Of a DNA stretch of 64,000 nucleotides, positions 1 to 64,000 are shown piece after piece; the first letter of the stretch is position 1; the number at the start of each line of letters is the position of its first letter. The notes beneath the pieces were generated by a model. The model was not told the origin of the DNA. It searched no databases and saw nothing but the letters and a program-made list of their open reading frames with translations. The position numbers and the translations under genes are program-made. Origin of the DNA: a bacterium (GTDB taxonomy: Bacteria; CAIWAD01); contig JAUIFJ010000006.1 in the NCBI GenBank assembly GCA_030429345.1, forward strand, positions 62,001 to 126,000, written 5' to 3'.

Positions 1-227
1 GAACCACCGATGATTTTGCGTCAACGACTGAAGCACGAATCATGCCATTCCATGTGGCACTGTTAATACTGGACTTGCCTGCAGAACTGCCAGACACGCC
101 CTTGCAGAACCGTTGGATCCTGAACAAACAATCAATGGCCGCTGTCCAGGCCGGTTCTCTGCGGAGTGGGAACAGGGGAATAAGAGCTGGAACCGCTGCA
201 GAGTGGAGGCAGCTGTGCTGTGGCGGA

Positions 228-701
228 TCAGCCCTTGCGGATCTTCTCCACCAGGGCCGTCGTGCTGCGGCCTTCGCGCAGTTCGATGGTTTCCACTCGG
301 CCGCCGGCGGCGATCACCTCGCGGGCGCCGACGATCTGGTCGACGGCATAATCGGCTCCCTTGACGAGGATATCGGGACGCAGCTCCTCGATCAGGCGCA
401 GGGGTGTGTCCTCCTCGAAGAGCACGATGCGGTCGACGCAGCTCAGGGCGGAGAGCACGAGGGCGCGATCCTCCTGCACGCAGAGCGGGCGCTCGGGCCC
501 CTTCAGGCGTCTCACGCTGGAGTCGCTGTTCAGTCCGAGGACCAGCCCTGCCCCCAGTTCGCGGGCCCGCTGCAGGTACTCCACGTGCCCCGCGTGCAAC
601 AAGTCGAAGACGCCGTTGGTGAACACGACCGCCTGCTGCCGATGCAACAGATCCAGGCGCCACTTCTGCGCCTCCCGCAAACTGACCAGCTTGTCATACA
701 T
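228..701 (-). CDS. hldE: D-glycero-beta-D-manno-heptose 1-phosphate adenylyltransferase (RfaE domain II type)
   Basis: A 157-residue cytidylyltransferase-fold enzyme that would transfer AMP to heptose 1-phosphate to make ADP-heptose for the LPS inner core in the cytosol. The HxGH signature (HAGH, residues 36-39) follows a [13 protein letters not shown] strand-loop; GLNSD, RPL and LVKGADY segments typical of RfaE2 follow. The length matches the stand-alone adenylyltransferase; the kinase half of bifunctional HldE is absent, so a separate kinase must be elsewhere. I chose the ATG at 701 because the protein then starts at the conserved region; an upstream in-frame ATG at 737 would add 12 residues. 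It lies 67 bases downstream of the DUF3108 gene and probably ends that transcription unit. Confidence 0.9.
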
Positions 702-768
702 CAAAAACTCTCCCATGCGCAACCAACCCACCAACAAACTTCAATCTTCGTACTACAAACTTCATCCT

Positions 769-2232
769 TCATCCATCCCGTATTTCCTTCAACCTCAAAC
801 TGATCCGCCCCACGCCGATCTGGAACTTGGCTTCCAGCGGCAGGCTGCGCTCGTCGTCGCTGAAGGTCCCCCAGAACTCGCCGGTCAATCCGGCGATGCC
901 CTGGTAATCGGCCAGGCCATGCACCTTGCGCACGGGAACCCGCTGGCCAAGGGAACGGATACGATCCCTGCCGTCGGGCTCGATGATCGTGCGGTGCATC
1001 TCCTCGTCGATGATCGTCAACACGGACCCGTAGCGCTCTTCCTGCACCTGCCGCCTGGCGGCGAAAAGCAGGCTCAGGCCGTCGAAGACCTCCTGGGCCA
1101 GGGGCAGCTGCTGGTAGTGGATCACGCCGTCGGCCTTGTAGCCGTGGACCAGCAGGCGGCCGGCCTCGAAATCGCTGGTATACCTGGACTCGTAGCGCTC
1201 GTTGCCCTCCACGCTGTCCAGGTTGAACTCGAGGCTGTGCAGGCAGTGGCCCGGAATCAGGCTGCTGTACTCGTCGTGCAGGTCGATCAGCCAGCGGTAG
1301 ATCGGGTTGCTGTCGATCTTGTAGTACACGCGGTAGACGGGCATGCCGTCGGGCAGCGTAAGCTCGGCTCCCTCCACGCCGACGATCAGCGTCCCCAGCG
1401 GAATGAAGCCGAAGGAGACCGCGTACTCCCATTCGCGGCCGGGGGGAAAGAAGCGGGCGAAGTTCTCCCGCATGCGCTCGCGCCGCTCCCGAATGGTCGG
1501 CAGTCCTCCCAGCAGGTGCTCGACGCCGTGGCGACGGGCATACTCCTGCAGGCTGCGGTCGTTGTATACATGGTGATAGCGGTGGCCCAGGACCTCCAGC
1601 CAGCGCCGCGAAAGCGCGGGGCGCGCGGGTCCCGCCGCGGCAATCGCCTCCTCCAGCATGGGGCGCAGCGGATAGACATCGATTCCCTGGCGCCAGGTCT
1701 GCAGGGCCTGATCGAGGCGGCCCTCCCTCAGCAGGCCGCGGGCGCGATGCAGGTAGAGCCAGGAGTTGTCCGGCCGTTTCTCGATCAGCCGCACGCCCCA
1801 GGGCTCGAGGCGCGGATCCCGCAGGCGATCCAGCACGCCGAGCAGCAGGCGGGCGCTGTACTGCACTTCCGGCTTCAGGTCCACCGCCTGCTCCAGCAGG
1901 GGCAGGGCGGCGCTCGTGTCTCCCGCCTGCAGGCGGCAGCGGGATTCGTGATACAGCCTGGCAAAGGACGGCGTCGCCGCGGGCAGGGCGGCGAAGCGCT
2001 CGGCGAGCTGCCGCCACTGCTCCGCTCCGGCCTGTTCCTGGTCCAGCCTGCGACTGTCGACGATCAGGCCGTTGAGGGCCGCAAGTGCACTGCCGGATTC
2101 GGCGGCAAAGGCCGCGCGGGCCTCCTTCAGCCGGCCTTTCATCCACAGATCCAGGGCAGGCTGCATGCTCCCGTGCAATGCCCAGGCAAGCGGTGCCGCC
2201 AGCGCAAGCAGATAGAGACCGACCCGCATCAT
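769..2232 (-). CDS. TPR-like protein with DUF3108 domain
   Basis: 487 residues. The N terminus (MMRVGLYLLALAAPLAWA) looks like a signal peptide or anchor. Residues about 30-250 are alanine/leucine-rich helical repeats resembling TPRs. Residues about 265-487 match the DUF3108 family, starting near WEYAVSFGFIPLG; known members are periplasmic or envelope proteins of unknown function. The ATG at 2232 overlaps the dctM stop as ATGA, which argues for translational coupling and for this start rather than the upstream ATG at 2271. Its place after a TRAP transporter is probably operonic convenience; no function can be assigned. Confidence 0.75.
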   Translation of the reverse strand: MMRVGLYLLALAAPLAWALHGSMQPALDLWMKGRLKEARAAFAAESGSALAALNGLIVDSRRLDQEQAGAEQWRQLAERFAALPAATPSFARLYHESRCRLQAGDTSAALPLLEQAVDLKPEVQYSARLLLGVLDRLRDPRLEPWGVRLIEKRPDNSWLYLHRARGLLREGRLDQALQTWRQGIDVYPLRPMLEEAIAAAGPARPALSRRWLEVLGHRYHHVYNDRSLQEYARRHGVEHLLGGLPTIRERRERMRENFARFFPPGREWEYAVSFGFIPLGTLIVGVEGAELTLPDGMPVYRVYYKIDSNPIYRWLIDLHDEYSSLIPGHCLHSLEFNLDSVEGNERYESRYTSDFEAGRLLVHGYKADGVIHYQQLPLAQEVFDGLSLLFAARRQVQEERYGSVLTIIDEEMHRTIIEPDGRDRIRSLGQRVPVRKVHGLADYQGIAGLTGEFWGTFSDDERSLPLEAKFQIGVGRISLRLKEIRDG

Positions 2233-3491
2233 GCTCCCGCTTCTCCCAGCCAGAGGCTCAGGGCCGGCCACCAGGTCACCAGCAGCAGGGCAATGCCGAG
2301 CAGGCCCAGGTAGACCAGCGCGCTGCGGTAGAGTTCAAGCACCGGCCGATCGAAACGATAGCTGGCAATGAACAGGTTCAGGCCGACGGGCGGCGTCATG
2401 TAGCCGATTTCCAGGTTCGTCAGGAAAATCACTCCCAGGTGCAGGGGGTGGATGCCGAAGGATTCCGCCACCGGCAGAATCAGCGGCACCACCACGATGA
2501 TCGCGCTGAAAATGTCCATCAGGCAGCCGACGATCAGCAGGAAGACATTGAGCAGGATCAGGAAGCCGATGCGGCTGTCCACATGGTTCCCGATCCAGCC
2601 CAGCAGCTGCTGAGGCACTTCCGCGTCGACCAGGTAGTTGGTCAGGCCCAGGGCGCAGCCCAGGATGAGCAGCACGGCGCCGACCATGGTCATGCTCTCC
2701 CCCGCCAGCGCCGGCAGGCGCCTCAGGGGAATGTCCCGTGTCACGAAGACCTCGACCACCAGCACGTAGACCGCCGTGACCGCCGCCGCCTCGGCGGGGG
2801 TGACAATGCCCCCGTAGATCAGCCAGAGCACCAGCGGCGGCAGGGGTAGTTCCCAGGCCGCCTCCCTGACGGCGGCCAGCAGCTCGGAGGCCTGGAAGGG
2901 CTGTCGCGGAATGCCCGCCTTGCGCGCGGCATGGGCCGCGTAGAGTCCCAGAATCCCCAGGATCAGGATGCCGGGGAGCAGGGCGGCGCGGAAGAGGCCG
3001 TCGATCGAGACGCCGGCCACCAGGCCGTAGAGGATGATCGGCAGACTGGGCGGAAACAGCAGGCCCAGGCTGCCGGAAGTGGTCATCAGCCCCAGGCTGA
3101 AGCGTTCCGGGTAGCCCTCTTTCAAGAGGACCGGAAAGAGCAGTCCGCCCAGGGCAATGATCGTCACTCCGGAGGCCCCGGTAAAGGCCGTGAAGAGCGC
3201 GCAGGCCACAAGACTGACAATGGCCAGGCCTCCGGGCAGCCAGGCCAGGCCGGCGCGGGAAAGGCGCACGATGCGGGAAGGCAGGCCGGACTCGGCCATC
3301 AGAAAGCCGGCGAAGGTGAAAAGGGGAATCGCCACCAGCACCGGCTGGCTGGCCATGCGGTAGAGTTCGATGATGATCGCCGCCGCGTCGATCTCCGCCG
3401 CCGCGAAAGCCAACAGGGCGATGGCGGCAATGATGACGAAGAGCGGCGTGCCGATCAGGGCGGCCAGCGCCAGCGCGAGGCCCTGGATCAC
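2229..3491 (-). CDS. dctM: TRAP transporter large permease (DctM family)
   Basis: 420 residues, the usual DctM length, with about a dozen hydrophobic segments. Family landmarks include the N-terminal GTPLFVIIAAIALL segment, the FTGASGVTI loop, TSGSLGLLFPPSLPIILYG, and TPPVGLNLF near the C terminus. It forms the ion-coupled transmembrane channel of a tripartite ATP-independent periplasmic transporter. Its start overlaps the dctQ stop (ATGA), and its stop overlaps the next gene. The substrate is not visible from sequence; TRAP systems mostly carry C4-dicarboxylates, sialic acid or other organic acids. Confidence 0.93.
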   Translation of the reverse strand: MIQGLALALAALIGTPLFVIIAAIALLAFAAAEIDAAAIIIELYRMASQPVLVAIPLFTFAGFLMAESGLPSRIVRLSRAGLAWLPGGLAIVSLVACALFTAFTGASGVTIIALGGLLFPVLLKEGYPERFSLGLMTTSGSLGLLFPPSLPIILYGLVAGVSIDGLFRAALLPGILILGILGLYAAHAARKAGIPRQPFQASELLAAVREAAWELPLPPLVLWLIYGGIVTPAEAAAVTAVYVLVVEVFVTRDIPLRRLPALAGESMTMVGAVLLILGCALGLTNYLVDAEVPQQLLGWIGNHVDSRIGFLILLNVFLLIVGCLMDIFSAIIVVVPLILPVAESFGIHPLHLGVIFLTNLEIGYMTPPVGLNLFIASYRFDRPVLELYRSALVYLGLLGIALLLVTWWPALSLWLGEAGA

Positions 3492-3970
3492 GGCCGCTCC
3501 TCCTTCTCCCGCGTCAGGGCAAGGGGCAGGTCGAGCAGGAAGTGGAAGGCGATCAATGCGAAGCCCCAGGGGATGACGGCAAGCACGAAGCTCCGCGGAA
3601 TGCCGGCAATGGCCGGTCCGCCCTGCTCGAATTCGAGGAAGGTCCAGCCCGCGCGGGCCAGCAGGAGGCAGACCAGCAGCCCGAGGAGTGAAGACAGCAG
3701 GTGCAGGAAGACCTTCACCTTCCCCCGCGCCAGCCTTCCCAGGGCGTCAATGGCAATGTGCTGTCCCTTCGCGGTGGCCAGCGCTCCTCCCAGGAAGGCG
3801 ATCCAGAGCACCATGTGGCGGATCAGCGGATCGGCCCAGAGCAAACCGCCCTGGAACTGGCGCAGCAGCACCTGGCTGAAGCTGAGCCCTGTGGCGGCCA
3901 GCAGAAGCAGTCCCAGCGCCAGGGTCTCCACGCGGATCAATCCGTCGCGCAGGCCCGACAGGAATCTCAT
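3488..3970 (-). CDS. dctQ: TRAP transporter small permease (DctQ family)
   Basis: 160 residues with four hydrophobic segments, including one around LALGLLLLAATGLSFSQVLL, as expected for the DctQ subunit that partners DctM in the inner membrane. The WADPLIRHMVLWIAFLGGA motif and the GQHIAIDAL loop are characteristic. A longer open frame runs upstream to 4483, but the ATG at 3970 gives the family-sized protein and overlaps the dctP stop as ATGA. Confidence 0.9.
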   Translation of the reverse strand: MRFLSGLRDGLIRVETLALGLLLLAATGLSFSQVLLRQFQGGLLWADPLIRHMVLWIAFLGGALATAKGQHIAIDALGRLARGKVKVFLHLLSSLLGLLVCLLLARAGWTFLEFEQGGPAIAGIPRSFVLAVIPWGFALIAFHFLLDLPLALTREKEERP

Positions 3971-4986
3971 TTCACACCCGTGGCGGCGCGCTGACCTTGC
4001 ACGATTGTGCGCACCTGGTCCAGCAGTTCGCGGCTGTAGAGTTCGCCGGCGAGGTCCTCGTGCACGGTCAAGCCCAGGGACTCGAAGGCCCGCTTGTCTT
4101 CGCGGCTCGTCTCGACCATTGGAATGCCCGAGTCGATGAAGGCCTGCAGGGCGACCTCGTTCTCCTGCCGGCTGGCCAGGGTCAGGCGGCGCAGCTCGCG
4201 ACGGGCGATCTCGCGGATTCTTGCCCGATCCGCCGGATCGATCTTCTTCCAGGCGCGCTGGCTGACCAGGACGGCTCCGGCGGCATTGGCCATGGCCACG
4301 TCGCTGACATGCTTGACCCGGCTCTGCCACTGCAGCACACTGGCCCCGTAGGGTGAAGCATAGGCGGCGTTGATCAGGCCGGTCTGGAAACTGGTCAGCA
4401 CGTCCGGCAGGGCAAGGGGCACGGGATTCAGATCGAGGGCCTTGAAGTAGGCTTCGGCCAGAGGATCGCCTTCCCAGATCCACATTTTCTGCCGGCGCAG
4501 GTCGTCCAGGCTGGTGATCGGAGACTGGCTGAAAAAGCGTACGAAGCCGACCTCGGCCCAGCCCAGCAGCACGAAACCCTTTTCCTGGAAGAGGCCGTCA
4601 AAGGTCTCGAAGAGCCCTTCGCGCACGGAGTCGACTTCGGCGTAGTCGCGGAAGAGGAAGGGCAGGTCGAGCACGCGGGATTCGGGCTGGATCAGGCCCA
4701 TGCCCAGGCCGGTGAAGCCGCCGGCCTGCAACTGGTTGATGCGCATCTTGCGGATCACGTCCTGCTCGTCGCCCTGGACGCCGCCGGCGTAGAACTTGAA
4801 GCCTACGCGGCCTGCGGTGGCCTCGCGCACCTGGCTGTCCAGATCGCTCATGATCTGCATCCAGGTGGACTGGTGCGGGGCGACGGTGGCGAACTTGATC
4901 AGCACCTCTTCCCCTTTCGCGAAGGCCGGGGAAAGCGTGGCCAGCAACAGGAAGCAGGCGAAGAGGCGCGCGGTCCAGGTGTGCAT
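3967..4986 (-). CDS. dctP: TRAP transporter periplasmic solute-binding protein (DctP family)
   Basis: 339 residues beginning with a clear Sec signal peptide (MHTWTARLFACFLLLATLSPAFA). The mature part starts IKFATVAPHQSTWMQIMSDL, a typical DctP opening, and contains the family region PLAEAYFKALDLNPVPLAL with the TGLINAAYASPYG stretch. It captures the substrate in the periplasm for DctQM. The ATG at 4986 is preceded by AAGGAG at good spacing, which sets the start against longer frames reaching 5292. It is first of the dctPQM set, 91 bases after the TetR gene. Confidence 0.93.
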   Translation of the reverse strand: MHTWTARLFACFLLLATLSPAFAKGEEVLIKFATVAPHQSTWMQIMSDLDSQVREATAGRVGFKFYAGGVQGDEQDVIRKMRINQLQAGGFTGLGMGLIQPESRVLDLPFLFRDYAEVDSVREGLFETFDGLFQEKGFVLLGWAEVGFVRFFSQSPITSLDDLRRQKMWIWEGDPLAEAYFKALDLNPVPLALPDVLTSFQTGLINAAYASPYGASVLQWQSRVKHVSDVAMANAAGAVLVSQRAWKKIDPADRARIREIARRELRRLTLASRQENEVALQAFIDSGIPMVETSREDKRAFESLGLTVHEDLAGELYSRELLDQVRTIVQGQRAATGVK

Positions 4987-5077
4987 ATGGGAAAACTCCT
5001 TGATCAGCAAGAGGATCATTCTCCTTTGAGCGCCCGCCCCCTGCGGGTCCTCTTCCCTTGTACGGGCCTCCTGGAAG

Positions 5078-5632
5078 TCAGGATCCCTTCGCGACCGGCA
5101 CCTGGCTGAAGGCCTGCAGCAGGTCCTCGACCAGGCTGAAGACCGGGAGATTGCGATCGACCTGGCTCTGAATGGCCAGTCCCTGGATCGCGGCGGTGAA
5201 GAGGCGGCGGCGATCCTCGCCTTCCAGTCCCAGCAGGTCCCCCAGCTGCTTGCGGCGCCGTTCCAGGAAGCGGCTGAAGCTGTCGCGCACAAGCGGCTGA
5301 TAGCGGGCGATGGTGTAGATCTCGTTCAACAGGCGCGCTCGCACGAAGACGATCTGAACCAGGAAATCCTGCACCTCCTCCCGGCTGCGCACCTGATCCA
5401 GTTCCTGGCCGATCTCCTCGTCCATCTCTTCGACCAGCGCGGCAAAGAGGCCGTCCTTGGAACCGAAATAGTGGTGCACAAGCCCATGATTGACGCCTGC
5501 TTCCACGGCAATGCACTTGACGCTGCAGGCGGCATAGCCTTTTTCGATCAGGCAGGTGCGCACCGCGTCAAGCAACTTGCGCGGCGCGCTGCCTGGCTGG
5601 TAACGCTTCTCTTGCTGCGGGGTTTCAGCCAT
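5078..5632 (-). CDS. TetR/AcrR family transcriptional regulator
   Basis: 184 residues. The N-terminal helix-turn-helix is recognisable: RKLLDAVRTCLIEKGYAACSVKCIAVEAGVNHGLVHHYFGSKDGLFAAL (given here only as the TetR_N region, residues about 17-65). The C-terminal ligand domain is not family-specific. It lies between a small repeat protein and dctP in the same orientation, so it may control the transporter unit, but no operator was identified. Start ATG at 5632 gives a standard N terminus; the open frame continues upstream to 5800 without better support. Confidence 0.88.
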   Translation of the reverse strand: MAETPQQEKRYQPGSAPRKLLDAVRTCLIEKGYAACSVKCIAVEAGVNHGLVHHYFGSKDGLFAALVEEMDEEIGQELDQVRSREEVQDFLVQIVFVRARLLNEIYTIARYQPLVRDSFSRFLERRRKQLGDLLGLEGEDRRRLFTAAIQGLAIQSQVDRNLPVFSLVEDLLQAFSQVPVAKGS

Positions 5633-5643
5633 AGCGGGATCCG

Positions 5644-6156
5644 CTACCTGGGCCAATTGAGGATCGGGAAGACCTTGAAGGCCCCGCCGCTGTCCGCGAT
5701 GTTGATCAGTCCGAGCTGCACGCCGCGCAGATTGCCGGTCCGGTTGATCAGGCCCAGCTGCAGGCCATGATTGCTGCCGGCGCTGCTGTAGAAGCCCCAC
5801 TGCAGGCCACGCAGCGTTTCACAGTCATTCCACAAGCCGAACTGTGCACCGCTGACCTCGCCCTCCGTACCGGCGTAGAGCCAGTTGTACTGTACTCCGG
5901 TCAGGTCCCCCTTGTTGATGCCGACCCAGGCCAGCTGCAGGCCGGTCATCCCGTCGTCGGTTCGCCCGACCACTCCCCAGTCGATGCCGCTGAGGCTGCT
6001 GTTGTGGCTGTAGACCAGGTTGATCCGCAGGCCGTTCACGCTTTCATCGGCATCGGAAGTCTGGACATTGGGCAGGATGCCCAGGGAAATCGGCACGTCG
6101 GCCAGCACGGGACCGGAAAGGGCCAGCAGCAGACCGAGGGATAGCAGGTGTTTCAC
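5644..6156 (-). CDS. LA_2272-like surface repeat protein
   Basis: 170 residues with a signal peptide (residues 1-19, ending PVLADV). The mature protein is built of short repeats with the pattern GxQxGxxN: TGLQLAWVGIN, TGVQYNWLY, SGAQFGLWN, RGLQWGFYS, HGLQLGLIN, RGVQLGLIN. This pattern fits the LA_2272 surface repeat family known from Leptospira and other Gram-negatives; molecular function is unknown. The start is a GTG at 6156, preceded by AAAGGAG, and it overlaps the lgt stop as GTGA, so translation is probably coupled. Confidence 0.75.
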   Translation of the reverse strand: MKHLLSLGLLLALSGPVLADVPISLGILPNVQTSDADESVNGLRINLVYSHNSSLSGIDWGVVGRTDDGMTGLQLAWVGINKGDLTGVQYNWLYAGTEGEVSGAQFGLWNDCETLRGLQWGFYSSAGSNHGLQLGLINRTGNLRGVQLGLINIADSGGAFKVFPILNWPR

Positions 6157-6956
6157 GAGTGCTCCTTTGAGGATATGGCGAGCCTCCTGGCCCGCAGAAG
6201 TAGATACAGTCCTCCAGCCACGGCCGGAATCGAAAGCCACTGCCCCATGCTGAAAGGAGGCAGCACCTGGAAATCGGCCTGGTGGATCTTGAAATGCTCC
6301 AGCAGAAAGCGCGCCCCGAAAACCAGCAGCAGGAACCATCCCAGTAATTGCCCGGGGATCATGCGCTGCCAATGCCTTTCGAGCAGGGCGAAGAGAAAGA
6401 CGAAAATCACACCGTAGCTGATCGATTCGTAGAGCTGTACTGGATGGCGAGGCAGGTCATCCACCCGCTCGAAGACCACGGCCCAGGGCAGATCGCTGGG
6501 ACGCCCCAGGATCTCCGAGTTGAAGAAATTGCCCATGCGGATCAGCATGCCCGCCAAGGCCACCGTGATCACCACGCGATCAAGCAGCCACAGCCAGGGT
6601 TGGTCCGGGGTTCGGCGCGAGAAAAACCACAGTCCGCCCAGGATGCCGATCGCCGCCCCGTGACTCGCCAGCCCTCCCTGCCAGACCAGCAGGATCTTCC
6701 AGGGCTGGCTCAGATAATAGGCCGGGTCGTAGAACAGGCAGTGCCCCAGCCGTGCGCCGACGACGGTGGAAACCATCATCCAGATCAGCAGGCGATCCAG
6801 GTCTTCCATGGAGCGGCCTTCGCGACGGTAGATCCGTCCCATGAGCTGAAAGCCCAGCAGGAAGGCCACCATGAACAGCAGCCCGTACCAGCGAACCGCC
6901 AGCGGGCCGATGCGGAAGAGTTCGGGGTCGATGCTCCAGGCAAGTGCGGCGCTCAC
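6153..6956 (-). CDS. lgt: Prolipoprotein diacylglyceryl transferase
   Basis: 267 residues, the normal Lgt length, with seven predicted membrane segments. It transfers diacylglycerol from phosphatidylglycerol to the lipobox cysteine of prolipoproteins at the inner membrane. Diagnostic sites are visible: LASHGAAIGILGG (the conserved His-Gly region), RMGNFFNSEILGRPSDLPWAV (the Lgt signature with its essential Arg and Asn), and HPVQLYES. The start is GTG at 6956. This fits the several lipoproteins in the window (25449, 30052, 23388). Confidence 0.96.
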   Translation of the reverse strand: MSAALAWSIDPELFRIGPLAVRWYGLLFMVAFLLGFQLMGRIYRREGRSMEDLDRLLIWMMVSTVVGARLGHCLFYDPAYYLSQPWKILLVWQGGLASHGAAIGILGGLWFFSRRTPDQPWLWLLDRVVITVALAGMLIRMGNFFNSEILGRPSDLPWAVVFERVDDLPRHPVQLYESISYGVIFVFLFALLERHWQRMIPGQLLGWFLLLVFGARFLLEHFKIHQADFQVLPPFSMGQWLSIPAVAGGLYLLLRARRLAISSKEHS

Positions 6957-7055
6957 AAGGGGGCCTCGGCTGGGAATTTCCGGTGACGCATGGAAGCAGG
7001 GAAGGTAGCATTGCCGAAGACGAGGCGCACGAAAGGATCCGGTTCCCTCGCTTTC

Positions 7056-8264
7056 CTAGGACGAGTCCTTCCAGCAGGACTGCACACGCCGGAAGACGGC
7101 GGACCAGCGGTAGTCCTCCAGCGTGGAAGGAATGGTGGGAGCGGGCTCGTCCAGCGCGCGGCAAAGGGCCTGCAGCAGACGTTCTCGGAAGGCAGGCAGA
7201 TCGGCCTTCTCCGGAACATCGATGGCCAGACGCGGTGGCCGGACCGGCAGCAGGGCGCTGCCCAGGTCTTTCTTCAGGCGCGCCAAGCCACCGGGCAGGT
7301 CCGTGGCCACCAGCCGGCAGCCGCAGGCCAGGGCCTCGACCAGGACGAGGGGCAACCCTTCGTAATACGATGGCAGGACCAGGGCCTTGACGCGGCCCAT
7401 CAGGCGGGCCAGCTCCGCAGGGTCCAGGCGGCCGTGGTTCTGCACCCGCGCTCCAAGCGCCTTCATGCGCTCTTCGAATTCCCGGCCCTCTTCTCCGCCC
7501 CCGGCTCCCGCCACGTGCAGACAGAATCCGGAGCGCCCCTTCGCCAGGGCGGGGACGATGGCCAGCAGCTCGTCCAGCCCCTTGGCCCGGGCGAACTTGC
7601 CCACATAGAGCAGCTGGTTCTCTCCGGGATCGCTTCGCTGCCCCTCGTGGAAGAGCTCCTCGCGGTAGCCCGCCCCGGCCACCGTGATGCGTTCCGGAGG
7701 AATGCCCAGGCAGTCCTGCAGACGCTGCGCCTGGCTCTCTTCGAGCACGACAAAGCGATCGGCGCGCGCGCAGCCCTGCAGCACCTGTTCCCGCAGGTGG
7801 GGGCACAGCTCGAACTGCCGCAGGCCGGTGGCGTGGCAATGGATCACCTGGGGAACCCGCGGGCAGATCTCCTTGACGATCGAACTCAGGAGCCACAGGT
7901 GGTGGCTGTGGATCACATCCGGTCGGAAGGACTCCACGGCCTCGGCGACGGCCTTGCGCCAGGATGTGCGATAGGCATCCAGCTGGTCGCTGCGAAGGCT
8001 CGAGAAGCGTGTACTCTCGTAGGGCATGCGGTCGCTCATGCCGGGAATCGCGAAGGGCAGCGCTCCCTCGCCGAAGCACAAAGTGCGAATTCGATCCGCC
8101 GGTAATTCTCCGACCTGCGGCGGCGGGGAACCAGAGGGCTGCCCGCAGAGCACTCCCTGCTCCCAGCCGGCCTCTCCGGCCAGGCGGACCAGGGCATCCA
8201 GCGTGATCCCGCTGCCCGTCAGCAGCGGCCGCTGGGAAAGAAGGTGGAGGACTGTGCCGGCCAT
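7056..8264 (-). CDS. Glycosyltransferase family 4 (GT-B fold)
   Basis: 402 residues. The N-terminal half contains the acceptor-side segment DVIHSHHLWLL. The C-terminal half carries the GT4 hallmarks: a donor-side strand QLLYVGKFARAKGLDELL and the E-x7-E motif in SYYEGLPLVLVEALACG. It would add a sugar from a nucleotide sugar during cell-surface polysaccharide or LPS assembly. The ATG at 8264 gives a normal GT4 N terminus (MAGTVLHLLSQRPLLTGSG); the open frame extends upstream to 8414 but that part lies in repeat DNA. Exact sugar specificity cannot be told. Confidence 0.85.
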   Translation of the reverse strand: MAGTVLHLLSQRPLLTGSGITLDALVRLAGEAGWEQGVLCGQPSGSPPPQVGELPADRIRTLCFGEGALPFAIPGMSDRMPYESTRFSSLRSDQLDAYRTSWRKAVAEAVESFRPDVIHSHHLWLLSSIVKEICPRVPQVIHCHATGLRQFELCPHLREQVLQGCARADRFVVLEESQAQRLQDCLGIPPERITVAGAGYREELFHEGQRSDPGENQLLYVGKFARAKGLDELLAIVPALAKGRSGFCLHVAGAGGGEEGREFEERMKALGARVQNHGRLDPAELARLMGRVKALVLPSYYEGLPLVLVEALACGCRLVATDLPGGLARLKKDLGSALLPVRPPRLAIDVPEKADLPAFRERLLQALCRALDEPAPTIPSTLEDYRWSAVFRRVQSCWKDSS

Positions 8265-8344
8265 GAGGATCCTGCCGTTTCTTGGACCTGGTGTACAATC
8301 AACACGCGGGGCCACGCCCTCGTGAACCATCACCCACCCTCGCA

Positions 8345-8790
8345 ATGCCACCCACGACCGCGGACCAGGGCCCGCGGCCATCGTTCGTTGCCCCCTGCGG
8401 GGGCGGCAATCCATTGCGGGACATCAAACCGTCGTGGGGCGTTCCACCGACCGCGGGGGCGGCAATCCATTGCGGGACATCAAACCGTCGTGGGGCGTTC
8501 CACCGACCGCGTGGGCGGCAACCCATTGCGGGGCATCAAACCGTCGTGGGGCGTTCCACCGACCGCGGACCAGGGCCCGCGGCTATCGTTCGTTGCCCCT
8601 GCGGGGGCGGTGGGTCAGTTGTGACACACCATCGCGGCATCCCGGACAATCAACGAAACACCGGTCCGCATCCCGGCAACGCCAGTCCCGCAGGGGCTGA
8701 CAATGATAGCCGCGGGCCTTGGTCCGCGGACACCATGAAATCCGCGGACGCAATGCCACCCACGACCGCGGACCAGGGTCCGCGGGCACG
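8345..8790. repeat. Intergenic repeat mosaic
   Basis: The gap between two minus-strand genes is filled with GC-rich repeats. A 20-base near-palindromic core (CCGCGGACCAGGGCCCGCGG) appears at 8358-8377 and 8563-8582, as an inverted variant at 8710-8729, and as a one-base variant at 8766-8785. The flanking ATCGTTCGTTGCCCC block also recurs and is inverted near 8690-8710, so 8563-8610 and 8690-8729 could pair as a long imperfect hairpin. No coding capacity is credible here. It resembles REP/BIME-type or miniature mobile arrays, but matches no family I can name. Confidence 0.8.
8402..8569. repeat. Three tandem 56-bp repeats
   Basis: The unit starts GGCGGCAAYCCATTGCGGG and ends in the CACCGACCGCGG stretch. 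Copies begin at 8402, 8458 and 8514. Copies 1 and 2 are almost identical; copy 3 differs at a few positions. The array runs straight into the second copy of the 20-base palindromic core. Confidence 0.9.
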
Positions 8791-8804
8791 ATGAAATTCA
8801 CGAA

Positions 8805-9680
8805 TCACGCGGCAGGGTATTCCGCCGCCAGGCCTGCATCGACCCCGGGCCATTCCCCGTCCCAGTAGTCCTCCAGCCGGGAAAGATCCATGCGCAGGTC
8901 CCTGGGCAGGGGGACAGGCAGCTCCACATCATCCTGGGAACCGGGCCGCAGGAGGCCGGGGTCCAGGTCCAGGCGCTCGAAGAGCCGCCTGGCGAAGGCC
9001 TCGCGGCTCAGGCCCTCGCGTCCGCCGACATTTGTCACACCGCCCAGCGGGATTTCCAGCAGGCGCTCGATGAGCGCTTCCAGCTGGCTCACGGCCAGCA
9101 TGTTGCGAAGGTTGTCGTGGAACACGGGCACCGGCCCGCCGGCCTGTGCCCGGTCGATCAGCCAGCGGCTGAAACTGTTGCCCTGCGAAAGGGGCTCGCC
9201 GTAGAGCAGGCTCAGCCGCAGCACCTCGGCCTCCGGCAATGCCTGCAGGACGGCCTGCTCGCTGGCCAGCTTGGAAGCGCCATAGGCATTGGCCGGCGCC
9301 GTCCGGCTGTGCTCGCCGCGCAGGGGGCCTTCCCCGGGGTAGACCGTGTCACTCGAACAGTGGACCAGCCTGCGGTCGCGGCGCCGGCACCAGGCGGCGA
9401 TCGCCGCCGGGGCGTCTACATTCAAAAGCCGCGCCCCCTTCGGCTCGCGGGCGAATTCGGCCGGCCGGGCCTCGGCGGCGCAATGGATCACGGCTTCGGG
9501 CTGCACCTCTTCCAGCAGGGCGGGAATGGCGTCCGTGTCACGCAGGTCCAGGCGGCGGGAGTCGATGTCGAGTTTGCAAGGGGAGGTGTGGACCAGGGCG
9601 CAGAGTTCGTGCTTTTCCGCCCAGGCGCGGCAGAGCCGGCCGCCGAGCAGGCCGCCGGCGCCCGTGACCAGCAGGCGCAT
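8805..9680 (-). CDS. NAD(P)-dependent epimerase/reductase of RmlD type (sugar-nucleotide SDR)
   Basis: 291 residues with the N-terminal Rossmann motif TGAGGLLGGRL (TGxxGxxG). The extended-SDR catalytic set is Ser in VHCSSDTVYPGEG and YxxxK in AYGASKLASEQ. The size, the DVIH-like VIHCAAEA and the RLSLLYG segment fit dTDP-4-dehydrorhamnose reductase (RmlD) or a close relative acting on nucleotide sugars. No other rml genes are adjacent, so the precise substrate is uncertain. Its start shares one base with the stop of the upstream gene (TGATG), suggesting coupled translation with the envelope cluster. Confidence 0.8.
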   Translation of the reverse strand: MRLLVTGAGGLLGGRLCRAWAEKHELCALVHTSPCKLDIDSRRLDLRDTDAIPALLEEVQPEAVIHCAAEARPAEFAREPKGARLLNVDAPAAIAAWCRRRDRRLVHCSSDTVYPGEGPLRGEHSRTAPANAYGASKLASEQAVLQALPEAEVLRLSLLYGEPLSQGNSFSRWLIDRAQAGGPVPVFHDNLRNMLAVSQLEALIERLLEIPLGGVTNVGGREGLSREAFARRLFERLDLDPGLLRPGSQDDVELPVPLPRDLRMDLSRLEDYWDGEWPGVDAGLAAEYPAA

Positions 9681-10393
9681 CAGCGCAGGGCCAGGGCCAG
9701 GCCGACGCGGCCTTCCCCGACGGTGACTTCCAGGGCTTCGGCGTTCAGGCGCCCGGCCAGCTTCATGGCATGGATGCCCGAGACGATGTGATTCAACAGG
9801 ATGCCGCCGCCGACAGCCAGCAGCTGGGAATAGCCGTCCTCGGAAAGAGCGCGCGTGTTCCGGTAGTGCGCGCGGTGGTCGATGCTGTCCCAGTCCCAGT
9901 CGTCGGCCGGGTCCAGGTAGCGATCCTGCGACCGATTGGCGCGCAGCATGGCCTCGTTGTACTCGGCGCGGTTGTCGTACTTGCTGATGTCCACCCAGTA
10001 GTCGCTGTTGCGGCTGTGTTCCCGCACGCCGGCATGGCGCTGCGCCAGGGCCACGTACTCGTCGCGCTTGGCCTCGGCGTAGCTGTAGATCATGTAGCCG
10101 CCGGCCAGCAGGCCCAGCTCAATGACGAACTGCATGCGGCCCTTTTCCCACTGCTCCATGTGGGCCTGGCCCCAGCCGGGAACGACCATCGATCGCAGGA
10201 AGGCGCCGCCCGGGGACCACTTGTTCTCGGTGGTGTCCGCCTCGGCCAGGATCTCTTCGCGCTCGCGCTGCTTCTCGCGGTCGAAGGAGAAGGCCTCCAC
10301 GGTCTTCGGAGCGGACAGCGTCCCCAGCAACAAGGCCAGGGCCAGGAGAAGCGGCGCTCCCTGAGGGGTCGGGATCGACCGGTATCGGTTCAT
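9680..10393 (-). CDS. DUF5683-like membrane/envelope protein
   Basis: 237 residues with an N-terminal hydrophobic signal segment (GAPLLLALALLLGTLSAP). A central GGAFLRSMVVPGWGQAHMEQWEKG motif (PGWGQ, then a helix) is typical of DUF5683 proteins, which often sit beside PorV or other envelope genes in FCB-group bacteria. Two further hydrophobic stretches follow (LGLLAGGYMIYSY and LLAVGGGILLNHIVSGI). Function is unknown. The ATG at 10393 has GGAGAGG upstream and is preferred over the in-frame ATG at 10405. It follows a protein of similar layout at 10413. Confidence 0.65.
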   Translation of the reverse strand: MNRYRSIPTPQGAPLLLALALLLGTLSAPKTVEAFSFDREKQREREEILAEADTTENKWSPGGAFLRSMVVPGWGQAHMEQWEKGRMQFVIELGLLAGGYMIYSYAEAKRDEYVALAQRHAGVREHSRNSDYWVDISKYDNRAEYNEAMLRANRSQDRYLDPADDWDWDSIDHRAHYRNTRALSEDGYSQLLAVGGGILLNHIVSGIHAMKLAGRLNAEALEVTVGEGRVGLALALR

Positions 10394-10412
10394 CTGCCTC
10401 TCCATCGTTGTG

Positions 10413-11261
10413 CTACAGCCCCCAGCTGATCTTGAAGGTGTTGACCCAGGCCGCCTCGCCGGTGCGGATCGGGCGCACGCCCAGGTCGAAACGGCTCTGG
10501 CCGCGCTGTCTCACCATGAAGGTCTCCAGGAAAGAGACCGCGTGGTTCGCCATCAGCAGGCCGACCCAGGCGTCGGCTTCCTTGAGCTTGTCGTTGGAGG
10601 CCGTGCGCATGTCCTGGTAGGTCTGGCTCATGGGCGAGAAATAGGTCACGCTCCAGCCCGTGTCCGCGCCGTAGTCCTCCCAGCCGCGCTGGTACTGGGC
10701 GTACTTGCCGATCATCTCGTAATACTGCTGCGTACGCACCAGGGTCCAATTGGCCTCATCCAGCCACCACTCGTACTGTTCAAACCCCAGGCCGTTCTGG
10801 AAGGCAATCGGCAGCACATGGCTGCCGCTGCCGTTCTCGAAGACGGCGGGGTCGGCGTTCCAGTCCTCCTCGTAGGCGAACTCGCCGCGCGCGTTGCGCG
10901 TCGTCAGGTAGCGTATCACATCCCAGTTGCTGTCGGCGTAGGCGCGGAAGTCCGCGTCCAGGTTCTCCCCTTCCTTTTGCGCGCTGGAGCGCATGGCGAA
11001 GGCCAGGATCTCGATGCCGGCGAAAATGCCGGCGCGCACCCAGTCCCCGCGGCGGGCCTGGTTGTAGCCCGGCAACAGCAGGCCCTGCAGCAGGGCTGTG
11101 CGCTCCTGGGCCGCCTCCTCGTTGCGCCATTCGAAGGCCAGCGGCGCCGGGCCCGCGTCGCGCGCCAGTTCCTGCAGCCGCGCGAGCGTGTCCCCGCCGG
11201 GCAGGTCACGGGCCAGGGCGAGAGCCGGCAGGAGCAGGGGCAGAAGCAGGAGTCGCATCAT
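10413..11261 (-). CDS. Envelope protein with DUF5683-like layout, function unknown
   Basis: 282 residues with a signal peptide (MMRLLLLPLLLPALALA). Residues about 50-90 contain LLQGLLLPGYNQARRGDWVRAGIF, which parallels the PGWGQ-helix of the next gene, so the two may be distant paralogues. The remainder is rich in aromatic residues and has no motif I recognise. The methionine pair at 11261/11258 gives two possible starts. It sits 11 bases after the large protease/barrel gene and is part of the same run of envelope genes. Confidence 0.6.
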   Translation of the reverse strand: MMRLLLLPLLLPALALARDLPGGDTLARLQELARDAGPAPLAFEWRNEEAAQERTALLQGLLLPGYNQARRGDWVRAGIFAGIEILAFAMRSSAQKEGENLDADFRAYADSNWDVIRYLTTRNARGEFAYEEDWNADPAVFENGSGSHVLPIAFQNGLGFEQYEWWLDEANWTLVRTQQYYEMIGKYAQYQRGWEDYGADTGWSVTYFSPMSQTYQDMRTASNDKLKEADAWVGLLMANHAVSFLETFMVRQRGQSRFDLGVRPIRTGEAAWVNTFKISWGL

Positions 11262-11272
11262 GTGATCCACTT

Positions 11273-14200
11273 TCAGAAGACGTCGAAATCGAAGAGCAGG
11301 GTGGCATACCAGCGCCATTCCTTGCCGTATTCGCGGTCGGGGCTGTTCTGGTCCAGCTTGGGAACGGGGAAACTGTCCAGGCCGTAGGCCGATCCAAGGC
11401 TGAAGGCCGTCGGGAAGACATTCCAGCTGTCCATGGCCATGCGCAGCTCGAAGCCCGCCTCGCGCTTCCAGTCCACATTGTCCAGGCTGCCGACCCAGGC
11501 GTCACCGAATCCGGCGAAGAGCCGGCCGTAGAGGCGCTTGAAGTACAGATGCCCCAGGCGCAAACCTGTTCGCTCGATGATCGGGAATCCCAGCAGGCCG
11601 CGCATGGCCAGGCGCCGCGTGCCGCCCAGGCTGTAGTACGAATAGCCGCGCATGCCGGCCAGGCCGCCGGCATAGGTATAGAAGAAGTCGTCGACCGTGT
11701 TGTCACTCAGCCAACCGGCCTCGCCCTCGAAGCCCCAGCCGATGGAGCGCTGCCAGGGGAAAGTCCAGATACGGCCGAAGTCGGCCTCCGCCTCGACGAA
11801 GTTGTAGAGGTCGTAGACCTCGTCCAGGCTGCCGGCCGGGGTGACCTCGAACTGGCGAATGAACTTGTGGCTGTTCCAGTTGCCGTCCAGCCTCAGCCAC
11901 AGGCGGTTGCGCGGATTGATGTAGTTGTCCACGCTGCGGCCCATGTTGACGTCCAGGTTCCAGGCGGCGCGCAGGCTGCGGCCGACGAAATAGTCGTAGG
12001 TGAAGGTCTGCGCGCTGCCGAAATCCAGGTGCGTGTTGTAGCGGCTGAGCACGCCGGCCACCTCGAGGGTCGTCACATCGTTGAGGCGGCGCCGCAGGCC
12101 CGCATCCACCTCGAGCAGGTTGAAACGGTAGTCGACGCTGCTCTTGTCGTAAACCGGCGCGCCCTGCTCGTCCTCGCCGATGATCACCTGCACGTCGTCG
12201 AAGCGCCGGCTCTCGTCGCGGTTGATCAGGAAGAGCTGCGCGAAGAGACGATTGCGCCGCCAGTCGGCCTCGACGCTGGCGTATCCGTCCAGGTTCGTGA
12301 TCCGCGCCGCGGCCAGGCCAGCCGTAAGCTGCAGGCTCTCCATGAGGTCCGTGTTGATCAGGAAGAAGCCCGGCTTGACCTCGCCGCCGTCGATCATCAG
12401 GCGCGGCACGAAGAAGCTCTTCTCGAAGATCAGCCCCTGGCGCCGGCTTTCGCGCGGCTGCGGCCGGCTGTCGTCGATGTCCACCTGCGGAATGATCGCC
12501 GCGTAGTCCTGGATGTATACGCCGCGCTCCATGGAGAGGGCGCGGGGCGAGGCCAGCTCCTGCAGGCGGAAACCGCGGTCCTCGTAGCTGGCGAAGTAGA
12601 GGCTGTCGCCCGCCGCCTCCGGCGTGAAGGCGCCGCCGATCACGTTGCTCAGCTGTTCCACGCTGCCGCTGGCGAGTTCCATGCGGTAGACATTGAAGAT
12701 GCCCGTCCGGTCCTGGGTGTAGTACAGCCATTCGCCGTCGGGCGAGAGGCTGGGATAGCGCTCGTCGAAGGCCGTCGCCAGCAGGGGCGTGTGGGAGCCC
12801 GTCGCGACATCGATGCGGATGATGTCGCGGTTGTCGAAGCGCGCCAGGCCGGCGACCAGGCTCCTGCCGTCCGGAGCGAAACGCGGCTGGAAGACCTGGC
12901 TGCCGTAGGGCCAGTCGCCCAGCGGCTCCCAGTCCAGGAAGGGCAGCTTCTTGCGCTGGCGCTTCTTCAGCTCCTTGTAGGCCGCGCCGTCCAGGACCTC
13001 GTCCGTCAGCTCCAGGCGCGCCAGGGTCCGGCTGCCGCCGCTGTTGCGCACCGCCACCAGGGTGCGTCCGTCCGGCGAAAGGGCCGGCTGGCCCAGGCGC
13101 TGGTGCCGGGTCAGCGGGCGGGTCAGCTCCTCCTCCACGTAGTGGATGAAAAGGTCGTTCAGGTGGCGTCCGTTCCTGTCGGCCTTGCTGCGCTTGCAGA
13201 CGATGACGAAACGGCCCTCGGGGTCGATGTCGAAGGCGCCGCGCACGCCGCCGAGGATCTTCTTGCGCTCGCGGCTCTGGCGATCGAAGCGCCAGAGGCT
13301 GGTCAGGCCCAGGTACTCGCCGTCGCCGTTGCTCAGGTAGTACACGAAGCGGCCGTCGCGCGTGGCGCGCGGATACATGTTGTTGGTCGGGCCCAGTTCG
13401 TCCGCCGGGCGATCCGTGTCCGGATGCATGGCCTGGCAGCAGAACCGATGAATGCCGGAAGGCGGCCCCTTCAGTTCCCAGGAACCCTCGCGGCGGTGTC
13501 CGTCGCCCTGCTCGACGCCTTCAAGGTCGGAGACGCGCACGCCCTCGACGAGATTGGCGCGCACTCCGGTCAGCAGGCTGTCGTAGCGCGCCTCGACTTC
13601 TGTGCGCCACTCGTGAAACAGGACCTTGCCGGAGGTGCCGAGGGCATCCTTCATCGCCCGGTCCATCGAGATGCGTGTCGGACGCGCCAGCTCCTCGCTG
13701 ATCGTGCGGAAGCAGTCCTCGCCATAGCGCTCGCGCAGCCAGGAGCAGAAGTGGAAGCCCATGTTGTAGACGCTCTCGCCGCCGACCGTGTTCTTGTCGA
13801 AGGCCTCCATCTCGTGCCAGTCGTAGAGCGCCCCGTGGATCACGCGGTCGCGCAGCACCATGTCGCGCTGGCTGTCCAGCCAGTCGTAGTTCAGCCCCTT
13901 GAGCATCGACTGCGCCGTGCCTTCGGCGAACCACAAGGGCACCAGCGTGCCCGGGTAGGGATAGCTGGCGATGCGGTTGGGAAAGCCGTAGAGCACGTCC
14001 TCGCGTTTTTCCTCTTCGTAATCCATCAGCTGGATGTAGGCCGCGGGCATGCGGCGGCTGAACTTGCGCGAGGCGCCGAGCTGGATGATGTGGATGAACT
14101 CGTGCGTCAAGACATTGCGCAGCCAGTTGTGCTGGCCGCGCAGGTCGAAGTCCAGGCTCGTGGCCCAGATGACGATCTTGTTGTTGTAGTAGTAGGCGCC

Positions 14201-14482
14201 GCCGTTGGAGTAGTCGTCCGTGTCCTTGAAGACGATGTGGACCTTGGTGTCGGGAACATAGTCGTAGAGCTCCGTCACCGGGTCCCAGATGTCCTCCATC
14301 ACCTCGCAGACCACCTCGGCGAGCTGCTCCTCTCCCTGGTGGAAGTGGACGTCGACGTGTTCCAGCTCGATGGTGCGCCACTCGAGCTCGGGGTGCGGAT
14401 AGGGCACGGGCTGGGCCTGTGTCACAGCCATCGGGAAGGCGAGGGCGAGCAGGAGCGCCAGCAGGGCGGGAAGGGCCTTCAT
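11273..14482 (-). CDS. HExxH metalloprotease fused to beta-propeller and outer-membrane barrel
   Basis: 1069 residues. After the signal peptide (1-23) comes a gluzincin-type domain with HEFIH at 127-131 and WFAEG at 184-188, giving two His and a third Glu ligand for zinc as in the peptidase MA-like family. Residues about 330-680 contain repeated DGR/SPDG strands ([42 protein letters not shown]) typical of a TolB-like propeller. The last ~400 residues read as alternating-strand barrel sequence and end in an aromatic residue (FDFDVF), as outer-membrane proteins do. The predicted picture is a surface- or periplasm-facing protease tethered by its own barrel. The ATG overlaps the preceding stop (ATGA). 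Confidence 0.75.
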   Translation of the reverse strand: MKALPALLALLLALAFPMAVTQAQPVPYPHPELEWRTIELEHVDVHFHQGEEQLAEVVCEVMEDIWDPVTELYDYVPDTKVHIVFKDTDDYSNGGAYYYNNKIVIWATSLDFDLRGQHNWLRNVLTHEFIHIIQLGASRKFSRRMPAAYIQLMDYEEEKREDVLYGFPNRIASYPYPGTLVPLWFAEGTAQSMLKGLNYDWLDSQRDMVLRDRVIHGALYDWHEMEAFDKNTVGGESVYNMGFHFCSWLRERYGEDCFRTISEELARPTRISMDRAMKDALGTSGKVLFHEWRTEVEARYDSLLTGVRANLVEGVRVSDLEGVEQGDGHRREGSWELKGPPSGIHRFCCQAMHPDTDRPADELGPTNNMYPRATRDGRFVYYLSNGDGEYLGLTSLWRFDRQSRERKKILGGVRGAFDIDPEGRFVIVCKRSKADRNGRHLNDLFIHYVEEELTRPLTRHQRLGQPALSPDGRTLVAVRNSGGSRTLARLELTDEVLDGAAYKELKKRQRKKLPFLDWEPLGDWPYGSQVFQPRFAPDGRSLVAGLARFDNRDIIRIDVATGSHTPLLATAFDERYPSLSPDGEWLYYTQDRTGIFNVYRMELASGSVEQLSNVIGGAFTPEAAGDSLYFASYEDRGFRLQELASPRALSMERGVYIQDYAAIIPQVDIDDSRPQPRESRRQGLIFEKSFFVPRLMIDGGEVKPGFFLINTDLMESLQLTAGLAAARITNLDGYASVEADWRRNRLFAQLFLINRDESRRFDDVQVIIGEDEQGAPVYDKSSVDYRFNLLEVDAGLRRRLNDVTTLEVAGVLSRYNTHLDFGSAQTFTYDYFVGRSLRAAWNLDVNMGRSVDNYINPRNRLWLRLDGNWNSHKFIRQFEVTPAGSLDEVYDLYNFVEAEADFGRIWTFPWQRSIGWGFEGEAGWLSDNTVDDFFYTYAGGLAGMRGYSYYSLGGTRRLAMRGLLGFPIIERTGLRLGHLYFKRLYGRLFAGFGDAWVGSLDNVDWKREAGFELRMAMDSWNVFPTAFSLGSAYGLDSFPVPKLDQNSPDREYGKEWRWYATLLFDFDVF

Positions 14483-17415
14483 CGCAGCACCGCCAGCTTC
14501 AGGGTCGTGGTCTTCGCGCTGCCGTTGTCGGGCAGGACCTCGACGGCGCAGAAGTAGCCGCCGTTGCTCAGGGGAGCCGTGCTCCAGCGCAGGTCGTTGT
14601 ATCCGGGGTCTTCCACCCGTTCCTCCAGGCTCATTCTCAGGTCGCCGGCCATGTCGTATACACGCATCCGTACCTCGCCCGGCGCCTCCATCCAGACACG
14701 CAGGTTGGCTTCCCCCTCCGCGGGATTGGGCCAGACATAGACCGGGTTCTGTTCCTGCTCGCGGCGCAGTTCGGTGCTGAAGAGCCCGGAGCCGGAGGCG
14801 ACCGCCTCCCCGTTGGCCGTTCCCCGCGGATGCGTCCAGACCAGCCCTTCCGGCGCTCCGCTGCGTGCGACAAGCAGACCTTCGCTGTCGACCGCAAGGA
14901 AGAGACCGCCTGCGGATCCGTCCTGGCTGAGGCCCGCGTCCGGCAGGCAGACCAGCTCCGTGCCCAGGTCGGGAAGTCCGCGGGGCCAGAGTTCGCGCAT
15001 GCCCCCGTCGGGGTCCAGCTTCCAGACGGCATTGTCCATGAGCAGGCAGAGCGCCTCGCCGTCGTTGCCCAGCCAGCTGCCGCTGTAGACGGCTTCGACC
15101 CGCGTGAAGCGCGCCGGGCTGCGGGCGATCTCGGCGCCGTTGTCGTTGTATACGCGCAGGCTGCCATCGTAGGCCAGCACCAGCACTTCCAGCGCCTCGT
15201 CCTCTCCGGCCTGGATCGGCCAGGCGCCCTCGATGTTCAGCTCGACCCGGCTTTCCAGCATGTCGCCGCGGAAGACGCGGTAGCCGTGGTCATCGCGGAT
15301 CAGCACGCGCCCTTCCTCCCCCATGCCGACCAGGTGGCTGTTCGGGTTGAGGTTCAGGCCGCGGTAGACATCGTCGACGATCAGGGCCAGGCTTTCCCCG
15401 TCGAAGCGGCTGCTCGTCACCTGCACCGCGGCACCGGCGGGGGCCAGTTCGGACAGGTCGCCGCTGACCAGGTCGTAGCTCCAGGTGACTCCGCCCGATT
15501 GGATCACGGCGCGGCCGCCGGCCTGGAAGAAGAGTACGCTGTCAATGGGCGCCGGCTGCCGCTCTGCGGCCAGGACCAGGCCGCCCTCCTGCAGGCCGAA
15601 GCCCTGCAGGCGGCTGCCGCGGTGGGCCCAGAGCATGGTGTCGGGATCCGTCTGCAGCCAGAGGCCGCGCAGACTGTCGCTCTGCGCCAGGGGCAGCGGA
15701 GTCGGGAAGCCGTCGCCGCGGATCGCGGCTTCCGGCGCGTGCTCGCCCAGCCAGCGACCATAGAGGCGCCCGTCCTCGTGGCGGGCGGCGAGCAGGGCCA
15801 GGCCCGGGGACCAGGAAAAGGCCTGCAGGCGCGCCTCTTCCCCGGGGGGAAGCATGGGCAGGCCGTCGGCCGCGTGGCGGAAGTCGAAGCTCAGGTCGAA
15901 ATAGAGGCTGTCCAGGTGACGAGGCTCGTCCTCGCTTCCACGCGGGCTCAGGCCGGAGATGCGCACTCCGCTGTAGACGCCGTCGTTGCGGCGGCTGTCG
16001 GGCACGCTTTCGCTGCTGAAAGCCACCGTGTCCAGGTGGGTGTTGATGCGCAGGAATTCGTTGTTGCGGAAGTACCAGGGGTCCTGGCTGCCGCCCAGGC
16101 GGACCGGACGGCGCGAATCCAGCAGGGTGTAGGGCTGGCCGATGTCCTGGACGCCGTCCCCTTCCTCCAGGTCCACGCCGATGAACTCGTAGCCGCCCAG
16201 CGGATCCGGCAGGTCGTTGACGGCATTGCGTGTCACATAGTCGGGAGTCGTGCGCCGCTCGTCCACGTGCCAGATCAGCAGGCCGCTGCCCGGCAGGTCG
16301 AAGTCGAAATTCTCCGCCTCGACCAGCACGCCGGTTGTATCCCCGGGAAAGCTCACCTCGTAGTTGCGGTCGAGCCAGGCCTCGCGGCCCTGGCGATCGC
16401 TGGCCACCACCAGGGTGTCCCCCGCCAGGGTACGGCGGCGGTACTCGAGCAGCAGGTACTCGTGAGGCCCCATCGGCACCTTGTAGATGCGCGGCTGGCC
16501 GTTCTCGTGGCCCAGGGGTGCGATGCGCACGCCCGTCGTATCCCGATCGAGCACGACCGCCTCGTCCCAGCCCATCTGCAGACGGCTCCATGCGCTGGGC
16601 ATGGCCGGCAGCAGGCCGAAGAAGTTGGCGCTGCCCTGGTCCATCAGGCCCCATTTGCCGATCACGCTGGAGCCGTCTTCTCCATTGTAGAGATTGGGCA
16701 GGTTCAGCACGTGGGCGAACTGCAGCACCATGGTGCCGGCCAGGCCCTGCTGGAAACCTTCGTGGTTTTCGCTTTCCGGCAGCAGCAGGCCGTTGGTGAT
16801 CTCGGTCTGCACGCCGCCGTCGAAATCGTCCACCAGCAGGGCCTCGCCCTCCAGGTCGAAGGGACTGATCCAGGCCGAAGGAATGTCATGGGGAGTGGAG
16901 TCCTCGCCGAAGTCCTGCCCCACTCCGGCATGGAAGACGATGAAGGCCTCGAAACGGCTGAAATCCAGGGCGGGATCGGCGTCGGCGGCGGCCCAGCAGT
17001 CGCGGAAGAGCTGGATCAACTGGGCGTTGGTGGTCTCGCGGTCCTTGTTCCAGTTGTACTGCCACATCTTTTTCGGCAGGCGGTAGGCCGCCTGCGCCGC
17101 GGGCGGCCAGACCTCGGCCTGGATCTCCAGCTCGCCGCGGGACACGCGGTGGTAGTAGTTCCGCAGGAAGAGCAGCTGATCCTCGAAGTAGGCCTTGTCG
17201 TGGGGCAGGGGATCGATGGCCCAGGCTTCGTCGAATTGGAAAGCGCTTTCGAAGCTGCCGTCGCCCGTGGTCGTCTCCAGGGTGTCCGGCTGGAAGTCGA
17301 CACGAATGGCGAGGGTCGGCAGATCACGGGCCAGCGCCGCCCGCGGCCCCGGGCTCAGAAGCAAGCCCAGGGCCAGCGGCATGGCAACGCCGAAGGCGCG
17401 CGCAGGGAAATGCAT
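14479..17415 (-). CDS. M6-like secreted protein with degenerate active site and C-terminal sorting-type domain
   Basis: 978 residues with a signal peptide. Residues 60-265 follow the M6 (immune inhibitor A) layout: FHAGVGQD, a region aligned to HEFGHxLGLPDLYD, and IGKWGLMDQGS, which matches the GxWxLMxxGS motif. The catalytic motif itself reads LQFAHVLNLPNLYN (231-244): the first His and the Glu are Leu and Gln, so peptidase activity is doubtful. The middle part is propeller-like. The last ~85 residues (VYVWPNPAEGEANLRV... SNGGYFCAVEV) form a FlgD-Ig/type-A sorting-like domain, suggesting export to the surface. The ATG at 17415 was chosen over 17508 because it starts the signal peptide. Confidence 0.75.
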   Translation of the reverse strand: MHFPARAFGVAMPLALGLLLSPGPRAALARDLPTLAIRVDFQPDTLETTTGDGSFESAFQFDEAWAIDPLPHDKAYFEDQLLFLRNYYHRVSRGELEIQAEVWPPAAQAAYRLPKKMWQYNWNKDRETTNAQLIQLFRDCWAAADADPALDFSRFEAFIVFHAGVGQDFGEDSTPHDIPSAWISPFDLEGEALLVDDFDGGVQTEITNGLLLPESENHEGFQQGLAGTMVLQFAHVLNLPNLYNGEDGSSVIGKWGLMDQGSANFFGLLPAMPSAWSRLQMGWDEAVVLDRDTTGVRIAPLGHENGQPRIYKVPMGPHEYLLLEYRRRTLAGDTLVVASDRQGREAWLDRNYEVSFPGDTTGVLVEAENFDFDLPGSGLLIWHVDERRTTPDYVTRNAVNDLPDPLGGYEFIGVDLEEGDGVQDIGQPYTLLDSRRPVRLGGSQDPWYFRNNEFLRINTHLDTVAFSSESVPDSRRNDGVYSGVRISGLSPRGSEDEPRHLDSLYFDLSFDFRHAADGLPMLPPGEEARLQAFSWSPGLALLAARHEDGRLYGRWLGEHAPEAAIRGDGFPTPLPLAQSDSLRGLWLQTDPDTMLWAHRGSRLQGFGLQEGGLVLAAERQPAPIDSVLFFQAGGRAVIQSGGVTWSYDLVSGDLSELAPAGAAVQVTSSRFDGESLALIVDDVYRGLNLNPNSHLVGMGEEGRVLIRDDHGYRVFRGDMLESRVELNIEGAWPIQAGEDEALEVLVLAYDGSLRVYNDNGAEIARSPARFTRVEAVYSGSWLGNDGEALCLLMDNAVWKLDPDGGMRELWPRGLPDLGTELVCLPDAGLSQDGSAGGLFLAVDSEGLLVARSGAPEGLVWTHPRGTANGEAVASGSGLFSTELRREQEQNPVYVWPNPAEGEANLRVWMEAPGEVRMRVYDMAGDLRMSLEERVEDPGYNDLRWSTAPLSNGGYFCAVEVLPDNGSAKTTTLKLAVLR

Positions 17416-17425
17416 CCAGTAGGTC

Positions 17426-18676
17426 CTAGAGGAAGTTGAAACCCAGCGAGAAGCGCATGGTCTTGTCGCGAGGCGTCGAATAGCGCTCGGCATCGACGCT
17501 GAGCTCATAGCTGAAATCGAACTGGATCTTGTTGATCAGCATGCTGATGCCCGTGGTGTAGGACTTGATCGATCCGGCCATGTCGTTGAGATAGCCGCCA
17601 CGCACGCCGAAGGCCGCCTGGCCCAGGTTCGAGGTGTCCGCGCGATACCAGTACTCCACGCCCAAGTTGTAGACGTAGTTGCGCAGTTCCGTCTCGAGGC
17701 CGTCATCGAACCAGGAGGTGAAGAGCGCCTTGTAGGCCGGATCGGTCTCGTATTCGTAGATGTCCGGATCATCGGCGCCGTCCTCGTTCCGCTCCTGAAA
17801 ACTCAGGTTCGAGTAGCCGGTCTGGTTGTCGGGGTTGTGCGGATTGTCGGGATCGCCGACGCGCGTGTCACGCACGCCCTGCACGGTGACGCTGGCCAGG
17901 CTTTTCTGCACCAGCTGCTTGTTCAGGTCGAAGACGAAGTTCAATTCGTTGTGTGCGTCGCTGTAGGCGTTCAGCGCAAAGCCCAGCTTCAGGTTGGTGG
18001 GCAGCGGATCGGCCTGGGCCTCGTCGGCATAGCTGATCTCGGGGCCGAAGTTGGCCAGGTTGACGCCCAGGTTGAGCGGCATGCTGGTAAAGGGCAGCGT
18101 GGTCTTGTAGAGCGCGCCCAGGTCGAGGGCGAAGCTGTAGCCCGTTCCTGCCGTCTGGTTGCCCACCTTGACGCCGTCGGCCAGGTCGGAGACGATGAAC
18201 TTGACGCCCAGGCCCACGCCCAGGTCCGGATTGAGCGTCGTGCCGTAGTTGCCGCCAATGGCGAATTCGCGGCTGGTGATCACGCCCAGCTCGTCGCCGG
18301 CCTCGTTGGTGTAGGTCTGGTCGCCTTCGTTCATGTAAATGATGTTCAGGCCGACCGTACCGCCCAGTTCGGGCACATACCGGCTGGCGGCGACGAAGTC
18401 GAAGAAGATGTCATTCAGGTTGAAGGCCGGCAGCCAGTTGCTGTGCATCAGGCGAATGTCCGTGCCGCGCTGGAAGGCCAGGCCGCCGGGGTTCCACCAG
18501 GTGGCCGTGGCGTCGTCGGCGATGGCGACAAAACTCTCGCCCATGCCCGCGGGACGGGAACCGGGACTGATCAGCAGCCAGAGTACGGCCGCTTCGGAAA
18601 CCTGTGCCATCGCGGCGGTCGGCAGACCCAGGATGGCGGCGCCCAGGCCCGCCAGGGCCAGTCGCTTGAGATTCAT
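17426..18676 (-). CDS. PorV/PorQ family outer-membrane protein
   Basis: 416 residues, signal peptide ending AAMAQ. The N-terminal signature AAVLWLLISPGSRPAGMGESFVAIADDATATWWNPGGLA is diagnostic of the PorV/PorQ (UPF0164-like) family; the rest alternates like a FadL-type barrel and ends FSLGFNFL. PorV delivers type IX secretion cargo in Bacteroidota, and homologues occur more widely. Its position directly upstream (11 bases) of a protein with a sorting-type C terminus is consistent with a carrier/cargo pair. GGAGG lies 7-11 bases before the ATG. It is probably the first gene of the 18.7-8.8 kb envelope operon. Confidence 0.85.
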   Translation of the reverse strand: MNLKRLALAGLGAAILGLPTAAMAQVSEAAVLWLLISPGSRPAGMGESFVAIADDATATWWNPGGLAFQRGTDIRLMHSNWLPAFNLNDIFFDFVAASRYVPELGGTVGLNIIYMNEGDQTYTNEAGDELGVITSREFAIGGNYGTTLNPDLGVGLGVKFIVSDLADGVKVGNQTAGTGYSFALDLGALYKTTLPFTSMPLNLGVNLANFGPEISYADEAQADPLPTNLKLGFALNAYSDAHNELNFVFDLNKQLVQKSLASVTVQGVRDTRVGDPDNPHNPDNQTGYSNLSFQERNEDGADDPDIYEYETDPAYKALFTSWFDDGLETELRNYVYNLGVEYWYRADTSNLGQAAFGVRGGYLNDMAGSIKSYTTGISMLINKIQFDFSYELSVDAERYSTPRDKTMRFSLGFNFL

Positions 18677-18768
18677 GGGTGAATCCTCCGTATATGTGAT
18701 TTGCTTGCGGTCGATTGCCGGGGCTACTCTTGCAGGCTTGTCCTGTGCCCAAGAGCGGCGGGATTCCC

Positions 18769-18800
18769 GGAAAAAGAAACAGCCGGACAAGCGTCCGGCT
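18769..18800 (-). terminator. Rho-independent terminator
   Basis: On the minus strand an 8-bp stem (AGCCGGAC/GTCCGGCT, loop of four, 18781-18800) is followed by a T-rich run (GTTTCTTTTTC). It would end transcripts coming from the 23.2-19 kb operon before the PorV gene. The rest of the 18677-19049 gap shows no gene; the porV promoter presumably lies between the hairpin and 18676. Confidence 0.75.
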
Positions 18801-19049
18801 GGCAAGCAGGAGCTTGTTCCTTGATTATCGTCTCGGAAGGGGCGTCTTCTCAGTGCCCGGGGGCACAAACGGGAAGAAAGGCCATTTTTTCAGGCTTCTC
18901 CCAAAACAACAATCAGGAACAAGTGGCGATCGCGACTCCAGAATTCGAGCGTACGGTTCTCCGCACATCTGCAAAGACCCCAATTCTACAACCGCACAAG
19001 CTGGGATGCAAGGTGAAAAAGGGCTCCGCTTGTTCTCTTTCGACCAATT

Positions 19050-19895
19050 TTAGCGGGACTTGAATTGCGGCGCGCGCTTCTCCAGAAAAGCGCTCGTGCC
19101 TTCGCGCATGTCCTCGGTCGTGAAGCAGGTACCGAACAAGTCCTGCTCCAGTTCCAGCCCTGCCTGCAAAGGCAGCGACATGCCGCGGCCGATGGCCTGC
19201 AGGCAACCGGCGACGGCCAGGGGCGCTTTCTCGCAGATCGGCGCGATCCAGGCGCGCACGGCCTGCAGGAAGGCCTCGCGGTCCGGCACGGGGCGGCCCT
19301 TGGCGTCCTGCAGCGGCTGGCCCTTTTCGTCCTGGCGCCAGGTGGAAACCACTTCGTTGACCAGTCCGATGGCCTTTGCCTCTTCGGCCTTGACCATGCC
19401 GGCGCGCAGGCAGATCTCGATCGCCCGTCCCTGCCCCACCAGGCGCGGCAGGCGCTGCGTGCCGCCATAGCCCGGCACCAGGCCCAGGTTGACTTCCGGC
19501 TGGCCGAAGCGTGCGCTGGCATGCGCCACCCGCATGTGGCAGCAGAGGGCCAGTTCGCAGCCGCCGCCCAGGGCGAAGCCCATCACCGCCGCGACCACCG
19601 GCACCTGCATGCCCTCGATGCGGTTCATCACCGCCTGGCCGAAGGCGCTGGTGCGGTGTCCGCCGGCGCGGTCCTGCTCCGCCAGTTCGCTGATGTCGGC
19701 ACCGGCCACGAAGGCCTTCTCGCCCGCGCCGGTCAGGATCACCGCGCGCAGATCGTCGTCGGCCGCCAGCTGGTGGAAGCAGTCGTCCAGCTCGACGAAG
19801 GTCGCGTGAGACAGGGCATTCATCTTCTGCGGCCGGTTGATCGTGACGATCGCCAGCGGGCCGTCCTGCTCGACGAGCAGGTTCTTGTACTCCAT
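19050..19895 (-). CDS. Enoyl-CoA hydratase/isomerase family protein
   Basis: 281 residues, crotonase fold. Oxyanion-hole segments AFVAGADISEL and MGFALGGGCELA are present. Both catalytic glutamates of the hydratase are conserved: Glu in GGCELA, and Glu 20 residues later in FGQPEVNLGLVPGYGGTQRL. It would hydrate 2-enoyl-CoA in fatty-acid or related CoA metabolism. It is about 20 residues longer than usual because of a charged insertion (TWRQDEKGQPLQDAKGRPVPDRE region) before the C-terminal helices. I chose the ATG at 19895 (GGAG upstream; MEYKNLLVE opening); ATGs at 19907 and 19934 are alternatives, the latter overlapping the pyrE stop. Confidence 0.88.
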   Translation of the reverse strand: MEYKNLLVEQDGPLAIVTINRPQKMNALSHATFVELDDCFHQLAADDDLRAVILTGAGEKAFVAGADISELAEQDRAGGHRTSAFGQAVMNRIEGMQVPVVAAVMGFALGGGCELALCCHMRVAHASARFGQPEVNLGLVPGYGGTQRLPRLVGQGRAIEICLRAGMVKAEEAKAIGLVNEVVSTWRQDEKGQPLQDAKGRPVPDREAFLQAVRAWIAPICEKAPLAVAGCLQAIGRGMSLPLQAGLELEQDLFGTCFTTEDMREGTSAFLEKRAPQFKSR

Positions 19896-19930
19896 TTCGA
19901 TCTCCATGGATTGGTTGTCTGTTTCCGTTC

Positions 19931-20464
19931 TCATACCGCGGCCTTCAGCTCCTCCGCCGTATACAGTGCCTCCAGCCGCAGGCCGGCGGCGGCCAGCTTC
20001 CCGGCTCCGCCAGCCTGGCGGTCGATCACGCAGAGCACGTGCTCGATGATCGCTCCGCCCTCGCGCAGGGCCGCCGTCGCGTCGAGCACCGCCCCGCCGG
20101 AGGTGACCACGTCCTCGATCAGCGTGATGCGTTTTCCGGCGAAGTCCGGCCCCTCGGCCAGCTTGCAGGTGCCGTAGCGCTTGGCCTCCTTGCGCACCAG
20201 CAGCAGGGGCAGGCCGCTGTTCTGCGAGCAGAGCGTGGCGATGGGCACGCCGCCCAGCTCGAGTCCGCCCAGCAGCTCGCTTCCCTCCGGAATGCGTGCC
20301 GCCATCTCGCGGCAGATCGCCTGCAGGCAGGCCGGGTCGGCCTCGAAGCGGTACTTGTCGAAGTACTCGTGGCTTGTCACACCGCTGCGCAGCAGGAACT
20401 CTCCGGTAATGTGCGCCAGCCGGTGAATGCGGGCCGCGAGGGCCCTGCGGTCGTTCAGGGACAT
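19931..20464 (-). CDS. pyrE: Orotate phosphoribosyltransferase
   Basis: 177 residues. It couples orotate to PRPP to give OMP in de novo pyrimidine synthesis. The PRPP-binding loop ITLIEDVVTSGGAV is intact; the catalytic Lys/Arg loop (RKEAKRYGTCK) and GGLELGGVPIA segment match the family. It is slightly shorter than the E. coli enzyme but comparable to many bacterial OPRTs. It sits five bases after the HIT gene and is the only pyrimidine gene in the window. Confidence 0.92.
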   Translation of the reverse strand: MSLNDRRALAARIHRLAHITGEFLLRSGVTSHEYFDKYRFEADPACLQAICREMAARIPEGSELLGGLELGGVPIATLCSQNSGLPLLLVRKEAKRYGTCKLAEGPDFAGKRITLIEDVVTSGGAVLDATAALREGGAIIEHVLCVIDRQAGGAGKLAAAGLRLEALYTAEELKAAV

Positions 20465-20469
20465 GGGGT

Positions 20470-20829
20470 CTATTCTCCGGCTCCTGGCAACATCCGCCCC
20501 AGGGGCTTGCCCCCGAGAAGGTGCAGATGCAGGTGATACACTTCCTGCCCGCCGTGATCGCGGCAGTTGATGATCGTGCGGTAACCCTCCTCCGCCAGGC
20601 CCTGCTCGGCGGCGACGCGGCTCGCCGTGACCAGCATGTGTCCCAGCAGGGCCTCGTCCTCCTCGCCCACGTCGGCCAGGGTCGGGATCTCGCGGTTGGG
20701 AATCACCAGGATGTGCACCGGCGCCTGGGGGCTGATGTCCCGAAAGGCTGTCACACGCTCATCCTGGTAGACGATGTCCGCCGGGATCTCCCCGGCGACG
20801 ATGCGGGCGAAGATGGTGCTTCCGCTCAT
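20470..20829 (-). CDS. HIT family protein (HinT-like)
   Basis: 119 residues. The histidine-triad motif HLHLHLLGG (H-x-H-x-H) sits near the C terminus, after [18 protein letters not shown]. The N terminus [20 protein letters not shown] is typical of the HinT/PKCI branch, purine nucleoside phosphoramidases in the cytosol. The ATG at 20829 overlaps the stop of the S9 peptidase as ATGA, favouring this start over the longer frame from 20895. Confidence 0.93.
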
Positions 20830-23246
20830 GGTGTGCTCTCCCCTGTTTCCGGCTCCGCCCGGGGCGGCGCGTTCTTCACATGTTCTTCCAGCCATCGCTC
20901 CGTCTCGTAGAGCATCTGCAGGCGGCTTTCGCGCGCCCGGTAGCCGTGTCCCTCGTGGGGCAGCAGGCAGAGCCTGGCCTGCCCGCCCAGGCCCTTGATC
21001 GCCTGGAAAAGACGCTCGCTCTGCATGGGATAGGTGCCCGAGTTGCTGTCCTCCGCCCCGTGGATCAGCAGCAGCGGCTCGTCGATGCGGTCGGCCCAGG
21101 TGAAGGGAGACATCTCCCAGTAGACCTCGCGCGCTTCCCAGAAGCTGCGGTCCTCCACCTGGAAGCCGAAAGGCGTCAGGCTGCGATTGTAGGCCCCGCT
21201 GCGGGCAATCCCTGCGCGGAAAAGGTCGCTGTGCGCCAGCAGGTTTGTGGCCATGAAGGCGCCATAGCTGTGGCCACCGACGGCGACGCGCTGCGGATCA
21301 CAGACTCCTTCGGCGACAGCGGCGTCGATGGCCGCCCTGGCATTGGCGACGAGCTGTGTCACGAAGGTATCATTGGGCTTCTGCCCGTCCTCCCCGACGA
21401 TCGGCATCGAGGGATCGTCGATCACGGCATAGCCCTGCAGCAGCCAGGCGCGCGCCGAGTAGGGACTGCTGCGATGAAAGCGCCAGGGCGAATCCTGCAC
21501 CTGGCCCGCGGCCTGGCGGTTCGTATACGAACCGGGATAGGCCCAGAGCACCGTGGGCAGGGGACCCTGTTCCGGTGACCAGCCGGGAGGCGTCCAGAGC
21601 GTCGCGTGCAGCGCCAGGCTGTCCTCCCGCAGGTAGTGCAGCTCGCGCCGGGAAGCGGCGGTCAGCTCGGGGTGCGGATCCTCCATGCGCAGCAGTTCGA
21701 CGAAGGCCGAATCGGCCAGGGAGAAGGTGCCGTATACGCGCGGGGTCTGCGCGTTCTCGCGCCGCAGGAGCAGCCGGTCCGCGTCCAGGACCTCGATCAC
21801 CGTCTCATGCCAGGGGGGGCGGCTGCGGAAGAGGATCTCGCTGCTGCCATCCTCCGGATCAAAGAGGGAAAGAAAGGGGCGCTCGCCTTCCGGAGAAGCG
21901 CCGCGGCTCCGGAAGAGGAAGTGCCCGTCCTGCTGGAGCAGCAGTTCGTGGCCGCTCGCCGAAGGCCGGGTCAGGGCGGAACCGGGGTCCGTGTAGCGAT
22001 CCTGGGAATCGCGGTCGAAGAGCAGTTCGACTCCGCCCTCCGGCCGCAGCAGTTCGCAGCGCTCGCGGCGGGTGGGGTACCAGTAGCTCCAGGCCAGCGC
22101 GCGCCCGTCGGCGGCCACATCCATGTGTCTCACGCGCCAGGGGCTGCGGTAGAGTTCGCGCGGCTCCTCCGTGAAAGGCGCATGCCAGGCAAGGACCCGG
22201 TCACGCATTTCGGCCTCGACACGGGCGTCGCCTTCGTCCAGCGCTTCGGTCCAGACGAGCGTCGCCGGCTGGTCCGGGCGCCAGTGCACGCTCCGCGGTC
22301 CGGTCGTGGTGCTGCCATGGGCAATGGGGACCGCGTCGGCCAAGGGCTTGCGCGCCAGCAGCACGCTGGCTCCGTCGCGCAGGTCGTAGAGGCTCAGGCG
22401 CTGCGCGAAGCGATACCAGGGCAATTCCAGGGACCAGGGCGGCAGCAGCTCCTCCAGGTAGAGCCGGTTTCCATCCGGCGAAGGAGTGGCCTCCAGCCAA
22501 TGGGCGGCAGGCAGTCCCAGCCAGCGGGCTTCGCTGTCGAGTTCCAGAAGGGCCAGCCTGCTCAGGCTGAGGGCGCTGAAGCGTTCACCGTCGGCAGGGC
22601 TTTGCAGCAGATTCTGCCAGGTGCGTCCCGGACGGGCCTCCTCGCCGGTCTCCAGCACGCGCGGCGCGGGCGGGGCCGTCGGCAGGGCGGCCTCCTCCTG
22701 CAGGCGGAAGAGGGCGACGACCGTACGGCTGTCGGGCAGCCATTGAAAGGGATCCGCAAGAACCGCATTCAGCGGCAGGGGGCTGGCCTGGCGGACACTG
22801 GCGCTTTGACGGTCGAGCCACCAGAGCGTCCAGCCCTTGTCCCCGCGCAGGGCGAAGGCCGCTCTGCGACCGTCGGGCGCCCAGCGGAACCAGGAGAATC
22901 GCGCCGCGGGCGGCAGGCCGATCACCTGCCGCTCTTCGCCGCTTTCCAGGTCCAGCAGCCTCAGGCCCGAACGCACGCGCTGATCCGCGGGGCCGTAGCG
23001 CAGGGGGTCGATGCGCAACCCGGCCAGGCCCAGCACGTCCCGCGCGAGCTCGGCAACGGGCGGTGCGGGAGGACGCTCCAGCAGGGCCAGGGTGCGGCCG
23101 TCCGGGGAAAGGCGCAGCAGGGGATCCAGAGGCGCGTCCACCAGGGCTGCCAGGGAAGCGGAAGGGTGCTGGTAGCCGGAAGCCGGCAGGTCCACGCATA
23201 GCAGCATGAGCAGCAGCAGGCAGAGGTGCGGGGCAGGCAGCTTCAT
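20826..23246 (-). CDS. Secreted S9 family peptidase (prolyl oligopeptidase type, S9C/S9D-like)
   Basis: 806 residues with a signal peptide ([24 protein letters not shown]). Residues about 40-530 are propeller-like; the C-terminal third is an alpha/beta hydrolase. The nucleophile elbow [16 protein letters not shown] carries the catalytic Ser; [12 protein letters not shown] holds the Asp region; [12 protein letters not shown] holds the catalytic His. The GGHSYGAFM form and length resemble glutamyl/acylaminoacyl-type peptidases. It is periplasmic or exported. ATG at 23246 has GGGAG upstream. It heads the S9-HIT-pyrE-ECH unit, an unusual gene mix. Confidence 0.88.
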
Positions 23247-23387
23247 CAGACTCCCGAATTGTGGAGCGGGGCGGATTCCGGTACATTCGCCGCCACGGAT
23301 TCGTCCGTGATGCATGGCCATCCGCTTCCCGTCGGAAGCGAAGAAGGTAAGGAAGGAGCGCGAAGGCGTTCTTCCGGAAAGGATGAA

Positions 23388-23702
23388 ATGAAAGCCATCG
23401 CCCTTGCCCTGCTGCTGGCCCTTGCCTCCTGCGGGCAGCAGCAGGAAGAGCCCTCCGCGGTCGCAGTGACCGTCGCCGTTGTCGACAGCCTGAGCCTTCC
23501 CGTCTACGGCATGACCTGCGACGGTTGCGTGCAGGCAGTCTGCAATTCCCTCGAGAAAGTGGAGGGAGTCGGCTCGGTGGAAGTCGACCTGGAAGAAGGA
23601 GTGGCCCTTGTGCGGCGCAGCGATCCGGAAAAGGCCGACCTGGGCAATCTGCGCGCGGCGGTGCTCCGCGCCGGCTACGCGACGGAACCGGAAGGTGACT
23701 GA
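23388..23702 (+). CDS. Lipoprotein with heavy-metal-associated (HMA) domain
   Basis: 104 residues. The N terminus MKAIALALLLALASC has a lipobox (LASC), so Cys-15 should be lipidated. The rest is an HMA fold with the metal-binding GMTCDGCV motif, as in CopZ/MerP. An exported, membrane-tethered copper or other soft-metal-binding protein is the likely reading; no pump or regulator is next to it. ATG at 23388 follows AAAGGA. Its last eight bases overlap the GTG start of the next gene. Divergent from the S9 peptidase across a 141-base promoter region. Confidence 0.82.
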   Translation: MKAIALALLLALASCGQQQEEPSAVAVTVAVVDSLSLPVYGMTCDGCVQAVCNSLEKVEGVGSVEVDLEEGVALVRRSDPEKADLGNLRAAVLRAGYATEPEGD

Positions 23703-24717
23703 GTCCAGTCTGCGGGACCTGCCCGGGATCGAACTGCACCTGCACCTGGAGGGCTGCGCGGGGTCGGCACTCCGCCGCGAGCTGCTTCAGCGCTGGGGCA
23801 CGGGATCTTCCGGCAAGATCGAGCATCTGCTGGCGACGCCGAAGGACATGCAGAGCTTCCTGGCGGCCTGGAAGGCGGTCCTTCTGCAGGTCCGGTCGGA
23901 AGAGGACTTCGCCCTCTATGCCCACGCGCTTTGCGACTACATGGAAGACCAGCGCCTGCTCTACGCCGAGGTCTTCTACTCCCCGGACTACTACGTGATG
24001 CAGAAGGGCCTCGATCTGGCGAAGCTGCATGCGGCCATCGAAGGCGTGATCGCCGAGCGCGGAGTGCACGCGGTGTTCCTCTGCGACTTCGTGCGCGATC
24101 TGGGTCCGGATCACGCCAGCGAGTTCTGGCAGCGCCACCTGAAGGACTGCGGCTGGACGCTGCTCAAGGGCATCGGCATTGGCGGATCCGAAGAAGGACA
24201 CCCGCCCGGCGCCTTTCACCGACTCTTCAAGGAGGCCGCCGACCGGGGGCTGGGCCTGACGGCGCATGCCGGGGAATGGTGTCCGGCCGACAGCGTGGGC
24301 GAGGCCGTCCGCGAGCTGGGTGTATCACGCGTCGGACATGGCACGAGCGCCGCCGCCGATCCGGCCTGCCTCGCCCTGCTGGGCGAACACGGCGTCTGCG
24401 TCGACGCCTGTCCGGGAAGCAACCGGCTGACCGGAAGCATCGGGTCCGATGAAACACACCCCTTGCAGGCCTTCCTTGACGCCGGCCTGCGGCTGAGCCT
24501 CAACAGCGATGATCCGGGCTACTTCGGCACCAGCCTGAAGGGCGAGCTGGCGGCGGCGGCCAGGGATCACGGCCTTTCCGCGGCGGAACTCTTCGAGCGG
24601 CAGGTCGATGCCGTCGAGGCGAGCTTCCTGCTGAAGAGCCGCAAACAGGACCTGAAGAACCGGCTCTACCGCGGTTGGCGCGGGCTGCTGGAAGCCGGCA
24701 CGGAACAGGAGGACTGA
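23695..24717 (+). CDS. Adenosine deaminase family metallohydrolase
   Basis: 340 residues, TIM-barrel amidohydrolase. Metal and catalytic sites are in place: HLHLEG (15-20), HAGE (about 190-193), the HGT of SRVGHGTSA, and NSDDP near residue 270. CPGSN replaces the more usual CPxSN with a good match. The SDDPGYFGT ending resembles adenine or aminofutalosine deaminases as much as classical adenosine deaminase, so the purine substrate is open. The GTG start at 23695 overlaps the HMA lipoprotein gene by eight bases; an upstream ATG at 23608 would lie deep inside that gene. Confidence 0.85.
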   Translation: MTESSLRDLPGIELHLHLEGCAGSALRRELLQRWGTGSSGKIEHLLATPKDMQSFLAAWKAVLLQVRSEEDFALYAHALCDYMEDQRLLYAEVFYSPDYYVMQKGLDLAKLHAAIEGVIAERGVHAVFLCDFVRDLGPDHASEFWQRHLKDCGWTLLKGIGIGGSEEGHPPGAFHRLFKEAADRGLGLTAHAGEWCPADSVGEAVRELGVSRVGHGTSAAADPACLALLGEHGVCVDACPGSNRLTGSIGSDETHPLQAFLDAGLRLSLNSDDPGYFGTSLKGELAAAARDHGLSAAELFERQVDAVEASFLLKSRKQDLKNRLYRGWRGLLEAGTEQED

Positions 24718-25436
24718 TGCACTCTTTGCCGTGGACGCGCGTCCTGCGCGACAGTGGAACACGCTCGCTGCTCGACCTGGCCTGCGGAAGCGGGGGCTTC
24801 GCGGCCTTCCTGCTGCCCCACCTGCCGGAGTGCCGCAAGGTCGTCGGCATCGACGGGAACGAGGCCGCGCTGCAGCAGGCCCGCGAGGCCGACTGGCCCT
24901 GTGAGACGGAATGGCGCGCCGGGGATGCCGCCGCCCTTCCCTTCGAAGAGGGGAGCTTCGACCTGGTGGCGATCCGCAACAGCCTGCATCACATGGCCGA
25001 CGCCGCTGCCGTGCTCGCCGGAGCCTTGCGTGTGCTGCGGCCCGGGGGCCTGCTGCTGGCGCAGGAGATGGTCAGCGACGGGCTGGAACCCTCGCGGCAG
25101 AGCCACCGCGAAATGCATCACTGGTGGTCCGCCGTCGACCGCCTGCGAGGTGTCTGCCATCATCCGACCTACAGCCGCCAGGCCCTGCGCGCCCTGCTCG
25201 ACGGGGCCGGCGGCGAGTGCCTCTACAGCGTGTTCCACGAGCCGGCGGGGGCGGACCCGCGCGGCGAAAAGGTGCACGCCTTCCTGGAAGAACGGATCAC
25301 GAAAACCTTGCAGGACCTGCCGGAAGGGGAGGAATGGCGCGCACTGGCGGAGCAGGTGCCGGCGCTGCGTCGCCACCTGGCCGAGCACGGTTTCCGCAGC
25401 GCGACCTACCTGTTGCAGATCACGCGGAAAGCCTGA
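24717..25436 (+). CDS. Class I SAM-dependent methyltransferase
   Basis: 239 residues. Motif I LLDLACGSGGFAAFLL (E/DxGxGxG type), acidic motif VVGIDGNEAAL, and SFDLVAIRNSLHHMADAAAVL followed by LRPGGLLLAQE fit the methyltransferase 11 family (UbiE/BioC-like). It uses S-adenosylmethionine; the acceptor is unknown. ATG at 24717 shares TGATG with the stop of the deaminase gene and has AGGAGG just upstream, so the three plus-strand genes look like one operon. Confidence 0.85.
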   Translation: MHSLPWTRVLRDSGTRSLLDLACGSGGFAAFLLPHLPECRKVVGIDGNEAALQQAREADWPCETEWRAGDAAALPFEEGSFDLVAIRNSLHHMADAAAVLAGALRVLRPGGLLLAQEMVSDGLEPSRQSHREMHHWWSAVDRLRGVCHHPTYSRQALRALLDGAGGECLYSVFHEPAGADPRGEKVHAFLEERITKTLQDLPEGEEWRALAEQVPALRRHLAEHGFRSATYLLQITRKA

Positions 25437-25449
25437 GGAGCGCAGCTCC
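25437..25449. terminator. Short hairpin between convergent genes
   Basis: A 5-bp stem (GGAGC/GCTCC, loop GCA) lies exactly between the stops of the methyltransferase and the M23 gene. It may contribute to termination on both strands, but no T-run follows. Confidence 0.3.
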
Positions 25450-26696
25450 TAGGGGCCCTCGGCAAGGACCGTGGCGGGGAAGCAGGTCTCGAAGTGGAAC
25501 CGGAAGGCCTCGAGTTCGACTTCCGGCACCGGTGAGACAGCGCTGTTCTTGAGCTGCATGGGGTCGATCTGCCGGCCGCGGTCGTGGACCTCATAGTGCA
25601 GGTGCGGCCCGCTGGCCAGGCCGCTGGATCCCACGTAGCCGATGACCTGGTTCTGACTCACGCGCGCTCCGGACTTGATGCCCTTCGCGTAGCCCTGCAG
25701 GTGACCGTATACGGTCTGGTAGCGATCCCCGTGCCGGAGGCGCACTGCCCGTCCCAACCCCTTGAGCCAGGAGGCGCTGCGTACCACGCCATCGGCAGAG
25801 GCGACCACGGGGGTTCCTCGCGGCGCCGCGAAATCGACTCCCGCATGCAGCTTGACCCGCTTGAGAATCGGGTGGAAGCGGTTGCCGAAGCGACTGCTGA
25901 TGCGACTGTAGTTGAGGGGAGATTTCAGGAAACGCTTCTGCAGCGACTGGCCCTGCCCGTCGAAATAGCCGCCTGCTCCCTCCCCCTGCCACCAGACGGC
26001 CCGCTTGAGCCCGTTCAGGCCCTCGTATTCCGCCGCGAGAATGCGGCCGCTGAGGCTCAGGCTGTCCTGCAGCCAGCCGCCGCGGTATACTTCCTGCTCC
26101 CAGACCAGGGAGAAACGGTCCCCTTGTCGCACATCCATCAGGAAATCCACGTCCCACTGGAAGATCTCGGCGAAACGCAGCACGGTTGCCGGGTCGCCCC
26201 CGGCGGCGATCAGGGCCTCGTAGAGGCTGCTCTGGATCACGCCTCCGGCCGCGCGCAGGCGGCTTGTCGGGTGGAGGCTGTCGACCACCGCGCTGTCGCT
26301 GTTGCAGGCAAGGCGCAGGCGGCGCAGCTGCCCGTCGAAGAGCGCCAGCCAGCGCTCTCCCGCGGAGTCCTCCAATACCTGCCAGCGCTGCCCGCTGCGC
26401 AGGCGGCGCGGATCGTGTACATCGGAAATGCTGCGGCAGAGACGCCGCGTCGTTTCGTGATCCAGCTCCAGGCGGCGGCAGAGGCGCTCCAGGCTCTCGT
26501 TGCGCCGCAGCTCCCCTTCCTGGATCACCGCCAGCCCGGCGCCTGCGGGCAGCTCGTCTGTCGACACGGTTTCCATGGCGGGAGTGCGGGGCTCCTGCGT
26601 TGCCATGGCGGAGGGGCTGCGCGGGCTTTCCCGGCAGCCTGCCAGCAGCAGCAGCAGCAGCAGCCCCGGCAACCGGAAGAAATCAGTGTGTCGCAT
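25449..26696 (-). CDS. M23 family metallopeptidase lipoprotein (MepM-like)
   Basis: 415 residues. Signal peptide with lipobox (LLLLLLLAGC), so probably an outer-membrane or periplasmic lipoprotein. The N-terminal half resembles the OapA/MepM regulatory region (LERLCRRLELDHETTRRLC, RLRSGQRWQVLED). The C-terminal M23 domain has zinc ligands in KLHAGVDFAAPRGTPV (H-x3-D) and SGPHLHYEVH (HxH). It would cut peptidoglycan cross-links during growth. The ATG at 26696 overlaps the upstream glycosyltransferase gene by 14 bases. Confidence 0.9.
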   Translation of the reverse strand: MRHTDFFRLPGLLLLLLLAGCRESPRSPSAMATQEPRTPAMETVSTDELPAGAGLAVIQEGELRRNESLERLCRRLELDHETTRRLCRSISDVHDPRRLRSGQRWQVLEDSAGERWLALFDGQLRRLRLACNSDSAVVDSLHPTSRLRAAGGVIQSSLYEALIAAGGDPATVLRFAEIFQWDVDFLMDVRQGDRFSLVWEQEVYRGGWLQDSLSLSGRILAAEYEGLNGLKRAVWWQGEGAGGYFDGQGQSLQKRFLKSPLNYSRISSRFGNRFHPILKRVKLHAGVDFAAPRGTPVVASADGVVRSASWLKGLGRAVRLRHGDRYQTVYGHLQGYAKGIKSGARVSQNQVIGYVGSSGLASGPHLHYEVHDRGRQIDPMQLKNSAVSPVPEVELEAFRFHFETCFPATVLAEGP

Positions 26697-27843
26697 AGCG
26701 TTCAAAGCACTCCTCGAACTGGCGAATGCGCTGCTCCCAGCCGTGTTCGGCGCGCGCTTCTTCCCGCGCCCGCTTGCCGATGACGCGGCGCAGTTCCTCA
26801 TTCCGCGCCAGGCGCAGGATGCCGGCGGCGAGGCCCTCTTCCCCCCGGTAGAGCACGCAATTGCGGCCATCCTCCATGACTTCGCGGACGGCGGGCGTGT
26901 CCTCGACCAGGATCGCCGCCCCCATGGCCATGTACTCGAAAACCTTCATGGGAAAGCCGATGTCCGACCAGTCGTCGCTGTAGGTGATGTCGGCCTGGGC
27001 GATGTGCGCCGGCAGGGCCGCGTGCGGCACGAAGTCGGTGAAGAGCACGCGCCCGCGCAGGCCTTCCAGCTGCGCTTCCTGCCGGTAGTGCTCAAAATAG
27101 GGACCATTGCCGACGACCACCAGCCTAAGCCCGGGCAGTTCCCCGAAGACCGCGGGCAGTACGCGGAAGAGCTCGTCGAGGCGCCGGTTGCTGATCTTGC
27201 CGACGAAGGTCAGGAAGAGTTCGCCTGCTTTCTTCTCCGGCAGCGGCGTCGCCTGGTCCACCCGGAAGGACTCCACGTCGCAGGCGTCGCGGATCGTGTG
27301 ACAGGGACGCGCGCTCCACCGGGCCAGCAGCTCCCGGTGCGCGTCGTTGACTGTGGTCAGGAAGGTGGAGGCCCAGAGGGTCAGTTTCTCCAGGCCGCCG
27401 TAGAGCCAGGAAAGCAGCGTGTGACGCAGCAGGCTGCGGTTGTTCTTGCGCACCTGGTAGTAGTGGATGCCCATGATGTCGTAGGCGATCACGGTCCGGC
27501 GGTCCCGCAGGCGCAGGGCGCAGACGCCGAATGCGGTGAAGAGCTCGTCGACGAACCACAGCTGAGGCTTCTCCTGGCGGCGCAGGCGCAGCAGCGCCGG
27601 CACCAGGAAGCAGGCGAAGAAGAGCATGTCCAGGCTCTTGATGCCGCTGCCGGGAGTCGGCACCTTCAGCCGGCGAACGCCCCGGAAGTGGTCCCACTCG
27701 AAGCGCAGCCGCTCGTTGGGGCCGACGCAGACCAGGTCGTGCCCCCTGTCCCGCAGGCCGTCGAGCAGGCGCACGTAGCGCAGGATGGCGGCGGGAATCC
27801 GTTCCTCGTCCACCGGATGCTGCTGGACCAGGCACAGCTTCAT
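26683..27843 (-). CDS. Glycosyltransferase (GT-B, family 4-like)
   Basis: 386 residues. N-terminal MKLCLVQQHPVDEERIPA resembles GT-B acceptor domains; the C-terminal domain has LRLVVVGNGPYFEHYR, DITYSDDWSDIGFPMKVFEYMAMGAAILVEDTPAVREV, which includes the donor-binding E-x-M-A region. It would build a cell-surface glycan together with the two following enzymes upstream in the operon. Start ATG 27843 overlaps the previous stop as ATGA. Confidence 0.82.
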   Translation of the reverse strand: MKLCLVQQHPVDEERIPAAILRYVRLLDGLRDRGHDLVCVGPNERLRFEWDHFRGVRRLKVPTPGSGIKSLDMLFFACFLVPALLRLRRQEKPQLWFVDELFTAFGVCALRLRDRRTVIAYDIMGIHYYQVRKNNRSLLRHTLLSWLYGGLEKLTLWASTFLTTVNDAHRELLARWSARPCHTIRDACDVESFRVDQATPLPEKKAGELFLTFVGKISNRRLDELFRVLPAVFGELPGLRLVVVGNGPYFEHYRQEAQLEGLRGRVLFTDFVPHAALPAHIAQADITYSDDWSDIGFPMKVFEYMAMGAAILVEDTPAVREVMEDGRNCVLYRGEEGLAAGILRLARNEELRRVIGKRAREEARAEHGWEQRIRQFEECFERYATH

Positions 27844-29102
27844 GAGGAGGTCTCCGCGTGATCCGCCAGCAGGTTCTTGTAGACCTGCTCGTAGCGCGAG
27901 GCGACCGTCGGCCAGTTGAGCTCGCTGTCGATCAGCGCGCGGCTCTCGGCGCCCCAGCGGCGCAGGCGCTCCGGATCCTCGCAGGCCCGGATCACGGCGG
28001 CCGCCAGGGCCGGCGCGTCCTTCTGCGGCACGCAAAGGCCGTTCTGCCCCTCGCGCACCGCCAGCGGGATGCCCGCCACGCCGCTGGCGACGACGGCGCG
28101 GCCCATGGCCATGGCCTCGAGAATCACGTTGGGCAGGCCGTCGATGTTGCCGGCGCGGTCCTTGATCGAGGGCATGACGAAGAGGTCACAGGCGGCCAGC
28201 CAGGCCGGGATCGCGTCCCGCAGCAGGCGGCCGATGAACTGTACACGCTGCTCGATGCCCAGTTCCCGGCACAGGCCCTTCAGCTCGTCCTCCAGGTCGC
28301 CTTCGCCGCCGATCACCAGGCGCGCCTCGGGCAGAGCCTCGAGGATCCGCGGCATGGCCCGCAGCAGGTACTCGTAGCCCTTCTTGTAGACGAGGCGGCC
28401 CAGGGCGAAGAGCAGGGGCTGCGCGGCCTCCAGGCCGTGTTTCCTGCGCAGCGCGCGGGCCTCCATGGGATCGACATGCAGGCCGACCATCCGCGGGTCG
28501 GCGGCGTAGGGGATCACGTGGCTGCGCTCGCGGGGAAAACCCAGGCGGCAGATGCGGTCCCGCAGTTCCGGGCTGCAGCTCGTGAGACGCCCCAGGGTCG
28601 AGTTCGTCACACGGCTCATATGGCTGTAGGGAAAGCCCTTCTCGGCGACGAAGACATCGCTGCCGTGCAGGGTCGCCAGCAGCGGCAGGCCGCTGTCCCT
28701 TGCCACCTTCGCCGCCATGTAGCCGTTGGGCAGGAACCAGTGCGCGTGCAGCAGATCGGGACGGAAGTCTGACACTTCCTGCCGCAGGCGGCGTGTTCCG
28801 GCGGTGATCATCAGCGGCGCCAGGGCCAGCATGCCCGCCTTGAGGCTCACATCGGCGCGGATCGTCCGGCTGTAGCCCAGCACATGCCAGCTCTCTCGTG
28901 GAGCGTAGCGGTAGCAGCGCACGTCCACGCGACGCTCGGGGCGCTGCAGCTCGAACTCGGGGTCCCAGGCCGTCAGCAGGCGGACCTGGTGTCCGCGGGC
29001 GGCCAGCTCCTCCATCAGGAACTCGACGAAGGGCCCGTTGGTGTCGCCGGCAAAGCGCGGATAGGTATGGGTCAGGGAAAGGATGCGCAGGGGCCGTGTC
29101 AC
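27840..29102 (-). CDS. Glycosyltransferase family 4
   Basis: 420 residues. N terminus LRILSLTHTYPRFAGDTNGPFVE is a textbook GT4 start with the flexible glycine loop. DLLHAHWFLPNGYMAA, LFALGRLVYKKGYEYLL, RLVIGGEGDLEDEL and the E-x7-E segment GLPNVILEAMAMGRAVVAS are all present. The start is GTG at 29102, overlapping the preceding stop as GTGA with GGAGGAG upstream; the open frame reaching 29570 is not needed. Probable role: polysaccharide or LPS chain assembly at the cytosolic face. Confidence 0.88.
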   Translation of the reverse strand: MTRPLRILSLTHTYPRFAGDTNGPFVEFLMEELAARGHQVRLLTAWDPEFELQRPERRVDVRCYRYAPRESWHVLGYSRTIRADVSLKAGMLALAPLMITAGTRRLRQEVSDFRPDLLHAHWFLPNGYMAAKVARDSGLPLLATLHGSDVFVAEKGFPYSHMSRVTNSTLGRLTSCSPELRDRICRLGFPRERSHVIPYAADPRMVGLHVDPMEARALRRKHGLEAAQPLLFALGRLVYKKGYEYLLRAMPRILEALPEARLVIGGEGDLEDELKGLCRELGIEQRVQFIGRLLRDAIPAWLAACDLFVMPSIKDRAGNIDGLPNVILEAMAMGRAVVASGVAGIPLAVREGQNGLCVPQKDAPALAAAVIRACEDPERLRRWGAESRALIDSELNWPTVASRYEQVYKNLLADHAETSS

Positions 29103-30037
29103 TCCGTCGACTCCTCCGGCGAGGTGGCGCGGATCTGGTACTCGACACCGCGCTGCTGTCTCACGAGCATCTCGCCGATCAGGCCCAGGGAAAGCAGCTG
29201 CACGCCGACGATCAGCAGCAGCATGCCCAGGAAGAGCAGCGGCCGCCCGTCGATCGGCTGGTCGAGGAAGAGCTTGGCCACCGTGAGCCAGCCGTTGATC
29301 AGAAGACCGCTGAAAATGAAACACAAGCTCACCGGACCGAAGAAGTGCATCGGCTTCTTCAGGTAGCGGCTGGTGAAGACGACCGTGATCAGGTCGAGAA
29401 AGCCGTTGATGAAACGGCTGAGACCGAACTTGGACACGCCGTGTCGGCGGGCGTGGTGCTCGACGGGAATCTCGCTGACGCGGAAGCCCTTCATGTGGGC
29501 GATGGCCGGCAGGAAGCGGTGCAGTTCGCCGTATACATTGAGCGCCTCGACCACTTCGCGCCGGTAGCACTTGAAGCCGCAGTTGAAGTCGTGCAGGCGC
29601 ACTCCGCTGGCGCGGCTGGTCACCCGGTTGAAGAGCTTGGAAGGCAGGGTCTTGCTGACGGGATCGTGTCGCACCTCTTTCCAGCCGCTGACCAGGTCCC
29701 AGCCCTGTTCGACGGCCTCGATGAAGCGCGGGATCTCCTTGGGATCGTCCTGCAGGTCGGCGTCCATGGTGAAGACCAGCTCGCCGCGGGCGGCCCGGAA
29801 GCCGGCGTTCAGGGCATCGGACTTGCCGAAGTTGCGTCGGAAGGAGATCCAGCGGATGCGTGGATCACGCTGCGAATGCTCCTGGATCACGGCCAGGCTG
29901 CCGTCCGTGCTGCCGTCGTCGACGAGCAGGATCTCCCAGCTGCGGCCGGTGGCGCAGAGCACTTCGTGCAGGCGCTGCAGCAACTCGGGCAGGCTGCCTT
30001 CCTCGTTGAGCAGGGGAATGACTACGCTGATCTGCAT
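29099..30037 (-). CDS. Glycosyltransferase family 2 with two C-terminal membrane helices (DPM1/GtrB type)
   Basis: 312 residues. GT-A motifs: VVIPLLNEEGSLPELL, LLVDDGSTDGSL, the DxD-like MDADLQDDP, and the NCGFKCYRREV loop. Two hydrophobic helices (about 235-260 and 270-295) anchor it. The family transfers a sugar from a nucleotide donor to a polyprenyl phosphate. Start ATG 30037 lies 14 bases after the lipoprotein gene. With the two GT4 enzymes it probably serves one glycan pathway. Confidence 0.88.
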   Translation of the reverse strand: MQISVVIPLLNEEGSLPELLQRLHEVLCATGRSWEILLVDDGSTDGSLAVIQEHSQRDPRIRWISFRRNFGKSDALNAGFRAARGELVFTMDADLQDDPKEIPRFIEAVEQGWDLVSGWKEVRHDPVSKTLPSKLFNRVTSRASGVRLHDFNCGFKCYRREVVEALNVYGELHRFLPAIAHMKGFRVSEIPVEHHARRHGVSKFGLSRFINGFLDLITVVFTSRYLKKPMHFFGPVSLCFIFSGLLINGWLTVAKLFLDQPIDGRPLLFLGMLLLIVGVQLLSLGLIGEMLVRQQRGVEYQIRATSPEESTE

Positions 30038-30051
30038 CGAGCCTCCGCCGG

Positions 30052-30720
30052 TCAGGGCCGGTCGTCCAGTTTCTTCCAGCTGATCACCGCCGAGCGGTGC
30101 TCTTCCGTGATCCGAATCCGCGAGGGCAGCCAGCGTCCGGCCGGGCTGCGGCGGAAGTCCTCGCAGCGTACGACAAGTTCCGGCGTGCGGAACTCGCTGC
30201 AGACGGCGCGCAGGCTGTCCAGTTGCCAGAGGGTGTCGCCGCGCGCGAAGCTCCTCCCGGCGGGCATGTAGACCGCTTCCGCAGAGGGCTGCCAGTCGCC
30301 CCAGAACCAGGGTCCCAGCTCTTCGGCTGTGCGCAGCTCGCCCTTGAGCAGGCGGCCGGGCAGGCCCTCCTCCACCAGGAAGAGCAGCGAGCGCAGCTCC
30401 TCGTCGGCCAGGTGCAGCTCGGGTTCGCCTGCCGTGCGCACTTCCAGTTCTCCCAGGCGTCCTCCCAGCGGCGTGCGCAGGGCCAGGTAGAGCCCGGCCT
30501 CCCGCGACCAGTCCCCGCTGATGCGCAGCTGCCCCTGGCCCATGCGGCGGCTCTGCAGGTAGAGCCTGCCCGAAAAAGCCAGGCGCTCCATGCCGCCCGT
30601 GTTCTCTTCCAGGTGCGCGCGCAGGGCCGCCTCGCTCCAGTCGCCGCGATAGAGCCCGTTGCGGGCGCAGCCTGCCAGCAGCAGGATGCCAAGCAGTAGA
30701 AGGCTTCGCAGGCGGATCAG
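30052..30720 (-). CDS. LolB/DUF4292-like outer-membrane lipoprotein, apparent CTG start
   Basis: 222 residues if translation begins at the CTG at 30720. That reading gives a complete lipoprotein signal: LIRLRSLLLLGILLLAGC, with the lipobox Cys at about residue 18. AAAGGAG ends five bases before the CTG, and the CTG overlaps the tex stop as CTGA, in line with the ATGA/GTGA junctions of its neighbours. No ATG, GTG or TTG occurs in frame in the signal region; the first ATG (30591) would remove the whole signal peptide. The mature part (FSGRLYLQSRRMGQGQLRI...) recalls LolB or DUF4292 lipoprotein-binding folds; function is inferred only. Confidence 0.7.
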   Translation of the reverse strand: MIRLRSLLLLGILLLAGCARNGLYRGDWSEAALRAHLEENTGGMERLAFSGRLYLQSRRMGQGQLRISGDWSREAGLYLALRTPLGGRLGELEVRTAGEPELHLADEELRSLLFLVEEGLPGRLLKGELRTAEELGPWFWGDWQPSAEAVYMPAGRSFARGDTLWQLDSLRAVCSEFRTPELVVRCEDFRRSPAGRWLPSRIRITEEHRSAVISWKKLDDRP

Positions 30721-33074
30721 CGCTTCTCCTTTCCCAGGGCCTTGCGCAGGGCATCCTGCAGGGCTCCCTGGGGAGCGGGACGCTCGCGCCTTCGCTCGCC
30801 GCCCTGGCCTTTCCCGCCCTCCGGCCGCTTGCCGGAAGCGGCCTGCCGTGTACGCCGGCCATTCGGGCGCGGGCGCTCGGGCGCTTCCTGCAGCGCCTTG
30901 ATCGAGAGCGAGATCCGCTGGCGCTCCAGGTCGACGTCCAGCACCTGGACCTGGACCCGTTCCCCGACCGATAACACCTCGACCGGGTGGTTGACGCGTT
31001 TGTGCGACAACTGGCTCACGTGGACCAGGCCGTCTTCCTTGAGGCCCACGTCGACGAAGGCGCCGAAATCCACCAGGTTGCGCACGGTGCCGTCGAGCAC
31101 TGTGCCGGGCTTCAGCTGCTCGAGGCTCAGCGCGCCGCTGCGCAGCATGGGCGGATCAAGAGCCGAGCGTGGATCACGTCCCGGCCGGGCCAGCTCGTCC
31201 AGGATGTCGCGCAGGGTCGGCAGGCCCAGCCCGACCGAGCCGGCGAGCTCTTCCAGGTCCTTCAGCTTCGGGGAATCGGAGCGCACGCGGCGCGCCAGCT
31301 CCTCCGGCGCGATCGCCTCTTCCTGGTAGCGCCGGGCCAGCTGGCTGACGGCCTCGTAGGCCTCCGGGTGCACGGCCGTGTTGTCCAGTTCGTTCTCGCC
31401 GTTCCGTATACGCAGGAAGCCTGCGCACTGCCGGAAGGCGGCAGGGCCGATCCCCTCCACCTCCATCAGCTGGTCCCGGCGGCGGAAGGCGCCGTTGGCG
31501 TCGCGCCAGGCGACGATGTTGCGGCTCGATCGGCGTGTGACACCGGATACCTTGGCCAGCAGGTGGGCGCTGGCCGTGTTCAGGTCGACGCCGACGGCGT
31601 TCACCGTGTCCTCGACCACTCCGCCCAGCTTGTCCCCCAGGCGTCGGCTGTCCACGTCATGCTGGTACTGTCCCACACCAAGGGATTTCGGATCGATCTT
31701 GACCAGCTCGGCCAGGGGGTCCTGCAGTCGACGCGCAATCGAGATGTTGCCCCGCAGGCTGGCGTCCAGCTCCGGGAACTCCTCGCGGGCCGCGTCGCTC
31801 GCCGAGTACACGCTGGCGCCGGCCTCGCTGACCACCGCGTACTGCAGCTTCAGCTCGTTCTCGCGGATCAGCTCGGCGAAGAGCTCCTCGCTTTCCCGCG
31901 AGGCCGTGCCGTTGCCGATGGCGATCAGCTCCACCTTGTGGGACTCGATCAGCTGCAGCAGGCGCAGCTTGGCTTCGCTCCACTTCTTCTTCGGTGGATG
32001 GGGATAAAGGGTGTCGCCTTCCAGGTAGCGGCCGGTTCCGTCGATCACCGCCACCTTGCAGCCGGTCCGGAAGCCCGGGTCCAGTCCCAGCATCACCTTG
32101 CCCGGCAGGGGCGGCTGCAGCAGCAGCTGTTTCAGGTTGGCGGCGAAGATTTCCAGGCTGTGGCTTTCCGCCGCTTCGGTCGCCTGGCGGCGCAGGTCGC
32201 GGCCCAGCGCGGGCAGGGCCAGCCGGTCGAGGGCATCCCGGGCCACCGAGCGGAACCATTCGGCGCGGGGGTGCGCCTCGTTCCTGAGCCAGGCCTTGAG
32301 CACGGAATCCAGGGGAGCGGCTTCCGTCCAGTCCAGCTGCAGCTTGAGCACTCCCAGCTTCTCGCCGCGATTGAGCGCCAGCACCTGGTGCGGCTTGAGG
32401 CGCGCAAGGGGCTGGCTGAACTCGGCATAGAGGCGGAACTTGGCCGCCTCCTTGTGCGTTTCGTCGGCCAGCTGGCTGGCGAGGGCTGCCTTGCGAGAGC
32501 CGCTCTCGCGCAGGCTGGCGCGCAGGGGAGCGTCCTCGTTGATCCATTCGGCCAGGATGTCGGCCGCGCCGGCCAGGGCCTCCTCGTCGTCGGCCGCTTC
32601 CCCGCGCCAGGCTTCCAGGCTCTCGCCAGGTTCCGGACAGGAGGCATCCGGAAGGTCTGCGGCCAGGTCCCTGCGCCCGCAGAGCTCCAGGGCCAGGGCG
32701 GCGGCCAAGGGCTCCAGCCCTTTTTCCCGGGCCACTGAAGCCCGCGTGCGCCGTTTGGGCCGATAGGGCAGATAGAGGTCCTCCAGCTCCTGGAGCTTGT
32801 CGCAGGCCTCGATGCGCTTCTGCAGTCCATCGTCGAGCTTGTCCTGCTCGGCAATGCTCTTCAGGATCGCGGCGCGCCGCTCTTCCAGGCTTTTCAGCCG
32901 TTCCAGGCCCTCTTCGATGGAACGCAGCTGCACCTCGTCCAGGGAGCCGGTCCACTCCTTGCGGTATCGGGTGATGAAGGGAATGGTGTTGCCTTCGGCG
33001 AGCAGGTCGGCCGCGCTCTGCACCTGCTGTTCACGCAGGCCCAGGTCCTGGGCCAGGCGGGAGATCGGATTCAT
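30717..33074 (-). CDS. tex: Tex family RNA-binding protein
   Basis: 785 residues, normal for Tex. The order of domains is clear: N-terminal helical Tex region (NTIPFITRYRKEWTGSLDE), the YqgF-like domain with VMLGLDPGFRTGCKVAVID, helix-hairpin-helix segments (NTASAHLLAKVSGV, LMEVEGIGPAAF), and an S1 domain from about residue 653 (LKPGTVLDGTVRNLVDFGAFVDVG). The C-terminal 60 residues are a basic, glycine/arginine-rich tail. Tex is a transcription accessory factor. The ATG at 33074 fits the family start (MNPISRLAQDLGL). Confidence 0.95.
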   Translation of the reverse strand: MNPISRLAQDLGLREQQVQSAADLLAEGNTIPFITRYRKEWTGSLDEVQLRSIEEGLERLKSLEERRAAILKSIAEQDKLDDGLQKRIEACDKLQELEDLYLPYRPKRRTRASVAREKGLEPLAAALALELCGRRDLAADLPDASCPEPGESLEAWRGEAADDEEALAGAADILAEWINEDAPLRASLRESGSRKAALASQLADETHKEAAKFRLYAEFSQPLARLKPHQVLALNRGEKLGVLKLQLDWTEAAPLDSVLKAWLRNEAHPRAEWFRSVARDALDRLALPALGRDLRRQATEAAESHSLEIFAANLKQLLLQPPLPGKVMLGLDPGFRTGCKVAVIDGTGRYLEGDTLYPHPPKKKWSEAKLRLLQLIESHKVELIAIGNGTASRESEELFAELIRENELKLQYAVVSEAGASVYSASDAAREEFPELDASLRGNISIARRLQDPLAELVKIDPKSLGVGQYQHDVDSRRLGDKLGGVVEDTVNAVGVDLNTASAHLLAKVSGVTRRSSRNIVAWRDANGAFRRRDQLMEVEGIGPAAFRQCAGFLRIRNGENELDNTAVHPEAYEAVSQLARRYQEEAIAPEELARRVRSDSPKLKDLEELAGSVGLGLPTLRDILDELARPGRDPRSALDPPMLRSGALSLEQLKPGTVLDGTVRNLVDFGAFVDVGLKEDGLVHVSQLSHKRVNHPVEVLSVGERVQVQVLDVDLERQRISLSIKALQEAPERPRPNGRRTRQAASGKRPEGGKGQGGERRRERPAPQGALQDALRKALGKEKR

Positions 33075-33238
33075 CCGCTGCTTTCTGTTGTGTACCCTCT
33101 GGGGGCGATGCTGATTGAAGCCGCCAAAATAGAAATCCGCACCGAGAAGCTGCCGATCATCCATGCGGGAGGCGGCCGGGCTTTGAGAGTCGACAGGGCA
33201 TTGTTTCCTTTGCCCACAGCAAGGAGCCATACCTCTAT

Positions 33239-33598
33239 ATGAAGTTCTTCAAGAAACTGATCGGCCTGGGCAATCGGCCCCAGGAACTGTACGACGGCGA
33301 GCTGGAAGCCCTGCTGCAGGAGGAGCAGCGCCCCGTGGTCGTGGAATTCTACGGCCATGGCTGAGCGGGCTGCCGGACGGTGTCCGGCCTGCTCTACCAG
33401 GTGCGCGAGCTTTTCGGCGAGGAGGTGATCGTCTGCCGCGCGGATGTCGCCCGCACACCGGACACGGTGGCGGAGCAAGGCATTCGCGGCATTCCCACGA
33501 TCCAGGTCCACCACCGCGGCCGCCGCGTGGCCAGCTACACGGGACAGATCAAGCCGCCCGACGTGGTCGAGACCGTGGAAGCCATCCTTCCCCAATAG
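33239..33598 (+). CDS. Thioredoxin-like protein with probable selenocysteine (in-frame TGA) in a UxxC active site
   Basis: 119 codons with one in-frame TGA at 33362-33364 (codon 42). Before it: PVVVEFYGHG; after it: AGCR. Aligned with the thioredoxin signature F-W-A-P-W-C-G-P-C-R, the TGA falls exactly on the first active-site cysteine and the second cysteine is kept, giving U-A-G-C. The downstream half is an intact thioredoxin C terminus with the cis-proline loop GIRGIPTIQVHHRG. The frame is open on both sides. ATG at 33239 has AAGGAG about 12 bases upstream. A SECIS-like hairpin follows the TGA directly. Selenocysteine thioredoxins are known in a few bacteria. Other readings are a nonsense mutation or sequencing error; the SelA-D machinery is not in this window. 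Confidence 0.8.
33362..33394 (+). promoter_or_regulatory. Candidate bacterial SECIS element
   Basis: A two-part hairpin starts at the TGA itself. A lower stem of six pairs joins GAGCGG (33363-33368) to CTGCTC (33389-33394), with one G-T pair. A three-base bulge (GCT) follows, then a perfect 7-bp upper stem GCCGGAC (33372-33378) with GTCCGGC (33382-33388), and an apical loop GGT (33379-33381). The loop begins 17 bases from the U of UGA and has G in its first two positions, both within the published bacterial SECIS pattern. It would bind SelB and direct Sec insertion. Confidence 0.65.
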
Positions 33599-33624
33599 TC
33601 CTTGCACCCGTTTGCAACTCCTCA

Positions 33625-33660
33625 GGGGTCGTTTCCGGCAACAGAACCGAAAACGACCCC
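33625..33660 (+). terminator. Strong hairpin downstream of the thioredoxin-like gene
   Basis: GGGGTCGTTTCCGG (33625-33638) pairs with CCGAAAACGACCCC (33647-33660) with a single mismatch and an 8-base loop, followed by TTCGTT. It begins 27 bases after the stop at 33598 and is a likely transcription terminator. The rest of the gap to 33863 has no gene. Confidence 0.6.
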
Positions 33661-33863
33661 TTCGTTCATCCAACCACCCTCAAACACTTCATCCTTCATA
33701 CTTGTTAATACAGCACTTACCCAACCCCTCCCCAAAAAACTCAAGCATTTCCCCAGACATCCGAAAAAACAGGCGTGTGGTCGCGAAGAGGCTTCCGATA
33801 GCCCTTTCGTGATACACCGGCGACGGCGCGAAGGCGTCGTGATCCAATCCCGGATTGTCGAAT

Positions 33864-33890
33864 TCAAGCATTTCCGACAAGCGACGATAG
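33864..33890 (+). promoter_or_regulatory. Sigma-28-like (FliA) promoter of flagellin
   Basis: TCAA, a 15-base spacer, and GACGATAG compare well with the FliA consensus TAAA-N15-GCCGATAA (3/4 and 6/8 matches). It lies about 47 bases before the flagellin ATG, the expected distance for a late flagellar gene. Confidence 0.5.
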
Positions 33891-33936
33891 GATGGCCGTG
33901 AGCGACAAAGAGCGACCGAGCATATGAGGTGAGACC

Positions 33937-34794
33937 ATGAGTCTGCGGATCAACCACAACGTCCTGAGCATGCGGGCCCACCGCAACATCTTCAACACGA
34001 GCCAGCAGTTGGATCACGCGGTGACCAGGCTCTCCTCCGGATTGCGCATCAACACGGCGCAGGACGACCCGGCAGGCATCGCGATCTCCGAACGCTTCCG
34101 CTCCCACATTGCCTCCATGGAGATGGCCGAGCGCAACGCGTCCTACGCCATCAACATGTTTGCGACGGCGGAAGGCGCCCTGGGCGCGATCGACGACAAG
34201 TTGATCCGCATGAGGGCGCTGGCCATCGAGGCCTCCAACGGCACCCTGTCGAGCGTGGATCGCAGCTTCCTGAACGTCGAGTTCCAGCAGCTGAAGAGCG
34301 AGATCGACCGAATTGCCAACGTGACCAACTACAACGGCATCAACATGCTGGACGGCACCTACTCGAACGGCGCCAGCGGTGCCGGCGGCCAGGGCGTGAA
34401 GCTGCACATCGGCATCAACAACAACTCCCTGGAAGACTTCTACTATGTGCACTTCGCCGACATGCGGGCCAGCGCGCTGGGCATCACGGCCGCTGTCGAC
34501 CTGACGAACACGGCCAACAGCCAGTCCGCGATCGGCCTGCTGGACAGCGCGATCATCACCAAGGACACGGAACGCACGCGCGTCGGTTCCTTCGTATCAC
34601 GCCTGAACTACACGGTCAACCACCTGCAGATCAGCCGCGAGAACGCCGTCGACAGCGAATCGACCATCCGCGACGCCGACATGGCCGAGGAGATGAGCAA
34701 CTTCACGCGGGCCCAGGTCATGATGCAGAGCGGCGTCGCCATGGTGGCGCAGGCCAACCAGGTCCCGAACATGATGGCCGGCCTGCTGCAGTAG
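33937..34794 (+). CDS. fliC: Flagellin
   Basis: 285 residues, a short flagellin made of the conserved D0/D1 ends with a small central region. N-terminal signature: LRINHNVLSMRAHRNI, LSSGLRINTAQDDPAGIAISERFRS, and NYNGINMLDG. C-terminal signature: RENAVDSESTIRDADMAEEMSNFTRAQVM, ending MMAGLLQ. It is the filament subunit, exported by the flagellar type III system. AGGTGAG precedes the ATG. The gene is monocistronic, with its own promoter and terminator, and no other flagellar gene is in the window. Confidence 0.96.
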   Translation: MSLRINHNVLSMRAHRNIFNTSQQLDHAVTRLSSGLRINTAQDDPAGIAISERFRSHIASMEMAERNASYAINMFATAEGALGAIDDKLIRMRALAIEASNGTLSSVDRSFLNVEFQQLKSEIDRIANVTNYNGINMLDGTYSNGASGAGGQGVKLHIGINNNSLEDFYYVHFADMRASALGITAAVDLTNTANSQSAIGLLDSAIITKDTERTRVGSFVSRLNYTVNHLQISRENAVDSESTIRDADMAEEMSNFTRAQVMMQSGVAMVAQANQVPNMMAGLLQ

Positions 34795-34859
34795 CGGCGA
34801 CCGGGCCAATGACCCGATAATCTCACTGGTGTGGTACACACGTACCACGTCGCACTCTG

Positions 34860-34892
34860 GGCGCGGCAGACTCCACACTGTCGCGCCTTTTT
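34860..34892 (+). terminator. Rho-independent terminator of flagellin
   Basis: A 10-bp stem (GGCGCGGCAG, 34860-34869, with CTGTCGCGCC, 34878-34887; one G-U pair) closes an 8-base loop and is followed by TTTTTCTCTCTC. A smaller perfect hairpin (GTGGTAC/GTACCAC, 34830-34847) lies just upstream. Confidence 0.88.
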
Positions 34893-34899
34893 CTCTCTC

Positions 34900-35268
34900 G
34901 AAGAACTCGCACGGAGGGCACGGAGTAGACAGAGAGCACGGGGGTATACAGACATCGGGGTTCGCGCGCGGAGACGCGGAGGGGCTGGAAGGGGAAGAGG
35001 GCCAGGTTGCCGCGTTCTGCCGGTCAGTGGCCCCCGCGAAGACGTTGTCATCCCGTTCTCCAAGGCTGTCATCCCGCGGCTTGACCGCGGGATCGGTCTC
35101 ATGGCCGAAGGCCGGAGAACGAACCAGGGATGGGAATGGCACACGGAAGCAGGCCCTTCGGTCTGCGACGCGGAAAACGATCCCGCGGTCAAGCCGCGGG
35201 CTGACAGTGGGGGTTCCCCCTCTCCTGTGCTCTCCGTCTTCCCCGTGCCCTCCGTGCGAGCTCTTCCT
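34900..35268. repeat. Non-coding element A with terminal inverted repeats
   Basis: The element is bounded by about 45-base inverted ends: GAAGAACTCGCACGGAGGGC at 34900 and its inverted counterpart (CCCTCCGTGCGAGCTCTTC) ending at 35268, roughly 85% identical. Inside are two hairpins of the form ATCCCGCGGCTTGACCGCGGGAT (35071-35093, and inverted at 35179-35200). It fills the space between the flagellin terminator and the UDG gene and has no credible gene. A sister element lies at 43880. Confidence 0.75.
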
Positions 35269-35276
35269 CTTCCCCC

Positions 35277-35894
35277 TCAGTCATCGCAAAAAAGGTCGCT
35301 CACCTGTGCCCGCAGCTCGGGCACGACCTCCTGCTCGAACCAGGGGTTCTTCTTCAGCCAGATATTGTTCCGCGGGCTGGGGTGAGGCAGGGGAATCACC
35401 TCCGGAGCGAAGTCGCGCCAGCGTCTCACGGTCTCCGTCAAGGTGCGCGAGCGCCGGCTGCCCAGAAACCAGGCCTGGGCATACTGGCCGATGGCCAGGG
35501 TCAGGCAGATGCGGGGAAGCTTGTGCAACAGCGCCTCCATCCAGAGGGGCGCGCACTCGGGGCGCGGTGGCAGGTCGCCGCTCTTGCCGCGGCCGGGGTA
35601 GCAGAAGCCCATGGGAAGGATGGCAACTCGGCGCTCGTCGTAGAAGGCGGCGTGATCCAGCTGCAGCCAGTCGCGCAGGCGCTCGCCGCTGGGATCGTCC
35701 CAGGGAGTGCCGCTTTCGTGGACGGCCGTGCCGGGCGCCTGCCCGACGATCAACAGGCGGCTCGTCGACGCGGCGCGGAGCACCGGACGCGGCCCGAGGG
35801 GCAGGAACTCTTCGCAGCGGCGGCAGGCGCGCACGCGCGCGAGCAGCTCCGCCAGGCTCTCCGCCCCGGCCGCGCCGCCCGGCATTTGTCTCAC
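35277..35894 (-). CDS. Uracil-DNA glycosylase family protein
   Basis: 205 residues. Family motifs: [20 protein letters not shown] near the N terminus and [16 protein letters not shown] near the C terminus. Four cysteines (ACRRC, GFCYPG, RPEC) are placed as in UDG relatives that may bind an iron-sulfur cluster; this is inference. It would remove uracil or a related damaged base. The start is a GTG at 35894 overlapping the ispF stop (GTGA); ATG at 35885 is an alternative. Confidence 0.87.
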
Positions 35895-36364
35895 AGCGCC
35901 TCGATCAGGCAGACCGCCTGGGCGGCGATGCCCTCTCCCCTGCCGGTGAAGCCCAGGCCCTCGCTGGTGGTGGCCTTGATGTTGACGGCGGAGGCCGGCA
36001 CGCCGCAGGCGGCGCTGATGCGCTCGACCATCGCCAGGGCATGGGGCGTGATCTTCGGCTCTTCGCAGATCACCGTCGCGTCCACGTTGGCCACGCCCCA
36101 GCCCTTGTCGGCCAGCAGGCGCACGACCTCGTTCAGCAGGCGGAGGCTGTCGATGTCCTTGTACTCGGGATCCGTGTCGGGAAAATGGCGGCCGATATCG
36201 CCCAGGCCGGCGGCGCCGAGCAGTGCATCACAAATGGCGTGCAGGAGCACGTCGGCGTCGGAGTGGCCGAGCAGGCCCTTCCCGTGGGGAATCTCCACCC
36301 CGCCGATGATGCAGGGCCGACCGTCCACGAGACGGTGAACATCGAAGCCGTGTCCGATTCGCAT
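35891..36364 (-). CDS. ispF: 2-C-methyl-D-erythritol 2,4-cyclodiphosphate synthase
   Basis: 157 residues, normal length. Zinc and substrate motifs are clear: GFDVHRL (Asp and His ligands), [27 protein letters not shown], and the C-terminal [14 protein letters not shown]. It forms MEcPP in the non-mevalonate isoprenoid pathway. ATG at 36364 lies eight bases after the ispD stop, in the usual ispD-ispF order. Confidence 0.96.
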
Positions 36365-36372
36365 GGGCTTCC

Positions 36373-37125
36373 CTAGCCTTGTGTCCGCGTCCAGTGGGCG
36401 ACCTGCTGGCCCTTCAGCAGGGCCTTGGCGATGACGCGGTCCGCGGGACGCGTGAGCTTGAAATTCCACTGGCTGCCCTCGACGAGCGCCACGCGCTCCC
36501 CGGGCAGGTAGTGTTCGACCAGCTGGCTGTCGTCTGTGGTATCCAGGCCTTCGGCGGCGGCCCGGCGATGCAGTTCCAGGATCATCCCGTAGGGAAAGAG
36601 CTGCGGCGTCTGCACGGCGACCAGGTCGCCGCGGTCCACGGTCTCCTTGACGTTGTCTCCCCCGCGGCGCTTGATGGTGTCGACCACCGCCAGGGCGGGA
36701 ATCACGCCGGCCAGGCCGCGGTCGTCGAGCAGCACGCGCATCAGGGCGCGGTAGAGTTCCGGATTGGCGAAGGGGCGCGCCGCATCGTGGATGAAGACTG
36801 TCTCCGTATCACGCGGCGTGCTCTCCAGGGCGTTGAGAATGCTCTGCTGCCGCGTCTCGCCACCCGGCACGCGGACCACCTTGGCCGGTGTGACAATGCC
36901 GGCGATGGCCTCGTCCAGGTCCTCCTGCCCTCCCGGCGGATGGGCAATGATCACGGTCTGGACCGGCAGGGCCAGCAGGGCCCGCAGGGCGATGCCGGTC
37001 GGCGTGCGTTCGCCGTCCAGCAGGTCGAACTGCTTGGGACGCAGCCCTCCCATGCGGCGGCTGTTGCCTGCGGCGCAGAGCACGGCCGCGCAGCGGGGCC
37101 AGCGGGCGTCTTCCTGGTTCGACAT
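36373..37125 (-). CDS. ispD: 2-C-methyl-D-erythritol 4-phosphate cytidylyltransferase
   Basis: 250 residues. The CTP-binding N terminus [19 protein letters not shown] matches the family's AAGxGxRM...PKQ pattern. FIHDAARPF and AVDTIK-type (VVDTIKR) segments plus QTPQLF complete it. It makes CDP-ME in the MEP pathway, directly before ispF. The stop of queA is 10 bases upstream, so all belong to the yebC-to-UDG run. Confidence 0.95.
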
Positions 37126-37134
37126 CGACTCCCC

Positions 37135-38169
37135 CTAGAGGATCAGCATGGCGTCGCCGTAGGAGAAGAAGCGGTACTTCTCCTTGACCGCCACCTTGTA
37201 GGCTTCCATGATGAAATCGCGATCGGCGAAGGCGCTGACCAGCATCAGCAGGGTCGAGCTGGGCAGGTGGAAATTGGTGATCAGCCGGTCGACGACCTTG
37301 AACTCGTAGGGCGGGTAGATGAACTTGTCCGTCCATCCCGAGTCGGGGTTGATCCCGCCATTGAAGCGCGCCACCGTTTCCAGCGTGCGACAAACCGTCG
37401 TTCCCGTGGCCCAGACCTTGCCGCCGGCCTTGATGCTGTTGTTGACCGCCCGCGCCGTGTCCTCTTCGACCGAATAGAACTCGCTGTCCATGCGGTGGCG
37501 GGTCAGGTCCTCCACGTTCACCGGGCGGAAGGTGCCCAGGCTGACATGCAGGGTCAGCGGCATGATCTTGACGCCGGTCTTCTCGATGCGGGTCATCAGC
37601 CGCTTGGTGAAGTGCAGGCCCGCCGTCGGGGCGGCAACGGCGCCGACCTTTTCCGGATCCGAGTAGATGGTCTGGTAGTTCTTGATGTCGCGGCTTTCCG
37701 GCGCGCGGCTGATATAGGGCGGCAGCGGCGTCGAGCCGTACTTCTCGATCAGCTTGTGGAAGTCGCCGTCGTAATTGAAGCGTACCACGCGCCCGCCGCT
37801 GGTCGTGTTGTCGATGATATCGCAGGTAATGCCTTCCATCAGGGTGATCGTGTTGCCCATGCGCACCTTGCGCGCCGGCTTGACCATGATCTCCCACATG
37901 TTGTCATTCAGCTCCCGCAGCAGGAAGACCTCGATCTCGGCGTCGGTCTTCTCCTTGTAGCCCGTCATGCGCGCCTTGATCACCCGGGTGTCGTTGATCA
38001 CCAGGCTGTCGTCGGCTCCGAAGTATTCGACAATGTCCTTGAAGGTGCGGTGCTCGATCTCCTGGGTATCCCGGTGGATCACCATCAGGCGGCTCTTGTC
38101 GCGGTCCTTCATCGGCTGCTGGGCGATCAGCTTGTCCGGCAGCTTGTACTTGAAATCGGATAGGCGCAT
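37135..38169 (-). CDS. queA: S-adenosylmethionine:tRNA ribosyltransferase-isomerase
   Basis: 344 residues, standard length. N terminus MRLSDFKYKLPDKLIAQQP is the QueA signature, followed by DDSLVINDTRVIKARMTG and, near the C terminus, TNFHLPSSTLLMLVSAF with YGDAMLI. It adds the epoxycyclopentanediol group to preQ1 in tRNA during queuosine synthesis. ATG at 38169 (AAGGA upstream) is preferred over 38205. Follows ruvB after 82 bases. Confidence 0.96.
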   Translation of the reverse strand: MRLSDFKYKLPDKLIAQQPMKDRDKSRLMVIHRDTQEIEHRTFKDIVEYFGADDSLVINDTRVIKARMTGYKEKTDAEIEVFLLRELNDNMWEIMVKPARKVRMGNTITLMEGITCDIIDNTTSGGRVVRFNYDGDFHKLIEKYGSTPLPPYISRAPESRDIKNYQTIYSDPEKVGAVAAPTAGLHFTKRLMTRIEKTGVKIMPLTLHVSLGTFRPVNVEDLTRHRMDSEFYSVEEDTARAVNNSIKAGGKVWATGTTVCRTLETVARFNGGINPDSGWTDKFIYPPYEFKVVDRLITNFHLPSSTLLMLVSAFADRDFIMEAYKVAVKEKYRFFSYGDAMLIL

Positions 38170-38251
38170 GGGTTCATCCTTGGCTGGCCCGATCCCGTCC
38201 GACACGACGGGGCAGGCAATGGAATCGGCCCCTTTTCCGCGGGGCGCGTTG

Positions 38252-39253
38252 TCAGTCCGACTGGGGCTGGATCCCCAGGTGTTTCCAGGCCGCCGGCATG
38301 GCCACGCGGCCGCGCACGGTGCGGTTGATCAGGCCCGCCTTGACCAGGAAGGGTTCGACCACTTCCTCCAGGGTGTCGGCCTCTTCGCCGACGGCCACGG
38401 CCAGGGTGTTGAGCCCCACCGGTCCGCCGAGGAACTTCTCCACCAGGCAGGACAGCAGACGCCGGTCCAGCGGGTCCAGGCCCAGCGCGTCCACCTGCAG
38501 GCGGTCCAGGCCGTGCATGGCAATGGCGTGATCCACGGCCCCGTCGCCTTCCACCTGGGCGAAGTCGCGCAGGCGCCTGAGCAGGCGGTTGGCCACGCGC
38601 GGCGTGCCGCGACTGCGTCCGGCGATCTCGAGGGCCGCGCGCGGATCGAGCTCGATGCCCAGCAGCCGGGCGCTGCGGGCAAGGATCTGTTCCAGCTCGG
38701 CGGCGCCGTAGTGCTCCAGGTGGATCACGATGCCGAAGCGCGCCAGCAGCGGGCTCGTCAGCAGGCCGGCGCGGGTCGTCGCGCCGACCAGGGTGAAGCG
38801 CGGCAGGTCGAGCTGCACGCTGCGCGCCGCCGGGCCGCGATCGAGCATGATGTCGAGGCTGAAGTCCTCCATCGCCGGATAGAGGTATTCTTCCACCACC
38901 GGGTTCAGGCGGTGGATCTCGTCGATGAAGAGGACGTCGCCGTCCTCCAGGTTCGTCAGCAGGCCCGCCAGGTCGGCCGGCTTTTCCAGCACGGGACCGG
39001 ATGTCACACGGATCTCGCCGCCCATCTCGCGGGAGACGATGTGCGCCAGCGTGGTCTTGCCCAGTCCCGGCGGCCCGTGGAAGAGGCAGTGGTCCAGCGC
39101 TTCCCGCCGTCCGCGGGCGGCGCGGATGTATACATCCAGGTTGGCCTTGTGCTCTTCCTGCCCGGTGAACTCGGAGAGCAGCGCCGGCCGCAGCCGGCTT
39201 TCGGCCGTATCGTCGGGGCTGAATTCCCCGCTGATGACGCGTTCGCCGTCCAT
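38252..39253 (-). CDS. ruvB: Holliday junction branch-migration ATPase RuvB
   Basis: 333 residues. Walker [10 protein letters not shown], Walker [12 protein letters not shown], sensor [18 protein letters not shown], and the C-terminal winged helix ([12 protein letters not shown]) are all present. With RuvA it drives branch migration, and RuvC cuts the junction. Starts three bases after ruvA in a ruvC-ruvA-ruvB operon. Confidence 0.98.
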
Positions 39254-39256
39254 GCC

Positions 39257-39865
39257 CTACCTGCCCTGCTTCAGGGCCTGGCGCACCAGTTCGCCCACGC
39301 CGGCCATCTCGCCCAGGGCGGCGCGGGCCCGGGCCAGTTCCTTCTCGGCCCGAGCGGGCTTCCAGCCCAGGGCCGTCAAGGCCTCGAGGGCCTCGCGCAG
39401 CACATCTCCCCCAGCGGCGAGGGTCGGCTCGGCGGGGCCCTCGTCGCCGGACAGCGGCGTCTCCAATTGCTGGATGCGGTTGCCCAGCTCGAGCAGCAGG
39501 CGGCCGGCGGTCTTCTTGCCAATGCCCGGAATCCGCGTCAGCTGTTCCGCGTCGCCGAAGCGCACGCAACCCAGCAGCTCGCGGACCGTCATGCCGGAGA
39601 GGATCGCCAGGGCCACCTTGGGCCCGATGCCGCTGACCGAGATCAGCTGGACGAAGACTTCGCGTTCGAGGGAATCACAGAATCCGTAGAGGGCCAGGTT
39701 GTCCTCGCGGACCACCTGGTGCACGTAGAGCCGGGCGGCTTCTCCGGGAGCCAGGCGCCGCGTGCTGGTCAGGCTGCAGTCCAGGCGCCAGCCGATCCCG
39801 CCGTTGTCGAGCACGACGCGCGTGCCGCGGCAGGTGGCGATGGTCCCTTCGAGGTAGTCGTACAT
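39257..39865 (-). CDS. ruvA: Holliday junction DNA helicase subunit RuvA
   Basis: 202 residues. N-terminal OB fold (MYDYLEGTIATCRGTRVVLDNGGIGW), HhH motifs (VSGIGPKVALAIL and IPGIGKKTAGRLLLEL), and a C-terminal domain III that contacts RuvB. It binds the four-way junction as a tetramer or octamer. Located between ruvC (8 bases) and ruvB. Confidence 0.97.
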   Translation of the reverse strand: MYDYLEGTIATCRGTRVVLDNGGIGWRLDCSLTSTRRLAPGEAARLYVHQVVREDNLALYGFCDSLEREVFVQLISVSGIGPKVALAILSGMTVRELLGCVRFGDAEQLTRIPGIGKKTAGRLLLELGNRIQQLETPLSGDEGPAEPTLAAGGDVLREALEALTALGWKPARAEKELARARAALGEMAGVGELVRQALKQGR

Positions 39866-39873
39866 CGGGATTC

Positions 39874-40344
39874 CTAGGCCGTGTTCAGGTGGCAGATGGC
39901 GGCGGCCAGGGCGTCGCTGGCATCCAGCGGCCGCACCTCTTTCGCCAGGCCGAGCAGGCGCGCGACCATGAAGGCCACCTGCTCCTTGTCGGCGCCGCCC
40001 CGGCCGGTGACGGCGCGCTTGATCTGCATCGGCGTATACTCGGCGACCGCCAGGCCCATGCCCGTGCCGGCCAGCAGGGCCGCGGCGCGCGCGTGGCTGA
40101 GCTTGATCAGCGACTGCACGTTGGGGCCCTTGAAGACCTGTTCGACGGCGAGGCAGTCCGGCTCGTGCTGCTGGATCAGCTCCTTCAGCTGGCCGTGGAT
40201 CACATCGATCCTCTCCGCCAGCTCCCTGCGTTCCTTTCCGGGACGGATCACGCCGTATTCAAGGGGCTCGAGCCTCCGGGCCCTGCGCCTCACCAGGCCG
40301 TAGCCGGTGCAGGCCAGTCCCGGATCGATGCCCAGGACGATCAT
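39874..40344 (-). CDS. ruvC: Holliday junction resolvase RuvC
   Basis: 156 residues. The acidic catalytic residues sit in GIDPGLACTGYG, LAVEQVF and DASDALAAAICH; KRAVTGRGGADKEQV is the usual loop. It resolves Holliday junctions by paired nicks. ATG at 40344 overlaps the yebC stop as ATGA; a longer frame to 41070 is only the shadow of yebC. Confidence 0.97.
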   Translation of the reverse strand: MIVLGIDPGLACTGYGLVRRRARRLEPLEYGVIRPGKERRELAERIDVIHGQLKELIQQHEPDCLAVEQVFKGPNVQSLIKLSHARAAALLAGTGMGLAVAEYTPMQIKRAVTGRGGADKEQVAFMVARLLGLAKEVRPLDASDALAAAICHLNTA

Positions 40345-41087
40345 TCCAGCCCGGCCAGGGCGTCGTCGTCCGCGTCGAAATTGCTGTAGACATTCTGCAC
40401 GTCGTCCAGGTCCTCGAGGGCCTCGATCAGGCGCACCACCTTGGCCACGTCGTTGCCTTCGACACGTGTCGAGTTCTTTGGCTGCCGTGTCAATTCGGCT
40501 CCCTTGACCTCGAAGCCGGCCTCCTCCGCGCCCTTGCGCAGCTCCTCCAGGCTCGTGCGTTCGCAGTAGACCATCCAGTCCTCGTCGCCGTCCTCGATGG
40601 TTTCGGCGCCGTGATCCATCAGTTCCATCAGCACGTCGTCTTCTTCCTTGCCGGCCTTGGCCAGCGTCACCATGCCCAGCTGGTCGAAGTTCCAGGCCAC
40701 GGCGCCATCGGCTCCCAGGCTGCCGCCATGCTTGTTCAGCAGGTGCCTCACCTCGCCGACGGTGCGGTTCTTGTTGTCGGTCATGGTCTCGACCATGATC
40801 GCCACGCCGCAGGGGCCGTAGCCTTCGTAGGTGATCTCCTCGTAGGTCACGCCTTCCAGGGTGCCCGTGCCCTTGGCAATGGCCCGCTCGACGTTGTTGG
40901 CCGGCATGTTGTTGGCCTTGGCCTTGAGCACCGCGCTGCGCAGGCGCGGATTGGCGTTCTCGTCGCCTCCGCCCAGGCGCGCGGCGATGGTGATCTCCTT
41001 GATGATCTTGGTGAAGATCTTGCCTCGGGCCGCGTCGGCGGCGCCTTTCTTGCGCTTGATGGTCGACCATTTGGAATGACCGGACAT
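40341..41087 (-). CDS. yebC: YebC/PmpR family protein
   Basis: 248 residues, opening MSGHSKWSTIKRKKGAADAARGK, the invariant YebC start. GGSLGADGAVAWNFDQLG and the acidic C terminus are also typical. Members act as transcription regulators or, more recently, as ribosome-associated factors easing proline-rich translation. The gene heads the conserved yebC-ruvCAB-queA run and is divergent from the MarC gene across 200 bases. Confidence 0.96.
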   Translation of the reverse strand: MSGHSKWSTIKRKKGAADAARGKIFTKIIKEITIAARLGGGDENANPRLRSAVLKAKANNMPANNVERAIAKGTGTLEGVTYEEITYEGYGPCGVAIMVETMTDNKNRTVGEVRHLLNKHGGSLGADGAVAWNFDQLGMVTLAKAGKEEDDVLMELMDHGAETIEDGDEDWMVYCERTSLEELRKGAEEAGFEVKGAELTRQPKNSTRVEGNDVAKVVRLIEALEDLDDVQNVYSNFDADDDALAGLE

Positions 41088-41287
41088 GGGGCCTCCAGCG
41101 TGTGCGGTACGGAAAATTCGGGAACCTGCAAGTGTAGAAAAATCGGCTTCAAGGGACAAGAATCACGCGTCGCCGCAATGGTTCTCCGGTGAGTGCGGAA
41201 TCGAAGAGTGGACTTTCCCGCAAAAGGGAGGGAGATTGGGCCGATTGATCCGGGTCTCGCCGTCTGCTTTGACAAGGGAGGTGCCAC

Positions 41288-41896
41288 ATCTTCGACTGGA
41301 CAGCCATCGGCCAGGCGTCCCTGACCCTGTTTTTCGTCATGGACCCGCTGGGCAACATCCCCATTTTCAATTCCGTGCTCCAGGACATCGCGCCCGCCCG
41401 CAGAACGCGGATCATCGCCCGCGAGAAACTCTTCGCCCTGGCGATCCTCCTGCTCTTCCTGCTGCTGGGGCCGGCCCTGCTGCGCTTCCTGGGCCTGAGC
41501 CAGAGTTCGCTCTATCTCTCCGGCGGGATTCTGCTGTTCATCATTGCGCTGAGAATGATCTTTCCGCAGCCCAAGCCCCTGGCCGCGCCCGAGCGCGAGG
41601 AACCCTTCATCGTGCCGCTGGCGGTGCCGATGGTCGCCGGCCCCTCAACGCTTGCGACCCTGCTGCTTTTCAGCAGCTCCCGTCCGGATCTGTTGGCCTC
41701 CTGGGTGCTGGCCCTGCTCCTGGCCTGGCTGGCCGGCACGCTGATTCTCGTTTCGAGCCCGATCCTGATGCGCTGGCTGGGGCCCCGCGGCCTGAAAGCC
41801 ATCGAACGCCTGATGGGCATGCTGCTGATCCTGCTGGCCGTGCAGATGTTCCTCAACGGCCTGACCCAGTACGTACACGGCGAGTACCTGCCCTGA
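41288..41896 (+). CDS. MarC/YhgN family membrane protein, apparent ATC start
   Basis: 202 residues with six hydrophobic segments. The conserved VMDPLGNIPIF motif and EEPFIVPLAVPMVAGPSTLATLL match the YhgN branch of the MarC (NAAT) family, whose transport role is unclear. Family members have about 15 residues before MDPLGN. Here that stretch, FDWTAIGQASLTLFFV, is present in frame and hydrophobic, but no ATG, GTG or TTG precedes it. A perfect GGGAGGTG ends four bases before an ATC at 41288, and a stop lies just further up. Starting at the ATG at 41339 would lose most of the first helix. Confidence 0.8.
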   Translation: MFDWTAIGQASLTLFFVMDPLGNIPIFNSVLQDIAPARRTRIIAREKLFALAILLLFLLLGPALLRFLGLSQSSLYLSGGILLFIIALRMIFPQPKPLAAPEREEPFIVPLAVPMVAGPSTLATLLLFSSSRPDLLASWVLALLLAWLAGTLILVSSPILMRWLGPRGLKAIERLMGMLLILLAVQMFLNGLTQYVHGEYLP

Positions 41897-41967
41897 GTCG
41901 CTATCGACGACGGACCTTGCTACCCCTTTTCCAAGGAAGTACCGTTTGCGGTTGCTTCAAGTCGTCC

Positions 41968-42792
41968 TCATTCTCTTGTCGCCCCCAAGGCATACATCAG
42001 CGGAAACTGTGCTTCAAGGCCCTTCATCCTCCAGCGGCGGTGTTCGGCCTTGACCATCAGGGCATGCATCCTGTAGGTCGAGAAGTCGACCTCGCGCAGG
42101 AAGTCGATGCGCAGGCCGGCGGCGCACAAGGCGCTGATCACCTCGCCCAGGTTCCAGCTCCACTCGTGGCTCACGGTCCGAATGGGATTTCCCGGATCGG
42201 CATAGCTGCCGGTGTCCTCGAAGACCAGGGGATCGCGGTGAGGGAAGTAGGGGTAGCGGGGCGGCAGGGGCAGCTCTTTGGCCTCGTCGTCGAAGACTCC
42301 GAAGAAGGGGTGGTATTCGAAGAGCAGGAACCGCCCGCCGGGCTTCAGGTGGGTCGCCACCGTTTCCGCCCAGGCTTTGAGGTCGGGCAACCAGCAGAGC
42401 ACGCCCTCGGAGGTGAAGACCCGGTCGTACTCCTTTGCATGGCTCTGGCCCAGGCGCAGCACATCGGCCTGCAGGAACTCGGCCTCCAGCTGCGTCTCGC
42501 GGCTCAATTGTCGGGCCAGCTGAATGGCCTCGCCACTGAAATCGACCCCGCAGACCTTCGCTCCTCGTCGGGCCCAGGCCAGGGTGTCCATGCCGAAATG
42601 GCATTGCAGGTGGAGCAGCTCCAGGCCGTCGACCGGGCCCATGAGCTCCAGGCAGAGCGGGTCCAGGTTGTCCTGCCCCTGGCGGAAGCCTTCCAGGTCA
42701 TAGAGAGCGCTGTCCCGGTTGATGGCAACCAGCGAGTCCCACATGCGGCGGTTGCCCTGCAGGGCGCTTTCTGGATCGGTCTTCTTCATCAT
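41968..42792 (-). CDS. Class I SAM-dependent methyltransferase
   Basis: 274 residues. Motif I LELLHLQCHFGMDTLAWAR departs from the usual GxGxG but matches a known subfamily with LQCHxGxD. KVCGVDFSGEAI, RVFTSEGVLCWLPDLKAWAE and LKPGGRFLLFEYHPF follow. The substrate is unknown. The ATG at 42792 overlaps the phosphoesterase stop as ATGA, so the pair is likely cotranslated. Confidence 0.85.
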   Translation of the reverse strand: MMKKTDPESALQGNRRMWDSLVAINRDSALYDLEGFRQGQDNLDPLCLELMGPVDGLELLHLQCHFGMDTLAWARRGAKVCGVDFSGEAIQLARQLSRETQLEAEFLQADVLRLGQSHAKEYDRVFTSEGVLCWLPDLKAWAETVATHLKPGGRFLLFEYHPFFGVFDDEAKELPLPPRYPYFPHRDPLVFEDTGSYADPGNPIRTVSHEWSWNLGEVISALCAAGLRIDFLREVDFSTYRMHALMVKAEHRRWRMKGLEAQFPLMYALGATRE

Positions 42793-43871
42793 GGGACGAT
42801 GTCCTCCCGGGCTTTCAGACGAAGTTCCAGCAAGGCGCCCGCCTCTTCGAGCTTCCCCAACCGGGCCGCGCTGTCTGGATCCAGTGCAAGCGGATGCTCG
42901 AGATAGATCCAGCTATCTTCTTGTACATCATGAATATTTTCAGACAACCATTTCTCCATCTCAGCCGGATGCCTGCAGCAGGTTTCGGGCAAAAGGGCTC
43001 TCACCTGGTGACGGGCGGGAAGGGGAAGCCAGTGCAGCTCGGGCTGCGTAATTCTGCCGGATCGTAGGGCCTCGATGGACCAGTCCAGCAGACAAAACCC
43101 TTTCTGCTCATCGACTTCGGCGAAACTGGTGCGCTCCGTGCTTCCCGGAAAGAGCACCGGCGGCCTTCCCTCGGCAGACAAAAGCTGCGCCCGATGCAGG
43201 TGCCCGCTGAGCACCAGGTCCCATCCCGGCGAAAGCGCCTGCCAATCAATGACTTCTCCACCCGGGCGAAAGCGGTATCCCGCGGGGCCGACCCGGCTCT
43301 GCGAGAGCAGCTGGTGCAACAGAAGCAGATGCAGCGTCCCCGGCTCCCTGCGCGCCCGGCAATCCTTCTGCAGGAGCGGCACCTGGACCGCCGCCTCGCG
43401 CACGAATGGGATCCCCATGATTTTCAATGAGATTTGCTGCAGATCCCACTCCAGCACACCGGGCCGATGGAAGATGTGCAGCAGAGGGTCCTCGTCGAAG
43501 AGGGACTGGGGAATCCGCGATCGTTCATGGTTACCCGGCAGCAGGGCCACGGGCAGGCCCTCACGACAGCAATCCAGAAGAGGTTCAAGGGCTTGCGAGA
43601 AGACTCCCTGGGGAATGCGGCTGCGATAGCACAGATCCCCCAGGTGCAGGATGCCGTCGACCTTCGCAGCGCGTATTCCGGCCAGGGCCGCCCGGTAGCA
43701 GCGCCAATGGTCCTCGCCTCTGCGCTTCAAACGGGAACGCGCCGTCCGCGCATTCCAGCCCATGCCCAGGTGCGTATCGCTGAGCACCCCAAGCCTCAGG
43801 ATCCCTGCCGCTTTGACAGGAATCTCGTCAAGGGGTCTCTCGGCCCATAGCTGGCGGTTTTCATGATTCAT
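42789..43871 (-). CDS. Metallophosphoesterase, SbcD/Mre11-like
   Basis: 360 residues. The calcineurin-type metal motifs are in order: GVLSDTHLG, GILHLGDLCYRS, LPGNHERSR, LLLHQ and LSGHLHRAQ. This layout, with the C-terminal cap, resembles the SbcD/Mre11 nuclease. SbcC, its usual ATPase partner, is not adjacent, so a stand-alone nuclease or phosphodiesterase role is also possible. Its ATG lies about ten bases from the end of repeat element B. Confidence 0.82.
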   Translation of the reverse strand: MNHENRQLWAERPLDEIPVKAAGILRLGVLSDTHLGMGWNARTARSRLKRRGEDHWRCYRAALAGIRAAKVDGILHLGDLCYRSRIPQGVFSQALEPLLDCCREGLPVALLPGNHERSRIPQSLFDEDPLLHIFHRPGVLEWDLQQISLKIMGIPFVREAAVQVPLLQKDCRARREPGTLHLLLLHQLLSQSRVGPAGYRFRPGGEVIDWQALSPGWDLVLSGHLHRAQLLSAEGRPPVLFPGSTERTSFAEVDEQKGFCLLDWSIEALRSGRITQPELHWLPLPARHQVRALLPETCCRHPAEMEKWLSENIHDVQEDSWIYLEHPLALDPDSAARLGKLEEAGALLELRLKAREDIVP

Positions 43872-43879
43872 AAGTGGTT

Positions 43880-44376
43880 AGAAGAGCTCGCACGGAGGGC
43901 ACGGAGAAGACAGAGGGCACGGAGGAAAGAAAACTAGGGAGAGTGTTCAGGCACTTCCCCCTCCACTGTCAGTCCGTGGCCATCGCACACCCCAGCTGTC
44001 ATTCCGTGGCTTGACCACGGAATCCTTTTTCACCAACGCAGGCAGAAGGGGCACCAGACCTCTCCCACCCCCACTGTCAGTCCGCAGCCATCGCCCACTC
44101 CCGCTGTCATTCCGTGGCTTGACCACGGAATCCTTTTCACCGCCGCAGGCAGGAGGGGGCTTCAATCGTTTTCCCTCGACACATCCGGCCCAGAGGCACT
44201 CCGGTCTTCGACGCGGAGCAGGATTCCGTGGTCAAGCCACGGAATGACACCAGGGGCGGCCTTGTAATGGCAGCAATTGGGGGCCCAGACTTCATCAATG
44301 ACCACCGTCTTCTACAACAGCCATCCTCTTCCTCTGTGGCCTCTGTTTCCTCCGTGCCCTCCGTGCGAGGTCTTCT
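43880..44376. repeat. Non-coding element B with terminal inverted repeats
   Basis: Inverted ends AGAAGAGCTCGCACGGAGGG (from 43880) and the matching CTCCGTGCCCTCCGTGCGAG...TCTTCT (to 44376) agree at about 32 of 36 positions. The interior has three copies of the 23-base hairpin ATTCCGTGGCTTGACCACGGAAT at 44001-44023, 44109-44131 and (inverted) 44223-44245, plus degenerate GTCAGTCCG copies. The block GGTCTTCGACGCGGA near 44205 matches GGTCTGCGACGCGGA of element A. The right end abuts the stop codon of the VWA gene. No gene is present. Confidence 0.78.
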
Positions 44377-46465
44377 AGAGCTGTCCATTCAGTTTGCGCA
44401 GAAGCCATTCAAGACAAAGCAGGCCAATGGCAATCAACAGGATCCACCATTCGCGGTGCAGGTCCCAGCCGGCGCTGAGCGGGGTTTTCCGCGGGCTGCG
44501 GTCCAGGCTGTCGAAGCCCTCGCCGGAGCGCAGGGCGCGCAGGTCTTCCTCCGAATCCAGGTCGAAGGCACGGCCTTCCCCGGCACGCGCCAGGGCCTGG
44601 AGGGTGGCCGAGTCGCGGCGACCGGTCAGGTATTCGGCGTTGAAGTTGTCGACGCGCACGCTTCCCGAATCGGCAAGCACCGGCCGATCCCCTTCTTCCG
44701 CAAGGACTTGCCATTGCAGGGCCCCCGCCGGCAGTCCGCCCAGGTTCAGCGTGTAGCGCCCTTCCCCGCGCGCCTCCATCACCGCCTCGCGCTGGGTGCC
44801 GCTGGAATCGGAGAGGGCAAGACTCAGCCGCGCCCCGTCTCGGGGGCGGCCATCCTCTTCGCGCAGGTAAGCCTCGAAGCGCAGGGCTTCTCCGGCGCTG
44901 ACGACATCCTTGAGCGGACGCACCTGCAGCGGTCCCTGGTCCGAGGCGGCAATCAGCCAGCGCACCAGGTTGCGCGCCAGGCTCGAGGCGCGCTCGTTTT
45001 CGCCCAGGCTCAATTGGCTGCCGATCTGCCAGCGCCAGGGTCCGGCGACTGCCAGGGCGGCGCGCCGCGGCGAACTGCCGTTCAAAGCCAGCACCGGCTG
45101 CTCTTCCCGGCTCAGCAGGACGCTCGCGCCGGCAGCAGCTTCCTGGCGGCTGCGCGCCGGAGCCAGGGGAGGCATTTCGCGCCAGACCGCCTGCAGTTCC
45201 GCCAGGCTGCTTTCTTCGCCCAGCACCGGGTGCGGCAGGGAGGGCAGGCAAGGCCCTTCGTCCTTCCCCGGCGCCCCCTCGCCACGCAAAGGCATGAGCG
45301 GCAACTGCTTCCAGTCCATCGCGCCCAGGTCGACCGCCAGCAGCGGCACGCGCCGCAGCAGGGAGCGCAGGGCTTCACTCAGCCGATCGCTGCTGCGGGG
45401 CCAATCCACCAGCAGCAGCAGATCCGGATCCTTTTCCGGCGCTCCTTCAGCCAGCTCGTCTGGCCGCAAGGGAGTCCATTCCAGCTCCTCCCGCGAGGAG
45501 AGCGCCTGGCGCAACCAGGCCAGGCTGGGTCCCGGCGAGGAGGAAAGCACCTGCAGGCGATGCCCGCTCTCGCGCACCTTCGTCTGCAACATGCGCCGGT
45601 TGTTCAGCAGGCTGGCTTCTTCGGGACCCTCGGAGTCGAGCAGCTGCAGGCTGAGCTCCACGCTGCGGTCGCCCTGGCTTTCCGGCAGCCATTCCAGTTC
45701 GACTTCGCTGGACCGGCCTTCTTCGGGAAGGACAAAATCCTTGCTGTCCAACAACTTCCCGTCTATGCGCAGTTCTGCGCGCGCCGCCCGGCCCGCCAGG
45801 CCGCGGGCCTCGATTTCCGCTCGGACCGGCTCGCGGACTCCCAGTCGAGCCAGGCGATTGCCGCGCAGGTCCCTGAGCAGAAGATCCGGCGGCGGCTGCA
45901 GCCGCCCGCTGCCCGCGGTCCACAGGCGCGGCTCCATTTCGCGGACCTGTTCCAGGGGCCAGCGACCGGCGCTCACATTGCCGTCGCTGACCAGGAGGAT
46001 GCCGCGCAATACCTCGCTCCTCAGCTCGCGACGCAGCTGGCCGATGGCCTGATCCAGATTCGTCTGACCACGCAGATATGTCAACGAATCCAGTTGACCA
46101 TCATTGATTTCCTGAATGCTATCACCGAATGCGAACAGGCGAAGCTTCGCCGGTGCCAGCGCATCGGCAAGGTCCGCGAGCCAGGCGCGATGCTGTTGCC
46201 GGGCATCGAGGAAAGGCATGCTGGCGCTGTCGTCGATCAGCACGGCGAGGGTCGCCGGATCCTCCCGTTCCCGCTGCAGATCGAGGTGTGGAGCGAGCAG
46301 CAGGGAAACCAGCAGCACCCAGCTGGCAGAACGCAGCAGGGGCAGCAGCAGGCGGCTGGGGCCGCGGGCCTGGGGCTTGACCCGGGCATACTGGCGCCAG
46401 GTCCAGAAGACAAGCAGCAGGAGCAGGGGCAGGAGCCAGAAGAAGCCCGGCAGGGAAAGACTCAT
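44375..46465 (-). CDS. VWA-domain membrane protein (BatA/CoxE-like architecture)
   Basis: 696 residues. Two N-terminal membrane helices (LPGFFWLLPLLLLLVFWTW; LLRSASWVLLVSLLLAPHL) precede a von Willebrand A-like domain whose metal site reads LIDDSASM (DxSxS form), with LRGQTNLDQAI and LLVSDGNVSAGRW. A long periplasmic part and a last helix (WILLIAIGLLCLEWLL) follow. The layout matches large VWA proteins with glutamine-amidotransferase-like regions found beside AAA ATPases; here none is adjacent. ATG at 46465 overlaps the tsaD stop. Function unknown, probably envelope assembly or protein interaction. Confidence 0.78.
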   Translation of the reverse strand: MSLSLPGFFWLLPLLLLLVFWTWRQYARVKPQARGPSRLLLPLLRSASWVLLVSLLLAPHLDLQREREDPATLAVLIDDSASMPFLDARQQHRAWLADLADALAPAKLRLFAFGDSIQEINDGQLDSLTYLRGQTNLDQAIGQLRRELRSEVLRGILLVSDGNVSAGRWPLEQVREMEPRLWTAGSGRLQPPPDLLLRDLRGNRLARLGVREPVRAEIEARGLAGRAARAELRIDGKLLDSKDFVLPEEGRSSEVELEWLPESQGDRSVELSLQLLDSEGPEEASLLNNRRMLQTKVRESGHRLQVLSSSPGPSLAWLRQALSSREELEWTPLRPDELAEGAPEKDPDLLLLVDWPRSSDRLSEALRSLLRRVPLLAVDLGAMDWKQLPLMPLRGEGAPGKDEGPCLPSLPHPVLGEESSLAELQAVWREMPPLAPARSRQEAAAGASVLLSREEQPVLALNGSSPRRAALAVAGPWRWQIGSQLSLGENERASSLARNLVRWLIAASDQGPLQVRPLKDVVSAGEALRFEAYLREEDGRPRDGARLSLALSDSSGTQREAVMEARGEGRYTLNLGGLPAGALQWQVLAEEGDRPVLADSGSVRVDNFNAEYLTGRRDSATLQALARAGEGRAFDLDSEEDLRALRSGEGFDSLDRSPRKTPLSAGWDLHREWWILLIAIGLLCLEWLLRKLNGQL

Positions 46466-47481
46466 GGATTCGACTCCGAAAGTTCCATCAGCGAGAAACG
46501 CGGCGTGGCTTCCAGGTCCCATCCGCTGCGCTCGCCCCGCAGCAGGCGCCCGTGGGCCGCGCGGGCGATCATTACCGCGTTGTCCGTGCAATGGGCCAGT
46601 TCGGGCAGAACCAGTTGCCAGCCTGCGCCCTGGTTGGCCTGCAGCAGACGCTGGCGCAAGCGCTGGTTGGCGGCCACGCCCCCGGCCAGCACCAGGCTGC
46701 GGATTCCATGGAGATCGATTGCCCGAAGGCTTTGCCCCACAAGGGGATCGACAACCGCCTCCTCGAATGAGGCGCAGAGGTCCGCGCGCCGTGTCCGGCG
46801 CTGTTCTTCGCTCAGGGCGCGCAGGGTATGCAGGACGGCTGTCTTCAGGCCGCTGTAGGAAAAGTCGAGTCCCTCGCGTCCTTTGAGGCCGCGCGGAAAG
46901 GCGAAGGCTGCCGGATCGCCACTGGCGGCTTCCCGGGAAATCGCCGGTCCGCCGGGATAGCCCAGGCCGAGCAGCTTGGCCACCTTGTCGAAGGCTTCGC
47001 CCGCCGCGTCGTCCAGGGTCTGGCCCAGGAGCTCGTAGCGCCCCTCTTGCGCCACGCGGATCAACTGCGTATGGCCGCCGCTGACGATCAGCACCAGCAT
47101 CGGCAGGGGCGGCAGCTGTCCGCTGATGAAGGGCGCGTAGACATGGCCTTCCATGTGGTTGATGCCGAGGAAAGGCTTGTCCAGGGCCAGGGCGAGCGCC
47201 TTGGCGAAATGGAAGCCCACCAGCAGGCTGCCCGCCAATCCCGGTCCGCGGGTGGCGGCAATGCCCTCGATCTCCCGCAGGTCCAGCCCCGCCTTCTTGA
47301 GGGCCAGTCCGACCACGGGCTGGATGGTCTTCATGTGCTCGCGACTGGCCAGTTCGGGGACCACCCCTCCCCAGATCTCGTGGACCGGCTGGGAGCTGAC
47401 CACATTGGCCAGCACCTGCTCGGCGTCGATCACCGCGGCGGCGGTGTCGTCGCAGGAACTCTCGATGGCCAGGATTTTCAT
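46462..47481 (-). CDS. tsaD: tRNA N6-adenosine threonylcarbamoyltransferase
   Basis: 339 residues, opening MKILAIESSCDDTAAAVID, the TsaD signature. Metal ligands in GINHMEGHVYAPF (H-x3-H) and ATP-binding segments VSGGHTQLI and LAGGVAANQRLRQRL are present. It places the threonylcarbamoyl group on A37 of ANN-decoding tRNAs with TsaB and TsaE, which are not seen here. Start ATG 47481 gives the full conserved N terminus. Confidence 0.97.
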   Translation of the reverse strand: MKILAIESSCDDTAAAVIDAEQVLANVVSSQPVHEIWGGVVPELASREHMKTIQPVVGLALKKAGLDLREIEGIAATRGPGLAGSLLVGFHFAKALALALDKPFLGINHMEGHVYAPFISGQLPPLPMLVLIVSGGHTQLIRVAQEGRYELLGQTLDDAAGEAFDKVAKLLGLGYPGGPAISREAASGDPAAFAFPRGLKGREGLDFSYSGLKTAVLHTLRALSEEQRRTRRADLCASFEEAVVDPLVGQSLRAIDLHGIRSLVLAGGVAANQRLRQRLLQANQGAGWQLVLPELAHCTDNAVMIARAAHGRLLRGERSGWDLEATPRFSLMELSESNP

Positions 47482-47621
47482 GGGACCTCAGGATCGCTGG
47501 TTGGCAAGGCCGAAGCGCTTCGCTCAAAGGGCAGCAAGTTCACAAAGAGCAACGGGCTTTCAGACCCGATGTACCCGCCGAGGCACGATGAGGATCCTTC
47601 CGCGAGGTGGTTCGACCGAAG

Positions 47622-48176
47622 CTAGTCCCCGGGACTCCAGAGCATTTCCACGAGGTAGAAGCGCTGCAGCTCCCTGAACTCCGTGTACAGCAGGGAATGA
47701 GAGGACTCGTTGGTGTAGGTGATCAGCGTCTCCGGCCCCGGCTCGAAGTGGGGATTCTCCGAGCCGTGGATCGCAAAGGCCTGGAGCACAGCTCCTTCCG
47801 GCAGACTGTACTCCCACTCCAGCTGCACGCCGGCATTGCTTGTGGAGATCGACAGCTGCACCACGGGCTCAATGGGCGGAGAGAGGGGGATCACCTGCTG
47901 GGGGATCATCCCCTGGCAGGTATAGCAGAACATGGCTGTGCCGACAATCTGCACGCGCTCGTCCACATAGGGCTGCAATTCAGGGGGAAAGGCGCTCAGC
48001 AGATAGACGCCTTCGAAACCGGGATCCGGTTCCAAGCGATAAAGCGCGCCGCATTCAAAGGCACACAGATCAATCCCCTGAATAATCCGGATCGTCCCCT
48101 GGACCATGGTTTGCGCCTGCAGGGAAAGAGAGAACAGCGACAGGGACAACAGCAGGAAGGCAAGGAAACGGTACAT
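47622..48176 (-). CDS. Secreted protein of unknown function with fibronectin-like C terminus
   Basis: 184 residues with a signal peptide (MYRFLAFLLLSLSLFSLSLQAQ). The first half holds four cysteines (DLCAFEC, MFCYTC) that could form disulfides or bind metal. The second half (VVQLSISTSNAGVQLEWEYSLPEG... LQRFYLVEML) resembles the terminal fibronectin-like strand pattern of other exported proteins in this window (53215, 63293). I do not recognise the family. Confidence 0.65.
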   Translation of the reverse strand: MYRFLAFLLLSLSLFSLSLQAQTMVQGTIRIIQGIDLCAFECGALYRLEPDPGFEGVYLLSAFPPELQPYVDERVQIVGTAMFCYTCQGMIPQQVIPLSPPIEPVVQLSISTSNAGVQLEWEYSLPEGAVLQAFAIHGSENPHFEPGPETLITYTNESSHSLLYTEFRELQRFYLVEMLWSPGD

Positions 48177-48635
48177 GTGACAACCCTTTCAGTTATTAAA
48201 CCTTGACACTCAGCAGTATGATTTCCCTCCGCGATCCTATCAATAGAATAATTACCTGTGCGAATTTTCACAGGCTCACGCCTTTACGATTAACACCCTG
48301 AAGAGATTGATTTACTGGATTTAAAGGGGATCGAATCAAGCTTCGATCAAATCAAGGATCTTCAGCTTTGAAGAAATAATTGTCACATATACAAAGTGCT
48401 TCCGAGAGCTGTTTCGGATGATTATATTGTCTAATTCCGTCCAACAATCGCTATCACTATCGATGTTTCCATGCCGGGAGAAGGCGATTCCGCGACTGCG
48501 CTCCACAGCTCCTCTCCGCATCGATGTCCTAGGCCGCAGGAGCCAAGTTTGCTCCCCGCAGTCGCGGCGGGGGAAGATCTTGGTCGCCTGAGCGTCGATA
48601 GCGATAGCGATAGCGATGGAAGAGGGTAGAAGCCG
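48177..48635. other. Gene-free, partly AT-rich gap with GATAGC repeats
   Basis: No credible gene. The stretch 48180-48460 is clearly richer in A/T than its surroundings. Three tandem GATAGC units (48597-48614) face an inverted GCTATCACTATC (48450-48461), and a 6-bp GC hairpin (CCCCGC/GCGGGG, 48554-48572) lies between them. It may hold an RNA or terminator, or be a decayed insertion. Confidence 0.5.
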
Positions 48636-49646
48636 CTACAGGCCCGGCAGGAAGATGCGGTTGCCGAAGCTGAGGGTATCGATGGCCGTGGAGTCCGCCA
48701 GCTCCGGCAATGCGGGGCGCAGTTCGAAGAGGCGCGGTTCGATCACCAGGGGCTGGAGATTGAGCGGAATCTGCAGCTGGCAGGGCACCTGCAGGGATCC
48801 CGGCGGAGCGCGCAGGTAATCCAGCTCGGCGCGAATGTCCTCCGCGCGAATGCCTTCCAACTGCTGCTCGCCGGCCTCGAGTACAAGGTTGAGGCTCATG
48901 GGGAAGACTTCCAGGCTGTCGGGCAGGTTGCTGACCACCAGCTGCACGTTCTCGATGGTCTTGCGCACTCGTTTCTCCACCGGCGCGGTCACCAGCACTT
49001 CCGGCCGGGAGAGCACGGCTCCCTCGAAGGGACTTTCCAGACGCAGCCGGCGATCCGGATCCCGCTTGATCTTGTTCATCGTCACCGCTTCGGTGGAAAC
49101 CGCGCTCAAAGTGTCGACGAAACTGCGCGCTCCGCTGACCCGCACCCGGCGCGGCTGCCAGTCGACGGGGCCGGTCAGCAGGAAATCCTCCGCGGGCAGC
49201 ACGCGCGCGCGCAGTTCAATGGGAACCTCGCGCTCGATGCGTTCGTCCAGCCGCAGACGCAGCAGGGCCGGGCTGATGTTGAGCACCGTGATGTCCGGGT
49301 CGCCCTCCAGCACCAGGTTGGAGGTGCTGACCGTGTGACTGCGCTCTTCCGGGCTTTCCGGCACCAGCCGGTATTCGCCGCCGCTGAAGAGGGCAAAATT
49401 GAGCAGACTGCGGCCCCGCCCCTCGAAGGTCACGCTGACCTGGGACAGGGGCTCTTCGAGGATCACATGGTCGGGCAGGAAGTCCATCTGGACCTGGACA
49501 GGAAGCGTCAGCACGACCGTGGTTTCCTGGTCCGTGCGCACGAAGAGCCAGATCAGAAAGGCCATGACGAGCATCAGCAGCTTGGTCTGCAGCTGCCTGC
49601 CGAAAATCCGGCGCAGGTCAAAACTCTTCTGTCGGCGCTTGTTCAC
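48636..49646 (-). CDS. cdaR: YbbR-like protein, CdaR family
   Basis: 336 residues with one N-terminal membrane helix (LQTKLLMLVMAFLIWLFV) followed by YbbR-type beta repeats (about 50-330; examples LPVQVQMDFLPDHVILEEPLSQVSVTFEG and VPIELRARV). The N terminus KLLMLVMAFLIWLFVRTD is typical. CdaR usually regulates the diadenylate cyclase CdaA and is encoded with it and glmM; neither is next to this copy, so the c-di-AMP link is by family only. Confidence 0.82.
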   Translation of the reverse strand: MNKRRQKSFDLRRIFGRQLQTKLLMLVMAFLIWLFVRTDQETTVVLTLPVQVQMDFLPDHVILEEPLSQVSVTFEGRGRSLLNFALFSGGEYRLVPESPEERSHTVSTSNLVLEGDPDITVLNISPALLRLRLDERIEREVPIELRARVLPAEDFLLTGPVDWQPRRVRVSGARSFVDTLSAVSTEAVTMNKIKRDPDRRLRLESPFEGAVLSRPEVLVTAPVEKRVRKTIENVQLVVSNLPDSLEVFPMSLNLVLEAGEQQLEGIRAEDIRAELDYLRAPPGSLQVPCQLQIPLNLQPLVIEPRLFELRPALPELADSTAIDTLSFGNRIFLPGL

Positions 49647-49881
49647 GTCCGGCTCTCGGGTTGGGGTGGTCCTTGCTTCGACAATGTCCTTCTCCGGCGG
49701 ACCCCGGGGTGGGATTCAGGCCGGCCGCGGGAGGTGAGCCAGCGCACGCAGGGAAGAAGGACTTCTCCACTTCAATGGAATCGGCAAGCTACCAATCTTC
49801 CTGTAGCCTTCGGGTCGGATGAATGGCGTAGAAAGGGAAAAACCGCCCGGCCGGCGGATAGAAGGCCAGGCGTCACACAGG

Positions 49882-50010
49882 GGTCCGGCTCGGGGTCCGA
49901 CCCTGCGTCTGACCCCTGACCCCTGGTCTGGCACCTGGTCTGGCACCTCCTTCGGCACCTGGTCCGGCTCGGGGTCCGACCCTGCGTCTGGCACCTGGTC
50001 TGGCACCGCA
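49882..50010. repeat. Direct repeats of GGTCCGGC/GGTCTGGCACC type
   Basis: A 30-base unit (starting GGTCCGGCTCGGGGTCCGAC) occurs at 49882-49911 and 49961-49990, 79 bases apart. Between and after them are several CTGGTCTGGCACC copies and GACCCCTGACCCC. The whole 49647-50050 gap contains no other structure and no credible gene. Such short palindromic words often accompany REP-associated transposases, but none is present here. Confidence 0.7.
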
Positions 50011-50050
50011 GACTGTGACAAAGGATCTGGACACCGGAGCCAGCGGCGCG

Positions 50051-50842
50051 CTAGACCCAGGCGGACAGCAGCAACGCGCCGTACAGCCCCCAGAGCAGGC
50101 CGCCTTCCACCGGGGTGAATCGATTCCGTCCGGTCCAAAGCAGCCAGGCCAGGGCCAGCAGCCAGACCAGCAGGCCGGCGTGAAGCGGAACGTTGATTGC
50201 TCCCAGCGCGGCAAAGGGACCGCCGAACTGTTCCAGCACATAGACCAGCATGCCCGCGCCGATCAGGATTCCGATGCGGCGCAGCAGGAGCGGAAAGCGT
50301 CCCGGCCGCGTCGTCAGGGCGGCGCAGAGGGTAAGCATCCAGAAGCCCTCGAACCAGAAGGCGAAGTTCTCGCCGACGGCGACTCCCGCGTACTGGTGGA
50401 AAGCCTCGACCAGCCATTGCAGCTGGCGGACCTGCTCCTCCCCCAGGCCGGGCTGCTGCAGCTGCTCGCCGAGGGACTTCATCAGGAAGGGCCAGCGGAT
50501 GAAGCCCAGGGTCGAGAGCAGGCCGAAGAGAGTGCCCGCAAGCAGCGCCCACTGCCCGGCCAGCGTATCACGCGCGCCGAGAGACCTCAGCAGCGGGATG
50601 TTCATCATCAGGAAGACCACGCCGGAGAGCACGAAAGCGTAGTAGGCCGGCACGGTGATCCAACGCTGGCTGTAGTACAGGCCGAGCATCTCGTCCACCG
50701 GACGGCGCAGAACCTCAGGAAAATCGAAGAAGGCGATCAGGGTCAGGGAGGCGGCCAGCATCAGGACGACATAGGCAAGCAGGCCGAGCGCCGCCAGGCG
50801 CGCCTCGCGACGCTCATCGGTTTGGATCGTGTGATTCGTCAT
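50051..50842 (-). CDS. Integral membrane protein (DUF4386-like)
   Basis: 263 residues with about seven hydrophobic segments, beginning ARLAALGLLAYVVLMLAASLTLIAF. Segments such as YAFVLSGVVFLMMNIPLLRSL and the large central loop before ENFAFWFEGFWML suggest the DUF4386 family; the assignment is moderate. It follows an SDR gene by nine bases. No function can be given. Confidence 0.65.
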   Translation of the reverse strand: MTNHTIQTDERREARLAALGLLAYVVLMLAASLTLIAFFDFPEVLRRPVDEMLGLYYSQRWITVPAYYAFVLSGVVFLMMNIPLLRSLGARDTLAGQWALLAGTLFGLLSTLGFIRWPFLMKSLGEQLQQPGLGEEQVRQLQWLVEAFHQYAGVAVGENFAFWFEGFWMLTLCAALTTRPGRFPLLLRRIGILIGAGMLVYVLEQFGGPFAALGAINVPLHAGLLVWLLALAWLLWTGRNRFTPVEGGLLWGLYGALLLSAWV

Positions 50843-50851
50843 GCTTCGCTC

Positions 50852-51589
50852 CTATTCGCTGTCGCGCAGTTTCTTCGCCAGCAGGTTGGGCCACCAGCGC
50901 TGCACGCGCGCGGCCAGCCGGGCCGGACCGACATTGATCTCGTTCTCATCCCTTTCCCAGGCCAGCAGCAGCGCCGCGGCGACTTCTTCCGGCGCGATCT
51001 TGCCGCTGCCGCGGCCGGCAGTCATGCCCGTGTCGACGAGGGGCGGCCGCAGGGTTCTCACGCGTACGGAACTGCAGGCCAGCTGGTCGCGCAGGCAGCG
51101 GGTGAAGCTGTCCAGGGCGGCCTTGGTGGCGCAGTATACGGCGGCATTCCGCTTCGGCGCGAAGGCGAGCACGGAACTCAGGGTGACGATGGCGGCCTCC
51201 TTCTGCCGGCTGAGTTGAGGCAGCAGCATGGCGCTGAGGACGATCGGCGCGCGCAGGTTGATGTGCAGCTCCTCGTTGATGCGGCTCCAGGGCAGGCTCT
51301 CCTCCGTCAGCAGGTAATTGTGTTGCACGGCGGCGTTGTGGATGAGCACATTGAGCCCAGGCACATGCTGCTCCAGATCGTGTGACAGTTCTTCCAGGGC
51401 CCCCATGCGACTCAGGTCGTAGCACAGGCCCTCGATGCCCGCATGCTGCTCCTCGACCCGACGCAGGCGTTCGAGATCACGGCCGACGACCAGCACGCGG
51501 TTGTGTCTTGCGGCGAATTCCCTGGCGATGGCCAGGCCGATGCCACGTGTTCCTCCGGTGACCAGGACGGTGTTTCCAGTGGGACTCAT
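50852..51589 (-). CDS. Short-chain dehydrogenase/reductase (classical SDR)
   Basis: 245 residues. Cofactor motif TGGTRGIGLAIA (TGxxxGIG), NAA motif in LIHNAAVQ, catalytic Ser in IVTLSSVLAF, and YxxxK in YCATKAALDSF. It resembles DltE-type oxidoreductases; substrate unknown. Start ATG 51589 gives the full Rossmann strand. It lies between a barrel protein and a membrane protein in one minus-strand run. Confidence 0.9.
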   Translation of the reverse strand: MSPTGNTVLVTGGTRGIGLAIAREFAARHNRVLVVGRDLERLRRVEEQHAGIEGLCYDLSRMGALEELSHDLEQHVPGLNVLIHNAAVQHNYLLTEESLPWSRINEELHINLRAPIVLSAMLLPQLSRQKEAAIVTLSSVLAFAPKRNAAVYCATKAALDSFTRCLRDQLACSSVRVRTLRPPLVDTGMTAGRGSGKIAPEEVAAALLLAWERDENEINVGPARLAARVQRWWPNLLAKKLRDSE

Positions 51590-51604
51590 TGGGATGTACT
51601 CCAG

Positions 51605-52315
51605 TTAGAGGGCGTAGGACAGGCCGAGAGTGAAGACGTGATAGCGATTGTGGAAATTGCCGCGGTATGCATCGCGGATCCTTTCCACGAGCGCTTCCTG
51701 GTCCGGCGCTTCCAGCTCCCGGGCGCTTCGGATCGCCACCCGGGGATCGCTGATCGGCGTCATCAAGGCCGCGGCGATGCCCGTGTCCAGGCGCAGGCGG
51801 CTGCCCAGCTCGAAGGCATAGCCCAGGCCGAAGGCCGGCCCGAATCCCGCGGAGCGGCTCTGGACCAGGCTCAGTTCGCCGTCGTAGACGGAGGTACCGA
51901 CCTGTCGCTCGCGGGCATCGAAACGCATGGTCTCAATGTCCTCGCCATTCCAGACGAAGCCCGCCTGCAGATAGGGCGCCCACTCGACCGGGCGATAGCG
52001 CGCCGCCAGCAGGGCCCGCGCCCCGGTGGTCTCCTTCGAGCTCAGCAGCCCGCCCAGGCCCGTGTTGCGGGCATTGAAGGAGCTGCCGTCACGTTGCAGG
52101 TAGTCCTTCATCTGCAGGCAGCCGACCAGCGAGAACTGCTCGCTGAAGCGATAGCCCAGCAGCAGGCCGGGCTTGAAGCTGCCGGCCAGCACGGGGATCT
52201 CCCCGAAGCTCAGGCCGATTTCCCAGCGCGGGTCGAAGTCTTCGGCAGAAGCCGGCTGCAGCAGTGCGGCGGCCAACAGGCCCAGCAGGGCCGATGCGGT
52301 GCGTGATCGATGCAT
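51605..52315 (-). CDS. Outer-membrane beta-barrel protein
   Basis: 236 residues with a signal peptide (to ASAED). The mature part alternates hydrophobic/polar strands (WEIGLSFGEIPVL, GLLLGYRFSEQFSLVGCL, FGPAFGLGYAFELGSRLRLDTG) and ends in VFTLGLSYAL, the usual barrel terminus with an aromatic near the end. It fits an eight- to ten-stranded OmpA/OmpW-sized porin-like protein. Function unknown. Confidence 0.78.
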   Translation of the reverse strand: MHRSRTASALLGLLAAALLQPASAEDFDPRWEIGLSFGEIPVLAGSFKPGLLLGYRFSEQFSLVGCLQMKDYLQRDGSSFNARNTGLGGLLSSKETTGARALLAARYRPVEWAPYLQAGFVWNGEDIETMRFDARERQVGTSVYDGELSLVQSRSAGFGPAFGLGYAFELGSRLRLDTGIAAALMTPISDPRVAIRSARELEAPDQEALVERIRDAYRGNFHNRYHVFTLGLSYAL

Positions 52316-52456
52316 GAATGCCTCCCGTTGTTTCGTGTGTTGGCCACAAGATGAAGGGAAGGCCGTGGACCGGCATTAACATGGGTTAAGAAATGAGGCG
52401 GGCGAATCCGTGGTCTCGATCGTGGCGGCTGCGGGATGTACGGACAGGGGAAGGGA

Positions 52457-53056
52457 TCAGCGCCTCGACCCTTTCGCGCGGATGCGGCTCAGCTGGATCG
52501 GTGTCACACCCAGGTAGGAGGCGATGTGATACTGGGGAATCCGCTGCTCCAGGCCGGGATGCTCCTCCTGGAAGAAGCGGTAGCGGTCGGTGGCGTCGTG
52601 GAGCACAAGGCGCAGTTCCCTTGTCTCCTTCTTCGTCCATTCGAACTCGATGACCTTTCGCGTGAGACGCTCCAGCTCGTGGAAGCGGTCGAAGAGGCCG
52701 CGGAATTCGACATAGTCCAGCTCGAGCACCGTCGAGTCGACGAGGGCCGCGATATGGATGTGGTTCACCTTGTCCAGCACCACGGAGCTGAGCGCGACCA
52801 TGAAGGTGTCGGGCGTGAAGAAGGTCTTGTTGTACTCGACCCCTTCCTCCGTGCGGTAGAAACTGCGGAAGGCGCCCTCGCAGACGAAGCCCAGCTGCCG
52901 CGGCCGCGTGCCGGCCTCTACGAAGGCTTCGCCCTTGCGGAAGCGGCGCAGGCGCAGCAGGGACTCGACGGCCTGCCATGCCTCGTCGGCGAGCGGCTGG
53001 ACGTTCTCCATGACCTGGCGCAGGCGCGCGGCATGGATCGACTGTTCCGGGGACAT
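52457..53056 (-). CDS. Crp/Fnr family transcriptional regulator
   Basis: About 199 residues. The cyclic-nucleotide-type jelly roll (FRKGEAFVEAGTRPRQLGFVCEGAFRSFYR) is followed by the long helix and a C-terminal helix-turn-helix (QYHIASYLGVTPIQLSRIRA). It lacks Fnr-type N-terminal cysteines. The start is uncertain: the ATG at 53056 is used here, with candidates at 53059, 53098 and 53167. It is upstream of the barrel/SDR unit and may control it; no binding site was seen. Confidence 0.85.
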   Translation of the reverse strand: MSPEQSIHAARLRQVMENVQPLADEAWQAVESLLRLRRFRKGEAFVEAGTRPRQLGFVCEGAFRSFYRTEEGVEYNKTFFTPDTFMVALSSVVLDKVNHIHIAALVDSTVLELDYVEFRGLFDRFHELERLTRKVIEFEWTKKETRELRLVLHDATDRYRFFQEEHPGLEQRIPQYHIASYLGVTPIQLSRIRAKGSRR

Positions 53057-53214
53057 CATGGAAGCAAAGTGCGGCAATCCTTCAAAAGCCGCCAGCATAA
53101 ATCGCCCACCGCCCGGCCAGGATGAGCGGAGTCCCGGACTCCAGGCCATTGTCGCCGGCCGAAGCATTCCCCTTTCGGCATTCCCCGGAGATCGGCAGCC
53201 TGCAGGAGGTTGTC

Positions 53215-56052
53215 CTAGCGCAACACTGTCACCCGGTAGAAACGCTGCGCGGCGCCATCGTTCGGGCCCTGCCAGGTGCTGCCCGGCACCGAGAAGGCCG
53301 GGTCTTCCGGAAAGTCGAAGGGGTCGTCGGAGACGTAGACATTGTAGGACAGCGCTCCGGCGACCGCGTCCCAGTCCAGCTGGATGAAGGGGCCGCCGCT
53401 GGAAATGCGCAGGTCGGTGATGCCGTCCTCGGAGGGCGGGAAGAGGTCCCGCACCAGGCGCACATGATTGTAGACGCGCACGACATCCCCCTGTGGGCCG
53501 TGGCCGTGGGGGAAGTCGCCCGGAGTGCCCGCCTTCAGGTCCGCGCGCTGGGCGCCCGCGCCGTGGACATCCAGCAGCACCCAGTTGCCGGACTCCGGCG
53601 GGGACTCGATCCAGCCCAGGGCCTCACCGAAGGCGACGACCATCGCCCAGCTGCCGTCCGTCTCGTTCTCGTGGGTCGTGCTCGACCAGTAGCAGGGGTA
53701 ATTCGGATTGCCGCCCTCGTCGGTGATCTGCGAACTCTGGAAGAGCGAATCGATCGCCGGGGAGCCGGTCGCCTGGGGAGAGCGCCCATAGTCGACGATC
53801 GACTGCAGCTCCTTGACATCGGGCACGCGCCAGTCGTCGTAGCCCAGGTAGTCTTCCGTGTTGCGCTGTCGGGCCAGGGCCAGGGCCTCTTCCCAGTTCA
53901 GCGCCGCGCCGCTGTCGTCCAGCTGCCACATGCGTGCCGTTGCCAGGTCCGTGATCGTTCCGTCGCCGTTGTCGACGAAATCGTTCTGGCCGTAGTCCGC
54001 GCCGCCCCGCACGTATTGCACGTAGAAGAGCTTGTCCTCTTCCCCGCCTCCGGGTTCGACCAGGGGATAGCCCTTGACGCGGCCATCGGCGAAGTTGACG
54101 CCGAAGACACTGTCGTCGCCGTTCATCGTCTGTCCCGTATACAGAGTCGTGCTCAGGTACTGGGCGTCGATCAGCCGCTCTCCGGCCAGGGTATCGCCGT
54201 AGCCGAACTCGAAGTACGAGGTATCCAGGAATGGAATGAACTGCTGGGGATCCGGTCCGCTGATGTCCTTGCCGCTGGCCAGGAAGAGCGAGTACAGTTC
54301 CTTCAGCGTCGGCACGCGCCAGTCCGTGTGTCCCGCCAGCGTCAGCCCGGCCGCCTCACTCAGGGCCTGGTCCAGGGAGCGCTTGTCGGCGACATCGATC
54401 GTGCCGTTGCCGTCCTGGTCCGTGGTCGCCTGCCACATCAGCCCCGTGACCAGGTCCGTCACCGTGCCGTTGCCGTTGTCCGTATACACCGGCGGGTTGC
54501 CCTGGTGCTGGCAGTCCTGGCCGTGGAAAGGCGCGCCCGTCGCGGGGGGCGTGATCGGCGCGCTGTTGTCGAAGCAGGTGTCCTGACCCGTGTCGACCAG
54601 CGGATAGTCGGCACTGCCGCCGCCGAAGGCCGGCAGCTCGATGAAATCGCCGGGTGTCAGGTCCTGGCCGGCGAAGCCTGCATAGTCCGCAGCATAGCGT
54701 TCGATCTTGAAGACCGCGTTCTGCCGGCTGAGCACGCCACCCGGAATCGCCGCCCCCTGCTGCAGGGGACCGGCCAGCACCACCGGATTGATGTACTCCC
54801 AGAGGATCTCGGAGTCCGGGCTCACTTCCAGGAAGATTCCCAGGGACCCGGCGCAGAGCAGCGTGTTGCCGTTGGGTTGCCGCGTGGCGCCGGAGACATT
54901 GCGCGAGTAGAGGTCCGTCGGCGTGTCCGCCGCGTAGATCCAGACCGGCGCCTGCGGTCCCCAGGCCGTTCCCGGGGCGGGAGTGCCGTAGTCGCCCGAA
55001 GCATCGACGGGCGGGACGATTTCGTCTACGGTGGAATAACTGCCATCCGGCCGGTTGCCGCCGTTGTTGAAGACCAGGATGTTCCCTTCCCCCGGCCGGC
55101 CCGGCTCGATCCAGCGCGCGTCGTGCAGGCCGTAGAACTGCTGGTCGGCCTCCGTGCCCGCGCCATAGGCCCGCGGATTGCCCCAGCGGTAGAGCAGGTC
55201 GCCGCCCCTGCCGCTGTTGCCGCCGCTGCTGGAGGCGGCCTCGGCGGTGGTCGTGCTGTGATCGATGACCCAGAACTCGTGGAAGAAGCGCGAGCTGATC
55301 ACGATCTGGTCCAGCTCGGCATTGTAGTCGATGCCGTTGACATGGTTCCAGTCGGCATTGGAGGCCTGGTTGGGATTGGTGTAGTAGTTGATGTCGATCC
55401 GTTCCGGGTGCTCGGCGATCACGCCGTAATTGGCCTTTGTCGAGTCGTGATCCTGCACCAGGTGATCCCAGACATGCCATTCCCAGACGATGGTGCCGCC
55501 CGATGCGCCGTCCGGCTCGACCTCGATGATGTGATCCGGCCACAACTCGCCGTTGCCCAGGTTGTCCGGATTGCGGCCCGCGGCGATCGCCTCGGCGGCG
55601 GTCTTCAGCTCCCAGGCGATCATCAGCACATTGCCGTTGGGCAGGGCCTCGACATCGTGATGCAGGCGGACCTCGGCGCTGTTGTATTCGAACTCCCAGA
55701 CCAGGTTGCTGTCCCAGTCCAGCATCTCGACGCGACCGCCCGCTCCGCCGGCGTTCATCGAGCCCAGGTTCGGCGCCTTGGAGGTGCGCAAGAGTTCCCC
55801 GCTCTCCAGGAAATAGGCGGCAAAGGCCGGCTGTTCGGCGCTGCTCCAGGAATGCACCTCCCGCCCCGCGTTGTCGATCAGGTAGGTCTCCGTATACCGA
55901 TTGGGCGCGAAGAGGGTGTAGCCCGGCTGGGAAGCGGGGTCATTGATGAAGAGGCCGACGGTCTGCTGTGCCTGTAGCGGCTGCAGGGCCACGGCCAGCA
56001 GGCCGAGCAGAAGCACCGGCTTCAGGCCGGCGGAGTAAGAATTCCGTAGCAT
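53215..56052 (-). CDS. Exported arylsulfotransferase (ASST-like) fused to two DUF1566 domains
   Basis: 945 residues with a signal peptide ending LQAQQ. Residues about 30-470 match arylsulfotransferase-like propellers: HHDVEALPNGNVLMIAWE, IVWEWHVWDHLVQDHD, WNHVNGIDYNAELDQIVIS (near 236), FWVIDHSTTT and YGLHDARW (near 311), which hold the conserved histidines. Two DUF1566 (Lcl C-terminal) domains follow, starting near 522 (YTDNGNGTVTDLVTGLMW) and 692 (FVDNGDGTITDLATARMW). The last 70 residues are fibronectin-like (ending RFYRVTVLR). It may move sulfate between phenols or bind surface ligands; activity is unproven. Confidence 0.8.
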   Translation of the reverse strand: MLRNSYSAGLKPVLLLGLLAVALQPLQAQQTVGLFINDPASQPGYTLFAPNRYTETYLIDNAGREVHSWSSAEQPAFAAYFLESGELLRTSKAPNLGSMNAGGAGGRVEMLDWDSNLVWEFEYNSAEVRLHHDVEALPNGNVLMIAWELKTAAEAIAAGRNPDNLGNGELWPDHIIEVEPDGASGGTIVWEWHVWDHLVQDHDSTKANYGVIAEHPERIDINYYTNPNQASNADWNHVNGIDYNAELDQIVISSRFFHEFWVIDHSTTTAEAASSSGGNSGRGGDLLYRWGNPRAYGAGTEADQQFYGLHDARWIEPGRPGEGNILVFNNGGNRPDGSYSTVDEIVPPVDASGDYGTPAPGTAWGPQAPVWIYAADTPTDLYSRNVSGATRQPNGNTLLCAGSLGIFLEVSPDSEILWEYINPVVLAGPLQQGAAIPGGVLSRQNAVFKIERYAADYAGFAGQDLTPGDFIELPAFGGGSADYPLVDTGQDTCFDNSAPITPPATGAPFHGQDCQHQGNPPVYTDNGNGTVTDLVTGLMWQATTDQDGNGTIDVADKRSLDQALSEAAGLTLAGHTDWRVPTLKELYSLFLASGKDISGPDPQQFIPFLDTSYFEFGYGDTLAGERLIDAQYLSTTLYTGQTMNGDDSVFGVNFADGRVKGYPLVEPGGGEEDKLFYVQYVRGGADYGQNDFVDNGDGTITDLATARMWQLDDSGAALNWEEALALARQRNTEDYLGYDDWRVPDVKELQSIVDYGRSPQATGSPAIDSLFQSSQITDEGGNPNYPCYWSSTTHENETDGSWAMVVAFGEALGWIESPPESGNWVLLDVHGAGAQRADLKAGTPGDFPHGHGPQGDVVRVYNHVRLVRDLFPPSEDGITDLRISSGGPFIQLDWDAVAGALSYNVYVSDDPFDFPEDPAFSVPGSTWQGPNDGAAQRFYRVTVLR

Positions 56053-56197
56053 GGGTGTCCCTTTTCCAATCGAGCGGCCGGGGAGACCGCTTCCTTCATT
56101 GACTGCAGGCCAACATAGGGTTTGCGGGAAAGCCGGGACAGCTTCAGGCGCGGAAGGCGGAAATCGACCTGCCGGGCGAACAGGGCAGCCACGCACC

Positions 56198-57514
56198 TCA
56201 GAATGCGGCGCAGACCCCCAGCAAAAGGACTTCGCTGCGCGCGTCCGCCTGGCTGTGGGTGGTACCCGGGTCGCCTGTGGGATCGAAGGGATCCGGCCCG
56301 CTGATGAAGTTGAGCGGCACATAGCCGCGCGTCCGGATCACCTCGGCGAAGCCCTTGAAGGACTTCGTCCAGAAGAACTCGCAGCCCAGCACGGCCTGGC
56401 TCTGCTTTTCCCAGGGACTGCCTTCAGGCCCGGCGATGAACTCGCTGTAATGGGCCGAAAGGGCCATCCGCCGCCCGGCGGAAAGCATCCAGGCCTGTTT
56501 CGCTCCCAGCCCCAGGGAGGACACCGCGCTGGCTTCGTAGACATTCAAGGGCGGATGCGGGTTGTGCGTGCCGGGCCATTCCTTCGTCGTTTCCGCGTAC
56601 TCCGCGATCAGCGTCGTGCCCTGTACGACAAGCCGCGCATTCAGGTCCCAGGCCGGATTGCGATAGCCGTCGCCGCTGGAGAAGTGTGTCACGGGAAAGG
56701 GCTGGTTGTAGGCCGAGCCGTCCATGTAGCTCGCGCCCAGGCGCAGCTGCCCCTTTTCGATGGGAATGCGCCAGGACAGGTCGACGGCGGAATTGGCCAC
56801 GTCGTCCGGGGTCGCGTCCCCGGAATTGGCCGCGCGGAACTGCGCGCCTCCCTGGATCGCCATCAGCCGCAGGCCCAGGGATTCGCCCTGGTAGCCGACC
56901 AGGCCGCCGAAGGCCAGCCCGCCGAAGGCATGCCACACGGTGGAGGCGGTGAAGGGATTGACCGTCTCCGTCAGGCCGAAGGGGACGGCCATCTTGCCCA
57001 GCGAGGCGTAGAAGGGCGATTTCTCCGGATTGCCGAAAAGGAACCAGCCCCGTCGCAGCGAGACCTGGTTGCGCTCGATGCTGGTCATGGTGCCGCTGCC
57101 GAAACTCTGCTCCGGATTGTAGAGCAGCTGGAAGTGCAGCGCCGTCCAGGAAGTCAGCCGACCGCTGAAGTGCAGCCGGGCCTCGTGGAGCACCAGTTCG
57201 GAAGCGCTCTTCCCGCCCTGGTTGTTCTTCGTCGGGTGGCGCATCAGGTAGCCGAACTTGGCCTCCGTGTTGCTGCGCTGCAGATCGCCGATCGCCGTCA
57301 GCGAAGCGCCCACGACCAGGGAGCGCTCCGGCAGAATCCCCTCCTCCAGCGCCTGGCGGAAGAGCAGCTGCTTCCGGTTGATGCTCCGGGTCTGGTCCAG
57401 CAGCTCGTAGCTGAAGCCGGAGCGCAGGAGCAGCCGCGCCTCCGTTTCGGCAGCCTGGAGATGCACCGCGGCGGCGAGGCCAAGGAAAGCCATGGCGATG
57501 ATAGTGGAAGGCAC
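56198..57514 (-). CDS. Porin-like outer-membrane beta-barrel
   Basis: 438 residues, signal peptide ending HLQA. The mature protein is barrel-like, with a phosphate-selective porin O/P-type feel (GWFLFGNPEKSPFYASLGKMAVPFGLTE, GASYMDGSAYNQPFPVTHF), and ends in EVLLLGVCAAF. Start taken as GTG at 57514 with GGGAG upstream; ATG at 57493 would shorten the signal. It follows the transporter's divergent region and is upstream of the arylsulfotransferase fusion on the same strand. Confidence 0.75.
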   Translation of the reverse strand: MPSTIIAMAFLGLAAAVHLQAAETEARLLLRSGFSYELLDQTRSINRKQLLFRQALEEGILPERSLVVGASLTAIGDLQRSNTEAKFGYLMRHPTKNNQGGKSASELVLHEARLHFSGRLTSWTALHFQLLYNPEQSFGSGTMTSIERNQVSLRRGWFLFGNPEKSPFYASLGKMAVPFGLTETVNPFTASTVWHAFGGLAFGGLVGYQGESLGLRLMAIQGGAQFRAANSGDATPDDVANSAVDLSWRIPIEKGQLRLGASYMDGSAYNQPFPVTHFSSGDGYRNPAWDLNARLVVQGTTLIAEYAETTKEWPGTHNPHPPLNVYEASAVSSLGLGAKQAWMLSAGRRMALSAHYSEFIAGPEGSPWEKQSQAVLGCEFFWTKSFKGFAEVIRTRGYVPLNFISGPDPFDPTGDPGTTHSQADARSEVLLLGVCAAF

Positions 57515-57596
57515 GCTTCGATCTCCCGCTAGGCGACTGCACTTCGACCGGCAATGGGCCGGCTCGCTGGATTCTCTGTATGGGGATCGGCAGAAC

Positions 57597-57639
57597 GGGG
57601 TGGGGGGTTTACCTGGGGTGATGGGGGGGAGTCGGGGGG
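57597..57639 (+). other. G-run tract with G-quadruplex potential
   Basis: Five G-runs of 4-7 (57597-57600, 57602-57607, 57615-57618, 57623-57629, 57634-57639) are separated by 1-7 bases. This meets the usual G4 pattern on the plus strand. It lies in the 408-base divergent gap between the porin and the SLC12-type transporter, about 83 bases from the porin start. No gene is seen in the rest of the gap. Confidence 0.75.
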
Positions 57640-57922
57640 ACTGCGCTGCAGGATGGCGCATTCACCCTTTTCAGGCTGGACGATGGCGCGCACTCGCCGA
57701 ACACAACCTTTTCGACTCGGCGATCTCCTGCCCCGGTTCGTATTTTCTGAAGACTCCCCGTTCCGGCAGGGTGCCTGCGGCCCAAGCGTCGGATGCCTGT
57801 CTCCATCGGGAAGGTCCACGACCACGGCGGCCCTTGCCGGAGAGATCCGGCTCATACTGGCGGACGCGACGAGCCGGAACTCGCAGGGCTCCTCGACGTC
57901 CCGCTCGCTGAGGATTCCATAG

Positions 57923-60316
57923 ATGAACGATGTGACTCCGCCCGCCAAGGGACACGGCTTCGGCACCAGTCCCGTCTTCCTGGCATCGATCAGCACGATC
58001 CTGGGGGCGATCCTCTTCCTGCGCTTCGGCTATGCGGTGGGCCATGTCGGGCTGCTCGGCGCCCTGGCGATCATTCTGATCGGCCATGCGGTGACCATCC
58101 CCACCGGCCTGGCCGTCTCCGAGATCGCGACCAACCTCAAGGTGGAGGGCGGCGGCGCCTATTTCATTATCAGCCGCTCCTTCGGCAAGGTGGTCGGCGG
58201 GGCGATCGGCACGACGCTCTACCTTTCCCAGGCCATTTCGGTGGCCTTCTACATGATCGCCATGTCCATCGCCTTCCAGCCATTGCTGGATCTCGTATAC
58301 GAACATTACGGCTTCCTGCCCGATACGCGCCTGATCAGCATTCCGGCGACGCTGATCCTGATCGTGATCCTTTTGCGCAAGGGCGCGCAGCTGGGCGTCA
58401 GCGTGCTCGTCGTCGTCACGGCCATCCTGGCGCTGTCGCTGGTCTTCTTCTTCCTGGGCACGCCGCTGGACTCCTCGGGCTCGATCGACCTGATCGCGCG
58501 CGTGGACAATCCGGATGATTTCTTCAAGGTCTTCGCCATCGTCTTTCCGGCCTTTACGGGCATGATCGCCGGCATCGGGCTCTCCGGCGACCTGGCCAAT
58601 CCGCGCAAGTCGATTCCCCTGGGCACGATGACGGCGACCCTGTTCGGCATGGCCGTATACATCCTCGTCGTCTTCAAGCTGGCCTACTCGGCCACCCCGG
58701 AACAGCTGGCCGGTGACGAGCTGATCATGGGCAAGATCTCCCTCTGGGGCCCGGCGATCCTGCTCGGCCTGGGCGCGGCCTCGCTCTCCTCCGCCATCGG
58801 CTCCTTCCTGGTAGCGCCGCGCACCCTGCAGGCCCTCGCCGCCGACGGCGTGCTCCCCGGCGAGAACCTCGGCCGCATGCTGGCGCAGGGACGGGGCAAG
58901 ACCAACGAGCCGCTCAACGCCACGCTGCTGACCTCCGTGATCGTGCTCTTCTTCCTCTCGCTGGGCAGCATCGATTTTGTCGCACAGATCATCTCGATGT
59001 TCTTCATGATCACCTACGGCACGCTCTGCGCGATCAGCTTCATCGAGCATTTCGCCGGCAATCCCTCCTACCGCCCGACCTTCAAGACCAAGTGGTACCT
59101 GAGCCTGCTCGGCGCTGTGGCCTCCTTCTGGATGATGTTCAAGATGCAGCCCTTCTTCGCGGCGGTTGCCGTGATCCTGATGGGCCTGACCTACCTGGGC
59201 ATCAAGCGCAGCACGGACGAGGAACAGGATCTTGCCGCCTCGGTCCAGGGCGCGCTCTTCCAGCTGACGCGCTGGCTGCAGGTCGTCACACAGAAGAAGC
59301 AGAGCGGCTCCACCAGCACGGTCTACTGGCGGCCTTCGCTGATCGCCATCTCCAGCTCCTCCCGCAACCGGCTGGCGCCCTTCGAGTTGACCCGCTGGAT
59401 CTGCCACCACTTCGGCTTCGGCACCTACATGCACTTCATCAAGAAGCCCCTGGCGGAGGAAAGCAAGCGCGAGGCCGTCGAGTTCTATGCCGACCTGATC
59501 AAGCAGACGGAACTCAGCCGGGCCAACATCTATGTGAACACGATCATCAGCCCGAGCTTCATCAGCGCTGTCGCACAGCTGGTGCAGACGCCGGGCATTT
59601 CCGGCATGAAGAACAACAGCATCCTCTTCGAGTTCACGCAGAAGGACACAAGCGAACTGCCGGAAATCATCCAGGGCTGCAACTACGCCGCGCTGGCCGG
59701 CTTCAACATCTGCCTGCTGCGCTCCGGCGAGCGCCATTTCGGCTACAAGACGGACATCCACCTCTGGCTCACGCCGGGCGACTTCAGCAACGCGACGGTG
59801 ATGCTGCTTTTGTCCTACATCATTCTCGGGCACCCGGAATGGTCAAGGGGGAAGATCAAGCTCTTCACGGCGATCCGGGAGAACAATGTAGACGTACAGC
59901 TGAAGCGCCTAAACCGCCTGATCGACCAGGGCCGCATTCCCATCTCCCACAGCAATGTGCACTGCGTGCCATTGAGCCCTGACACGCCCTTCGACGAGGT
60001 CGTCAGCCAGTACTCCCACAAGGCGGACCTTGTCATCGCCGGCCTCTCCGTGGCCAAACTGATCCGGGACGAAGGGTCCTTCCTGAAGGGCTTTGACGGC
60101 ATCAGCGACATCCTCTTTATTCAGGCGGGACAGCACCTGAGGATCACGGATGAGCTGGAAGAGGAGTTGATTCTGACGGATGAGGATGTGGTGGCGGAAC
60201 AGGAGCGGAAGGTCGCTGAGGAGGATGAATCCTCGAATTCCTCAGATGAGGCAGTAGGTGGGATGAGTCACACGGATGGCGAGGGTGAGAAGGGGGAGAA
60301 GCCGTCGGAGGGGTAG
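57923..60316 (+). CDS. APC-superfamily cation-chloride cotransporter-like permease (SLC12 type)
   Basis: 797 residues. N-terminal twelve-helix permease (GTSPVFLASISTILGAILFLRFGYAVGHVG; AVSEIATNLKVEGGGAYFIISRSFG; FPAFTGMIAGIGLSGDLANPRKSIP) with the family's FxGxTGxxAGxN-like region. The C-terminal ~340 residues are cytosolic and contain SLC12-like segments (ENNVDVQLKRLNRLI, ADLVIAGLS). It may move K+ or Cl- with Na+; the ion set is inference. The tail is acidic. ATG at 57923 follows GAGGATT. Confidence 0.85.
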   Translation: MNDVTPPAKGHGFGTSPVFLASISTILGAILFLRFGYAVGHVGLLGALAIILIGHAVTIPTGLAVSEIATNLKVEGGGAYFIISRSFGKVVGGAIGTTLYLSQAISVAFYMIAMSIAFQPLLDLVYEHYGFLPDTRLISIPATLILIVILLRKGAQLGVSVLVVVTAILALSLVFFFLGTPLDSSGSIDLIARVDNPDDFFKVFAIVFPAFTGMIAGIGLSGDLANPRKSIPLGTMTATLFGMAVYILVVFKLAYSATPEQLAGDELIMGKISLWGPAILLGLGAASLSSAIGSFLVAPRTLQALAADGVLPGENLGRMLAQGRGKTNEPLNATLLTSVIVLFFLSLGSIDFVAQIISMFFMITYGTLCAISFIEHFAGNPSYRPTFKTKWYLSLLGAVASFWMMFKMQPFFAAVAVILMGLTYLGIKRSTDEEQDLAASVQGALFQLTRWLQVVTQKKQSGSTSTVYWRPSLIAISSSSRNRLAPFELTRWICHHFGFGTYMHFIKKPLAEESKREAVEFYADLIKQTELSRANIYVNTIISPSFISAVAQLVQTPGISGMKNNSILFEFTQKDTSELPEIIQGCNYAALAGFNICLLRSGERHFGYKTDIHLWLTPGDFSNATVMLLLSYIILGHPEWSRGKIKLFTAIRENNVDVQLKRLNRLIDQGRIPISHSNVHCVPLSPDTPFDEVVSQYSHKADLVIAGLSVAKLIRDEGSFLKGFDGISDILFIQAGQHLRITDELEEELILTDEDVVAEQERKVAEEDESSNSSDEAVGGMSHTDGEGEKGEKPSEG

Positions 60317-60398
60317 CTGAGGGAGTGAAAGGCATCTTCTCTATGATCGGGGTGGCATAGTGCCGGTATGATTACAGGGGGAGGTCATCAATTTTTGA

Positions 60399-63089
60399 CT
60401 AGTCTAGAATTGTTCGACACGTCCTGAAGCCGTGCGAAATCGATGAGTTATATGGATGCAGATTAAAACGATGTGCAGTAGTAACCTCCCGATCATCATC
60501 GTCCCATGCTCCACTTCGAAGTATTCTGCCGCCTGATAAACCTTGAGATCCAAGCGGATCTACAACCGATTCATAGCCATACGGTTGCCACTTGTCGCCT
60601 GTCCACTCGCGCACATTTCCAGACATATCAAATAAGCCAAGTTCAGTAGCACCTCCGACTATACTTCCCACAGGCAAAGTCCACCCATTACATGACCATG
60701 GCCAGTTTTGACTATAGTTCGAAACACTACAAGAAGGTGGATCATCGCCCCACGGATACTTATTACCATTTCCCAGCTTCGCAGCGTACTCCCACTCAGC
60801 TTCAGTTGGCAAACGGAACCCAATCGATTGGTACGGATTATGGTCCTCTGTTTGGTTCCACACTCCTTGATAAAATGGTGGCAAGTCATAAATCTCACTT
60901 AGCCAATCACAGAAACAAACAGCACCATACCAAGTGATATTCTTTACAGGGTGCAGGAGCGGGTCGTACGTGAGAGCGTCCACAAAGCCCCACTCGCCTG
61001 CGTTGGCTGCTCGCGTAAGTATGAATCGTGTCCCATCATATACAATCTCTGAATTATTGTGATTTATCAAGATCAGATCTTGATCATAAGCTGTAACATA
61101 GTTCCCACTAACCTCTACATATCCTCTAAAAAGAGCCCAGTTTAATGCCGCAAGAAACTGCTGATTTGTGATCTCAAAACTTCCTAGAAAGTATGCATTT
61201 GTTAGTTCAACTTCATGAACTGGCTCTTCAATTTCATCAAAACCCATATCAAAAGTACCCGACGGGAATTGAGTTTCAGGAATCGCTGGAAACCCTGGTC
61301 CAGCGCCTACAGGAACTACTTTGAAGTAGCCTGATGTATTTATACCAGAAAATGGCAGTGAGAACTCTGGGCTAAGAGTAGAAGCAATCCTAGTATCAGA
61401 ACTTGGCTCAAAGAACGGTAATCCGGATGAGTGAACTTCATACGTCTCAATGGCAATTGGTGATTGACCATATGCGTCAAACTCAGGAGGAGTCCAAGTC
61501 AAATGTATCGATTCATTGACTACTGACGCAGTTAAGTCAGATATTCGAGCTAATTCAGAACCTTTAGTCACTTTCCTGACAAGGTTGGATGGCGGGCTGA
61601 TATTACCAGACTGATCAACAGCTCTAAGCTCAAAATACCATACCGTTCCTGATGAAAGACCCGTAACGGTAGTATGACTAGTAGTGATCACAGATAGTAA
61701 TGGATCATCCACATCTGTCCACAAGCGATCACTATCGCTTATTAACGAATCTTCTGAGCACCACAGCTCATAGCGAAGGAAGGCTCCTTCGATTGCAGGC
61801 GAAAACGCAAGTGTAACAGTTGACTCTGTGCTACTAATTGCGAATAGAACCGATGATGTTGGCGGAATAACATCTTCATCTATGAGAACTCGCCAATCAT
61901 CATCTATTCCGGGAAAACTACTGGTTCCGCTATATCCCCACAATCCAGATTCAGAACTTCTTGCCCGGAACTCGAATGCGTACTCGCCATTTCCCGACAC
62001 AAAAGTATGAGTAGTCTGGATATAGATTGAATCACTGTCTTGGAAGAAATCAACTACTGACCAGTCTTCTGAGTCTCCATCTAAATAATCTCCATCACCA
62101 TTCTCATCAATTCTAATTTCAATACTGCTTCCTTGAACTATGTTTGGATGCGTCCAGAGACATCCAATCTGTCCTGTCCTGTTCACCCACGCAGCTGGTG
62201 GTTGTGAAGGAATAGGATTAGTCGCGACTGGTGAGCTTGCGACCCCTTCTATGTAGAAATCATCGATTAACCAAGATGATTCATCTGCGAGAAAGTCCCC
62301 TTCAAAAACAAATGCGAATCGAATGTCGTTCGCATTTGTTGCCCAATCTGAAATGTCGATTATTTGCATTCCACTGCTAGACTCAGAGTAGCCCGCTAGC
62401 AGATTCCAAGAAACACCTCCATTAGTAGAGTACCTTAGCTGTGCGGATGAACTGCTATGAACATAGTCGTGTGTGAATCCAACACTTAATTCGCCATAGC
62501 CAACGAGATTGTACGTTGGAGAGATCAGCCATTCACTCCTAGGAAGACTGAATTGCTCCTGTGAGACTCTCATAGCATAATCTTCTTCTAGCTGTAGAAA
62601 AGGCGCCCAGGGGTTTGAGCGTGATACATTTAGCGATTGCGTCGTCCAGTTCTCTGGAAATGATCCAAAACTATTAAAATCTTCAAATACTGGACTGGGT
62701 TGATCACAGTGCATTTCACCAAAATCGGTGGGAACTTGTGCGGGAATTGCTGGGCCAGGCAGATAGAACTGTGAAAAAGGATTAAAAGTATGTACTAGTG
62801 AGTCACAGCCATAGTGGATTGTTATACTGTTAATGGGTGTTGGGCTAGAAAGCTGATCGTCTATCGCCCAAGTAAAAGTAAAGGCAGAGGGCAAACCAGC
62901 GGGACCCGAAATAGAGCCAATAAAGGCAGTTTCACCTGAGGTTAAACCTATATCCGCAGTAACTCGTATGGGGGTTGCAAACCCAGAGAAATCTTCTTCA
63001 GCTGCAGCAAACTCCACCTCGGCAAATGCTAGTGAGCCAAGTGAAATAAAAAACGATGCAGCTAGACAAAAGACTGATGACCTTTGCAT
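60399..63089 (-). CDS. Large secreted protein with C-terminal FGE-sulfatase (SUMF1)-like domain, AT-rich
   Basis: 896 residues with a signal peptide (to AFAEV). Residues about 130-290 look like a lectin-type or choice-of-anchor domain (VFEDFNSFGSFPENWTTQS, WLISPTYNLVGYGELSV). Fibronectin-like segments follow (near 420-600). The SUMF1-like domain starts near 606 (FPSGTFDMGFDEIEEPVHEVEL) and includes GFRLPTEAEWEYAAKLG and LFDMSGNVREWTGD. The two catalytic cysteines of true formylglycine-generating enzyme (YRCAAR region) are absent; the equivalent reads DREVTTAHR, so a structural role is likely. The gene's base composition (about 43% GC by eye) is unlike its neighbours, suggesting transfer. Confidence 0.8.
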   Translation of the reverse strand: MQRSSVFCLAASFFISLGSLAFAEVEFAAAEEDFSGFATPIRVTADIGLTSGETAFIGSISGPAGLPSAFTFTWAIDDQLSSPTPINSITIHYGCDSLVHTFNPFSQFYLPGPAIPAQVPTDFGEMHCDQPSPVFEDFNSFGSFPENWTTQSLNVSRSNPWAPFLQLEEDYAMRVSQEQFSLPRSEWLISPTYNLVGYGELSVGFTHDYVHSSSSAQLRYSTNGGVSWNLLAGYSESSSGMQIIDISDWATNANDIRFAFVFEGDFLADESSWLIDDFYIEGVASSPVATNPIPSQPPAAWVNRTGQIGCLWTHPNIVQGSSIEIRIDENGDGDYLDGDSEDWSVVDFFQDSDSIYIQTTHTFVSGNGEYAFEFRARSSESGLWGYSGTSSFPGIDDDWRVLIDEDVIPPTSSVLFAISSTESTVTLAFSPAIEGAFLRYELWCSEDSLISDSDRLWTDVDDPLLSVITTSHTTVTGLSSGTVWYFELRAVDQSGNISPPSNLVRKVTKGSELARISDLTASVVNESIHLTWTPPEFDAYGQSPIAIETYEVHSSGLPFFEPSSDTRIASTLSPEFSLPFSGINTSGYFKVVPVGAGPGFPAIPETQFPSGTFDMGFDEIEEPVHEVELTNAYFLGSFEITNQQFLAALNWALFRGYVEVSGNYVTAYDQDLILINHNNSEIVYDGTRFILTRAANAGEWGFVDALTYDPLLHPVKNITWYGAVCFCDWLSEIYDLPPFYQGVWNQTEDHNPYQSIGFRLPTEAEWEYAAKLGNGNKYPWGDDPPSCSVSNYSQNWPWSCNGWTLPVGSIVGGATELGLFDMSGNVREWTGDKWQPYGYESVVDPLGSQGLSGGRILRSGAWDDDDREVTTAHRFNLHPYNSSISHGFRTCRTILD

Positions 63090-63151
63090 GAGGATCTCCA
63101 GAGCAAGATGTGCGGGCTTTCCGAACAGTATGAACTTCTAAGCTGACATGC

Positions 63152-63181
63152 ACTATATAGAGCACGCATCTAGATCTTCAA
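63152..63181 (-). promoter_or_regulatory. Sigma-70-like promoter of the AT-rich gene
   Basis: On the minus strand TTGAAG (63176-63181), an 18-base spacer and TATAGT (63152-63157) resemble TTGACA and TATAAT. It lies about 63 bases before the ATG of the SUMF1-like gene. Confidence 0.35.
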
Positions 63182-63292
63182 ACTAGCTTTGACTACTACA
63201 CCTACTTCATCCAGGACTGGGTGGACGAAGGCCTTGCATCTACTTGGTGCAAGTGGGTGAAGTAGTCTGGATCTGCAGTTTCGGTTGGCAAT

Positions 63293-64000
63293 TCACCGAG
63301 GATCGACCCCTCCTGCAACTGCCCGACCTCGCAATATCGCGTTCACACCACTAAAGCTCATACCTGGCTCTAGATCCTCTACTCTACCAGCAATGTCCAC
63401 CCACGCCTCTACTCGATAGTTGATCAAGTCCGAGAACTGCGCCGCCCTGAAGTGCTCAAACTCCGTCCCGGGCACTGCGAAGAGGTAGAACCAGTAATCC
63501 TCGACATAGGGATCCAGCTCGTTGTAAAAGACCAGGTAGATGTCCGGGGTCACCGGGTTGCCATAGATCGTCGAGTCAACGGGCGACCAGTTGAGCATGG
63601 CGGACTGGTCTTCCTCGATTGCGACGGTCAAGTCCGTGACCGCTGCAGGAATGGGGCCGGATTCACCGACCAGGGGAACGACATGGTGTCGTGGGTCTTC
63701 GGTGTTGCTGATCTCTGTGTCAGCCCAGATGTGGAGGGTGTCTTGGAAGAGGCCTTGGGATTGGGGGTCGAATGTCAGGTTGAAAAATCCCGATTGAAAT
63801 CCAGCGCCGATGGAGTCTGTAAATGTACCTAGAATGAACTCCATCAGAGTCGTACTTGCGCTGTCTACAGAAACACCCGCGCATGCGGACTTGAACTCGA
63901 CAGCAAGCTGGGCTGTGTAGCCGGGCTCTGTAACTACGACAGCCTCTTCTGGGATACTGACCTGATCGCCTTGGCAATAGAATAGGGCACCCATGTCTGC
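63293..64000 (-). CDS. Secreted protein with fibronectin-like C terminus, truncated by the window edge
   Basis: The reading frame is open through to base 64000, so only the C-terminal ~235 residues are seen. The visible part has an Ig/choice-of-anchor-like stretch (FNLTFDPQSQGLFQDTLHIWAD) and then a fibronectin-like domain (AAVTDLTVAIEEDQSAMLNWSPVDSTIYGNPV) very like one in the neighbouring SUMF1-like protein (ARISDLTASVVNESIHLTWTPP). It belongs to the same class of exported, modular proteins; function unknown. Confidence 0.6.
   Translation of the reverse strand, partial: ADMGALFYCQGDQVSIPEEAVVVTEPGYTAQLAVEFKSACAGVSVDSASTTLMEFILGTFTDSIGAGFQSGFFNLTFDPQSQGLFQDTLHIWADTEISNTEDPRHHVVPLVGESGPIPAAVTDLTVAIEEDQSAMLNWSPVDSTIYGNPVTPDIYLVFYNELDPYVEDYWFYLFAVPGTEFEHFRAAQFSDLINYRVEAWVDIAGRVEDLEPGMSFSGVNAILRGRAVAGGVDPR

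Follow-up and report, generated by a model that had tools for sequence, protein, structure and literature searches.

A short gene in the window (the whole stretch of 64,000 nucleotides that was analysed) almost certainly encodes a real small redox protein whose active-site UGA codon is read as selenocysteine (Sec), as judged from sequence. The frame at 33239-33598 of the plus strand reads MKFFKKLIGLGNRPQELYDGELEALLQEEQRPVVVEFYGHG[TGA]AGCRTV...GIPT...ILPQ*, with a single internal stop, the TGA at 33362-33364 (GUAGC), and a terminal TAG at 33596-33598 (Table 1). A preliminary description had called the product a probable new selenocysteine-containing thioredoxin. The Sec reading is supported by the evidence given below; the word new applies to the member and not to its kind, as Sec-thioredoxins with a UxxC motif are already an established bacterial family (PMC1794560, PMC13188914). 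Since descriptions of such proteins (UxxC, PF00085) date back to 2006, we are highly confident that the finding adds a solid member to a known bacterial family, and this member comes from an uncultured lineage.

Table 1. Features of the seleno-thioredoxin gene and its flanks (positions in the window)
Feature	Position	Strand	Remarks
Possible ribosome-binding site AAGGAG	33221-33226	+	12 nt before ATG (long spacing); by sequence reading
Seleno-thioredoxin gene	33239-33598	+	119 residues, Sec at codon 42, stop TAG; PF00085 match, conserved start
In-frame UGA, codon 42	33362-33364	+	first position of U-A-G-C; aligns on first Cys of CxxC
Putative bacterial SECIS hairpin	33363-33394	+	apical loop GGU at 33379-33381; -21.0 kcal/mol
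Resolving Cys45 (TGC) of UxxC	33371-33373	+	invariant in 5/5 clade members
cis-Pro-Thr (P86 T87) of thioredoxin fold	33494-33499	+	invariant in 5/5 clade members
Strong stem-loop after stop codon	33624-33661	+	-23.2 kcal/mol, z -4.8; no clear T run

A thioredoxin fold with UGA at the active site

With Cys put for the TGA, a profile search matched residues 18-113 to PF00085 (Thioredoxin; E=1.7e-14; score 54.1 bits, cut-off 23.5). Among solved structures, the closest relatives are also thioredoxins, for example 2yn1, and in the alignment to them the TGA falls on the first active-site Cys. The profile match and this alignment bear out the initial observation that the TGA sits exactly on the first Cys of the CxxC motif, with the second Cys and the cis-Pro intact. 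A structure prediction from a three-row alignment reproduces the succession of strands and helices typical of thioredoxins (mean pLDDT 82). The start of the protein, M/V-x-F-x-K-K-L-I-G-L, is kept in three relatives. No signal peptide is apparent at the N-terminus when it is read by eye, and the protein is probably cytosolic.

Standard translation yields a 41-residue product that lacks the active site, just the truncated gene that automated annotation had been expected to call. Gene tables would thus miss the seleno-thioredoxin in every member of the family.

Selenocysteine machinery in the same genome

The organism's own genome (G000; a draft of 4.24 Mb in 92 contigs, 98% complete) contains a tRNA-Sec scoring 54 bits against an Rfam gathering score of 47, which ARAGORN reports as tRNA-SeC(tca), with anticodon TCA. 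It also contains selB (307 bits), selA (499 bits) and selD (341 bits), each above its curated cut-off. All of selA, selB, selC and selD, for which a search had been proposed, are therefore present, and an absence of Sec machinery did not apply. SelD is listed elsewhere with a UxxK Sec motif (PMC9312934). The selD gene of G000 (L017, G000:C46:5003-5920, minus strand) is interrupted by a single TGA, within TCG-TGA-AAKF (TCGUAAKF), which is the usual Sec site of SelD; a well-known selenoprotein of the organism is thus also encoded with UGA. On another contig, G000:C71:48927-49178 (about 1428 in L092) encodes another likely selenoprotein: in a frame of roughly 400 residues, a hydrophobic N-terminus is followed by a thioredoxin-like domain with FVDFQTEW-TGA-SWC (UxxC). 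Counted in this way, the lineage would have at least two or three redox proteins that contain selenium.

Elsewhere in the window TGA is a normal stop, as had been claimed: it ends seven of the 17 long open reading frames examined, not all of which are verified as genes, and both the Tex and the glycosyltransferase frames, which Pfam verifies, end in it. It is hardly likely, then, that the UGA is read as a residue other than Sec, such as Trp, or by read-through with a near-cognate tRNA. UGA is a regular stop in genes of G000, the codon lies exactly on the catalytic Cys and has a Cys homologue (see below), and the same genome holds the full Sec machinery together with a Sec-containing SelD.

Conservation of the UGA in relatives

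Three genomes of the same family and another genus (G001, G002 and G003) carry orthologs that are 44-45% identical to the protein and have the active-site context FYSNT-U-SGC, so that TGA stands at codon 42 in all four family genomes, across two genera. Two of these three orthologs correspond to the public contigs DYSB01000029.1 and CAIWAD010000176.1, recovered by a contig search with a four-row alignment; a contig search with the single seleno-thioredoxin protein as query gave no match. On the 3′ side of the TGA, every pairwise comparison of the genomes has its highest rate of difference at the third codon position (0.25/0.20/0.54 for G002 vs G003), and this excess of third-position change indicates that the frame is still under protein-level selection. 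All three relatives have selA; a tRNA-Sec above the cut-off is present in G001 and G002, and none above the cut-off was found in the draft genome G003.

These patterns bear directly on the reading of the gene as a pseudogene or truncated gene, in which the TGA would be a genuine nonsense mutation that ends the product after 41 residues. The 41-residue standard translation without an active site is what such a reading predicts. However, the same TGA recurs in four genomes of two genera whose proteins share only 44-45% identity, and the 3′ side is conserved with change biased to third positions; a dead gene would not retain the TGA and the conserved 3′ side together. We thus consider truncation very improbable, and the random decay downstream that had been named as a sign of it is not seen in the relatives, where the frame is kept on both sides. 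Still less probable is a sequencing or assembly error at 33362 with a true codon TGC or TGT, which the draft state of the assembly (92 contigs) might suggest, but which independent assemblies of relatives with TGA at the same codon contradict. The retention of both the TGA and the downstream frame in independent genomes therefore argues against error and decay alike.

A cysteine homologue

The search of relatives for Cys or TGA at this codon, proposed at the outset, turned up both: TGA in the three family genomes, and TGT (Cys), within CPPC, in a homologue (L024) from a class-level relative, G004. This genome nonetheless has its own tRNA-Sec. L024 is 28% identical to the Sec protein and shares its N-terminal signature. 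In a tree of 53 thioredoxin sequences, a single clade (support 100/98) unites the four Sec proteins with the Cys protein of G004, and the canonical thioredoxins of these genomes fall outside it; the exact branching order is uncertain, because L024 sits on a long branch and the bootstrap had not fully converged. Unlike the Sec protein, L024 has Cys for Sec and no hairpin, and its gene adjoins those for an ordinary thioredoxin and a pyridine nucleotide-disulfide oxidoreductase. Such a Sec/Cys homologue pair means that selenium's role could be compared side by side.

The tandem arrangement of the Cys homologue with its two neighbours lies at about 2756-3435 of L094 (G004:C30), and the oxidoreductase is a possible reductase partner. 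G004, with its tRNA-Sec, also has a TlpA-like frame with an active-site TGA (FFACW-TGA-PTC; L095, G004:C96, from about 106).

A hairpin beginning at the UGA

The mRNA of the seleno-thioredoxin can form a hairpin that begins inside the UGA and has a GGU triloop on a stem of 5-6 bp. For comparison, the protein was recoded synonymously 3000 times, with the codon usage of the long open reading frames of the window. Only 0.4-0.6% of these recodings reach the stability of the native sequence over 33-42 nt. For the relatives at 36 nt, the corresponding figures are 2.3% (G001), 4.6% (G003) and 7.4% (G002), and for the Cys homologue of G004, which has no hairpin, 94% of recodings fold at least as well; these percentages are not mutually independent. 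The excess stability in the relatives is thus moderate at 36 nt, and it is smaller or nil at longer lengths. Against a dinucleotide shuffle, the hairpin taken alone is not significant (z -1.0), whereas in the comparison with synonymous recodings it is.

Consensus bacterial SECIS elements (bSECIS) have a loop of 3-9 nt with a G in its first two positions, an upper stem of 4-16 bp, a spacing of 16-37 nt from the UGA and an energy of at most -7.5 kcal/mol (PMC13188914). The loop, stem, first-position G and energy of the hairpin fit this model, whereas its loop begins 14 nt after the UGA, slightly short of the 16-37 nt. A bSECIS prediction over 33362-33400 had been proposed as a check; a strong hairpin does lie directly after the codon, with an approximate fit to the consensus model only. 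G001, G002 and G003 fold into partly different hairpins, and no compensatory changes were found in any pair among the four family hairpins. Their consensus fold is in another register than the gene's own hairpin and has no covariation, so covariation was not used as support. From its sequence and folding, the hairpin at the UGA is likely a SECIS.

Comparison with known thioredoxins

Sec-thioredoxins numbered seven in a 2006 survey, with hosts that include Treponema denticola, Geobacter spp., Carboxydothermus and Anaeromyxobacter (PMC1794560). They are listed under PF00085 with UxxC (representative WP_010956703.1; PMC13188914) and placed under 'experimentally verified' (PMC9312934). Our protein shares with them PF00085, Sec at the first CxxC position and bacterial Sec decoding. 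Compared by description only, it and its orthologs differ in having GUAGC or TUSGC, without the Trp and Pro of WCGPC, and an RPxELxDG N-terminal signature. Neither of the NCBIfam Sec-thioredoxin models SaoT (NF040730) and HUIPC (NF047660) was hit in a family search at E up to 1. With canonical TrxA (TIGR01068) the protein has the fold, the UxxC/CxxC position and the cis-Pro in common, but it scores 49.5 bits, under the cut-off of 96.8, and belongs to a separate clade. The lack of the Trp and Pro of WCGPC suggests that its redox potential and partners are unlike those of TrxA.

We give about even weight to the idea that these proteins constitute a lineage-specific seleno-thioredoxin subfamily (GUAGC/TUSGC, RPxELxDG), which would have arisen when Sec replaced Cys inside a single uncultured class, would act on a substrate of its own, separate from the general thioredoxin pool, and would use a compact SECIS that starts at the UGA with a spacing below the consensus. 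The understanding of selenoproteins in general is unchanged by this protein.

Among 386 genomes of some 260 families, a survey whose result is a lower bound, only the four family genomes have an active-site TGA among the thioredoxin matches listed. Other flags of a TGA inside the frame, across about 390 genomes, were also checked: in 17 of them an ordinary CxxC thioredoxin has its TGA at the end of the domain or outside it, and the flag in G035 is of the same sort. One further active-site TGA, UIYC in the distant genome G043, came from a separate earlier search. There, a thioredoxin with KSDY-TGA-IYC (L087, G043:C145:2529-2831, minus strand) is in frame with a dockerin-like repeat and is possibly an independent Sec-thioredoxin.

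Proposed mechanism

On the sequence evidence, the gene very probably encodes a small, likely cytosolic thioredoxin-fold selenoprotein with a UxxC redox centre, whose UGA would be read by SelB and Sec-tRNA under the guidance of a hairpin. The sequences themselves show the fold family, the conserved active-site UGA, the Sec machinery, the Cys homologue and the hairpin; how Sec would enter the protein in vivo, which reductase would pair with it, which way electrons would flow and what the substrate would be are inferred. In this scheme, SelB with Sec-tRNA(UCA) would insert selenocysteine at the UGA of 33362, directed by the hairpin that begins at this codon. By analogy with thioredoxins, Sec42 would attack as the nucleophile, and Cys45 would supply the resolving thiol. 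The UxxC centre would then reduce a disulfide or an oxidised substrate, and the protein itself would be re-reduced by a thioredoxin-type reductase. Compared with Cys, Sec has a lower pKa and exchanges faster, and it can help against oxidative inactivation.

Genomic context

The own genome also encodes ordinary thioredoxins (WCGPC or similar) and a full thioredoxin reductase, so the seleno-thioredoxin is an accessory rather than the main thioredoxin. Its gene is solitary, flanked by a divergent Tex gene (30717-33230, minus strand) and a flagellin gene (33937-34794, plus strand), and the divergent Tex neighbour is also found at the ortholog in G001 and G003. The stem-loop after the stop codon is possibly a terminator; a consensus terminator scan did not call it. 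Downstream of the flagellin gene, at 35050-35250 of the window, lies an imperfect repeat that contains 'cccgcggcttgaccgcgggatc' and similar phrases in the two orientations.

Follow-up and report, generated by a model that had tools for sequence, protein, structure and literature searches.

Known SECIS elements and selenocysteine thioredoxins

Selenocysteine-containing thioredoxins (PF00085, UxxC) have been listed for Geobacter, Anaeromyxobacter, Carboxydothermus and Treponema denticola (PMC1794560), and they are also recorded from the Sargasso Sea (PMC1088965; see also PMC13188914). Bacterial SECIS (bSECIS) elements are described by an apical loop of 3-9 nt, an upper stem of 4-16 bp and a minimum free energy (MFE) of -7.5 kcal/mol or lower (PMC13188914). 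Both such thioredoxins and such hairpins are already well known (PMC1794560, PMC1088965, PMC13188914); what is new here is an example from a poorly known phylum, apparently the Delongbacteria, a group on which the literature searched yielded no selenocysteine paper.

The locus described below resembles the known selenocysteine thioredoxins in having a thioredoxin domain in which selenocysteine replaces the first cysteine of CxxC, but it differs from them in the surroundings of that site, which read FYGHGUAGC or FYSNTUSGC in this family against the usual WCGPC, and in an N-terminal extension of the form MKFFKKLIGLxxRPxEL. As in published bSECIS elements (PMC13188914, Fig. 2), a hairpin lies directly after the UGA within the open reading frame and carries a 3-nt loop with G first and the GG/GU pattern. 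Unlike them, it has a long lower stem that starts at the UGA, its loop lies close to the UGA, and the orthologues differ in pairing register.

A thioredoxin-fold gene with an in-frame TGA

The window, i.e. the whole 64,000-nt stretch of DNA that was analysed, contains the following gene features, which were compared with homologues from three genomes of the same family (G001-G003) and one of the same class (G004, Candidatus Delongbacteria).

33221-33226, plus strand: Shine-Dalgarno-like AAGGAG upstream of the ATG, by direct reading
33239-33598, plus strand: thioredoxin-fold protein gene (119 aa) with a single TGA in frame and a TAG end, translated with TGA as U (Pfam PF00085)
33362-33364, plus strand: in-frame TGA (U42) at the start of the active-site motif UAGC (CxxC); aligned with the Cys of CPPC in G004 and with TGA in G001-G003

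Under standard annotation the gene would be split at the UGA. With the UGA read as U, the product begins MKFFKKLIGLGNRPQELYDGELEALLQEEQRPVVVEFYGHGUAGCRTVSGLL, and a single Pfam Thioredoxin domain (PF00085, residues 18-113, E 1.7e-14, 54.1 bits against a cut-off of 23.5) spans the TGA. An AlphaFold model (five sequences) has a mean pLDDT of 87 and is matched by PDB thioredoxins with a TM score of 0.82 (Thermus thermophilus, 2cvk); U42 lies in this model just before the helix formed by residues 43-62, the site of the first CxxC cysteine in thioredoxins. In the homologue alignment column 42 holds U or C, and C45 is invariant. All NCBIfam thioredoxin equivalog models scored below their cut-offs (TIGR01068, 49.5 against 96.8 bits), so that by these profiles the protein is a member of the thioredoxin fold and not a classical TrxA. 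Separate cysteine thioredoxins, such as one with FWAEWCGPC, are encoded in the same genome.

The hairpin downstream of the TGA

The initial annotation had described a two-part, SECIS-like hairpin directly after the TGA, with a G-first loop 17 bases out, and had proposed RNA folding and a search of homologous sequences for compensatory changes as checks. Base-by-base reading of 33362-33394 recovered this hairpin as follows.

33363-33368 / 33389-33394, plus strand: 5' and 3' arms of the putative SECIS lower stem, six pairs (G-C, A-U, G-C, C-G, G-U, G-C)
33369-33371, plus strand: bulge GCU, its position degenerate by at most 2 nt
33372-33378 / 33382-33388, plus strand: 5' and 3' arms of the putative SECIS upper stem, seven Watson-Crick pairs
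33379-33381, plus strand: apical loop GGU, the last two bases of which are invariant in all four TGA-bearing homologues

The lower stem begins at the G of the UGA itself. The 33-mer folds at -19.8 kcal/mol in RNAfold, with a z of -3.0, and none of 200 dinucleotide shuffles equals it. In the 39-mer the 6+3+7 layout ties at -21.0 kcal/mol with an 8+3+5 layout in which the bulge sits 2 nt higher, and the bulge position is therefore degenerate. With a 3-nt loop, an upper stem of 5-7 bp and -19.8 to -21.0 kcal/mol, the hairpin falls within the published loop and stem ranges and well under the energy limit. By the bSECIS description one of the first two loop bases is also a G, which a G or U usually follows; here the loop is GGU in the window and CGU or UGUC in the orthologues. 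The GGU starts 17 nt from the U of the UGA, as had been annotated, with 14 nt strictly between (19 and 16 nt in an alternative register of the relatives); the published UGA-to-loop range is 16-37 nt, for which the sources give no counting rule, and the loop lies inside it when counted from the U and below it when counted strictly between, hence at or just under the lower bound. A scan of the window against Rfam gave no match, a result uninformative on bacterial SECIS elements; to our knowledge, Rfam holds no bacterial SECIS family.

The stability of the hairpin was compared with several backgrounds. Among the 1,502 TGA trinucleotides of the window, three precede a more stable 33-mer. Synonymous codon replacement that leaves the peptide unchanged gives a plain MFE this low in about 2% of recodings, and a mean over all recodings of about -13 kcal/mol: the local peptide and G+C content favour some pairing, though less than is observed. 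In a SECIS-rule test that was designed after the hairpin had been seen and whose distance range was counted from the U of the UGA, 0.1% of the recodings reach the hairpin energy (p about 0.001). Across six genes of the window, comprising 2,443 codon positions, one position has a SECIS-rule hairpin of this stability. At the same position of 34 cysteine-containing thioredoxins, three sequences gave a hairpin that obeys the rule, and none was as stable.

Selenocysteine decoding in the same genome

The genome to which the window belongs holds a complete decoding set, every member of which scored above its curated cut-off: a tRNA-Sec with a UCA anticodon, SelA and SelB genes on one contig, and a SelD gene. 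The selD gene (contig C46:5003-5920) itself has an in-frame TGA (TCGUAAK) followed by a hairpin with a GGUC loop. A second thioredoxin-fold selenoprotein candidate (contig C71:48927-49178), with DFQTEWUSWCRR in a longer protein, shows an 8-bp hairpin with a GGA loop after its UGA. In both genes the TGA occupies the expected Cys/Sec site and the G-first loop lies 20 nt from the U.

The TGA and selection in orthologues

Each of the three same-family genomes has an orthologue (44% identity) with TGA at the same codon, so the TGA is kept in four of four family members, which come from two genera, three of the four from one genus. The same start is preceded by GGAGG, AAGGAG or AAGGAGG in the three orthologues, and a Shine-Dalgarno-like site is therefore present in all four genes. 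Neighbouring genes are shared as well: in both genomes checked for neighbours ispD-ispF lies near the orthologue, accompanied in one by queA, as in the window. Among the three closer relatives most changes past the UGA are synonymous, just as upstream of it (pN 0.17-0.21 against pS 0.34-0.59), which indicates that the stretch after the UGA is translated. Between the window gene and these relatives synonymous change past the UGA is near saturation, and that comparison consequently says little on selection. Searches at the strict cut-off did not recover SelB from G002 or tRNA-Sec from G003, and both of these assemblies are fragmented.

The closest cysteine homologue found is the thioredoxin of G004 (FYSDTCPPC), with 29% identity and the same N-terminal RPEELDD region. 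It differs in having the Cys codon TGT and no hairpin, and in adjoining a second thioredoxin gene and a gene for a pyridine-nucleotide disulfide oxidoreductase. The latter resembles CoA-disulfide reductase (below the equivalog cut-off) and is a possible redox partner of the tandem thioredoxins. G004 has a tRNA-Sec despite its cysteine thioredoxin.

A scan of genome contigs with the single protein, and a scan of viral contigs with the alignment, returned no relatives. A loose DNA pattern for UGA-containing thioredoxins matched 218 of 290 genomes, mostly by chance; among the few matches inspected, three open UxxC thioredoxin-like frames from distant genomes outside the family (FYADWUVPC, FFADWUGPC and FFTTWUAAC) are probably further selenocysteine thioredoxins, and they were left out of the homologue set.

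How far the hairpin is conserved

The initial annotation had taken a TGA kept without the stem as evidence against its reading. On this point the comparison largely favours the reading, since all four TGA-bearing homologues have a hairpin, but some individual pairs of the upper stem are lost; what is conserved is the shape of the hairpin, and pair by pair the conservation is only partial. Each of the four sequences allows a lower helix AGYGG:CUGCU. Its 3' arm CUGCU is kept throughout, and its 5' arm lies 1 nt further 3' in the three relatives (TGA-AGC-GG against TG-A-GCG-G in the window). All seven upper pairs of the window are present in G001, two of them as G-U, whereas in G002 and G003 the fourth pair is replaced by an A·C mismatch. 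In the three relatives an alternative 7-bp upper stem (positions 13-19/24-30, loop UGUC) pairs perfectly; in the window two of its pairs are broken. All four sequences read G-U at positions 19-20 from the UGA. As to compensatory changes, a C-to-U substitution in G002 keeps a U-G pair, but covariation is weak, and little true covariation can be expected when there are only four TGA homologues and three of these belong to a single genus.

The 6+7 form of the window is far more stable than the hairpins of the relatives. Against synonymous recodings, the SECIS-rule hairpin gives p 0.001 in the window and 0.02, 0.05 and 0.05 in the orthologues, a mild excess in relatives that are mutually non-independent; by plain MFE the three relatives show no significant gain (p 0.12-0.15). 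The four-homologue comparison provides a small natural test set for the looseness of bacterial SECIS conservation. A speculative reading, which we regard as unlikely, is that the SECIS slides within one orthologous selenoprotein: the 5' arm of the lower helix would shift by 1 nt and the upper stem would switch between registers 11-17/21-27 and 13-19/24-30 (from the U) as the loop-region G-U stays in place, so that SelB would recognise shape and loop over fixed pairs.

Interpretation and alternatives

The complete set of decoding genes, the TGA at the position of the first cysteine in CxxC, the hairpin in three TGA-bearing relatives and its lack in the cysteine relative together support the SECIS interpretation. 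We consider it highly probable that the hairpin is a bacterial SECIS in the coding region of a thioredoxin-fold selenoprotein, directing selenocysteine into a UxxC site. The locus thereby adds a well-supported selenoprotein and its SECIS from an apparent member of the Delongbacteria.

If the TGA instead truly terminated translation, or had arisen by nonsense mutation in a gene undergoing decay, the hairpin would be a by-product of G+C-rich coding sequence, and a 72-codon frame might restart at the GTG at 33380. The open reading frame listing does contain that frame, and moderately stable hairpins do arise from peptide and base composition alone, as the synonymous mean illustrates. However, four genomes from two genera share the TGA at this active-site codon, purifying selection continues past it among the three closer relatives, and the genome decodes selenocysteine; a restart at 33380 would lack a Shine-Dalgarno-like site and lose part of the thioredoxin fold, whereas such a site precedes the upstream start in every family member. 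This makes a true stop very improbable. A genetic code that assigns UGA to tryptophan, or to some other amino acid, would also leave the frame open, but the G003 orthologue itself ends in TGA (the others in TAG or TAA), the aligned residue is the catalytic cysteine and not tryptophan, and a dedicated tRNA-Sec(UCA) is present with SelA and SelB, so that we give an altered code practically no credence. The pseudogene, restart and altered-code readings were all rejected.

Closer to the preferred reading is the possibility that the UGA is recoded to selenocysteine but that the SECIS is a loosely defined hairpin with a G-U loop, the lower stem and the exact upper register being incidental. The minimal E. 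coli SECIS needs only the upper stem-loop, the best structure or register differs among the orthologues, and the invariants are the loop-region GU and the CUGCU 3' arm. Against this, the AGYGG:CUGCU helix can form in all four sequences, in G002 through the C-to-U change, and the 6+7 form of the window is by far the most stable. We lean against this looser definition, while regarding it as a reasonable contender.

Proposed mechanism and neighbouring features

For the two-part SECIS, it is proposed that SelB with GTP and Sec-tRNA-Sec would bind the apical G(G)U loop as the ribosome nears the UGA at 33362, where selenocysteine would be delivered in place of termination, and translation would run on to the TAG at 33596-33598. 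In the predicted UxxC product, the U42 selenolate would be the attacking group on a substrate disulfide and C45 the resolving residue, as in a thioredoxin or a disulfide reductase. What the analysis shows directly is the sequence, its fold and homology, the presence of the genes for decoding, and the retention of the TGA with a hairpin; SelB binding, selenocysteine insertion and redox function are inferred.

A flagellin gene (PF00669/PF00700; 33937-34794, plus strand) lies directly downstream of the selenoprotein gene, which is itself overlain by an antisense frame of 200 codons (33071-33673, minus strand). Across the four homologues, the longest frame on the antisense strand runs open for 139-156 codons, which probably reflects codon bias, since TTA, CTA and TCA are rare in the sense frame.
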